DNA of 34,398 nt from NCBI RefSeq assembly GCF_000717185.1, contig NZ_JNYE01000082.1:1-34398 (forward strand), in the 5' to 3' direction. Every line of letters begins with the position of its first letter. Position 1 is the stretch's first letter. The notes under the pieces were generated by a model. The model was not told where the DNA came from, did not search any database, and saw only the letters and a list, made by a program, of their open reading frames with translations. The DNA comes from Kitasatospora phosalacinea (lineage in GTDB: Bacteria > Actinomycetota > Actinomycetes > Streptomycetales > Streptomycetaceae). The translations under genes and the position numbers were made by a program. This document shows positions 1-34,398 of this stretch, piece by piece.

Positions 1-102
1 CGTCAAACTTCGCTCCACGCACGGAACACACTCATCGACCTGGCCTGCTGCTCAGCTACGGCACTGCAGTCCCGGTCGAACTCACGGGACTAGGGACATG
101 AG

Positions 103-1911
103 ATGGCCGCCGCCAACTCAACCGTCGCCCAGCGTCCCGTGCTGGACGGCCCGGCGGACTACCTGATCGTCCTGCTGATCGTCGTCGTGGTCACCGTCAC
201 CGTCGGCACCTGGGCCACCGGCCAGGTCGCCGGGCTGATCACCCACGCCGCCTGGCCGCCGGTCCCGTTCGATGACGCCTTCGCCGTCGCTCGGCAGATC
301 CCGCACCACCTGGACGACCCGCGGGCTGCCTGGCCCGAGTCCGCCCGCGCCGACCTCCCGGGGCCCGCCGGGTTCGCCGCCGCCGCCGCGATCGTTGCCA
401 CCGCGATGGCCACCGCATGCGCCGCAGCCCTGCGCCGCCTCCGCCGCGCCCGGTCGGTGCGGGGCTTCGCGAGCGCCGCACAGCTGTCGAAGACCCTGTC
501 GGCCGCGGCGGTCGTGCGGCGCGGACCCATCGTCCGCCCCTCCCTCAAGAGCCGCCGGATCACCGCTTCCGACGTCGCGATGCAGCTCGGCCGGACCACG
601 GCCGGGATGATGCTGTGGATCGTCGTCGAGTCCTCCGTCCTGATGCTCGCGGCACCCCGCCAGGGCAAGACCAGCCAGGTGATCATCCCCTGGATCAAGG
701 CGTGGCACGGCCCGCTGCTGGTCACCAGCGTCCGCGCCGACGTACTCGACGCGACCGCGCTGATCCGCAGGAAGGCCGGTCCCACCCTGGCGATGACGCC
801 GACCGGCATGGTCGAGTGGCCCGACCAGGTCCAGTGGTCACCGGCCTCCGGCTGCGACGACTTCGGCACGGCCATGAAGCGTGCCGACCTCATGGTCCGA
901 ATCGGCAAGTCCGAGACTTCGGACTCCAGCGGTGCCGGCTTCTTCGGCGCTACCGCGACGAGCCTGCTGGCCGCCTGGCTGCACGCTGCGCAGATCACCG
1001 GCGGCACGATGGAGGACGTTCTCCGCTGGGCGTTCAACCCCCAGGTGGAGGAGCCGATCAAGCTGCTAGCCGAATCCCGGCGCGCCGAGCCCGGCGTCGC
1101 GGAGATGCTCGACGCGCTCTACCGGCAGCCCAGCGAGACCCGGGCGAACCTCTTCTCGACGGTCCAGACAGCGCTGACCCCCCTCTTCTCCCCCCTGGCC
1201 CGCCGTACCTTCGTCCCCGCGGCCGGCAACTCCATCGACATCGAGCAGTGGCTGCTCAGCACCGGCACCATCTACCTGCTGGTCGACAAGGAAGACTCCA
1301 CCGCCCTCGCGCCGCTGATCTCCGCGTTCGTCACCGAGGTCTTCAACACCGCCAAGCGGATCGCCGACCGCTCACCGGGCGGCCGGCTCGACCCTCCCCT
1401 GGGAGCGCTACTCGACGAGGTCGCCAACGTCACCCCGCTGCCGAACCTCCCCGACCTGATGTCCTTCGCGGGCGGCAGCGGCATCTACGTCCTCGCCGTA
1501 CTCCAGAACATGGCCCAGGCCCGCAGCATCTGGGGGCCTGACGGAGCGGAGATGCTCTGGGGCAGTTCCACGGTCAAGATCGCCCTCGGCGGCCTCGGCG
1601 GCGCCGAGCTCGAAGAGTTCTCCAAACTGGCCGGCATCTACCGCGAGTCCCTGACCACCTACCAGAGCGGCAGTCACGGCACCACCATGCAGACCACCCT
1701 CCAGGACCGTAAGACCGTTACCCCCGACGAGATCCGCACGCTGGACGAGGAACGGCGCGAAGCTCTGGTGATCCACGCGACCACCCCCGTCACCAAGGTC
1801 CGGATGCTGCGCCACTACGAAGGCCCCGACCGCCGGGCCTACGAGGAGAGCACCGAGTGGGCACGGCGCTACCGTGCAGGCGACCTCGACCCGAGCGAGG
1901 CCGCCGCGTGA
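103..1911 (+). CDS. VirD4/TraG-like type IV coupling ATPase (conjugative DNA transfer)
   Basis: Predicted membrane-anchored coupling ATPase that would deliver DNA to a conjugation channel. The 602-aa protein has two N-terminal hydrophobic segments (about residues 20-37 and 91-110). A Walker A motif APRQGKTS lies at about 184-191 and a Walker B-like strand ending in LLDEVAN near 435-441. This order of TM helices followed by a RecA-like motor is that of the VirD4/TraG/TraD family. The ATG follows a GGGA stretch. Its stop overlaps the next GTG by four bases, so it is translationally coupled to the DnaB-N-like gene downstream. No relaxase or other channel gene is visible in the window, so this may be part of a larger integrative element or plasmid that begins to the left. 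Motor identity is well supported; the substrate is inferred. Confidence 0.85.
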   Translation: MAAANSTVAQRPVLDGPADYLIVLLIVVVVTVTVGTWATGQVAGLITHAAWPPVPFDDAFAVARQIPHHLDDPRAAWPESARADLPGPAGFAAAAAIVATAMATACAAALRRLRRARSVRGFASAAQLSKTLSAAAVVRRGPIVRPSLKSRRITASDVAMQLGRTTAGMMLWIVVESSVLMLAAPRQGKTSQVIIPWIKAWHGPLLVTSVRADVLDATALIRRKAGPTLAMTPTGMVEWPDQVQWSPASGCDDFGTAMKRADLMVRIGKSETSDSSGAGFFGATATSLLAAWLHAAQITGGTMEDVLRWAFNPQVEEPIKLLAESRRAEPGVAEMLDALYRQPSETRANLFSTVQTALTPLFSPLARRTFVPAAGNSIDIEQWLLSTGTIYLLVDKEDSTALAPLISAFVTEVFNTAKRIADRSPGGRLDPPLGALLDEVANVTPLPNLPDLMSFAGGSGIYVLAVLQNMAQARSIWGPDGAEMLWGSSTVKIALGGLGGAELEEFSKLAGIYRESLTTYQSGSHGTTMQTTLQDRKTVTPDEIRTLDEERREALVIHATTPVTKVRMLRHYEGPDRRAYEESTEWARRYRAGDLDPSEAAA

Positions 1912-2660
1912 TCCCCCGACCGCCCGTGAACACGGGAGACAGCGCGGTGCTCTCCGAAGCCGACCGCCGTTGGAACTCCCGCTTCGACCGGCGGCAGCAG
2001 CAGGGCCTGCTCCGCCACCCTGAACCCCCGTTCGCCTGCACCCTGCGGTGGAGCGGGCCGGTGCGCGGAATCGACGGCGAGCACTACCACCCGGGAGTGG
2101 ACCACACCGGCGCCCCGGTCCTGGCCGTGTTCAGCAGCGGCTACCAGGAGACCGTGCCCGCCATGTCGCCGACGGACGACTGGGCCGTCCACCGAGCCCA
2201 CACCGACGGCCGCTTCCACGCGCTCAGCACCTGGCGGCCCACCCGCGTCGACCGGGAGGACCTGGTGCTGGCCTACCTCGTCCAGCGCCCGCGCGAACTC
2301 GCCGACCTCGGCAGCTGGGTGCCGACGGACACCTTCACCAGCCACACCCGATGCGCCATCTACGAGGCGATGCTGGCGTTGCACACCGCAGCCCAGCCGG
2401 TCACCCCCGACGCGATCGAGAGCCACGTTCAGCGAAGCATCGACGAACTCTCCCCCCGTCTGGCGCGGCTGGTCACCGAGACGACCGACACCATCGCCTA
2501 CCTCCACCGCCTGCTGCTCACCCCGAGCACATCCGTCGAGGCCCTGGACGCCGCGATCCACCTGGTGGCCGCCGACTGGAAGATGGCAGCCGACTTCGGC
2601 CGTCCCGACTTCCCCGACTTCTCCCGCGCCCTGCCCCCTCAGTACCAGGACCAGACATGA
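1908..2660 (+). CDS. DnaB-like helicase N-terminal domain protein (no motor domain)
   Basis: A 250-aa protein starting at a GTG that overlaps the upstream stop (GTGA). Residues about 115-205 (REDLVLAYLVQRP... through VTPDAIESHV) resemble the DnaB N-terminal domain, the all-helical module that binds DnaG primase and assembles the hexamer collar. There is no Walker A motif, so it cannot be a helicase. The first 100 residues are not recognised. It is coupled on both sides, to the TraG-like gene and to the next gene by ATGA, so it belongs to the conjugation block. It might load or regulate host replication proteins after transfer, which is inference. A longer upstream reading exists in the same frame but would lie inside the TraG gene. 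Confidence 0.65.
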   Translation: MIPRPPVNTGDSAVLSEADRRWNSRFDRRQQQGLLRHPEPPFACTLRWSGPVRGIDGEHYHPGVDHTGAPVLAVFSSGYQETVPAMSPTDDWAVHRAHTDGRFHALSTWRPTRVDREDLVLAYLVQRPRELADLGSWVPTDTFTSHTRCAIYEAMLALHTAAQPVTPDAIESHVQRSIDELSPRLARLVTETTDTIAYLHRLLLTPSTSVEALDAAIHLVAADWKMAADFGRPDFPDFSRALPPQYQDQT

Positions 2661-3475
2661 CCGAGTCCGCGATCACACCGATAGGCCGCGTCAAGCACCG
2701 CCCGCACGCCCGGATGCGCCCCGCCCAGCGCCGCCGAGCCGACAGCACGTCCAGCACCAGCGCGAACGCCTCCACCACCGCGGCCCGCACCAGACTGGTC
2801 GAGTGGCACACCATGACGGTCTCCGAGCGCCTCGCCGCGTGGGCCGGCCTGTGCGACTGGGTGATCTGGCTCTACGACCGCTACGAGCTCGCTGTGGAAT
2901 CCCGGCTCCCGCAGTGCTGGGCCGAACACCCCGGGCTGATCGAGGAGTTGTGGGCGCTCAAGGTCTGGCGGGAGGAGATATACACCGCCGCACCGGACCA
3001 GCAGGTCGGGCAGGCTGCCCGCTACTGGCACGCCGAACTCCGCGCGGTGGTGGCCAGCGCGACCGGTGTCTACGCCACGTCCTGCCGAACCGGACACCGC
3101 GGACCCGACGTCCGCGCTGCCGACTCCTCGGACCTCCAGAAGCGTTGGACCGGCGCCGACCCCTGGGCGGGCATCCCCGGCGCGCAGCTGGCCACCCACG
3201 CGGACACCTCCATCGTCGGCAGCCCTGACCGTCTCGTCGGCGCCCAGATGGACGACGCCCGCGCCCGCGGCCTCGCCACCCCGCTCAGCCCCAGCATCCC
3301 CGAGTACGTGCGCTACACCGACACCTGGTGGGCCATCGACATCAGCGGCGACTGGCTGCGCGTCGTCAACGAAGAACTGCTCCAACGGCTCGAAGAAGCC
3401 GCCGCCCGGATGGCTGCCGCCGACGAGGCCGCCCGCCGCTACCGGGACACCACCGGATCGAGGACCACCCGATGA
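2657..3475 (+). CDS. conserved hypothetical protein of the transfer block
   Basis: A 272-aa protein of unknown function. The ATG at 2657 overlaps the previous stop (ATGA), and its own stop overlaps the next ATG in the same way, so it sits mid-operon. The first 45 residues are basic and Ser/Thr/Ala-rich. The centre (about 50-130) is Trp-rich and helical, with CDWVIWLYDRYE and ELWALKVWREEIY. The C-terminus (about 215-270) contains YTDTWWAIDISGDWLRVVNEELLQ followed by an Ala/Glu/Arg-rich helix that could form a coiled coil. There is no signal peptide or membrane segment. I do not recognise the family. The coupling suggests a stoichiometric partner of the DnaB-N-like proteins. Confidence 0.75.
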   Translation: MTESAITPIGRVKHRPHARMRPAQRRRADSTSSTSANASTTAARTRLVEWHTMTVSERLAAWAGLCDWVIWLYDRYELAVESRLPQCWAEHPGLIEELWALKVWREEIYTAAPDQQVGQAARYWHAELRAVVASATGVYATSCRTGHRGPDVRAADSSDLQKRWTGADPWAGIPGAQLATHADTSIVGSPDRLVGAQMDDARARGLATPLSPSIPEYVRYTDTWWAIDISGDWLRVVNEELLQRLEEAAARMAAADEAARRYRDTTGSRTTR

Positions 3476-4494
3476 CCCACCCCGACCTCGCGCTCCGTGC
3501 CGAGCAGGCCGTCATCGGTGCCGCCCTGCGCGACCCCGCAGCGCTGGACCAGATCGCCTATCTCACCCCGGACCGGATGGCGCACCCCACCAACCGCGCT
3601 CTGATGGCCGCCTTGGTCGAGACGCGAACCAGCACCCCGACGGCGCCCGCCGCCCGGATACCCGACCTGATCGCCCAGACGACCGCCGTCCGCGGCGTCG
3701 GCTCCGACTACCTCCGCCGGCTCGCCGACGCCGCTCCACAGCCCAGGAATATCGCCAGCTACGCCCGGCTGGTCCAGGAGGCTGCCGTCCGGCGCGACCT
3801 CGCTCTCCACCTGGACCAGCTCCGCACGCCCGCCGCCGACCAGCGTGGACCGGAACCGTCGCTCGACCGCCTTCTCCAGCGGGTCGAACCGGTCTCGCAG
3901 TCCGCGAAGTTCAGCGACCCGGCCCCGGAGCCGTACCAGCCGCGGACCCAGCAGTTCGGTGGACCGGAAGTCCGGGTCGACGCCCGGCTTGAGCGCCAGG
4001 ACGTTGTACTCGCCGACCTCCTCCAGCACCCCGAGCAGGTGCGGGAGGTGAGCACGTGGCTCTACCCCGAGGTGTTCGACACCGGTCTGCGCCGGGAGGT
4101 CTACGAGGCCATCGTCGTCGTCGCCGAGCGGGACGACCCGGTCGACCAGCTGACGGTGGAGTGGGAGGTGTACCGGCAGGGTGAACGCTACGAGATCGAG
4201 GTCGAGGTGACCCGCGACGAACACCCCGACTACCTCGCCCGGCTCGCCACCACGGCCGTTGTCGTCGGAGCGGCCGTGGAACTCGGCAGGGAGGTCCTGG
4301 CCGAGGACATCCGGACACAGCTCACAGCAGACTTCGGTGGTATCGACGTGAGCGCCCGCGCCCCTGGCACCGGTCCCAAACCGGCAGCAGAGATCCAAGC
4401 GGCCGGACCGGTCCCGCAGCTCCAGCCCGCACCGCTTCTCCAACCGCCCCCGGTGCAGCAGAGCCCCACCATCCAGCCGAACATCAGGCCGTGA
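3472..4494 (+). CDS. protein with two DnaB-N-like domains and a Pro/Gln tail
   Basis: A 340-aa protein starting at an ATG that overlaps the preceding stop. Two helical DnaB-N-like modules are visible. The first (about 6-115) opens LRAEQAVIGAALRDPAALDQI, the classic start of DnaB proteins. The second (about 165-275) opens ERQDVVLADLLQHPEQVREV. Neither is followed by a RecA-type helicase core. The last 50 residues are a low-complexity Pro/Gln/Ala tail. Together with the gene at 1908 this gives three DnaB-N-like modules in one operon and no motor. The proteins could mimic or interact with the DnaB collar or primase; that role is inferred. The downstream gene overlaps by GTGA or starts at a nearby ATG. 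Confidence 0.7.
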   Translation: MTHPDLALRAEQAVIGAALRDPAALDQIAYLTPDRMAHPTNRALMAALVETRTSTPTAPAARIPDLIAQTTAVRGVGSDYLRRLADAAPQPRNIASYARLVQEAAVRRDLALHLDQLRTPAADQRGPEPSLDRLLQRVEPVSQSAKFSDPAPEPYQPRTQQFGGPEVRVDARLERQDVVLADLLQHPEQVREVSTWLYPEVFDTGLRREVYEAIVVVAERDDPVDQLTVEWEVYRQGERYEIEVEVTRDEHPDYLARLATTAVVVGAAVELGREVLAEDIRTQLTADFGGIDVSARAPGTGPKPAAEIQAAGPVPQLQPAPLLQPPPVQQSPTIQPNIRP

Positions 4495-4505
4495 GGGGAG
4501 AGGAG

Positions 4506-4751
4506 ATGATCAGCTCCGAAGGCGGAGTGCAGGCGGACCTCAGCCACGCCACGATGGAAGCTGCCATTGCGGACGGCACGGGCCAGCACCTCAGTGAAAC
4601 GATCACTGACTTCGCCTGGTACCAGTCCAGTTGGTGGATGTACGACCGGGAGGGTTGGTGGCGGGTCACCAGGCCAGATGTCGCCGCCGGGCTGGACCTG
4701 ATGGCCCAGAACATGCGGCTGGCCGACCAGGCCGTGCGGCGTACCCGCTGA
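4506..4751 (+). CDS. small hypothetical protein, end of transfer block
   Basis: An 81-aa protein with no recognised family. The ATG at 4506 is preferred because GGGGAG lies six bases upstream. An in-frame GTG at 4491, overlapping the previous stop as GTGA, would add five residues and cannot be excluded. The sequence is acidic and Trp/Tyr-rich in the middle (FAWYQSSWWMYDREGWWRVTRPDV), ending in a basic QAVRRTR. The YDREGWWRVT segment recalls the WWAIDISGDWLRV segment of the protein at 2657, so the two may share a small fold. Last gene of the plus-strand block before a 334-bp gap. Confidence 0.6.
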   Translation: MISSEGGVQADLSHATMEAAIADGTGQHLSETITDFAWYQSSWWMYDREGWWRVTRPDVAAGLDLMAQNMRLADQAVRRTR

Positions 4752-5085
4752 TCCTTCAGAGCAGGCCGGACAACAGCGAGGAACAACAGGGTGCAGACAG
4801 CTTGAACTTAGTGCGCAGCAAGACGTCCATCCCCGAGTTATCCACAGGCGGTGGAGAATTTTTCTTGCTCAGGCCGCGGACCTGCGCGGCCAGAACGACC
4901 ATCAAGCCGCGTATAAGGTCATGCTGACCCAGGAGGAGGTGAAGGTCGGGGCAGCCCCCGGCGGGCTGTCTGGGTGCTGGGGACACGTCCTTCGCTACCA
5001 TCTGGTGGTTGCCGGGATCTATGGGTTGGCCACAGGTCATCTCATCCCTTGATGTGCGCCCAGGCAGAACAGTTAGGACAGCGTC
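4752..5085. other. 334-bp gap with a DnaA-box-like site and hairpins
   Basis: No convincing gene. It holds TTATCCACA at 4838-4846, a perfect match to the E. coli DnaA-box consensus, followed by an AT-rich GAATTTTTC. TTGGCCACA at 5026-5034 is one mismatch from the TTGTCCACA form favoured in Streptomyces. A 7-bp GC hairpin lies at 4872-4891 and a 6-bp one at 4952-4968. A 43-codon ORF (4921-5052) runs through an AGGAGGAGGTG stretch but resembles nothing I know. Upstream of the next gene, TTGATG (5049-5054) and TAGGAC (5074-5079) could be -35 and -10 elements 19 bp apart; AGGA at 5075 could equally be its ribosome-binding site. Confidence 0.4.
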
Positions 5086-7350
5086 ATGACGACCATACTG
5101 GGCAGCGCCCCGCCTGACTGGCCGCACTGCGGGGAAGGGGCCAGCCCTGCCAACCAGGTGGGCTGCTTGGGTATTCGGATCGGCTCTGGCCTGCGATGCC
5201 TGGAGCACATGCCCGAAACGGACCGGGTTGCCTACCTGGCCACGCTCTCACCTGGCAGCGACCTAGACCTGCGCGGTACCACCATTAATGATTCCCACCT
5301 GCGCGCTCTTTTGCTCGCCTGCACTGACCCAGACACCCGCTGCCCCCAATTTGGTGGTGTCCAGTTCGATTCCGCTACGTTCAGTGGCAACGCCCGGTTC
5401 GAGTCCACTGCGTTTAGCGGTGTCGCCCGCTTCGTGTCTGCCGCCTTCAATGGCGATGCCCGGTTTGATTCTGTCGTCTTCAACGAATCCGCCAGATTCG
5501 ATTCCGCCAGGTTTGACCGTGGCGCCCAGTTTGAGTCCGCCATGTTCAGTAGTACCGCCTACTTTGCGTCCGTCTTCTTCAATGAACATGCAGGGTTCGG
5601 GTCCGTCGCCTTTAACGGCCACGCCCGATTCGGGGGTGCCATATTTAATGGCGACGCCATGTTCGGGTCTTCCAGATTCAGTAGAAACGCCGTTTTTTCG
5701 TCTGCCAGATTCCATGGAGAAACAGATTTCGAGTTGGCCACATTCGGCAGCTCTGCCGAATTTCAGTTCACCATATTCAGTGGTCCCGCTCGGTTCGTCT
5801 CTGTTGCGTTCAGTCGTCCAGCCCGGTTCGCGTCCGCCGCGTTCGGCAGTGACACCGCATTTAATTCCGCCACGTTCAGCCGTGACGCCCGGTTCGAGTC
5901 TGCCACGTTCGGCCGTTCTGCCCGGTTCGGGGGCGCCATATTTGATGGCGACGCTGTGTTTGTTTCCGCCACTTTCGGCGAGCTCGCCGCGTTCGCATCC
6001 GCCACGTTCAGCCGTGACGCCCGGTTCGAGTCTGTCATGTTCGGTGATCTCGCCCGGTTCGAGTCCGTCATGTTCGGTGGTCTCGCTCATTTCGAGTCTG
6101 CCACGTTCAGCCGCGGCGCCCGATTCATGTCCGCCACGTTCAGCAGTGAAGCCCGTTTCTTGAGCACCACGTTCAGTGGTCCCGCCAGGTTCGACTCCAC
6201 CAATTTCGACGGCCATGCCCGATTCAGGTCCGCTGTGTTCGATGGTTTGCAGCACCTCGGACCTTTTGTGTGTGTCCAAGCAGATTTTATGGAAGCCCAG
6301 TTCACGGGGCCCCAGGTTACGATTGAGATTGCCGCACGGAAGACGTCCTTCGATCGCGCCACGTTCGCGGGCTCATTGGTGCTACGGCTGCGTTATGCGA
6401 ACGTGCAGTTGGCGCGCGTGACGTTGGGCGGCCCCAGTGCGATCCAGGCGTGGCCGATGCCCTTCCGCGCGCTTGGCGGCGAGCTGCCCGAGCCGGTCCT
6501 TCTCGGCAGTACACCTTCGGCGGGCGTCCAACTCCTGTCGTTGGAAGGAGCCGACGCCGCGCAACTAGTACTGACCGATGTTGACTTGACTAACTGTCAG
6601 CTCACTGGTGCGTTCCATCTCGACCAGATCCGGATCGGATTCGGTTGTACCTTTGCCCGACCCCCGGCCAGCTGGTACCGATCCGGGCTGCTGCCCGCAC
6701 GCCGGTCAACTCGCAAGGTCCTCGCGGAGGAACACCACTGGCGGGCAAAGGCGGGGGACGCGGGATGGCAGCAGGGCCCGCACCATGGCCTGCCGGGAAT
6801 GGGTGCGGGGCCAGAAGACCTGGTGGGGGCTTACCAGCAGTTGCGGAAGGCGTTCGAGGAGGCTGGAAACGAGCCGGACGCAGCTGACTTCTACTACGGC
6901 GAGATGGAGATGCGCCGCCACGACCGATCACGGCCGCGGGCAGAGCGTCGACTGCTGTGGCTGTACTGGCTGGTGTCTGGGTACGGGCTGCGGGCTTCGC
7001 GGGCGCTGTCGTGGCTGGTAGCGGCGATGGGGGTGACACTGCTGGCGATGATGCTGCTCGGGCTGCCGAACGATAGCCCGGACCCGCAGACCACCGGCAC
7101 TTACTCCGCCGGCACGGTGAAGGCGGTGACGAAGACCCCCGACCCGTCCTTGACCCTGCCGTGGCGCAAGCGGCTGACCGTGGACCGGGCGGAGAAGGGT
7201 GCCCTGGTGGTGGTGAACTCGGTGGTGTTCCGTTCCAGCGGCCAGAACCTCACGTTGCCCGGCACCGTGATCGAGATGGCTTCCCGAATCGGCGAACCCG
7301 TTCTCCTCGGCCTGGCCGCGCTCGCGGTGCGTTCCCGCGTCAAACGCTAA
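5086..7350 (+). CDS. large pentapeptide-repeat membrane protein
   Basis: A 754-aa protein. Residues about 1-85 include a Cys-containing N-terminus and LDLRGTTINDSHLRALLLAC. From about 90 to 390 a regular tract repeats units of the type ARFxSATFSxx. Phenylalanines fall alternately 5 and 6 residues apart, an 11-residue period typical of the F-centred Pentapeptide_3 class, which folds as a right-handed quadrilateral beta-helix. After a non-repeat region and a charged helical stretch (about 580-635), a hydrophobic segment near 640-665 (LSWLVAAMGVTLLAMMLLGL) and another at the C-terminus (VLLGLAALAV) suggest two TM helices. The repeat tract uses AT-ending codons much more than its neighbours, pointing to separate origin or slippage-driven expansion. 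Substrate and role are unknown. It converges on the RiPP operon, ending 46 bp from it. Confidence 0.85.
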   Translation: MTTILGSAPPDWPHCGEGASPANQVGCLGIRIGSGLRCLEHMPETDRVAYLATLSPGSDLDLRGTTINDSHLRALLLACTDPDTRCPQFGGVQFDSATFSGNARFESTAFSGVARFVSAAFNGDARFDSVVFNESARFDSARFDRGAQFESAMFSSTAYFASVFFNEHAGFGSVAFNGHARFGGAIFNGDAMFGSSRFSRNAVFSSARFHGETDFELATFGSSAEFQFTIFSGPARFVSVAFSRPARFASAAFGSDTAFNSATFSRDARFESATFGRSARFGGAIFDGDAVFVSATFGELAAFASATFSRDARFESVMFGDLARFESVMFGGLAHFESATFSRGARFMSATFSSEARFLSTTFSGPARFDSTNFDGHARFRSAVFDGLQHLGPFVCVQADFMEAQFTGPQVTIEIAARKTSFDRATFAGSLVLRLRYANVQLARVTLGGPSAIQAWPMPFRALGGELPEPVLLGSTPSAGVQLLSLEGADAAQLVLTDVDLTNCQLTGAFHLDQIRIGFGCTFARPPASWYRSGLLPARRSTRKVLAEEHHWRAKAGDAGWQQGPHHGLPGMGAGPEDLVGAYQQLRKAFEEAGNEPDAADFYYGEMEMRRHDRSRPRAERRLLWLYWLVSGYGLRASRALSWLVAAMGVTLLAMMLLGLPNDSPDPQTTGTYSAGTVKAVTKTPDPSLTLPWRKRLTVDRAEKGALVVVNSVVFRSSGQNLTLPGTVIEMASRIGEPVLLGLAALAVRSRVKR

Positions 7351-7396
7351 ACGCGTCCGACTCGCACCGTCCGGGCGGACCGGCGTCAGCTTTGGC

Positions 7397-8116
7397 TCAG
7401 AACGGCCGGACGGCTTGCCAGCCACGGGTATCGGACAGATCGAACGTTCTGCGAGGCCAGTGACCGAGCCAGAACGCCGCGGTGGAGGGCTCGGTGATGC
7501 CCATGGTCGAGCCGTCGTGCGGTAGGAGTTCAGTTGGGGCGAGGTAGCCGTCGCCGGGGTCGAGACGTATGCGCAGGCAGGTCAGGGGGAATCCGGTAGC
7601 GATGTAGGCCCGCAGGTCGTCGGTGTGCGGGTAGCACGTCGCGTAGTCGGGGCGCACCGTCCGGCAGATCTCCTGGATGTCGGTGTCGCAGACCAGGAGG
7701 TAGCGGGTGCCGGGGCCGAGGTTCAGGCACAGGCGCCTGCGGCCGTCGGCCTTGTGCTGGTAGTCGAGTTTGTCCCAGTTGTCGAGGTGGATGCCGATGC
7801 GGCGTCCGTCGGTGTGGTTCGTGGTGGTGGTGGCAGCGTCCGGTGGGCTGACGGTGCGGCCGAGGGCGGTGACGTGCGGTGCGGCGAGCAGGCGGGGGTC
7901 GATGTCGGCGGCGTAGACGAGTTCGACGAGCGTGGCGTCGGCGGTGCCGGTGGTCGGCGTGAGCTTGCGGTACAGGGTCTCGGTGAGGGGGTGCCACGGC
8001 CCGGCCGGGACCACGGCCCCGTCCTCGTAGTCGGGGTGGTCGGCGACGGCGCGCACGGATGCGGTCTCGCACCGCCGCCGGAGATCGTCCGGCGGGATGG
8101 CGATGCGCAGGCTCAC
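7397..8116 (-). CDS. probable 2-oxoglutarate/Fe(II)-dependent oxygenase of the RiPP operon
   Basis: A 239-aa protein starting at a GTG that overlaps the upstream pentapeptide-repeat stop (GTGA). It has a possible iron-binding H-x-D at H110/D112 (IGIHLDNWD). The distal segment LDPGDGYLAPTELLPHDGS offers H200 inside a PGD...H pattern common in double-stranded beta-helix 2OG oxygenases. Known cyclophane-peptide operons can include such an oxygenase (the YhhC type), which hydroxylates the cross-linked peptide. By analogy this enzyme would tailor the precursor at 8877-9056 after the radical SAM step. The assignment rests on motifs and context only. Another HxD at H101/D103 makes the exact ligand set uncertain. 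It is the last gene of the operon. Confidence 0.55.
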   Translation of the reverse strand: MSLRIAIPPDDLRRRCETASVRAVADHPDYEDGAVVPAGPWHPLTETLYRKLTPTTGTADATLVELVYAADIDPRLLAAPHVTALGRTVSPPDAATTTTNHTDGRRIGIHLDNWDKLDYQHKADGRRRLCLNLGPGTRYLLVCDTDIQEICRTVRPDYATCYPHTDDLRAYIATGFPLTCLRIRLDPGDGYLAPTELLPHDGSTMGITEPSTAAFWLGHWPRRTFDLSDTRGWQAVRPF

Positions 8117-8811
8117 CGGCGCCCGCCCGGTACCGGGTCGTCCAGGTCGTCGCCGAAGACCGCTTCGAGCTCGGCGACCAGGGCGCGGGCGAGTTCGGCC
8201 TCCTGCCCCCGGTCGATGATGACCTTCGCGAGGTTGCCGGTGCCGCGGATCTCGGAGAGGTCGTTGCCTCGGAGGTCGAACTCCCGGTAGGCGCCGTGCT
8301 CGAACTCGGTGCGGCGGAGCACGGTTTCGTCGAGGACGGCCCGGGTGAGGTCACAGCCGGTGAACGTGGCGTCGGTCAGCGTGCACTTGGAGAAGACGAC
8401 CGGGCCCGCGGCGCGGACCTTGGCGAAGGTGGCGAAGTCGAGCTTGCAGCCCTGGAAGAGGACGTTGTCGAGCACCAGGCCCGACAGGGTCGCGCCGAGG
8501 AGCTTGCAGTCGCGGAAGACCGTGCGGGAGAGCTTGCTGTCGCTCCACTGCACGGACCCGAGGTCGCAGCCCACGAACTCCGTGGACTCCACCCGCACCT
8601 CCTCCAGGCGCACGCGCTCGGCGCGCAGCTTGCTGACGCGCCCGCTGCTCAGGGTGGCATCGGCCAGCTCCAGGGCCCGCAGGTCGGCGTCGGCGTAGCG
8701 GAACTCCTGAAGGAGACCGCGGGGGTGGTCGAGGGAGGTGACGTTGGAGAGGTAGCCGTCGTCGAACCCGGGGAGGGCGAGGGTGACGCGGCGGAAGGTG
8801 CGTTCGCTCAT
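8113..8811 (-). CDS. pentapeptide-repeat protein, possible immunity factor
   Basis: A 232-aa soluble protein. The ATG at 8811 follows a GAAAGAGAG-type ribosome-binding site; longer in-frame readings run into the precursor region and are rejected. Residues about 35-200 hold irregular pentapeptide repeats of the A(D/N)Lxx and FxxCxL kinds, for example STEFVGCDLGSVQW, KLDFATFAKV and DATFTGCDLTRAVLD. This is the pattern of Qnr, MfpA, AlbG and McbG proteins, DNA mimics that protect gyrase from quinolones or from the peptide antibiotics albicidin and microcin B17. Lying between a peptide precursor and a tailoring enzyme, it could give self-resistance. That is inference: pentapeptide proteins also occur in other roles. 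It is coupled to the oxygenase gene. Confidence 0.8.
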   Translation of the reverse strand: MSERTFRRVTLALPGFDDGYLSNVTSLDHPRGLLQEFRYADADLRALELADATLSSGRVSKLRAERVRLEEVRVESTEFVGCDLGSVQWSDSKLSRTVFRDCKLLGATLSGLVLDNVLFQGCKLDFATFAKVRAAGPVVFSKCTLTDATFTGCDLTRAVLDETVLRRTEFEHGAYREFDLRGNDLSEIRGTGNLAKVIIDRGQEAELARALVAELEAVFGDDLDDPVPGGRR

Positions 8812-8835
8812 GGTGCTGCTCTCTTTCGTGCCGGG

Positions 8836-8867
8836 GTGCCGGGCCCGCGCGGCGGCGGGCCCGGCAC
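8836..8867 (-). terminator. 12-bp perfect hairpin after the precursor gene
   Basis: Arms 8836-8847 and 8856-8867 (GTGCCGGGCCCG and its complement) are perfectly paired around an 8-nt loop. The hairpin begins 9 bp after the precursor stop and ends 25 bp before the next start. It has no T-tract, so it is more likely a partial terminator or 3'-end stabiliser than a full stop. Such hairpins often raise precursor mRNA over downstream genes in peptide operons. Confidence 0.6.
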
Positions 8868-8876
8868 GACGTGCTG

Positions 8877-9056
8877 CTACTGCTTGCCCTGCTTGTTCCA
8901 GTTGTCCCACGTCGGCCGGTTGTCGAACGCCGGAGTGAGGTTGTCCCACGTCGGGCGGTTGTCGAACTTCGCGACGGCCGGCAGTACTCCGGCGGTGCCG
9001 GTGAGGTCGGCGATCACGGGGGCGTCGGACGCTTCCAGCAGTTCGAGCAGGGTCAT
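8877..9056 (-). CDS. cyclophane-type RiPP precursor peptide (AmcA-like)
   Basis: A 59-aa peptide whose ATG overlaps the maturase stop (ATGA). Residues 1-30 form an acidic, Leu/Ala-rich leader (MTLLELLEASDAPVIADLTG...). The C-terminal 29 residues carry FDNRPTWDN at 31-39 and again at 44-52, separated by LTPA and followed by WNKQGKQ. Each aromatic-Asp-Asn triplet (F31, W37, F44, W50) fits the aromatic-x-Asn motif that radical SAM/SPASM enzymes join into three-residue cyclophanes; W53-N-K55 is a fifth candidate. The two 9-residue units are nearly identical at DNA level (8940-8966 and 8901-8927), indicating duplication. It resembles peptides I know as AmcA, multiple-cyclophane RiPPs, but I cannot confirm family membership. 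The leader boundary is not evident. Confidence 0.85.
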   Translation of the reverse strand: MTLLELLEASDAPVIADLTGTAGVLPAVAKFDNRPTWDNLTPAFDNRPTWDNWNKQGKQ

Positions 9057-10177
9057 GAGGCTTGCTCCTCTCGGACGGTATCGGACAGGGCGACGACGAG
9101 GGCCTGCCGCGACACGCGGCAGTAGCTCGTCTCGGTGGTGTCGAAGCGGCCGGTCTCGAAGTACCGGTTGCCGGCCTGCGCGCCCCGGCAGAAGCCGAAG
9201 AACTCGCAGGTCGCCTCGCAGCGGTCCAGGCCGGTCAGGAACTCCTCCACGTACCTGAGGCGGCCGGCGTCGGCCAGCATCGAGGCGATGGACTGCTCCA
9301 GGACGTTCCCGGCCCGGAAGTCGTCGTAGTGCGCGGCCCGGGTGTCGGCCAGTTCGGGGGACAGCAGGACGACGTCGCCCGCCGCCGAGACGGTGGGGAT
9401 CGGGTCGATGAGCACCGAGCGCCAGCCGTCGCCCGCGCGCAGGGACCGCAGGTAGCCGCCGAGCCGGTCGACCTCGCGGACCGTCAGGTCCCGGTTGCGC
9501 CGAGTCCAGGCGATGGTGCGTCGCCAGAACTCCACGGCCTGCTCGAACGTCGGCGTCGGGCGTACGGAGTTCACGCCCTCCTGCTCCTCGATGTTGAAGC
9601 CGACGCTGGTACAGCCCAGGGATGAGAAGAAGTCGAGCAGCGCCTCGGGGTGGTCGATGCTGTCGGTCGTGACGACCGCGATCACGGAGAAGCCGATCTC
9701 GTGGGCGCGCAGGCGGTCGATGCCCTTCATGATCAGCGGGAAGGCGGGCTTGCCGCCCAGGCCGATCCGCTGCCGGTTCATGGCCGCCGGGCCGTCGATG
9801 CTCACCCCGATGCGGAAGTCGCGGTCGGCGAAGAACTCGCACCACCCTGGGGTGATGAGCGTGGCGTTGGTCTGCATGTAGTGGCGCAGGCGGCCCGTGC
9901 CGCGCAGGAGTTCGAACGGGGCGACGAGGTCCGCGAAGCGGGGCAGTCCCGCCGCCGTCGGTTCCCCGGCGTGCCACACGAGGTCCAGAGGCGAGCCGGC
10001 GGTGGTGAGTTCGGCGGCGGAGCGGGCGATGGCCTCGGCGACCCCGATGGGCATCGGGGTGCGCTTGGCCTTGTTGGGCAGGTAGCAGTAGGTGCAGGCG
10101 AGGTTGCAGAAGGAGTCGCACTGCGCCACCAGTGTGCGGGGCCGCGCGGCGATCCTGCTGGCGTATCGACCGAGCAA
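9053..10177 (-). CDS. radical SAM/SPASM cyclophane-forming peptide maturase (GrrM/AmcB-like)
   Basis: Predicted iron-sulfur enzyme that uses S-adenosylmethionine to cross-link the precursor encoded directly downstream. The CX3CX2C motif lies in SFCNLACTYCYLPN, the form seen in GrrM/OscB-type maturases. A C-terminal SPASM-like cysteine set (RCEATCEFFGFC, then ...SYC about 20 residues later) would hold auxiliary clusters. The start is uncertain. I prefer TTG at 10177, because AGGAGG (10185-10190) sits exactly 7 bp upstream, giving 374 aa. An in-frame ATG at 10243 gives 396 aa but has only a GAGGG 3 bp away and lies almost at the predicted transcription start. First gene of the operon; its stop overlaps the precursor ATG. 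Function is well supported; which residues it cross-links is inferred. Confidence 0.85.
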   Translation of the reverse strand: MLGRYASRIAARPRTLVAQCDSFCNLACTYCYLPNKAKRTPMPIGVAEAIARSAAELTTAGSPLDLVWHAGEPTAAGLPRFADLVAPFELLRGTGRLRHYMQTNATLITPGWCEFFADRDFRIGVSIDGPAAMNRQRIGLGGKPAFPLIMKGIDRLRAHEIGFSVIAVVTTDSIDHPEALLDFFSSLGCTSVGFNIEEQEGVNSVRPTPTFEQAVEFWRRTIAWTRRNRDLTVREVDRLGGYLRSLRAGDGWRSVLIDPIPTVSAAGDVVLLSPELADTRAAHYDDFRAGNVLEQSIASMLADAGRLRYVEEFLTGLDRCEATCEFFGFCRGAQAGNRYFETGRFDTTETSYCRVSRQALVVALSDTVREEQAS

Positions 10178-10255
10178 CGTGGTGCCTCCTGGGGGAGTCG
10201 AGGGCGACGATCCGGTCAGCGCGCGAGCCGGGGCCCGATCCATGGGCCCTCGCAG

Positions 10256-10285
10256 AAGCTAGGCTTCAACACCCGCCGCCCTCAA
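10256..10285 (-). promoter_or_regulatory. predicted sigma-70-type promoter of the RiPP operon
   Basis: On the minus strand, TTGAGG (10285-10280) and TAGCTT (10261-10256) are separated by 18 bp. They would start transcription near 10247-10250, leaving a leader of about 70 nt to the TTG at 10177. The TTGCGCA direct-repeat site lies just upstream of the -35, an activator-like position. Motif match only. Confidence 0.35.
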
Positions 10286-10290
10286 CGAAG

Positions 10291-10308
10291 TTGCGCAGAT
10301 TTGCGCAC
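10291..10308 (+). promoter_or_regulatory. TTGCGCA direct-repeat operator-like site, copy 1
   Basis: TTGCGCAGATTTGCGCAC has two TTGCGCA boxes 10 bp apart, one helical turn, each containing the palindrome TGCGCA. It lies between the RiPP operon and the divergent GIY-YIG-like gene, and its first 14 bases recur at 12745 and, inverted, at 12897. The binding protein is not known; the XRE regulator at 11103-11951 is the nearest candidate. Confidence 0.5.
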
Positions 10309-10352
10309 AGGCCGCCAGGAGATGGCGAACCACACTCGCCCGGAAGCGACGG

Positions 10353-11036
10353 GTGACCGGCCTGGCTTCCCTGTACAGCTGGAGGAGCGACCGGGGCAGG
10401 CCATCCGGCCACCCGGTTGTCAGTGCTGTCCGGCAGCATCGCGGCGTGAGTACCAGGACGCTGGACACCGAAGCTGGGCATGGCCGGAACTTCCATGGGC
10501 TGACCGGCGCCGGTGCCGTGCTGTACATCGCCGAATCCGACGAGCTGAACGCACTGAAGATCGGCGTCACCAGCAGGGCCAGCCGCACTAACCGAACCCA
10601 GCAGCACGCCCGGCACGGCTGGCGCATAACAGCAGAGATCACCTTCGAGGACGGGCAGCACGCCTTCACCGCGGAGCAGGCCGTGCTGGCGTTTCTGCGC
10701 TCCTGCGGGGCGCGTCGGACCCTCGCGCAAGAGCAACTGCCGCAGGGCGGCTACACGGAGACCGTTGCGCTCGCCCGGGAAGTCGGCCTGAGCGCAGACC
10801 AGTTGCTGGTGATCGCGCGGGCCGCCGGGGAGATCGTGGAAGCCACTGCACGGCCGTTCTATACCAGCATGGTGGCGCTTGATCAGGTCCGCGACCATCT
10901 GCGTGAAGTGGAGAAGGAGTACCAGGTGATGAAGCTCACCGGAAGTCGGCGCGAGCTACAGGAGTTTGCCGCTCAGGTGCTGCCCCTGTTGGAGGAGCTC
11001 AAAGAGATGGCTGAATCCCTACGCAGCCGACTGTAG
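10353..11036 (+). CDS. GIY-YIG/Orf172-like domain protein
   Basis: A 227-aa protein (196 aa if the in-frame GTG at 10446 is used). GC3 stays high from 10353 and a weak GGAAG precedes that GTG, so the longer form is given. Around residues 54-110, GAVLYIAESDELNALKIGVTSR...QQHARHGWRI and then AEQAVLAFLRS resemble the YI...KIG...R...H..GW pattern of Orf172/MUG113-type GIY-YIG folds, with a Glu in the helix where the nuclease active site would be. The C-terminal 70 residues form charged helices likely to make a coiled coil (QVRDHLREVEKEYQVM...). Divergent from the RiPP operon and sharing the operator-bearing intergenic region. Nuclease activity is not assured; it could be DNA-binding only. Confidence 0.55.
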   Translation: MTGLASLYSWRSDRGRPSGHPVVSAVRQHRGVSTRTLDTEAGHGRNFHGLTGAGAVLYIAESDELNALKIGVTSRASRTNRTQQHARHGWRITAEITFEDGQHAFTAEQAVLAFLRSCGARRTLAQEQLPQGGYTETVALAREVGLSADQLLVIARAAGEIVEATARPFYTSMVALDQVRDHLREVEKEYQVMKLTGSRRELQEFAAQVLPLLEELKEMAESLRSRL

Positions 11037-11050
11037 GCAGGGCTCCTGCC
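11036..11050. terminator. small hairpin between convergent genes
   Basis: GGCAGG and CCTGCC pair around a 3-nt loop, beginning at the last base of the GIY-YIG-like stop codon. It could serve both that gene and the convergent XRE gene. It is short and has no T-tract, so a weak prediction. Confidence 0.3.
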
Positions 11051-11102
11051 GGACGCGTGGATCGTTGATATTGCAGTGGGCGCGGCCCTCACCTGGCGGA
11101 CC

Positions 11103-11951
11103 TCACCGAAGGGCGTCGACCGCCGCGGTGATCAGCGTACGGGCGGCGGCACCATGCACCGCGAGCCCCGCGAACCGGGCGAACACCTGCATGTACAGGG
11201 CGACGTCGGTGGGGGCGGTCACCGTGACCTGCGCCGACAGCAACTCCGTTCCGGCTTGTCGGTCGTCGAAGACGTTGAAGGACTCGGTGGGCCACACAGT
11301 GCGCGCCGCGGTGAACGGGATGATGCCCAGCGAAACGGACGGCAACGACATGACGGTCAGCAGGTGGCCGAGTTGCCCGGCCATCACCGCTTCGTCGCCC
11401 ACCCGGTAGCGCAGCACGGACTCCTCGATGACGGCGACCAGGCGGCGCCCGCCTTCGTAGACGAGCCGGGAACGGGCGAGACGGGCGTCGACGGCGTCGG
11501 ACACGTCGTCGGGAGTCTGGCGGACATCGGCCACCATCCGCAGGAGGGCGCTGGCGTAGCCCTTCGTCTGCAAGGCCCCGGGGATGACCCGGGAGGAGTA
11601 GGCGCGGAAGTGGCTGGTACGCACGTACAGCGGTACCCGGGCCTCCTGCGCGTGGCGAAGCCCGGTGCGGGTGATGCGCCGCCACTCGACGTACAGGGAG
11701 TCCGCCGCCCGGTTGGAGGCGACCAGGTCCTCGGCCTGGTCATCAGCGCCGCAGGCCCGGCACCACGTCCGGATGTCCGAATCCGACGGCGCTGCCTTGG
11801 CGTTGAGGATGCGGGAAGTCTTGGCGTCGTGCCAGCCGCAGAGCGCCGACAGCTCCCTGCCCTTCAGGCCGGCGTCGCGCATCAGCTCACCGAGGCGCGC
11901 GGCCAGCGCCACGCGGGCGGCCTGGACGCTGGAGGACGGGGAGGTCGACAT
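11103..11951 (-). CDS. XRE-family helix-turn-helix regulator with DUF5753 domain
   Basis: A 282-aa transcription regulator of the large actinobacterial XRE-DUF5753 family. The N-terminal HTH (about 12-70) reads RLGELMRDAGLKGRELSALCGWHDAKTSRILNAKAAPSDSDI. The rest matches DUF5753, with IPGALQTKGYASALLRMV near 122-140, a VIEESVLRYRVG segment, LLTVMSLPSVSLGIIPF, and a C-terminal LITAAVDAL. The family includes developmental and antibiotic regulators such as WhiJ-like proteins. It sits 31 bp downstream of the DUF6879 gene in the same orientation, probably as one operon. Inferred role: binding the TTGCGCA-type sites upstream of its own operon and the RiPP operon. Ligand unknown. Confidence 0.85.
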   Translation of the reverse strand: MSTSPSSSVQAARVALAARLGELMRDAGLKGRELSALCGWHDAKTSRILNAKAAPSDSDIRTWCRACGADDQAEDLVASNRAADSLYVEWRRITRTGLRHAQEARVPLYVRTSHFRAYSSRVIPGALQTKGYASALLRMVADVRQTPDDVSDAVDARLARSRLVYEGGRRLVAVIEESVLRYRVGDEAVMAGQLGHLLTVMSLPSVSLGIIPFTAARTVWPTESFNVFDDRQAGTELLSAQVTVTAPTDVALYMQVFARFAGLAVHGAAARTLITAAVDALR

Positions 11952-11982
11952 CGCTGCTGCTGTACTCGGGTACGGGTGCCGG

Positions 11983-12507
11983 TCAGATGCTGAACTTCTC
12001 GTGCGGCACGGCCCGCTCCCACACCGCTTCGAACGCGGTGGCGCACAGCCGCGCCACCGCGGGGTTGTCGCTGAACGACGGCCCTGCGGACTCCCCGGCG
12101 CCGGTGAAGTGGTTGAACCTCACCAACTCGCCGTCGAACAGCCAGAAGTCGTTGCCCGGCAGCGCGAGGTCCGACGCCTCGCGCCGGTCCAGCCATCGGA
12201 TCTGCTCGCCCGCGGCGATGTTGGTGAACGTCCCGGAGTGCTCGTAGCGGATGTACTCCGACACGGGCGTGGACACGATCCGGGCGCGCCGGACTTCGAC
12301 GCCTCGCCCGACGGTCTCCTGGATCGTGGACAGCCACGGCCGCCACCAGGACGCCCGGTCCGCCGGGTCGTACCGGAAGCCCTCACGCCAGGCCGCGAAC
12401 GCCTGTACCTCGCCTGCAACGCTGTAGGAGTCCCGCATCTCCAGGTGGACCGCCGTGGAGCGTGTGGCGGCCAACTGCTCAGCGAACGTGGGCACCTTCG
12501 GCTGCAT
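11983..12507 (-). CDS. DUF6879 family protein
   Basis: A 174-aa soluble protein matching my recollection of DUF6879, a family commonly paired with XRE-DUF5753 genes in actinomycetes. Diagnostic stretches are THLEM-like VHLEMRDSYS at about 20-29, the Trp-rich WWRPWLSTI, VEVRRARIVSTPVSEYIRYEH, and DFWLFDGELVRFNHF. The ATG at 12507 has AGGAAGG six bases upstream. It overlaps the preceding 80-aa gene by 29 bp. No catalytic motif is evident. The family is thought to work with its HTH partner, but its biochemical role is unknown. Confidence 0.75.
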   Translation of the reverse strand: MQPKVPTFAEQLAATRSTAVHLEMRDSYSVAGEVQAFAAWREGFRYDPADRASWWRPWLSTIQETVGRGVEVRRARIVSTPVSEYIRYEHSGTFTNIAAGEQIRWLDRREASDLALPGNDFWLFDGELVRFNHFTGAGESAGPSFSDNPAVARLCATAFEAVWERAVPHEKFSI

Positions 12508-12721
12508 CGCATGCCTTCCTCAAGATCGCCGCCATGCGAGCCGGCAGCCGGACCACGTCCTCCCCGTCGGGGATGCTTCCGGTCTCCAGGCACTTGGCGC
12601 GCAACTCGTCGTCGGCCTTCCAGCCCTGCACGACGATCTCGTCAGCTTCGTCGTCGTACCAGACCGTCGGGCACTCGTCGTCCCCCGTGTTGGGGTCGAT
12701 CCCGATGAACCGTAGTGCCAT
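12479..12721 (-). CDS. small acidic protein heading the DUF6879-XRE operon
   Basis: An 80-aa protein, MALRFIGIDPNTGDDECPTVWYDDEADEIVVQGW..., strongly acidic in the middle with a more basic C-terminus. The ATG at 12721 has GGGGGA about seven bases upstream. I recognise the arrangement, a short protein of this kind ahead of DUF6879 and XRE genes in Streptomyces, but not a named domain. It may form a complex with DUF6879 or the regulator. The operator-like site lies 24 bp upstream of its start codon, so it is the first gene controlled. Confidence 0.75.
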   Translation of the reverse strand: MALRFIGIDPNTGDDECPTVWYDDEADEIVVQGWKADDELRAKCLETGSIPDGEDVVRLPARMAAILRKACDAAEGAHVR

Positions 12722-12733
12722 GCCAGTTCCCCC

Positions 12734-12760
12734 TTGCAACTCGGTTGCGCAGATTTGCAA
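12734..12760 (+). promoter_or_regulatory. TTGC-box operator-like site, copy 2
   Basis: Three phased boxes: TTGCAA at 12734, TTGCGCA at 12745 and TTGCAA at 12755, spaced 11 and 10 bp. TTGCGCAGATTTGC (12745-12758) is identical to copy 1. For the minus-strand operon, TTGACG (12790-12785) and a weak AATCGT (12767-12762) 17 bp apart would place the transcription start inside the boxes, a repressor-like position. The promoter call is tentative; the repeat is directly visible. Confidence 0.5.
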
Positions 12761-12896
12761 GACGATTCCCGATTGAGCGGCGAGCGTCAAGATGACCCCA
12801 TCCGTGCGGAGGCGGAGGGCAGTTCGCTGTGCGCGTGATGGCCCTTGCCCCTGTGCCGCGCGTCCGGAGCAGGGCGCACCCGACCCACCCTGTCCC

Positions 12897-12910
12897 GCAA
12901 ATCTGCGCAA
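12897..12910 (-). promoter_or_regulatory. TTGC-box operator-like site, copy 3 (inverted)
   Basis: GCAAATCTGCGCAA is the exact reverse complement of the 14-bp core of copies 1 and 2. The second box continues as TTGCGGG rather than TTGCGCA. Its orientation predicts a plus-strand target, either the doubtful short ORF at 12948 or the DUF397-like gene at 13211. Confidence 0.45.
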
Positions 12911-12947
12911 CGTCCTGGCACCGCAACCCGCGCCCCGCCTACGGTCG

Positions 12948-13169
12948 ATGACGCCGACGGCGGCCTGGAAGACACAGCCCAGCTCGCCCGGCACACAGCC
13001 CGTGGCCTCCGTCAGCGTCTCTGCCCCGGGGCGGCCCAGATGGCGTCGGCGAGTTGGAGAGGGCGCTGCTCCACCCGTTGTCCACGAAGAGAGCGGACCA
13101 CCGCATGACGAGTTCATCCGGAAGCATGGCCACCGCGCGGAGCGGGATACTGGCGGTTGCCCGCACTGA
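12948..13169 (+). CDS. doubtful 73-aa ORF in a 489-bp gap
   Basis: The gap 12722-13210 has no clear gene apart from the operator sites. This ATG ORF has no good ribosome-binding site and an unusual basic, Pro-rich start. Its end, HDEFIRKHGHRAERDTGGCPH, looks more protein-like. The other plus frame shows a protein-like DDADGGLEDTAQLARHTARGLRQRL at about 12945-13020. Together they could be pieces of a small gene broken by a frameshift, or simply high-GC noise. Confidence 0.2.
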   Translation: MTPTAAWKTQPSSPGTQPVASVSVSAPGRPRWRRRVGEGAAPPVVHEESGPPHDEFIRKHGHRAERDTGGCPH

Positions 13170-13210
13170 TGCGGGCCCACTCGTGACCGCCCTCGCACCG
13201 GAGGCCAGCA

Positions 13211-13447
13211 GTGCCCGACGAACCGACCCGGCCCCGGCCGCCGAAGCCGCGCGACCTCGACCTCGCCGGGGCGCAGTGGCTGGGCGCCGCGGACGCGCCC
13301 GAAGGCCCGCAGATCGCGCACGTCGACGGGTACATCGTGATGCGTCACGGCGGGGACCCGGACGCCCCGCCCCTGATCTTCGACCAGGACGAGTGGCGTG
13401 CGTTCCAGGACGGGGCGGCCAACGGGGAGTTCAACGACCTGCCCTAA
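13211..13447 (+). CDS. divergent DUF397-like small protein
   Basis: A 78-aa acidic protein starting at GTG with GGAGG six bases upstream. The C-terminal half, VMRHGGDPDAPPLIFDQDEWRAFQDGAANGEFNDL, matches the end of DUF397 proteins (RDSKDP...L.F...EW..F..G...GEF). The usual CVEVA Cys motif and the RDSK core are altered to IAHV and MRHGGD. DUF397 proteins usually partner XRE-DUF5753 regulators. This one stands alone on the plus strand facing the DUF397 pair below. Its partner could be either XRE gene. Confidence 0.65.
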   Translation: MPDEPTRPRPPKPRDLDLAGAQWLGAADAPEGPQIAHVDGYIVMRHGGDPDAPPLIFDQDEWRAFQDGAANGEFNDLP

Positions 13448-13529
13448 CCGGCCAACCGGACACGGTCAGTCTCCAGAAAAGCACCACCGGGCTGCCAGCG
13501 AGCAGGGGCGTCCGGCAGTCGTCGGCAGG

Positions 13530-13546
13530 GAGCGGTGGAGCCGCTC
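13530..13546. terminator. short hairpin between convergent DUF397 genes
   Basis: GAGCGG and CCGCTC pair around TGGAG, starting 2 bp beyond the stop of the minus-strand DUF397 gene. GC-rich and without a T-tract; it may terminate either convergent transcript. Confidence 0.3.
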
Positions 13547-13548
13547 GG

Positions 13549-13767
13549 TCAGGCAACCGGTGCGAGCTGGCCGGAGGCGAGGGCAGCGAGGAATGCGCCC
13601 GCAGCGTCCGGCTGGTGGACGTGCGCGGGCCCGTCGGGGTCCTTGCTGTCCCGGACGACCACCGTGCCGGTGTGGACGGCCAGTTCCACACAGTCGCCGT
13701 TACCCCCGCTGGCGGATGCCTTCCGCCACGTCACGGCCAGGGCGGAGGCGGTCGGGTGGAAGGCCAT
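13549..13767 (-). CDS. DUF397 protein, copy A
   Basis: A 72-aa protein with the full DUF397 signature: VTWRKASASGGNGDCVELAV, then GTVVVRDSKDPDGPAHVHQ and AGAFLAALASGQ. The ATG at 13767 has GAGGAG six bases upstream. About 54 of 72 residues are identical to copy B at 13919, so the pair is a tandem duplication. A strong hairpin separates them, so copy A may be transcribed separately. DUF397 proteins are small partners of XRE-DUF5753 regulators (as in S. coelicolor whiJ-type clusters); mechanism unknown. Confidence 0.85.
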   Translation of the reverse strand: MAFHPTASALAVTWRKASASGGNGDCVELAVHTGTVVVRDSKDPDGPAHVHQPDAAGAFLAALASGQLAPVA

Positions 13768-13870
13768 CGCGGGCTCCTCGTCTGCGCACAGGGCAACTCT
13801 GCCGCTGCCCTTCGGCCGGGCCACCGTAGCGCCGCAGCCCCGAGCCTGGTAGATGGCCACCAGCATGCCG

Positions 13871-13903
13871 ACGGCCCGACACCCATCGAGGGCATCGGGC
13901 CGT
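13871..13903 (-). terminator. hairpin downstream of DUF397 copy B
   Basis: ACGGCCCGA (13871-13879) and TCGGGCCGT (13895-13903) form a perfect 9-bp stem, with CCC/GGG pairing inside the loop. It lies 16 bp past the stop of copy B on the minus strand. No clear T-tract. Confidence 0.5.
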
Positions 13904-13918
13904 GCAAGGGCGTTCGGA

Positions 13919-14137
13919 TCAGGCGACCGGCACGAGCTGGCCAGCGGCGGTGGCAGCCAGGAACGCCGCAACGGCACCAGGCTGGTGGACGTGCGCGGGG
14001 CCGTCGGGGTTCTTGCTGTCTCGGACGACCACCGTGCCAACGTGGCTCGCCAACTCCACACAGTTGTCGTTCGGGTTGCTGGCGGAAGCCTTCTTCCATG
14101 TCACGGGCAGGGCAGAAGCGGTCAGGTGGACGGTCAC
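13919..14137 (-). CDS. DUF397 protein, copy B, coupled to XRE regulator
   Basis: A 72-aa DUF397 protein (VTWKKASASNPNDNCVELAS, GTVVVRDSKNPDGPAHVHQ). It starts at GTG 14137, overlapping the XRE stop by GTGA, which is the standard coupled layout for XRE-DUF397 pairs. It differs from copy A at roughly 18 positions, mostly in the variable loop before the Cys and near the C-terminus. Likely the cognate partner of the regulator at 14134-14979. Confidence 0.85.
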   Translation of the reverse strand: MTVHLTASALPVTWKKASASNPNDNCVELASHVGTVVVRDSKNPDGPAHVHQPGAVAAFLAATAAGQLVPVA

Positions 14138-14979
14138 TTGAGCTGGTCTCTCTTCTCTTTGATCAGGGTGTGAGACTGTTCGAGATCCAGCGCGGTAGCC
14201 ATGATCTCGTTGAAAGCACCGCGGAAGAGATCCACCTGAGACCGCTCCTCCACCCAGTTGCTGGTGAGCATGCCGCTCAGCAACACGAGGTCGAGATCCC
14301 GCTGCGGAAACTCAAGGAGGGCGAACGCCCCGTTCATTCCGGGGTGAGGAGGAGCTACGGCCGGAAGGATCTGGATGTTGACGTTCGACATGCTGCTGTA
14401 GATCAGCAGCTTCTCCAACTGGTCTGCCATGACGCCGGGCGCTGCTGCCATCGACAACGCGGATTCGTGGATCACCGCCCACAGTTGGAGCGGTGCCTCA
14501 GCCCGGGTGAGCACCCACTGTCGGTTGATCCGGACGTCGACTCGCTCCTCGATGCTCGCGGGCTTGATCACGGCGCTGGAGATGATCGCGTGAGCGTACT
14601 GGCGGGTCTGGAGCAGCCCCGGGATGAAGGACGCCTCGTACGCCTTCTGGCCCACGGCCATCTCTTCCAGGCGGATCAGGTCGGTGTAGAGGGGGTTGAG
14701 CTGTTGCTGCAAGCCGGCGACCCAACCGGTTCGGTGCGGAGCCCGCAAACTCTCGACCAGGACCTCGGCCAGCGCCTTTTCGCACTCGTAGTAGTCGAGC
14801 AGCGCCTTCACGACATCAGGCTTGAGCTGGACGGCAGCGTTCTCGTACCTGCTGAGCTTGACCAGGTTGAGGCCCGGGACGGCAGCGACGACCTCGTTTG
14901 CTGACTTCCCTTGCTTCTTGCGCAGCCGCTGCAGCTCAGCTGCGACTCGCCGGTACCGCACCTGCGGTGCTGCGGCCAT
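14134..14979 (-). CDS. XRE-family regulator with DUF5753 domain (WhiJ-like)
   Basis: A 281-aa regulator. The ATG at 14979 is chosen because GGAGG lies about seven bases upstream; a longer frame to 15042 lacks support. The HTH spans about 10-65 (VAAELQRLRKKQGKSANEVVAAVPGLNLVKLSRYENAAVQLKPDVVKALLDYY, shown here only as landmarks 14-65). DUF5753 follows: ASFIPGLLQTRQYAHAII, VDVRINRQ, VIHESALSMAA, LLIYSSMSNVNIQILP. With the two DUF397 genes and the divergent HATPase gene it reproduces the whiJ/abaA-type cluster found many times in Streptomyces genomes, linked to development and antibiotic control. An AT-rich palindrome in the divergent region is a candidate operator. Confidence 0.85.
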   Translation of the reverse strand: MAAAPQVRYRRVAAELQRLRKKQGKSANEVVAAVPGLNLVKLSRYENAAVQLKPDVVKALLDYYECEKALAEVLVESLRAPHRTGWVAGLQQQLNPLYTDLIRLEEMAVGQKAYEASFIPGLLQTRQYAHAIISSAVIKPASIEERVDVRINRQWVLTRAEAPLQLWAVIHESALSMAAAPGVMADQLEKLLIYSSMSNVNIQILPAVAPPHPGMNGAFALLEFPQRDLDLVLLSGMLTSNWVEERSQVDLFRGAFNEIMATALDLEQSHTLIKEKRDQLK

Positions 14980-15079
14980 GGGTTCCCCTCCGGATCTGTC
15001 CGTGGACCAGTGTGCACGTCCTGACACGCGGTTCGCCACCATGTGGGGGCTCGCCTAGGCCGCGCATTACCTAGAGAAC

Positions 15080-15091
15080 TGAAAATTTTCA
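15080..15091. promoter_or_regulatory. AT-rich perfect palindrome in divergent region
   Basis: TGAAAATTTTCA stands out in a GC-rich stretch, in the 364-bp region between the XRE start (14979) and the HATPase start (15344). It could be an operator for the regulator or part of its promoter. Apart from this, the region shows no gene and no clear -10/-35 pair. Confidence 0.35.
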
Positions 15092-15343
15092 TATTTGAGC
15101 GACGTGGCTTGCGCTGACGGTGAGTTAGACATCATGCTGTTCGTCACGGATAGCACTCCAACGGTGACACATGTCGCTGTGGAGGGCTATGCCTTCCATG
15201 TTCATCGCTGCACTCTGCATGAAGCTGCTCCTGCCTGGCCGAGCCGTTCCTGTACGGCCGGTGGGCGGCGCGCTCTCGACGGTCTCTGGGCCGTCCCGGA
15301 TTCACCCCCAGCCGCACCACCAGACCGGCCCGGAGGATCTGCC

Positions 15344-15955
15344 ATGCCTGCACTTGTCATCAGCTTCACTGTCCCCGCCATGCACGCTTCGGTCGGCGGA
15401 GTCCGCGACCAGCTCGTTTGTCGCCTGTCGAGCGTGTTGAATCCCGATCAGCTGTACGCCGTTCGGCTCGCGGCCTCGGAGCTCGCCACCAACGCCCTGG
15501 AGCACGGTGTGGGCGGTGAGGATGGTGCCCAGGACCTGAGGGTCGAAGCCGCCGCGGACTACGCCGCCGGCACACTGCGGGTCACCATCACGAACCCCTG
15601 TCGGACCCGCTCCGTGCCGCGGCGCGCGGCAGGGGACCTGTGGGCGGAGTCCGGGCGCGGCCTCCTGATCGTCGCGGCGCTCGCCGACGACGTCGGCTCG
15701 GAGTTGCTGCCTGGCGACGACGGCACGCTTCAGCGGGCGGTCTGGTTCGAACTGGCGGTGTCGTTCACCGAGAAGCCCGATGCCGCAGTCAGCTCCACCA
15801 TCGAACTGGTCGACCAGCACCTGGCCGATCGACGGGTCGGGGCCAGGCGTCCGCTGGTCCGCAGAGCGGCGGGCCACCTGGCCCGTCTGCCCCGCCGGGC
15901 CGTCTCGCTCCGATGGCCCGAGTCGCGGGCGGCACCCAGCCGAAGCGCCGCCTAA
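15344..15955 (+). CDS. ATP-binding protein, HATPase (RsbW/AbaA-orfA-like)
   Basis: A 203-aa GHKL-fold ATP-binding protein related to anti-sigma-factor kinases. The ATG at 15344 has GGAGG 7 bp upstream; the in-frame extension to 15095 is not protein-like. The N-box is visible as ELATNALEHG (E46, N50). TITNPC (80-85) replaces the usual DxG box with Asn. ESGRGLLIVAALADD (102-116) matches the G2 loop. The last 70 residues are basic and Arg-rich. It is divergent from the XRE-DUF397 genes, the usual whiJ/abaA layout. Whether it phosphorylates or binds a partner is unknown. Confidence 0.8.
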   Translation: MPALVISFTVPAMHASVGGVRDQLVCRLSSVLNPDQLYAVRLAASELATNALEHGVGGEDGAQDLRVEAAADYAAGTLRVTITNPCRTRSVPRRAAGDLWAESGRGLLIVAALADDVGSELLPGDDGTLQRAVWFELAVSFTEKPDAAVSSTIELVDQHLADRRVGARRPLVRRAAGHLARLPRRAVSLRWPESRAAPSRSAA

Positions 15956-16081
15956 CCCGCCCCCGGCCCTGAACTTGGGGGCATCCAATCTTCACGACTG
16001 CCGGTGCAGTGCCCTCTTGACCCTGTGGAGCAGGGCCGCGCCGGCTACTTCGACCCGCTCCCTAATCGGCGGGTCAAGGAG

Positions 16082-16102
16082 CCGCCCGGGATGGCCGGGC
16101 GG
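16082..16102. terminator. 8-bp hairpin, first of a tandem pair
   Basis: CCGCCCGG and CCGGGCGG pair around GATGG. It sits in the 247-bp gap after the HATPase gene, 4 bp before a second, longer hairpin. Confidence 0.5.
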
Positions 16103-16106
16103 GTCG

Positions 16107-16140
16107 CCCCGGGGCCCGAAGCCAGAGACGGGCCCCGGGG
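16107..16140. terminator. 12-bp perfect hairpin, second of a tandem pair
   Basis: CCCCGGGGCCCG (16107-16118) and CGGGCCCCGGGG (16129-16140) pair perfectly around a 10-nt loop. The tandem pair should insulate the HATPase gene from the DUF5753 gene that begins 62 bp further on. Confidence 0.6.
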
Positions 16141-16202
16141 TAGCAAGCGGCACTCGACCTCCCAGCCCTGCCCTACAGGGCACCGTTGAACAGGAGAGCA
16201 CG

Positions 16203-16775
16203 ATGGAGTTCGCCACCGGCACCGTGGAGTTGGAGCCGCTCCAGAACGGCATCCTTGAACTGCTGCGCTCCGCGAACTACCTCCAGGCGTTCGAGAACAC
16301 GATCGTGCAGGGGGTGCTCCAGACCGAGGCGTACGCCCGCAGCGTCTTCGAGGGCGTCAGGGGGCTGTACCCCGTCTCGGCCGACGACATCGACGCGGCG
16401 ATCAAGGCGAGGATGGTCCGCCGTGAACTCATCGACGGCAAGCGCCAGTTCGAGATCATCCTCACGGAGCACGCCCTGACCGCACCCCTCGCCAGCGAGG
16501 ACGTGATGCGCGGCCAGATGGCCCACCTGCTGGAGTGCCTGGACCTGCCGGGCATGACCATCGGCGTCATCCCCCGGGGCGTCGTGCTGAACCAGCCCTG
16601 GGCCTTCAGCATCACCAACTCCGTCCGGGTCGACCTCGACCAGTACGGGGGCCCGCTCACCGTCACCGACCCGGCGGCCGTTGCCCGGTTCCGGGGTGTG
16701 TTCGACGAGCTGCGGGGCCTCGCGGTCTACGGGGACGACGTTCGCGCGCTGATCACCGGCCTGATGCCCGCCTGA
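16203..16775 (+). CDS. orphan DUF5753 protein without a helix-turn-helix
   Basis: A 190-aa protein consisting only of a DUF5753 domain: ENTIVQGVLQTEAYARSVFEGV at about 28-50, then RMVRRELIDGKRQFEIILTEHAL, HLLECLDLPGMTIGVIPRG and FDELRGLAVYGDDVRALI. The ATG at 16203 has AGGAG seven bases upstream. The in-frame upstream sequence crosses tandem hairpins and contains no HTH, so this is a genuine stand-alone domain or a decayed regulator with a new start. It could bind the same ligand or partner as the full-length regulators and act as a modulator. It immediately precedes the metabolic cluster. Confidence 0.75.
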   Translation: MEFATGTVELEPLQNGILELLRSANYLQAFENTIVQGVLQTEAYARSVFEGVRGLYPVSADDIDAAIKARMVRRELIDGKRQFEIILTEHALTAPLASEDVMRGQMAHLLECLDLPGMTIGVIPRGVVLNQPWAFSITNSVRVDLDQYGGPLTVTDPAAVARFRGVFDELRGLAVYGDDVRALITGLMPA

Positions 16776-16797
16776 TCCAAGCCCCGCACCGGCCACC

Positions 16798-16830
16798 CCT
16801 GGTCGGCAGAGCCCAGCCCGGCCGACCAGG
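16798..16830 (+). terminator. 10-bp hairpin ahead of the metabolic cluster
   Basis: CCTGGTCGGC (16798-16807) and GCCGACCAGG (16821-16830) pair perfectly around a 13-nt loop. It lies 22 bp after the DUF5753 stop and just before the GAGGAGG of the next gene. It may terminate the upstream transcript or attenuate the cluster. Confidence 0.5.
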
Positions 16831-16852
16831 TATCCATCCAGAGGAGGTAGTG

Positions 16853-17404
16853 ATGATCATCGCCAGCCACGGCCGCCCCGGCGCGGGCAAGTCCACGTTC
16901 ACCGGGATGCTCCGCGACGAACTCGCCGGACGCGGCCATCCGGTCGCCCTCGTCAAGCTCGGCGCTCCCCTCTACGATCTCCAGGCCGCGGTCTACCGCG
17001 CCGCGGGGATGCCCGTGCCGGAGTCCGGCCGACAGGACGGGGCGCTGCTGAACACGCTCGGCCAGCACCTGCGCCGCATCAACCCGGACTCCCTCACCGG
17101 CCGCTTCGAGCGGACCGCCGCCGAACTGCTGCGGGACCGCCCCGACATGGTGGTCCTCTGCGACGACATGAGGCCCGCCGACGTCGAGGCGCTGCGCAAG
17201 CTCGACGCGGTGTTCGTCCAGGTCTGGGCCCCCGATGACCTGCGTCTGTCGCGGAAGTCCGGGCGCGGAGACCTCTCGAAGGGCGCCGACGACCACCCGA
17301 CTGAGGGCGACGTCGCCGAGGCCGACCACCGGGTGGAGAACACCGGCTCGCTGACCGCCCTGCGCGAGCGCGCCCGGCTGCTGGCCACGGAGGTGCTGCG
17401 TTGA
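16853..17404 (+). CDS. P-loop nucleotide kinase-like protein
   Basis: A 183-aa protein with a Walker A GRPGAGKST at residues 7-15. The overall plan matches small (deoxy)nucleoside monophosphate kinases: a P-loop, a LRDRPDMVVLCDDMRPADVEALRKL core strand, and a late VWAPDDLRLSRKSGRGDLSKG segment resembling a lid with basic residues. The ATG at 16853 lies five bases after GAGGAGG. Its TGA overlaps the TTG of the first dCTP-deaminase-like gene. In this context it probably phosphorylates a pyrimidine nucleotide or handles a nucleoside intermediate; the substrate is inferred from neighbours only. Confidence 0.7.
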   Translation: MIIASHGRPGAGKSTFTGMLRDELAGRGHPVALVKLGAPLYDLQAAVYRAAGMPVPESGRQDGALLNTLGQHLRRINPDSLTGRFERTAAELLRDRPDMVVLCDDMRPADVEALRKLDAVFVQVWAPDDLRLSRKSGRGDLSKGADDHPTEGDVAEADHRVENTGSLTALRERARLLATEVLR

Positions 17405-17931
17405 TCCTCACCGGTCCAGAGATCACCCGGCAGCGCGAGGCGGGCAGGATCACCATCGAGCCGTTCGACGAGACCCAGGTCAACCCGAACTCGTACAACT
17501 ACCACCTGGGCCCGACGCTGCGGGTGCACCGCGGCCAGGTGCTGGACACCCGCCCCGGCGACCAGGTGCTGGAGGAGTTCGCCATCCCCGAGGAGGGGGC
17601 GCTGCTGCTGCCGGGGCGGATCTACCTGGGCACCACCGTGGAGGAGATCGGCAGTGCGCACTACGTGCCGTCGCTGATCGGCCGCTCCAGCCTCGGCCGC
17701 CTCGGCATCTTCCTCCAGTTCAGCGCCGACATGGGCAACCTCGGTGCCGTGCACCGCTGGACGCTGGAGATCGAGGTCGTCCAGCCCGCCGTCGTCCACG
17801 CCGGCGACCGGATGGGCCAGATTACCTTCACCGCCGCCCGCGGCGAAGTGCGGCTCTACGACGGGCACTTCGGGCGGATCGGCGAGGCCACCGCCCCGAC
17901 CCGGCCCGAACTGCTGGCCGCCGCCCGCTGA
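17401..17931 (+). CDS. dCTP deaminase-like protein 1 (catalytic Glu kept, C-terminal lid missing)
   Basis: A 176-aa member of the dCTP deaminase/dUTPase superfamily starting at TTG (coupled by TTGA). It begins MILTGPEITRQREAGRITIEPFDETQVNPNSYN, as Dcd proteins do (shown by landmarks: ILTGPEI at 2-8, QVNPNSYN near 26-33). RSSLGRLG is intact, and TLEIEV keeps the Glu that activates water in Dcd. It lacks the Dcd C-terminal KYQGxRGPxPSR motif that closes over the triphosphate, ending instead in DGHFGRIGEATAPTRPELL. Known Dcd enzymes convert dCTP to dUTP as trimers whose active sites lie between subunits. This paralogue and the next look complementary. Confidence 0.8.
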   Translation: MILTGPEITRQREAGRITIEPFDETQVNPNSYNYHLGPTLRVHRGQVLDTRPGDQVLEEFAIPEEGALLLPGRIYLGTTVEEIGSAHYVPSLIGRSSLGRLGIFLQFSADMGNLGAVHRWTLEIEVVQPAVVHAGDRMGQITFTAARGEVRLYDGHFGRIGEATAPTRPELLAAAR

Positions 17932-17955
17932 TCCACGATCGGAGACACCTTCCCC

Positions 17956-18492
17956 ATGATCCTCACCGGCCCGGAGATCGTCCGGGAACGCGAGGCCGGC
18001 AGGCTCACCATCGAGCCGTTTGACCCCAAGCAGGTCAACCCCAACTCCTACAACCTCACCCTCGGCCCGACGCTCGTCGTCTACACCGGAACGGTGCTCG
18101 ACACCCGGCGCCCGAACGCCTACGAGACGCTGGAGATCCCGGAGCAGGGCATCATCCTGGAGCCGGACCGGATCTACCTCGGCTCCTCGGTCGAGGTGAT
18201 CGGCTCCGACCACTACGTGCCGGTCATGCACTCCCGCTCCGGCTCCGCCCGGCTCGGCATCTACAGCCACGTCACCGCCGACCTGATCGACCAGGGCTCG
18301 CGCGGGCAGCTCACCCACCAGCTGCGCGTCGTGCAGCGGGTGAGGGTGTACGCGGGGGTCTCCCTCGCCCAGGTCGACTTCCGCCAGGTCCAGGGCGAGC
18401 CGATGCTCTACTGCGGCAAGTACCAGGGCAGCCGGGGCCCGCAGCCCTCGCAGATCCACCGGGACGCCGACACGCTCGGGACCGCCGCGTGA
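17956..18492 (+). CDS. dCTP deaminase-like protein 2 (catalytic Glu replaced, lid kept)
   Basis: A 178-aa paralogue of the preceding gene (MILTGPEIVREREAGRLTIEPF...), 24 bp downstream. It keeps the C-terminal nucleotide-lid motif as GKYQGSRGPQPSQ, and HVTADLIDQG aligns with the Dcd HxTAxxIDPG stretch. However, the position of the catalytic Glu (ITLEL in Dcd, TLEI in copy 1) reads LTHQL, a Glu-to-Gln change, and RSSLGRLG is altered to RSGSARLG. Alone it should be inactive or have a different activity. A mixed trimer with copy 1 would bring both motifs together; this is inference. Its stop overlaps the GTG of the cytidine-deaminase-like gene. Confidence 0.8.
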   Translation: MILTGPEIVREREAGRLTIEPFDPKQVNPNSYNLTLGPTLVVYTGTVLDTRRPNAYETLEIPEQGIILEPDRIYLGSSVEVIGSDHYVPVMHSRSGSARLGIYSHVTADLIDQGSRGQLTHQLRVVQRVRVYAGVSLAQVDFRQVQGEPMLYCGKYQGSRGPQPSQIHRDADTLGTAA

Positions 18493-18986
18493 ACGGCCCG
18501 ACCCCGGCGCAGGGGGTGGTCTTCGACCCGAACCCGGCCGGCACGTGCCCGGACGAGACGGCCGCGCGCCTGGTGGCCACCGCGTACGAGACGATCCGCA
18601 GCCGCTACGTCGAGGGGCGCCGCCAGATCGCCGCCGCGGGCCTGGCGGCGGACGGCCGGGTGTACGTCGGCGTGCACCTGGAGGCGATGGTCGGCTGCTA
18701 CTCGCTGTGCGCCGAGCGCGCCGCGCTCGCGCAGGCCGCGGTGTACACAGACCAGCCGCTGGTGGCGATGGCGGCGGTGCGCTACCCGAAGCCGTCCGAG
18801 GGCGGCCCGGCCCGGATCGTCGCCCCGTGCGGCGGCTGCCGCGAGCTGCTCTCCGACCACGCCCCCGGCCTGCGGGTCGTCGTCCCGCGCGAAGGCCGCG
18901 GCCTGCTCGTGCCGCTGGCCGAGCTGCTGCCGGACAAGTACGTCGGCACGAAGTGGGCCACCACCCCCGCCAACTACCATCAGTGA
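18489..18986 (+). CDS. cytidine deaminase / blasticidin-S-deaminase-like enzyme
   Basis: A 165-aa zinc hydrolase. The zinc ligands and catalytic Glu are clear: YSLCAERAAL gives C74-A-E76, and PCGGCREL gives P113-C114...C117, the tetrameric cytidine deaminase pattern. It would remove the 4-amino group of cytidine or a cytosine-containing analogue. GTG start coupled to the previous gene (GTGA). The N-terminal 20 residues are unrelated to the fold. Beside two Dcd-like proteins and a kinase it could act on a free nucleoside intermediate, or provide self-resistance to a cytosine nucleoside as blasticidin-S deaminase does. Confidence 0.8.
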   Translation: MNGPTPAQGVVFDPNPAGTCPDETAARLVATAYETIRSRYVEGRRQIAAAGLAADGRVYVGVHLEAMVGCYSLCAERAALAQAAVYTDQPLVAMAAVRYPKPSEGGPARIVAPCGGCRELLSDHAPGLRVVVPREGRGLLVPLAELLPDKYVGTKWATTPANYHQ

Positions 18987-19063
18987 CCAACTAGTTGCCA
19001 TCGGTACGCCTCGTTCGCCGTGCCGTAGGGCGCGACCACCAAGATGCACAGGAAGAGAACCCC

Positions 19064-19963
19064 ATGCGCGCCACCATCCGCCGGGCCGTGATCCCCGCCG
19101 CGGGCCTCGGCTCCCGGCTGCTCCCGCTCACCAAGGCCACCCCGAAGGAGATGCTGCCCGTCGGCGACCGGCCGGTCATCGAGCACACCGTCCGCGAGCT
19201 GATCGACTCCGGCATCACCGACATCACCATCGTCGTCTCCGGCGACAAGTCCCTGATCCAGGAGCACTTCCGGCCCAACCCGGCGCTCGTCGCCCAGCTG
19301 CGCGCCGACGGCAAGAGCGGCTACGCGGACGCGGTCGAGGAGGTCGGCGAGCTGTCCCGCCGTGGCCACATCACCTACCTCTACCAGCACGGCCCGTACG
19401 GCAACGGCACCCCCGTGCTGAACGCCGCCCGCAACTTCGGCGACGAGCCGTTCCTCGTCCTGTGGCCCGACGACGTGTTCGTGGCCGAGGTGCCGCGGGC
19501 CCGGCAGCTGATCGCCGCGTACGAGAAGACCGCCGCCCCGGTGCTCGCGCTCATGCCGATGGACCCGCAGGACTCCCAGCGGTACGGCGTGCCCGTGGTC
19601 AAGGAGGACCTCGGCGACGGCGCGCTGCGGATCACCGGCCTGGTCGAGAAGCCGAAGCCGGCCGACGCCCCCTCGCACTTCGCCGCGATCGGCGGCTACG
19701 TCCTGACCCCCGGCGTCGTGGACGAGCTGCGCGAGCAGTACCAACGCTTCCAGCAGGACCCGAACGGCGAGCTGTACCTGACCGACGCCCTCAACGCGTA
19801 CGCCGCCGACCGCGCCGTGTACGGGCAGGTCATCGAAGGCCGCTGGTACGACACCGGCAACCCGCAGGCGTACCTGATCGCCCAGTTCGCCTCCGCCCTC
19901 ACCCACCCCGAGTACGGGCCCGCGCTCCTGCGCCTGGCCCAGGAGCACCCCGGCACCGCCTGA
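19064..19963 (+). CDS. UTP-glucose-1-phosphate uridylyltransferase-like enzyme (GalU family)
   Basis: A 299-aa sugar-1-phosphate nucleotidyltransferase. The family signature is complete near the N-terminus (PAAGLGSRLLPLTKATPKEM at 10-29, then LPVGDRPVIEH). PFLVLWPDDVF holds the metal-binding Asp region, GLVEKPKP the VEKP motif, and GRWYDTGNPQAYL the C-terminal sugar-binding part. The length is typical of GalU. ATG at 19064 with GGAAGAG six bases upstream. It makes UDP-glucose or a related NDP-sugar, which could feed the GT4 enzyme at 21274. A housekeeping galU usually lies elsewhere, so this is probably a cluster-dedicated copy. Confidence 0.85.
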   Translation: MRATIRRAVIPAAGLGSRLLPLTKATPKEMLPVGDRPVIEHTVRELIDSGITDITIVVSGDKSLIQEHFRPNPALVAQLRADGKSGYADAVEEVGELSRRGHITYLYQHGPYGNGTPVLNAARNFGDEPFLVLWPDDVFVAEVPRARQLIAAYEKTAAPVLALMPMDPQDSQRYGVPVVKEDLGDGALRITGLVEKPKPADAPSHFAAIGGYVLTPGVVDELREQYQRFQQDPNGELYLTDALNAYAADRAVYGQVIEGRWYDTGNPQAYLIAQFASALTHPEYGPALLRLAQEHPGTA

Positions 19964-19985
19964 CCCTCTGCCCGGCCCCGGCGGC

Positions 19986-20006
19986 GGGCGGGTCCTGCAC
20001 CCGCCC
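19986..20006 (+). terminator. 8-bp hairpin after the nucleotidyltransferase gene
   Basis: GGGCGGGT and ACCCGCCC pair around CCTGC, 23 bp beyond the stop, within a 138-bp gap. The next gene has its own strong GGGGGAG ribosome-binding site, so the cluster may be split into two transcripts here. Confidence 0.5.
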
Positions 20007-20101
20007 GTCCCCGCGGCTCCGCCGCCAGCCGGGCCGGAACACCTCGGCTGCGCCCCGGGCGCTGCCCGCACCGACGACCTCACCAACAGGGGGAGATCCG
20101 C

Positions 20102-21286
20102 ATGCCCGACCAGTCCACCCCATTAATCGAACAGAGATTCGAGAAAGTCGTCGACACCCACGACACGTGGGGCGTCCTCAACCCGATGCAGGGCTGCGTC
20201 GCCCGGTGCGGCTACTGCTACCTGACTGACCTCGGGCTGACCGGCACCCGCCCCGTGGAACTCGCCACCCCCGCCGAGACGGTGCGGCTGCTGCGCGCCC
20301 ACCCGCACTACCGGCCCGACAAGCCCTACGCGCTCTACACCTGCACCGACGCGCTCGCCACCCCGGCCAACCGCGAACACCTGCTCGACCTGCTGCGCGC
20401 CCTGGTCGCCACCAAGGTCCGCAACCCGGTGGTCGTCATCACCAAGTTCCACGTCCCCGACGACGTGATCGACCAGATCTACGCCGCCCGCGCGGCCGGG
20501 CTGCCCGTGGTGGTGTACCTCTCCTACTCGGGCCTGAGCCGCGACGTCGAGAAGGGCGTCCACCACGGCCGGCTGCGCGACAACTTCCCCCGCCTGCACG
20601 CCGCCCGGATCCCCGTCGTCCACTACTGGCGGCCCGCGCTGCCGCAGAATTCCGACCCCGAGTCGATGGCGTGGATGCTCGACTGGGCGGCCCGCTGGGC
20701 GGAGTGCTCGGTCACCGTCGGCCTCAAGGTCAAGCCCACCGCTCGACAGCAGGCCGCCGACCTGTGGCCCGCCCTCGCCGAACCCGGCCTGGACCTGCAC
20801 GGCGCCGAATCGATCTGGCCCGCCCCCGCCCGCGACTTCTTCGCCGCGGTGCCCGAGCGGTACGCGCACCACCCGATCTACGAGACCAACTCCTGCGCCC
20901 TGGCCTACGTCCTGGGCCGCACGGACCGCGCCAACGTCTACGGCACCCCGACGTGCACCGACGCCAACCACTGCCCCGTCGGGCAGCGCGGACGCTGCAC
21001 CGTCGCCCTGGCCCTCCGGGAACCGCTGACCGACAACGAACTGCGCGCCGAACTGGTGCGCTCCGGCCTCGGCCACCTCCCCTACACCTGGGACGCCTCC
21101 AGCCACACCCTCACCCTGGACAGCCCGGTGGAGATGCGCGACCAGCACCACCTCGCCCAGGCCCTCGCCGTCACCGTCCGCGCACCGCGCGCCGAAGGCG
21201 ACCCGATGTGGTCCGGCAAGGCCGCCGGCGGCCGACTCCTCGTCATCCCCACCACCACCGGCCGGGAGCCGTCGTGCGAGAACTGA
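20102..21286 (+). CDS. radical SAM enzyme with extra C-terminal cysteines
   Basis: A 394-aa radical SAM protein with C32-X3-C36-X2-C39 (GCVARCGYCYL). The layout WGVLNPMQGCVARCGYCY and TCTDALATPANREHLLDLLRAL resembles the spore-photoproduct-lyase/SplB-like branch rather than SPASM peptide maturases. A C-terminal set C265, C285, C291, C299 (NSCALAYVLG..., TPTCTDANHCPVGQRGRC) could bind an auxiliary iron-sulfur cluster, unusual for SPL itself. ATG at 20102 after GGGGGAG. It overlaps the GT4 gene by 13 bp, so the two products probably act together. The reaction is unknown; nucleoside or sugar modification is a guess from context. Confidence 0.8.
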   Translation: MPDQSTPLIEQRFEKVVDTHDTWGVLNPMQGCVARCGYCYLTDLGLTGTRPVELATPAETVRLLRAHPHYRPDKPYALYTCTDALATPANREHLLDLLRALVATKVRNPVVVITKFHVPDDVIDQIYAARAAGLPVVVYLSYSGLSRDVEKGVHHGRLRDNFPRLHAARIPVVHYWRPALPQNSDPESMAWMLDWAARWAECSVTVGLKVKPTARQQAADLWPALAEPGLDLHGAESIWPAPARDFFAAVPERYAHHPIYETNSCALAYVLGRTDRANVYGTPTCTDANHCPVGQRGRCTVALALREPLTDNELRAELVRSGLGHLPYTWDASSHTLTLDSPVEMRDQHHLAQALAVTVRAPRAEGDPMWSGKAAGGRLLVIPTTTGREPSCEN

Positions 21287-22863
21287 CCGTCGACACCGCG
21301 TGCATCTTCTACCCGCGCGGCGGCTCCGCGCAGGTCGTGCGCTACCTCAACCGGGAACTCGACCAGCGCGGGCACCGCACCCGCGTCCTGGTCGGCTCCC
21401 TCGGCGACGTCGGCGACACCGGGCACGCCCTGACCTTCTACCGCGGGCTGTCCGTCCGCCCCCACGCCTACGACCAGGCCCACGCCCGCTGGAAGGCCGG
21501 GGACAGCGCGCAGGAGGGAGTGCTGCGGCCCTTCCACCCCTCCTACGAGGACCGCTCCCAGCCCGGCACCGGCTGCCCCGACCCGATGTTCTCCGCCGTC
21601 CCCGACCCGGCCGCCGAGCGCCTGGCAGAGGCGTGGAGCGGCCACCTGCGCCGCCACCGCACCCTCGGGCCGGTCGACGTGGTCCACCTCCACCACCTCT
21701 CCCACCTCCAGCACGCGGCCCACACCGCCTACCCGGACGCTCCGACCGTCACCACCCTGCACGGCACCGAACTGAAGCTGATCGCCGCCATGTGGAAACG
21801 CCTCGACCTCGCCAAGGCCGTCAGCGCCACCCCCGAGCACCTGGCCGTCGAACTCTCTCCGGAGCGGCCCGACCGGGCCGATGCCGCCGATGCCCTCGCG
21901 GTGCGGCACCATCTCGACGGCCAGCAGCGGGCGCTGCTGCGCACCACCGACTGGCGGCAGTGGACGCACTCCCTGAACTGGGTCCTGCGCCTGCAGAAGG
22001 CAGCCGCCCTCACCAGCCGCATCGTCGCCGTCTCCGAGCACGACCGCGACCTCGCCCCCACCCTGCTGCCCTCGCTCGCCGACCGCGAGATCACCGTCAT
22101 CGCCAACGGCGTCGACACCGCCAACTTCCGGCCCGAACGGCGCAGCGACGACCAGCGCCTGGCCAACCTGCGGCACTGGCTCGTCAACGACCCCTGCGGC
22201 TGGGCTCCCGGCGGCGAACCCGGCACCCTGCGCTACACCGAAGCCGACCTGCAACGGTTCACCGACCCGGCCACCGGCCGCCTGCGGCCGATCGTGCTGT
22301 GGACCGGCCGGTTCCTGGACTTCAAGCGCCTGCCCGTGATGCTGACCGGCTTCGCCAAGGCCCGCACCCGGCTCGACTGTGCCCCGGTGCTGCTGATGTG
22401 GGGCGGCTACCCCGGCGAGTGCGAGGGCGAGCACCCGGTGGACCTCGCTCGCCGCCTCGGCATCGAGTCCGACGTGTTCTTCACCGGCTGGCGCGGCCAC
22501 GACGACCTGCCCGAAGGACTGCGCACCGCCGACCTGATGGCCGCCCCCGCAGTCAACGAGCCCTTCGGCATGGTCTACATCGAGGCGATGGCCTGCGGCA
22601 CCCCGCCGATCGCCACCACCACCGGCGGCCCCGCCCGCACCATCACCCCCGATGGCGAGCACGCCACCGGCTGGCTCGTCGCCCCCGACAGCGCCGACGC
22701 CCTGGCCGACGCCCTCGTCCACGCCCTCACCGACGAACGCGAACGCGCCCGCCGCGCCGTCAACGCCGCCATGCATGCCCGCCGCGTCTATGGCTGGGAA
22801 CACGTCGCCGACCGCTACACCACCGTCTACCAGGCCGCGATCCAGAGCCCCGCCGCCGCCTGA
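21274..22863 (+). CDS. GT4-family glycosyltransferase
   Basis: A 529-aa GT-B retaining glycosyltransferase. The N-terminal half has FYPRGGSAQVVRYLNRELDQRG (acceptor-side Gly-rich loop) and VVHLHHLSHLQ; the C-terminal half has VLWTGRFLDFKRLPVML and the E-X7-E motif in NEPFGMVYIEAMACGTPP (about 429-446). It is longer than usual because of an insert around residues 60-130 and another near 290-330. GTG at 21274 with GGGAG six bases upstream, overlapping the radical SAM gene. Likely donor is an NDP-sugar from the upstream GalU-like enzyme (inference). Acceptor unknown. Confidence 0.85.
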   Translation: MRELTVDTACIFYPRGGSAQVVRYLNRELDQRGHRTRVLVGSLGDVGDTGHALTFYRGLSVRPHAYDQAHARWKAGDSAQEGVLRPFHPSYEDRSQPGTGCPDPMFSAVPDPAAERLAEAWSGHLRRHRTLGPVDVVHLHHLSHLQHAAHTAYPDAPTVTTLHGTELKLIAAMWKRLDLAKAVSATPEHLAVELSPERPDRADAADALAVRHHLDGQQRALLRTTDWRQWTHSLNWVLRLQKAAALTSRIVAVSEHDRDLAPTLLPSLADREITVIANGVDTANFRPERRSDDQRLANLRHWLVNDPCGWAPGGEPGTLRYTEADLQRFTDPATGRLRPIVLWTGRFLDFKRLPVMLTGFAKARTRLDCAPVLLMWGGYPGECEGEHPVDLARRLGIESDVFFTGWRGHDDLPEGLRTADLMAAPAVNEPFGMVYIEAMACGTPPIATTTGGPARTITPDGEHATGWLVAPDSADALADALVHALTDERERARRAVNAAMHARRVYGWEHVADRYTTVYQAAIQSPAAA

Positions 22864-22916
22864 GCAGCCCCGCACCGGCCCTGCCCGCCGCCCAACCCGC
22901 CAGAAACGGACCCCCC

Positions 22917-23540
22917 ATGGCCCCGGCCCTGCTGTTCGACCTGAACAACCTCTTCCGCTACTTCGATAACACCGGCGCCCGCCTCGGCGAGGAAACCGCC
23001 GGACTCCCCGCCGGCACCATAGACCGCCACGCCTACCAGCACCCCTCCTACGAGGCGGCGAAGGTCGGCCTGATGACCGACCGGCAGTGGGCCGACGGCG
23101 TCCATCGCCGCCTCGCCGACGAGTTCGGCACCCAGACCGCCACCATCGCCTTCGAACCCTGGCGCGCCGACCGCGGCCGCCGCGACGAGACGATGGTCGA
23201 CCTCCTCGGCCGACTCCGCGCCCACGGCATCCGCTGCGCCGTGCTGAGCAACTTCACCGACGCCCTCCACACCGACCTCGACCTGCACGGCATCGAGTTC
23301 GACGCCGCCTTCGCCTCCGCCGACCTGCGCGTCACCAAGCCCAGCCCGCTCGCCTTCCTCACGACCGCCCAGCGCCTCGGCCTGCGCCCGGAGCAGATCC
23401 ACTTCTTCGACGACCAGGAGAGCTTCGTCGCCGGAGCGCGCGCCGCCGGCTTGAGTGCCGACCAGTTCACCGGCCCCGCCGCCCTCGTCCAGCGGCTCGC
23501 CGAACTCGGCATCCAGGCGACCGACCGTGCCGCGGCCTGA
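22917..23540 (+). CDS. HAD-superfamily hydrolase-like protein with altered motif I
   Basis: A 207-aa HAD protein. Motif I reads LLFDLNNL: the nucleophile D8 is present but the second Asp of DxD is Asn (N10). Motif II is VLSNFTD, motif III the Lys of RVTKPSPLAF, and motif IV HFFDDQESFVAGARAAG, all normal. Phosphatases need the second Asp as acid/base; dehalogenases have other residues there. This protein may therefore be a weak phosphatase, a dehalogenase-like enzyme or a binding protein. A cap domain fills residues 15-95. It follows the GT4 gene by 53 bp. Confidence 0.75.
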   Translation: MAPALLFDLNNLFRYFDNTGARLGEETAGLPAGTIDRHAYQHPSYEAAKVGLMTDRQWADGVHRRLADEFGTQTATIAFEPWRADRGRRDETMVDLLGRLRAHGIRCAVLSNFTDALHTDLDLHGIEFDAAFASADLRVTKPSPLAFLTTAQRLGLRPEQIHFFDDQESFVAGARAAGLSADQFTGPAALVQRLAELGIQATDRAAA

Positions 23541-24081
23541 GCACGCGGCGCCGAGAGCCGCGGCGCCTGCCCCCGCCAACTCCCGGACCGTCCCCGCCCT
23601 CAGGCGGGCCGCGAGCCTGAACGGCATGCGCTGGCTCGCGCAGCGATCCAGCACGCCAGAGACAGTCCTGCGGTGCTGGCAGCGCGGTGACGCCGCGCCG
23701 GTGCCCGTCGGAGTCGGCATCGTCGCCATCCGGGTACCGGCAGCCCTCGGACGGGTCGCGCTCCGTGTACTCGACGAACAGCAGCCCCCGGTCGCGGTCG
23801 GCCCGGTGATCCTCAACCACCTCCTCAAGGCGGTCGAGTTCATCGTGCCCGCCTCCCCGGCGCTGTGGCCCGGGTCGGACATCGTCCGCCTGGACGGGCG
23901 CCTCGACTCCACACGGACCGTCCGGGTGCCGCCGCTCGGCTGCCGGGGCAGCGGCCGGGAGTGGCTGCGCACCCCGCGGGCCGCCGCGGGCAAGCGGCCG
24001 ATCCTGACCGACCCCCACCACCTCGCCCACGCGCTGACCACCGCCCGCAGCAAGTTCCCGGCAGGCAGCCCGATCCGCTGA
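23527..24081 (+). CDS. hypothetical protein, possibly primase/polymerase-like fragment
   Basis: A 184-aa protein. GTG at 23527 overlaps the HAD stop by 14 bp but has no clear ribosome-binding site; an ATG at 23626 (MRWLAQRS) is an alternative. The body, VGVGIVAIRVPAALGRVALRVL then VGPVILNHLLKAVEFIVP, RTVRVPPLGCRGSGREWL and LTDPHHLAHAL, faintly resembles N-terminal prim-pol-like proteins of actinomycetes, without visible catalytic Asp pairs. I do not recognise it firmly. No membrane segment or signal peptide. Confidence 0.5.
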   Translation: MPRPEHAAPRAAAPAPANSRTVPALRRAASLNGMRWLAQRSSTPETVLRCWQRGDAAPVPVGVGIVAIRVPAALGRVALRVLDEQQPPVAVGPVILNHLLKAVEFIVPASPALWPGSDIVRLDGRLDSTRTVRVPPLGCRGSGREWLRTPRAAAGKRPILTDPHHLAHALTTARSKFPAGSPIR

Positions 24082-24192
24082 GCCCCCGCCGCTGCGCGCC
24101 CGGCACACCGCGACGGCCCTCACCCGGGCCCGCGCCCTGCCCTCACCAGCCCCGCTGGCTGGACTTCGACCGACTCGAACGGACCCACACCC

Positions 24193-24381
24193 ATGTCCCG
24201 GCGCCAGCCTGCCGACTGCTCCTCCACGCCGACGTCCCCGGCCGCGTTCTGCGACCCGGCGCTGTTCACCCCAAGACGCGGCATCTCCTTCAAGGTGCTG
24301 CTGCCCGCCCGGCTCCTGCCCGGCGCCCGGAACCTGCCCCCGGTGAAGGCGGACCGCTCCTTGCGGGCGGGCGGGATCTGA
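24193..24381 (+). CDS. small hypothetical protein
   Basis: A 62-aa ORF, Pro/Ser/Arg-rich with two early Cys and a hydrophobic FKVLLPARLLPG in the middle. GC3 is near maximal in this frame and lower in the frame of the next gene, which favours it being coding. Its TGA overlaps the next ATG (TGATG). The ribosome-binding site is weak (GGAC). No family recognised. Confidence 0.4.
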   Translation: MSRRQPADCSSTPTSPAAFCDPALFTPRRGISFKVLLPARLLPGARNLPPVKADRSLRAGGI

Positions 24382-25142
24382 TGGTGCTGGCGCTGGAGAA
24401 ACCCCAGATAGTTCCGGGGATCACGAGGTACGTCCGGGGTCTGGGCCGAGACGAGGACGCCCAGTCCGTCAGCCTGCCGGGGGTGTTGGGGCCGTGCTGG
24501 CTGTACTGCGGGCGGCTGGAGACGGAGGTCCACTGGCTCGGGCCGGTGACGATCGAAGCCGCGACCGCCCCGATGTACGCCTGCACCCGGTGCACCGACC
24601 GCCTCACGCGGATCGCCGTCCAGAGCGCCTCCGCCCGCGAGGTGAAGCCCGCGGCCGTCGGCGACCGCAGCGGTACGCCCTCGACCGCCGAGGTCAGCCT
24701 TCCCCGCCGCGCCCTGGCCGGCATCGCCCGCCAGAACCGTCCGCACACCCCGCTGCCGGACGACGGCAACCCGTGGACGCTGGGGTGGTGCTGGCTGTAC
24801 TGCGTGCGCGGTGACCTCCACGTCCTGCCCATCGGCACGGTGACGGCCGACAGGCTCACCGCCACCGTGCACGCCTGCGCGAACTGCATCGCCCGGCTGA
24901 ACAATCTGCTGTGGGAGTCGATCGTCTGGGCCGACACGGGAATCGGCCCGGTCGGGGCGGAGCTGTCGGAGCGCGGTGCGAGCGCCCCCGCGGCCCCGGA
25001 ATGCGAACGGGGCCGCGGGAGCGGATTCTTCCACCGGGCCGCCGACCGGGAACGCCCACACCGGGCCCGCCTGCCGCTGCTGAGCGGACCGGTGGGAGCG
25101 GGGCTCGCCAGGTTCCGACGCCGCAGAGGACACCCGGCATGA
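24381..25142 (+). CDS. protein with two identical-spacing Cys4 (zinc-ribbon-like) units
   Basis: A 253-aa protein of unknown function. C39-X3-C43-X24-C68-X2-C71 is followed by C137-X3-C141-X24-C166-X2-C169. The cysteine spacing is exactly repeated and set in related sequence (GPCWLYCGRLETEVHWLGPVTIEA...ACTRC and GWCWLYCVRGDLHVLPIGTVTAD...ACANC). Each unit probably binds one metal ion, most likely zinc. The C-terminal 80 residues are Arg/Gly-rich and low-complexity. It overlaps the small ORF before it and the membrane-protein gene after it. It could bind nucleic acid or act as a scaffold; not established. Confidence 0.65.
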   Translation: MVLALEKPQIVPGITRYVRGLGRDEDAQSVSLPGVLGPCWLYCGRLETEVHWLGPVTIEAATAPMYACTRCTDRLTRIAVQSASAREVKPAAVGDRSGTPSTAEVSLPRRALAGIARQNRPHTPLPDDGNPWTLGWCWLYCVRGDLHVLPIGTVTADRLTATVHACANCIARLNNLLWESIVWADTGIGPVGAELSERGASAPAAPECERGRGSGFFHRAADRERPHRARLPLLSGPVGAGLARFRRRRGHPA

Positions 25143-25549
25143 CCGTTCTTCACGAGCCCACGGACGGCTCCTTCTTCCCGGCCCCGGCTCCGGACAGGCA
25201 GAGGCCCAGACGAGCCCCGGTGCCCCCACGTCCAGACACAGCCGAGGCCGACAGCGCCGGGCTGGATCGGGGAGGAGCGGCGGTGACGCCCCGTCGGACG
25301 ATCAACCGAGCGGGAGGAGCGATCGTGTGCTTCCTGCTCTGCGTGCCCACCGGTGCGGCCGTGCTGTACCTGATCGAGAACCGCGAGAGCGCCCAGCCCG
25401 TCTGGCTCGCGCTCGCCGCCGCCCCCGCCCTCGCGGCAGCGGCGACCACCGACTGGCTGCTGCGCCGACACGCAGGAGCCGACCGTACCCATGGCGGCCG
25501 TCCGGGTCAGGGCCGCACCCGCACCGCCACCGACCGGTGGCACCGATGA
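25139..25549 (+). CDS. small membrane protein with two TM helices
   Basis: A 136-aa protein. Residues 1-55 are Pro/Arg-rich and cytoplasmic-like. Hydrophobic segments at about 60-79 (GAIVCFLLCVPTGAAVLYLI) and 88-102 (WLALAAAPALAAAAT) are separated by a short charged loop, ending in a basic tail. ATG start coupled to the previous stop and ATGA-coupled to the next gene. No family recognised. Confidence 0.6.
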   Translation: MTVLHEPTDGSFFPAPAPDRQRPRRAPVPPRPDTAEADSAGLDRGGAAVTPRRTINRAGGAIVCFLLCVPTGAAVLYLIENRESAQPVWLALAAAPALAAAATTDWLLRRHAGADRTHGGRPGQGRTRTATDRWHR

Positions 25550-26478
25550 GAGAGGTCTTCGCCGAAGAACTACAGGTAGCACCGTACGAGTCCGACCAGG
25601 TGTTCCAGCGGCTGCTGCGCTCGCACCCGGGCGTGGTCGTCAGCGCCCATGCGCTACTCAGCGCCGCCCCGCACGCCTCGCGGGTCTCGCTGCCGCCGCT
25701 GGTCAGGCTCCTGACGCACGCCCGCAAGGCCAGCCTTCCCGTGCTGCTGCACGCGGCGGACCGCGCCCGAGTGGTGCGGGCGGAGTACAAGCGGCGCGGA
25801 CTGCAACAGCTGTGGACCGAAGTGCTGGAGGAGGACGAGCGGCCGGAGCAGCTCCCGCTGGGGCAGGGTGCGGTGACGGTGGTCCTGCCCGAGGAGGCGG
25901 CCGAGTTCGTCGTCCCCGTGCCGGGACTGCTGACCAGCGTATGCGGCCGGATGATCGGTCCGCCCCAGCACCCCGTGCCGACGTCGCCGCTCACGCAGGC
26001 GATGCTCGTCCAGGCCATGGCGGGCCGGACGATGGAGGAGATCGCGCAGCAGTCGTTCTACACCCCGGGCGCCGTCTCCGCAGCCCTCTACTCCGTTGCG
26101 GCGAGCCGCGGATGCCGCAGCCCGGCGCACCTGGTGTGCCATGACGTGCTGGACGGCTACCTGGACCCGGCCACCGCCGAGCGAGCGGCCCTCACCCCGT
26201 CCAGGGACCCCCGGCCCGACGATCTCGACGTCCTGATCGCCACCATCGACCGCCCGCTGTCCGAGGCGGCGCGCCGCCTCGCTCTCAAACGCCACGTAGC
26301 GGAGTACCGCCGGGACGCGGCGCTCAAGGCCCTGGGCGCCCGCACCACGGTGCAGGCGGTCGCGATCGGACTGGCGATCCGCGCCATCCCCGAGGACGCC
26401 ATCCCGCTCCGTGACCCCTACCTCAAGCCGAATCGGACCGCCCGTCGGCTGACGGGCCTCGTCGATGCCCTGTATTGA
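25546..26478 (+). CDS. putative regulator with two LuxR-like HTH segments
   Basis: A 310-aa protein, ATGA-coupled to the membrane-protein gene. Residues about 148-206 (PLTQAMLVQAMAGRTMEEIA..., PGAVSAALYSVAASRGCRSPAHLV) follow the LuxR/GerE HTH pattern: start, recognition helix, then a RxxAHLV end. Residues about 237-281 (LSEAARRLALKRHVAEYRRD, AALKALGARTTVQAVAIGLA) look like a second, degenerate copy. The N-terminal 130 residues are unrecognised and lack a receiver-domain phosphorylation site. It is the only obvious regulator inside the plus-strand cluster and may control it. Motif reading only. Confidence 0.6.
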   Translation: MREVFAEELQVAPYESDQVFQRLLRSHPGVVVSAHALLSAAPHASRVSLPPLVRLLTHARKASLPVLLHAADRARVVRAEYKRRGLQQLWTEVLEEDERPEQLPLGQGAVTVVLPEEAAEFVVPVPGLLTSVCGRMIGPPQHPVPTSPLTQAMLVQAMAGRTMEEIAQQSFYTPGAVSAALYSVAASRGCRSPAHLVCHDVLDGYLDPATAERAALTPSRDPRPDDLDVLIATIDRPLSEAARRLALKRHVAEYRRDAALKALGARTTVQAVAIGLAIRAIPEDAIPLRDPYLKPNRTARRLTGLVDALY

Positions 26479-26515
26479 CCCGAATCCTCCCTATGCCCGT
26501 TCCCGCGAAGAAGAG

Positions 26516-26677
26516 ATGACACCTCACCACCTGAACCAGGCGCCCGCCGACCCCGTCCAGCGGGCCTACCGGGCGCTGCTCGACCACGCCCTGCCGCGGG
26601 TGCCCGCCGCCGACACCCTCGCGGCCACCGTCTCTGCGCCCCTCGCCGAACTCGAAGCCGCTTCAGCCCGGAACTGA
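26516..26677 (+). CDS. small hypothetical protein
   Basis: A 53-aa Ala/Pro/Leu-rich peptide (MTPHHLNQAPADPVQRAYRALLDHAL...). ATG at 26516 follows GAAGAAGAG; an in-frame ATG at 26465 inside the preceding gene would add 17 residues. It sits 35 bp before the GH15 gene. The sequence is helical without a leader/core look; I do not claim it is a precursor peptide. Confidence 0.45.
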   Translation: MTPHHLNQAPADPVQRAYRALLDHALPRVPAADTLAATVSAPLAELEAASARN

Positions 26678-26712
26678 CCACCCATCACCCACCCGCCCAT
26701 ACAAGGACTTCC

Positions 26713-28632
26713 ATGCTCCGCACCAAGCGCCGGTACCGGATCGAGGACCACGCGCTCCTCAGCAACACCCGCTCGGCCACCCTGGTCCTCCCCGACGGGA
26801 CCATCAACTGGGCGTGCCTGCCCGACTTCGGCTCCCCGTCGATCTTCACCTCCCTGCTCGGGACGCCCGAGCAGGGGTACTGGCGCGTCGGACCGGCCGT
26901 CCCGGACGGCCCGCCCCCGGACGCCGACCGCCGCCAGTACCTGGGCGACACCCTGGTCCTGCGGCAGGAATACGACACCCCCACCGGCACCCTGGCCGTC
27001 ACCGACCTCATGCCCGCCCCCGACGCCATCGGCGCGCCCGCACCGCGGATCGTGCGGATAGCCGAGTGCGTGCGCGGCGTCGTGCAGGCGGTCTCCGTCT
27101 ACCGGCCCCGCGCCGACTACGGCGCCACAGCGCCCGTCATCCAGCGGGCCACCTCCAGCTCCCCATGGCTGGAGGCGGTCGCCGGCCCGGACACCTACTG
27201 GCTCCACAGCGACCACGCCCCCGACCACTCGGTCAACCGCGACCGGGTGTGCCGCTCCAACTTCACCTTGACCGCCGGTGAGAGCGCCGCGTTCACCCTC
27301 ACCTGGGGTCCGACCGTACGCGGCGGGTCCGCCCCCACCCGGCCGGACGCCTTCACCGAACTGGCCGAGACCGTGCGGCACTGGGAGGAGTGGGCGGCCG
27401 GGTGCACCTACCGCGGCCCCCACCGTGAGGCGCTGGTGCGCTCCGCCCTCACCCTGGCCGCGATGTGCCACCCCGGCGGCGGCATCGTCGCCGCGCCGAC
27501 CACGTCCCTGCCCGAGGCAATCGGCGGCGAACGCCAGTGGGACTACCGGTTCGTCTGGCTACGCGACAGCGCGCTGACCATCGCCTCCCTGCTCCGCCTG
27601 GGCAAGGTGGAGGAGGCCCGGCGCTGGATGCGCTGGCTCATCACCACCGTCGACCCCGCACACCTCCAGCCGATCTACCGCCTAGACGGCGGCACCGACC
27701 TCACCGAACGGGTGCTGGACCACCTGACCGGCTACGAGGGCTCCCGGCCGGTGCGCATCGGCAATGCCGCCGCCGGGCAGCTCCAGCTCGACGTGTTCGG
27801 CGAGATCGCCGACACGCTGCTGCTGGCCGAGGACGTCGGGCTTCCCCCGGAGCCGTGGACCGACGTCCTGCTGCTGTCCCTGGCGCGGCAGGTGGAGCGC
27901 CGCTGGCGCGAGTCTGACGAGGGCATCTGGGAGATCCGCGGCCCCGCACGGCACTTCACCCACTCCAAGGTGATGTGCTGGGTGGCCGTCGACCGGATCC
28001 TGCGCCTGCTGGAGCGCCGCCCCGACCCCGACACCGCCCTCCTGCACCGCCTCACCGAACTGCGCGAACAGATCCACGCCGACGTGTGCACCCGCGGCAT
28101 CGACGCCGAGCGGGGCGTCTTCACCCAGTACTACGGTGGCCGGGCCCTGGACGCCTCCCTGCTGCTGATCCCGCTGGTCGGATTTCTCCCGCCGGACGAC
28201 AAGCGCGTCATCGCCACCATCGAAGCCGTCCAAGGAGACCTCACCGAAGACGGCCTCGTCCTGCGCTACGCCACTGGCCGGCACGCCGCCGCGAACGTCG
28301 ACGGACTCGCAGGGCACGAAGGCGCCTTCCTCGCCTGCTCGTTCTGGCTCGTCGAGGCGCTGGCGGTCATCGGCCGAGAGGACGAGGCCCGCGAACTGTT
28401 CGACCGCCTCCTGGCACTGCGCAGCGAGTTGGGGCTGCTCGCCGAGGAGTACGACCCCCGCGCCCGCAGGCAGCTCGGCAACTACCCGCAGGCGTTCTCC
28501 CATTGGGCGATGGCCGACGCCGCTCTCCGCCTCCAGGGCCAGCCGGACACCACCGAGACGGTCCCCGCCGTCCTGGCGACGGCAAGCTCCCCGGAGGGCC
28601 AGCGGCAGCTCGCGGGACAGGTGGCCCGGTGA
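26713..28632 (+). CDS. glycoside hydrolase family 15 (glucoamylase/trehalase-like), cytoplasmic
   Basis: A 639-aa GH15 enzyme of usual bacterial length without a signal peptide. The N-terminal beta-sandwich begins IEDHALLSNTRSATLVLPDG (10-29), then WACLPDFGSPSIFTSLLG, as in bacterial GH15. The (alpha/alpha)6 domain shows DYRFVWLRDSAL (about 277-288), HEGAFLACSFWL (about 534-545) and EEYDPRARRQLGNYPQAFSH (about 578-597), the family's catalytic and substrate-binding stretches. It would release glucose from an alpha-glucoside such as trehalose or maltooligosaccharide, or process a glycosylated intermediate from the GT4 enzyme. The next gene overlaps by GTGA. Confidence 0.9.
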   Translation: MLRTKRRYRIEDHALLSNTRSATLVLPDGTINWACLPDFGSPSIFTSLLGTPEQGYWRVGPAVPDGPPPDADRRQYLGDTLVLRQEYDTPTGTLAVTDLMPAPDAIGAPAPRIVRIAECVRGVVQAVSVYRPRADYGATAPVIQRATSSSPWLEAVAGPDTYWLHSDHAPDHSVNRDRVCRSNFTLTAGESAAFTLTWGPTVRGGSAPTRPDAFTELAETVRHWEEWAAGCTYRGPHREALVRSALTLAAMCHPGGGIVAAPTTSLPEAIGGERQWDYRFVWLRDSALTIASLLRLGKVEEARRWMRWLITTVDPAHLQPIYRLDGGTDLTERVLDHLTGYEGSRPVRIGNAAAGQLQLDVFGEIADTLLLAEDVGLPPEPWTDVLLLSLARQVERRWRESDEGIWEIRGPARHFTHSKVMCWVAVDRILRLLERRPDPDTALLHRLTELREQIHADVCTRGIDAERGVFTQYYGGRALDASLLLIPLVGFLPPDDKRVIATIEAVQGDLTEDGLVLRYATGRHAAANVDGLAGHEGAFLACSFWLVEALAVIGREDEARELFDRLLALRSELGLLAEEYDPRARRQLGNYPQAFSHWAMADAALRLQGQPDTTETVPAVLATASSPEGQRQLAGQVAR

Positions 28633-29789
28633 ACCCCACCCCGCCGACCGGCCCCCTCGCCGACGCCCTCGCCCGCTTCCCGCTCGTCCCGCCCGTCCCG
28701 GCACGCACGGCGCTGCCGCTGGAGCAGCGGGTCGGCGAGCTGTCCGCCCTCGCCGACCGCGCCGCGGGCGACGGCGACCTCGACGCCGCCGCCGAGGTCC
28801 ATCGCCTCGCCGCCGAGCTCTACTTCGACCTCTGGTTGCCGGGGTCGGCGTACGCGCTGTGCAGTCTCCACAGCCACCGCTACCTCCAGCACCGCCCGCT
28901 GGGCCCCGTCCTTGCCGAGCGGGCGGTGGAGCCGCAGCTCCTCCACGCCGACCTCCTGATCCGCGCCGGGCAGCCCGTCACGGCCGCCCGGCTCCTGACG
29001 GCGATCTCGGACGCGATCGGGGCGGGCACGGACGCCGAGGCCGCCGCGGTCGGGACCCTGCCGCTGGCCGGAATCACCGCGACCGCGGTGGGGCGCGACG
29101 TCCTCCAGGAGTGGTGGGACCAGGCCGCCCTGAAGACGCTGGTGCGCGCGCTGGCACGCAGCGGCGACTGGGAGCAGGCACGGCTGATCGCCCTTGCCGG
29201 CCGGCCCCTGCCGCCCGGCCCGTACGACAGCGTCCAGGTCGCGACGATCGCGCTGGCCCTCGGCGGCCAGCACGAGATCGCCGCGGCGCGGCTGGCCCGG
29301 GTCCGGCTCGATCCGCGGACCCCGTGGGAGCACGTCGTGGTCGCGGCGCTCACCGTCGCCTGCACCCTGATCGGCGGGCAGGCCGACGAGAAGGTGCTCA
29401 CCGGCCAGCTCGTCGCGCTGTGCGACGCCCACGACACCTACCAGCCGGGCGCGAACCCCGAGTTCGACGCCGAGCTGACCCTGACAACCGCGGACCTGTG
29501 CAATGCGGCGGGCAAGCAGGCGGTCGCCGACCGGCTCTACGAGATCGCCGCTGGCTGGGCGCTGGAGGCCCAGGAGGGCTACAGCGCCCGTGCTGTGCTG
29601 CGCCATCATCTCGCCGTCCGCCTCCCGGACGCCGCCCGCCAGGAGCTGAGCGCGATCGCCGAGCACGCGGGGCTGGGGGCGGGCTCGCTGCCGCCCGCGC
29701 TCAGCGAACAGCTCACCGCCGCCCCCGACCGGGCCGCCGAAGCCATCACTGCCGCGCTCGCCGACGACGACCCCTCCCCGCGGCCGTGA
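28629..29789 (+). CDS. alpha-helical repeat (TPR-like) protein
   Basis: A 386-aa soluble protein starting at GTG 28629, coupled to GH15 by GTGA. It is built almost entirely of paired helices, for example LSALADRAAGDGDLDAAAEVHRLAAELYFDL near 37-67, ALVRALARSGDWEQARLIAL-type units near 170-195, and GGQHEIAAARLARVRLDP. This spacing suggests TPR-like repeats, though the consensus is weak. It likely serves as a protein-interaction scaffold. No catalytic motif. I do not recognise a named family. Confidence 0.6.
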   Translation: MNPTPPTGPLADALARFPLVPPVPARTALPLEQRVGELSALADRAAGDGDLDAAAEVHRLAAELYFDLWLPGSAYALCSLHSHRYLQHRPLGPVLAERAVEPQLLHADLLIRAGQPVTAARLLTAISDAIGAGTDAEAAAVGTLPLAGITATAVGRDVLQEWWDQAALKTLVRALARSGDWEQARLIALAGRPLPPGPYDSVQVATIALALGGQHEIAAARLARVRLDPRTPWEHVVVAALTVACTLIGGQADEKVLTGQLVALCDAHDTYQPGANPEFDAELTLTTADLCNAAGKQAVADRLYEIAAGWALEAQEGYSARAVLRHHLAVRLPDAARQELSAIAEHAGLGAGSLPPALSEQLTAAPDRAAEAITAALADDDPSPRP

Positions 29790-29891
29790 ACGCGCAACTG
29801 GCCCAGAGGCGGGCGCGGGCACCCCCGCCGCCGGCACGGCGCGACTCCCCGGCGCGCTGTCCAACCGGACCCGACACCGAGAGGCATCCGC

Positions 29892-30833
29892 ATGAGCACC
29901 GCAGCACCCGTCAGCCCCGGCGACGTCATCGAGCACGTCAACGGGAACGTCCAGCACGGAGAGAAGCTCGAAGCGTTCCTGGCGCTGATCGAGCAGCGCG
30001 CCGAGACCGGCGGCATCCGCCCGCACCTGCTGACCTTGCAGGAACTCCAGGACGGCCAGGCCCTACTGGTCGCCGACCGGCTCGGCCTGGCCTTCGTGGA
30101 GGCACCCAACATCCGCCCCGGCAGCCGAAATGCCCTGTTCTACGACACCGCCGTCTTCCGGCCCGACCCGCAGTGGGTGCCGTACGCGGAGGGCATCCGG
30201 CACCGCCCCGCCACGGCGCGGCTGCACCTGGTCGACCCGGTCACCGGTGACCTCAGCCGCCGCAAGCTCTCCGTGGCCTCCATCCACGGCAACTTCGGCA
30301 ACCCGGCGGCCCGGGGCGACCAGCTCCGCTGGCTGCTGTCCAACATGGTCAAGGACGGCCGCCTGGGCTTCGTCAGCGGCGACTGGAACTCCTGGCCGCA
30401 GGGACGAGCCCCGCTCAGCATGGACCGCGTCGCCGACCGCGCCTACGCCCTGGACCGCTCCGTCCTCGGAGACGACGGAGTCTTCCGCCCCGATGACCAG
30501 GCCGACCGGATGCTCACCTACCGGCACATGGTGTGGGTGGGCGGGCACGCGGCCACCGCCCTCGGGCAGAGCGGCGCCGACCGGCCCACCACCGAACACG
30601 GGCCCGACAAGGAGCAGCAGCGCATCCCCGATCAGGACCTGCCCCCTGCGGGCTTGGGGCCGATCGACCGTACCTACGTCACCGGGGAACTGCTATCGGC
30701 GCTGATCAGCGCCGAGGTCCTGGCAACACCGGAGGTCCAGGCGATCTCCGACCACCTCCCGGAGGTCACCCGCTGGGACCGCCGGAAGCTGTGGGACGTG
30801 ATGAACGCCCAGGTCAAGACCGTCCGCCACTAG
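29892..30833 (+). CDS. endonuclease/exonuclease/phosphatase (EEP) fold protein
   Basis: A 313-aa EEP-superfamily protein. The metal and catalytic residues are in place: N19 in VNGNVQHG, E51 in LTLQEL, GDWNSW near residues 164-169, and SDHLPEV near 286-292, the usual N, E, DxN and DH pattern. Family members cleave phosphodiesters or phosphomonoesters in DNA, RNA, phosphoinositides or small molecules. In this cluster it may hydrolyse a nucleotide or sugar-phosphate intermediate (inference). No signal peptide. It follows the helical-repeat gene by 102 bp; a strong hairpin follows it. Confidence 0.8.
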   Translation: MSTAAPVSPGDVIEHVNGNVQHGEKLEAFLALIEQRAETGGIRPHLLTLQELQDGQALLVADRLGLAFVEAPNIRPGSRNALFYDTAVFRPDPQWVPYAEGIRHRPATARLHLVDPVTGDLSRRKLSVASIHGNFGNPAARGDQLRWLLSNMVKDGRLGFVSGDWNSWPQGRAPLSMDRVADRAYALDRSVLGDDGVFRPDDQADRMLTYRHMVWVGGHAATALGQSGADRPTTEHGPDKEQQRIPDQDLPPAGLGPIDRTYVTGELLSALISAEVLATPEVQAISDHLPEVTRWDRRKLWDVMNAQVKTVRH

Positions 30834-30874
30834 CACTACCGGCCGGGCCGCCGCAGCGCGCACCCGGCACCGGC

Positions 30875-30910
30875 CCCTGTCCCCGCCGACTGATCCCGGC
30901 GGGGACAGGG
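30875..30910 (+). terminator. 14-bp perfect hairpin after the EEP gene
   Basis: CCCTGTCCCCGCCG (30875-30888) and CGGCGGGGACAGGG (30897-30910) pair perfectly around an 8-nt loop, 41 bp beyond the stop. One of the strongest hairpins in the window; no T-tract. Confidence 0.6.
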
Positions 30911-30979
30911 CCGCCCACCTCCCCGTCGACAGCCGCGCCGCAGCCGCCACACCTCGGCCCCGGCAACCGAAGGACTTCC

Positions 30980-31960
30980 ATGCCGAGTACCACCTCCACT
31001 GGGGAAGCCCCGGCCCGCCCCGTCCAGGCCCCCGACCCGCTCGACACCGTCCGGCGGGCCCTGGCCGAAACAGCCCGCCTCCAAGGACTCGACGCGCAGG
31101 ACGCCGAACTGATCTACGACGCCGGCAGCTGGGTGTTCCGCCTCCCCGGCGGCGTGGTCGGCAAGGTCCACAACCGCGCCACCCACTACGCCGCTCTCGC
31201 CGCCCAGGTCCGCGCGGCGACGGCGCTGCAGGCCGCCGGCATCCAGACGGCGGCCCCCATCGGGCGCATCGGCACGGCCGCGGGCCATCTCGTCACGTTC
31301 GCCGAGGACCTGGGCCCGGACGAGCCCGGCGAAGGCGAGTACGGCGAACTCCTCGCCCGACTCCACGCGCTGCGACCTGCCCCCGAGCTCACCGCCAACC
31401 CGAAGGACAAGATCACCCGGACACTCGGCCGGCTCCGTGGGCTGCGGCCGACCGCCATATCCGAGGCCGACCGCACCCGCCTGCGCCGCCTCTTCGAGGC
31501 CGCCGTCGACGCCTACCACCAGACGGCCTGGCCCGAGCCCTGCCTGACCCACGGCGACGTCACCCTCTCCAACGCCGCCCGCACCCCCGCGGGCGCCGCG
31601 CTCCTGGACCTGGAGACCCTCGGACCGGGAAACTTGGCCTTCGACCAGGCCACCCCGGCCTTCGCACGCGATGCGTTCAGCAAGGACCCCGACCAGTACG
31701 ACGCCTGGACGGCCGGGTACGGCTACGACATCGCCGCCCAGGCCCCCGGCCGGTACGAGCTCCTCGTGCCCATCATGGGCATCAACTCCTGCGCGTTCTA
31801 CCTGAACCTGGCCGACCGGAGCCGCCCCGACGCCCGCCCCCAGGCTGACCACCGCCTGGACACGCTCCTCTCGCACCGCCCCCTGCCCTGGGACTGGACC
31901 CCCGGCGCCGTCACCAGGCCACCGACACCCGACCGGGCCCGGAGCGCCAACCTGTCGTGA
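30980..31960 (+). CDS. APH-family phosphotransferase
   Basis: A 326-aa aminoglycoside-phosphotransferase-fold kinase. The catalytic loop is LTHGDVTLSN (H191, D193, N199), the metal-binding element LLDLE (D210, E212) in place of the more common DxD/DFD, and GKVH (K62) the phosphate-anchoring strand. Such enzymes phosphorylate hydroxyls of small molecules: antibiotics, sugars, choline and nucleosides. ATG at 30980 after AAGGAC. Next to an exporter it could be a self-resistance or a biosynthetic kinase. Substrate unknown. Confidence 0.8.
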   Translation: MPSTTSTGEAPARPVQAPDPLDTVRRALAETARLQGLDAQDAELIYDAGSWVFRLPGGVVGKVHNRATHYAALAAQVRAATALQAAGIQTAAPIGRIGTAAGHLVTFAEDLGPDEPGEGEYGELLARLHALRPAPELTANPKDKITRTLGRLRGLRPTAISEADRTRLRRLFEAAVDAYHQTAWPEPCLTHGDVTLSNAARTPAGAALLDLETLGPGNLAFDQATPAFARDAFSKDPDQYDAWTAGYGYDIAAQAPGRYELLVPIMGINSCAFYLNLADRSRPDARPQADHRLDTLLSHRPLPWDWTPGAVTRPPTPDRARSANLS

Positions 31961-32073
31961 ACCAGCCCGCCCCGCCGACCGGACCCCGGGGCCGAGGTCC
32001 ACCAACTCGCCGACCAGGAAACGGATTTACCCGGATCGGGTGAGGCGCGCGAAGACACGCCGGACAGCCCGCC

Positions 32074-32148
32074 GCAGCGGTGCCAGGATCGGTGGCCCGA
32101 CCGGAAAACCCCACCACCTGCGAGCAGCCTGCCGCCTGGCACCGCTGC
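32074..32148 (+). repeat. 14-bp inverted repeat upstream of the ABC exporter
   Basis: GCAGCGGTGCCAGG (32074-32087) and CCTGGCACCGCTGC (32135-32148) are perfect complements 47 nt apart. GGTGG (32091) and CCACC (32111) can pair inside the loop. It fills part of the 294-bp gap 31961-32254, where no gene is seen. It could be a structured leader, an attenuator or a regulator site. Confidence 0.45.
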
Positions 32149-32254
32149 CACCCCGGTGTGCCCACCGCGGACCCCGCCGACCACGCCCGCCGTGTCCGGC
32201 AGGCCCGGTGATCCGCGCTGCCCGCCCGCACCTGCCGTCAACCCAGGGAGCCAC

Positions 32255-34195
32255 GTGACCGACACCCACAGCACCACCCCCACCCCGGAAACCGGCCAGC
32301 AGACCGAACACGACGAGGAACTGCGCTACAGCTTCCCCGGCGACAAGCGAGCCACCGCCGGGGCGTCCATCTCCACCACCACGATGGTGCGCCGCCTACC
32401 CCAGCTGATCCGCCGCTCCCTCGCCCTCGCCTGGCACGCCGACCCCCGCTCCACCCTCCTGCTGCTCCTCGCCCAAGCCGCCAGCGGCGTCTTCGGAGCC
32501 GTCGCCCTCTACGCCACCACCGGCACCCTGACCGCGCTGCTGCGCCCCGGCCCGGTCTCCGAACACCTGCACGCCGCCGCCCCGTCGCTGACCCTGCTGA
32601 CCGCCTCCGCCGCGTTCCGGGCCGCCCTGGGCATCGCGGTGACGACCCTCGCGGGCCGGGTCGCCCCCCGCGTCAACCGGGAAGCGGACCTCGCCCTCAT
32701 CGAGGCCGGGTGCTCCGCCGAACTCGCCGCCTACGACGAACCCGCCTACAACGAACGCTGGGAGGCCGCCGACCGCGGAGCGGCCACCACCCCCGACCTG
32801 CTGACCTCCGCCCAGGACGTCATCGCCTCCACCGTCTCCCTCGCCGCCGCCACGGGCGTCCTGGCCACCCTGCACCCGCTGCTGCTGCCGTTCCTCCTAC
32901 TCGGCGCAGTGCCCACCGCCGTCGCCGCCGTCCGCACCGCCCGCATCCACTACCTCGCCTCCATCACCACCGGCGACGAGCGCCAGGCCCTGCGGATCTA
33001 CCGCTGGTACCTGATCGACAAGGGCCGCGCCGACCAAGTCCGCTCCGACCAGGTCCTCCCGTTCATCCTCGACAAGTACCGGCAGGCCGAAGCCCGGATC
33101 GTCACCGTCACCGACCGCGCCGGACGCGACGCCGCCCGCGTCTCGCTCCTGGCCGCCCTCGCCACCGGCGCCGGAGCCGCCCTGATGTGGGGCGCCCTGC
33201 TGTACCTCGTCTCCACCGGCCGGATCGGCCTCGCCGCCGCCGGCTCCGCCACCTTCGCCTTGCGCACCGCGGTGGGCGGCGTGCAGGGCATGGTTGGCAA
33301 CGGGGCCCGCCTCTACCGCATGGGCCTGTACCTGGACGACTTCTTCGCCTTCCTGGACGAGGCCGGCGGCCACCGCATCACCCGCGGCGAGATCGTCCCC
33401 GGCCCGCCCAAGACGATCGAAGTCACCGCCCTCACCTACACCTACCCGGGCGAGCAGCAGGACGCGGCGCTGCGCGGCATCGACCTGACCCTGCACCGGG
33501 GCGAGGTCGTTGCGGTGATCGGCCACAACGGCTCCGGGAAGTCCACGCTGCTGAAACTCCTCTCCGGCCTCTACCTGCCGCAGGACGGCGGCGGGCAGAT
33601 CACCTGGGACGGCATCCCCGTCGCCGACCTGGACGCCGACGCCCTGTTCGAGCAGGTCGCGCGCGTGCCGCAGGAGTTCGCCCGCTGGCCGCTGCGTGCT
33701 GCGGAGAACGTGCACCTGGGCCGGCACGACGGAGACCCGGACGAGGAGGTGAAGGCCGCCGCGGCGCTGACCGGCTTCGACGAGATCGTGCGCAAGCTGC
33801 GCTCCGGCTGGCGGACCCTGCTCGCCCAGGGCTGGCAGGGCGGCGCCGAACTCTCCGGGGGCGGCTGGCAGCGCGCCGCCGTCGCCCGCGCCCTCTACCG
33901 CACCTGCCGCCAGCCCGGCCTGCTGATCCTCGACGAGCCGACCTCCGATCTCGACCCCCGCGCCGAACACCGCATCCTCCACGCCCTACGCGCACTCGCC
34001 CCCGACCGGATCACCCTGCTCGTCACCCACAACCTCGGCAACGCGAAACTCGCCGACCGGATCCTCGTCCTCGACCAAGGCCGCATCGTCCAGACCGGCA
34101 CCTGGGACGAACTCGCCAGCACCGAGGGCCTGTTCCACGAACTCCTCGACCTCCAGCGCGACCGCACCGTCCCCGCCCCCCGCACCGCCCTGTAG
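32255..34195 (+). CDS. ABC exporter, fused membrane and ATPase domains
   Basis: A 646-aa half-transporter of the MsbA-like exporter type. GTG at 32255 is preferred, with AGGGAG just upstream; the in-frame ATG at 32156 adds a Pro-rich non-conserved stretch. TM helices fill about 60-350 (LLLLLAQAASGVFGAVALYA, HPLLLPFLLLGAVPTAVAAV, LLAALATGAGAALMWGALLY). The ATPase has Walker A GHNGSGKST, Q-loop VPQEFARWPL, signature ELSGGGWQR (LSGGG rather than LSGGQ), Walker B LLILDEPTSDLD and the H-loop LVTHN. It probably works as a homodimer exporting the cluster's product. Last gene of the block. Confidence 0.88.
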   Translation: MTDTHSTTPTPETGQQTEHDEELRYSFPGDKRATAGASISTTTMVRRLPQLIRRSLALAWHADPRSTLLLLLAQAASGVFGAVALYATTGTLTALLRPGPVSEHLHAAAPSLTLLTASAAFRAALGIAVTTLAGRVAPRVNREADLALIEAGCSAELAAYDEPAYNERWEAADRGAATTPDLLTSAQDVIASTVSLAAATGVLATLHPLLLPFLLLGAVPTAVAAVRTARIHYLASITTGDERQALRIYRWYLIDKGRADQVRSDQVLPFILDKYRQAEARIVTVTDRAGRDAARVSLLAALATGAGAALMWGALLYLVSTGRIGLAAAGSATFALRTAVGGVQGMVGNGARLYRMGLYLDDFFAFLDEAGGHRITRGEIVPGPPKTIEVTALTYTYPGEQQDAALRGIDLTLHRGEVVAVIGHNGSGKSTLLKLLSGLYLPQDGGGQITWDGIPVADLDADALFEQVARVPQEFARWPLRAAENVHLGRHDGDPDEEVKAAAALTGFDEIVRKLRSGWRTLLAQGWQGGAELSGGGWQRAAVARALYRTCRQPGLLILDEPTSDLDPRAEHRILHALRALAPDRITLLVTHNLGNAKLADRILVLDQGRIVQTGTWDELASTEGLFHELLDLQRDRTVPAPRTAL

Positions 34196-34208
34196 CCCTA
34201 GCCGTTTC

Positions 34209-34247
34209 GCGGCGAGCGCCCCGTGCACTCGCAAGGGTGCTCGCCGC
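34209..34247 (+). terminator. 9-bp hairpin after the ABC exporter
   Basis: GCGGCGAGC (34209-34217) and GCTCGCCGC (34239-34247) pair around a 21-nt loop, 13 bp beyond the stop. A second hairpin follows at 34331. Confidence 0.5.
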
Positions 34248-34330
34248 GACCGGGGAGACTCTTGTACCGCTTACCAACTGGTCGACGGAAGCCCCGAATG
34301 CCGCGGGCCGCCTGTGGCGGTGGGTGTGGT

Positions 34331-34357
34331 CGCGCCTTCGGCGCGGCGTTCCTTTTT
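34331..34357 (+). terminator. rho-independent terminator with T-tract
   Basis: CGCGCC-TTC-GGCGCG forms a 6-bp stem, followed within seven bases by TTTTT (34353-34357), the only classic stem-plus-T terminator seen. The rest of 34196-34398 shows no gene. Confidence 0.55.
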
Positions 34358-34398
34358 GCCGGGCGCCCCGCTGCGCGGTTCCCCCGGCCCCCCTTCGC

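What the first reader, a model, noticed from the sequence alone, without database searches (positions are those of the whole stretch)
8877..9056. RiPP precursor with duplicated FDNRPTWDN core: up to five aromatic-x-Asn/Lys cyclophanes
The 59-aa peptide carries FDN and WDN motifs twice each, plus a final WNK, in two nearly identical 9-residue units. The maturase gene overlaps it by four bases. Radical SAM/SPASM enzymes of the GrrM/Xye kind are known to join aromatic side chains to the third residue of such triplets. The sequence resembles what I recall as AmcA/AmcB systems, but the accompanying pentapeptide and oxygenase genes may make this a distinct subtype.
Basis: partly seen in the sequence, partly recalled or inferred. 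Interest (0 to 1): 0.85.

Follow-up and report, generated by a model that had tools for sequence, protein, structure and literature searches.

The report
AmcA/AmcB cyclophane peptide operon, Kitasatospora
This is a member of an already named family of small bacterial peptides that an iron-sulfur enzyme is expected to staple into tight rings; its doubled core is usual for the family, and the part worth following up is a conserved neighbouring protein that resembles known protectors of DNA gyrase and so offers a testable idea of what these peptides do.

Summary
The 59-aa peptide (8877-9056, minus strand) has two identical FDNRPTWDN units and a final WNK, and overlaps its maturase gene by four bases. 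It is an AmcA (NCBIfam NF041721, 78.8 bits, cut-off 40) beside an AmcB (NF041718, 492 bits, cut-off 425). The doubled core is usual: the 120 listed of 229 homologues have two such units.

The pentapeptide-repeat and oxygenase genes are no special subtype but the commonest arrangement: of 47 AmcB loci, mostly from the window's own family, 33 have the repeat gene downstream on the same strand and 30 the oxygenase. No shared exporter or protease was found.

Not found in the papers I could search: (1) this repeat-protein subfamily is tied to AMC loci (19 of 19 genomes of the genus that carry it), models closest to PENT, EfsQnr and AlbG, and in two loci outlasts a decayed cluster; (2) a strong hairpin follows amcA in most loci.

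I read the repeat protein as probable self-protection, perhaps of gyrase; this is inference. Triceptide bioactivity is open, so it is testable.

The parts
8877..9056 (-). amcA: 59-aa precursor, leader plus core FDNRPTWDN-LTPA-FDNRPTWDN-WNK-QGKQ
   Evidence: NF041721 78.8 bits, cut-off 40; translation
9053..10243 (-). amcB: 396-aa radical SAM/SPASM maturase with CNLACTYC (CX3CX2C) at residues 46-53 and further cysteines near the C-terminus at 342, 346, 352, 375
   Evidence: NF041718 492.3 bits, cut-off 425; Pfam Radical_SAM; Cys positions
8836..8867 (-). hairpin between amcA stop and the next gene: 13-bp perfect stem, 6-nt loop, no T-run after it
   Evidence: fold z -3.81; perfect stem of 10 bp or more in 20 of 29 loci scored; 21 of 32 loci fold below z -2 against 3 of 32 control windows; no terminator-like site by consensus scan
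8113..8811 (-). 232-aa acidic pentapeptide-repeat protein with C-terminal helix in the model
7397..8116 (-). 239-aa putative Fe(II)/2-oxoglutarate oxygenase; H110, D112 and H200 invariant among 24 aligned homologues; GTG start overlaps the stop of the repeat gene by four bases
   Evidence: profile hit to the 2OG oxygenase MicC, PDB 9vkm, E=2.7e-13; invariant residues; model pLDDT 93; Foldseek matches to NO66, JMJD5, FIH; overlap

Best explanation
A four-gene AMC triceptide operon, amcB-amcA-pentapeptide-repeat protein-2OG oxygenase. AmcB is expected to bind the AmcA leader, use SAM and its Fe-S cluster to take a beta-hydrogen from the third residue of each aromatic-x-Asn(Lys) triplet, and join that carbon to the Phe or Trp ring, losing 2 H per ring. 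Up to five rings are possible (FDN, WDN, FDN, WDN, WNK); four or five is my guess. The oxygenase then probably hydroxylates the stapled core (inferred, about 0.6). A hairpin after amcA probably raises precursor mRNA over the two downstream genes (inferred, about 0.6). The repeat protein is probably the producer's self-protection protein, by its architecture perhaps guarding DNA gyrase (self-protection about 0.5; gyrase as target about 0.3). Shown here by computation: family membership of precursor and maturase, the shared gene set, the hairpin, the predicted folds, and the linkage of the repeat protein. Not shown: any chemistry or activity. The confidence below is for the first sentence and the cyclophane chemistry.
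For: NF041721 and NF041718 above curated cut-offs. Two units in the 120 listed homologues. Many homologues are named 'multiple cyclophane-containing RiPP AmcA' by NCBI. The next-best family of the maturase is GrrM/OscB, 248 bits, below its 310 cut-off; OscB joins Trp C7 to Asn/Asp C-beta, and XncB or OscB joins Phe C4 to Asn C-beta (passages of PMC11002830). Same-strand order amcB-(amcA)-repeat protein in 33 of 47 loci, oxygenase in 30 of 47. In the genus, AmcB in 18 of 70 and the repeat protein in 19 of 70 genomes, shared 15, Fisher p 3.5e-9; the other 4 show amcB remains and amcA. Precedents for repeat proteins as poison-specific gyrase protectors of peptide producers: McbG and AlbG (passages of PMC7897471), speirobactin (passages of PMC12406682).
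Against: No mass data. Which triplets are closed is unknown; WNK is not universal (87 of 120 homologues have WNK, 118 of 120 some W-x-K/N, 2 none). No exporter or protease shared by the loci was found within the flanks searched, which is odd for a secreted antibiotic. The repeat-protein model is tied between EfsQnr (reported as a likely gyrase inhibitor) and PENT (function unconfirmed), and no long Qnr/AlbG-type loop is seen in its solenoid. In L050 the repeat gene is truncated while amcB remains. The genomes share ancestry, so the p value overstates independence, and the count could not be widened beyond the genus.
Confidence: 0.92

Rival explanations
1. The repeat protein is not an immunity factor against an antibiotic but part of a regulatory circuit: for example it shields a cytosolic regulator from the peptide, as HetL shields HetR from PatS, and the peptide is an internal signal.
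For: No shared exporter or protease was found around 29 operon-type loci. HetL is the best NCBIfam match of the repeat protein, 42.8 bits, far below its 260 cut-off. [quoted passage not shown]
Confidence: 0.3
2. The repeat protein is a passenger: a common solenoid gene kept in the operon by descent, with no link to the peptide's action.
For: Repeat genes abound in these genomes (recalled); the same window has another, 754 aa, at 5086-7350. All loci are related by descent.
Against: All 19 genomes of the genus with this subfamily carry AMC genes or remnants. Repeat genes also lie beside more divergent AmcB genes: same strand in L087-L090 and L092 (another family), opposite strand and only 25-27% identical in L070 (another genus) and L093 (a third family). 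The 12 loci without it all lack the doubled FDN/WDN core in my motif scan.
Confidence: 0.2
3. AmcA here is only partly modified, for example two or three rings, the rest of the motifs serving recognition; WNK stays open.
For: The last triplet is the least constant: WNK in 87 of 120, no third triplet in 2. One locus has a single unit (L087).
Against: F/W-D-N and W-D-N are near-invariant in both units of the 120 homologues.
Confidence: 0.35

Closest known systems
AmcA/AmcB, multiple-cyclophane triceptides (NCBIfam NF041721/NF041718; probably Phan and Morinaka 2022, of which I saw only the title in reference lists; that it is the AMC paper is recalled)
   Same: Precursor and maturase above curated cut-offs; doubled FDNRPTWDN-type core; amcB before amcA
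   Different: Nothing essential found. I could not read the defining paper, so whether it discusses the repeat protein, oxygenase or hairpin is unknown to me
GrrM/OscB, XyeB/XncB, FxsB three-residue cyclophane maturases
   Same: Radical SAM/SPASM; aromatic-x-aliphatic three-residue cyclophanes (passages of PMC11002830)
   Different: All below cut-off here: GrrM 248 of 310 bits, XyeB 42.5 of 450, FxsB 78.2 of 370
Microcin B17 McbG, albicidin AlbG, speirobactin repeat protein: self-protection of gyrase-poison producers
   Same: Repeat-protein gene in a peptide-biosynthesis operon; acidic solenoid with C-terminal helix in the model
   Different: No known activity of the AMC peptide; no long loop in the regular strands of the modelled solenoid (residues 32-166), though residues 14-31 are irregular and of low confidence
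MicC, alpha-ketoglutarate-dependent non-heme iron oxygenase (PDB 9vkm, molecule name only)
   Same: Shared catalytic region with HxD and HDGSTEG, profile E=2.7e-13
   Different: The alignment covers mainly the C-terminal half; what MicC acts on was not found

Membership tests
AmcA (NF041721) | Score at or above the curated cut-off of the family model | tested here: met
   78.8 bits against 40
AmcA (NF041721) | Two aromatic-x-Asn rich units in a short peptide beside amcB | tested here: met
   Residues 31-39 and 44-52; overlap with amcB
AmcB (NF041718) | Score at or above the curated cut-off | tested here: met
   492.3 bits against 425
AmcB (NF041718) | Radical SAM CX3CX2C motif and C-terminal auxiliary-cluster cysteines | tested here: met
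   CNLACTYC 46-53; Cys 342, 346, 352, 375; Pfam Radical_SAM 53.9 bits, cut-off 29.5; that the latter cysteines bind a cluster is inferred
AMC triceptide | C-C cyclophanes formed on the precursor (-2 Da each) | not testable with these tools
   Needs co-expression and MS/NMR
GrrM/OscB (TIGR04261) | Score at or above cut-off | tested here: not met
   248 of 310 bits
XyeB (TIGR04496) and FxsB (TIGR04269) | Score at or above cut-off | tested here: not met
   42.5 of 450 and 78.2 of 370 bits
Gyrase-protecting repeat proteins (Qnr, MfpA, AlbG, McbG) | Quadrilateral beta-helix with C-terminal helix | tested here: met
Gyrase-protecting repeat proteins (Qnr, MfpA, AlbG, McbG) | Cut-off of the Qnr (NF033086) or MfpA (NF000349) model | tested here: not met
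   39.3 of 240 and 28.2 of 360 bits; so it is neither a Qnr nor an MfpA by these models
Gyrase-protecting repeat proteins (Qnr, MfpA, AlbG, McbG) | Head-to-head dimer; gyrase binding; protection | not testable with these tools
   Needs protein biochemistry
Gyrase-protecting repeat proteins (Qnr, MfpA, AlbG, McbG) | Protruding 8-13 residue loops (QnrB1, AhQnr, AlbG) | tested here: inconclusive
   None in the regular strand pattern of residues 32-166; residues 14-31 irregular, mean pLDDT 71 and 67 in the blocks 11-20 and 21-30; PENT lacks such loops too (passages of PMC8145042)
Fe(II)/2OG oxygenases | HxD...H iron triad on a cupin fold | tested here: met

The most novel reading that the evidence does not exclude
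AMC peptides with the doubled FDNRPTWDN core act on a cytosolic target, most likely DNA gyrase, and each operon carries its own poison-specific Qnr/AlbG-like protector, retained in some genomes after the biosynthetic genes decay. This would give triceptides a first target and make AMC another ribosomal gyrase-poison class beside microcin B17.
Probability: 0.25. Interest if true: 0.82.

Novelty: new member of a known kind. Interest (0 to 1): 0.45.

Why it matters
A 2025 paper states that the bioactivities of triceptides have not yet been elucidated (passage of PMC12257519). A linked repeat protein of the gyrase-protector type points to one target that can be tested with purified gyrase. The uncharacterised oxygenase family also adds a predicted second modification to the stapled peptide.

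Tried and rejected
Distinct subtype because of the extra genes: rejected, they are the commonest arrangement. Unusual core duplication: rejected. Recent unit duplication or concerted evolution: mean DNA identity of the two units within a locus is 0.904, between loci 0.880-0.891, over 17 loci; no clear excess, not claimed. Oxygenase as an AMC-only gene: rejected; it is in 33 of 70 genomes of the genus at E<=1e-20, and the 15 loci that I fetched with a second oxygenase subfamily show no amcB, amcA or repeat-gene match. Shared exporter or protease: none found; the most shared neighbour occurs in 6 of 29 loci, and a gene that I read by eye as an ABC-transporter ATPase in 5 of 29, at about 4-9 kb. 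That count used open frames of 90 aa or more and BLAST at 1e-12, about 8 kb of flank, and some contigs are shorter, so a divergent or distant gene would be missed. Intrinsic terminator by consensus: none. Papers on MicC, on AmcB, AmcA, the core string or the family accessions, and on repeat proteins together with RiPP or cyclophane terms gave nothing on AMC repeat proteins in the listings of the open library; this does not show that nothing is in print. A precursor was not found by my motif scan in 11 of 47 loci; one search gives loose candidates for L066 and L072. My first precursor scan missed many because of a length limit and was replaced. The third unit that my pattern counts in P0051 is an overlap artefact, and it adds one odd entry to the unit-1 tallies. 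In one search the 60-nt window is too short for six loci (L041, L042, L045, L057, L061, L063) whose stems of 11-16 bp appear. Dropped from the hairpin count: L050 (most of amcA deleted), L070 and L093 (repeat gene on the other strand), L088-L090 (not scored there, and negative). The shuffles keep single-base content only. The 47 loci are 37 other genomes and the window's own from the family search, G204 and 8 from the class search; 18 of the 47 are of the window's genus.

Full report
What is there. On the minus strand four genes follow each other: a 396-aa maturase (10243-9053), the 59-aa peptide (9056-8877), a 232-aa pentapeptide-repeat protein (8811-8113) and a 239-aa protein (8116-7397). 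The first two overlap by four bases, and so do the last two. The peptide has identical units FDNRPTWDN at residues 31-39 and 44-52, followed at once by WNK.

What it is. The peptide passes the cut-off of NCBIfam NF041721 'multiple cyclophane-containing RiPP AmcA' (78.8 bits, cut-off 40) and the maturase that of NF041718 AmcB (492.3, cut-off 425); GrrM/OscB, FxsB and XyeB models are matched only below their cut-offs. A search of 5.8 billion proteins gave 229 homologues at E<=0.01, of which 120 are listed; the named ones are mostly from Kitasatospora and Streptomyces and many bear the AmcA name. By a loose pattern these 120 have two units each; both units read exactly FDNRPTWDN in 40. This sample is chosen by similarity to the query, so conservation is partly built in. 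A second sample, chosen by AmcB alone, is 47 loci (46 fetched and the window). A precursor candidate appears in 36 of them, of which 33 have two or more units; L078 and L091 have another motif and L087 one unit. The genome is probably a Kitasatospora: the repeat protein has a 96% identical relative labelled K. phosalacinea, and the nearest precursors are from that genus.

How common. AmcB at E<=1e-100 is in 38 of 394 genomes of the family and 18 of 70 of the genus; at E<=1e-80 it is in 10 of 394 drawn from the class and 2 of 396 from the phylum. The own genome is counted in each.

The operon. Of the 47 loci, 33 have a repeat protein downstream on the same strand, 2 on the opposite strand (L070, L093, weak 25-27% matches) and 12 none; 30 have the oxygenase, 29 of them with the repeat protein on the same strand, and L066 without it. 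By my motif scan the 12 loci without the repeat protein all lack the doubled FDN/WDN core, while 33 of the 35 with it have that core; of the other two, L050 has lost most of amcA and L087 has one unit. In another family of the class, four loci (L087-L090) have the repeat protein without the oxygenase and one (L092) has both. Around 29 operon-type loci no other neighbour is shared by more than 6.

The hairpin. Between amcA and the repeat gene lies a 13-bp perfect stem with a 6-nt loop (8836-8867); the whole gap folds at z -3.81. A perfect stem of at least 10 bp is found in 20 of 29 loci with gaps of 60-105 nt, and in each of the 20 none of 100 shuffles reached it; the other 9 have perfect stems of 4-8 bp, some within longer imperfect hairpins. 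In the first 60 nt after amcA, 21 of 32 loci fold below z -2 against 3 of 32 control windows further downstream. The stems differ in sequence between loci while staying paired, for example in L041, L052, L063, L092 and the window. No T-run follows in the window. I read it as an mRNA 3' stabiliser or attenuator that favours the precursor.

Mechanism. AmcB should form Phe/Trp ring to Asn(Lys) C-beta bonds, as OscB does on Trp and Phe (passages of PMC11002830), each -2 Da. This chemistry is inferred from family membership.

Verdict. A sound identification of a known kind, with an ordinary doubled core. [quoted passage not shown] Whether the original paper already notes the accessory genes could not be checked.

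Noticed in passing
L095-L109 (15 loci of the genus): A second oxygenase subfamily (43-46% identical to the window's) sits without any AMC gene beside an XRE-type regulator gene; by eye there is also an ATPase-like gene and, in 9 of the 15, a small membrane-like protein ending in a WW...TG-x-x-R-x-N...D-rich tail. Possibly a different substrate.
   Followed up: partly
P0301; L050: A natural in-frame fusion of the first AmcA unit to the repeat protein (P0301), and a locus where most of amcA and the start of the repeat gene are deleted (L050). Assembly error not excluded.
   Followed up: partly
L041, L042, L045, L057, L061, L063: AmcA variants with Trp-rich cores, for example WDNQPTWDN...WNNQPSWDN...WDNWNN, with 6-7 aromatic-x-Asn triplets.
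   Followed up: no
window 5086-7350 (+): 754-aa protein with 11 Pentapeptide_3 stretches; no tblastn match to it in the 46 fetched AmcB loci.
   Followed up: no
window 11103-12507 (-): XRE/DUF5753 regulator and DUF6879 gene upstream of amcB; close relatives of both (53% and 63%) lie upstream of amcB in L045 only among the 46 fetched loci.
   Followed up: no
window 10353-11036 (+): Divergent gene upstream of amcB with a T5orf172 domain, 21.0 bits against a cut-off of 20; no tblastn match in the 46 fetched loci.
   Followed up: no
L110, L112, L113: AMC operons with amcB split or truncated beside an amcA that looks whole or nearly so, suggesting frequent decay in the genus, or assembly errors.
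   Followed up: no
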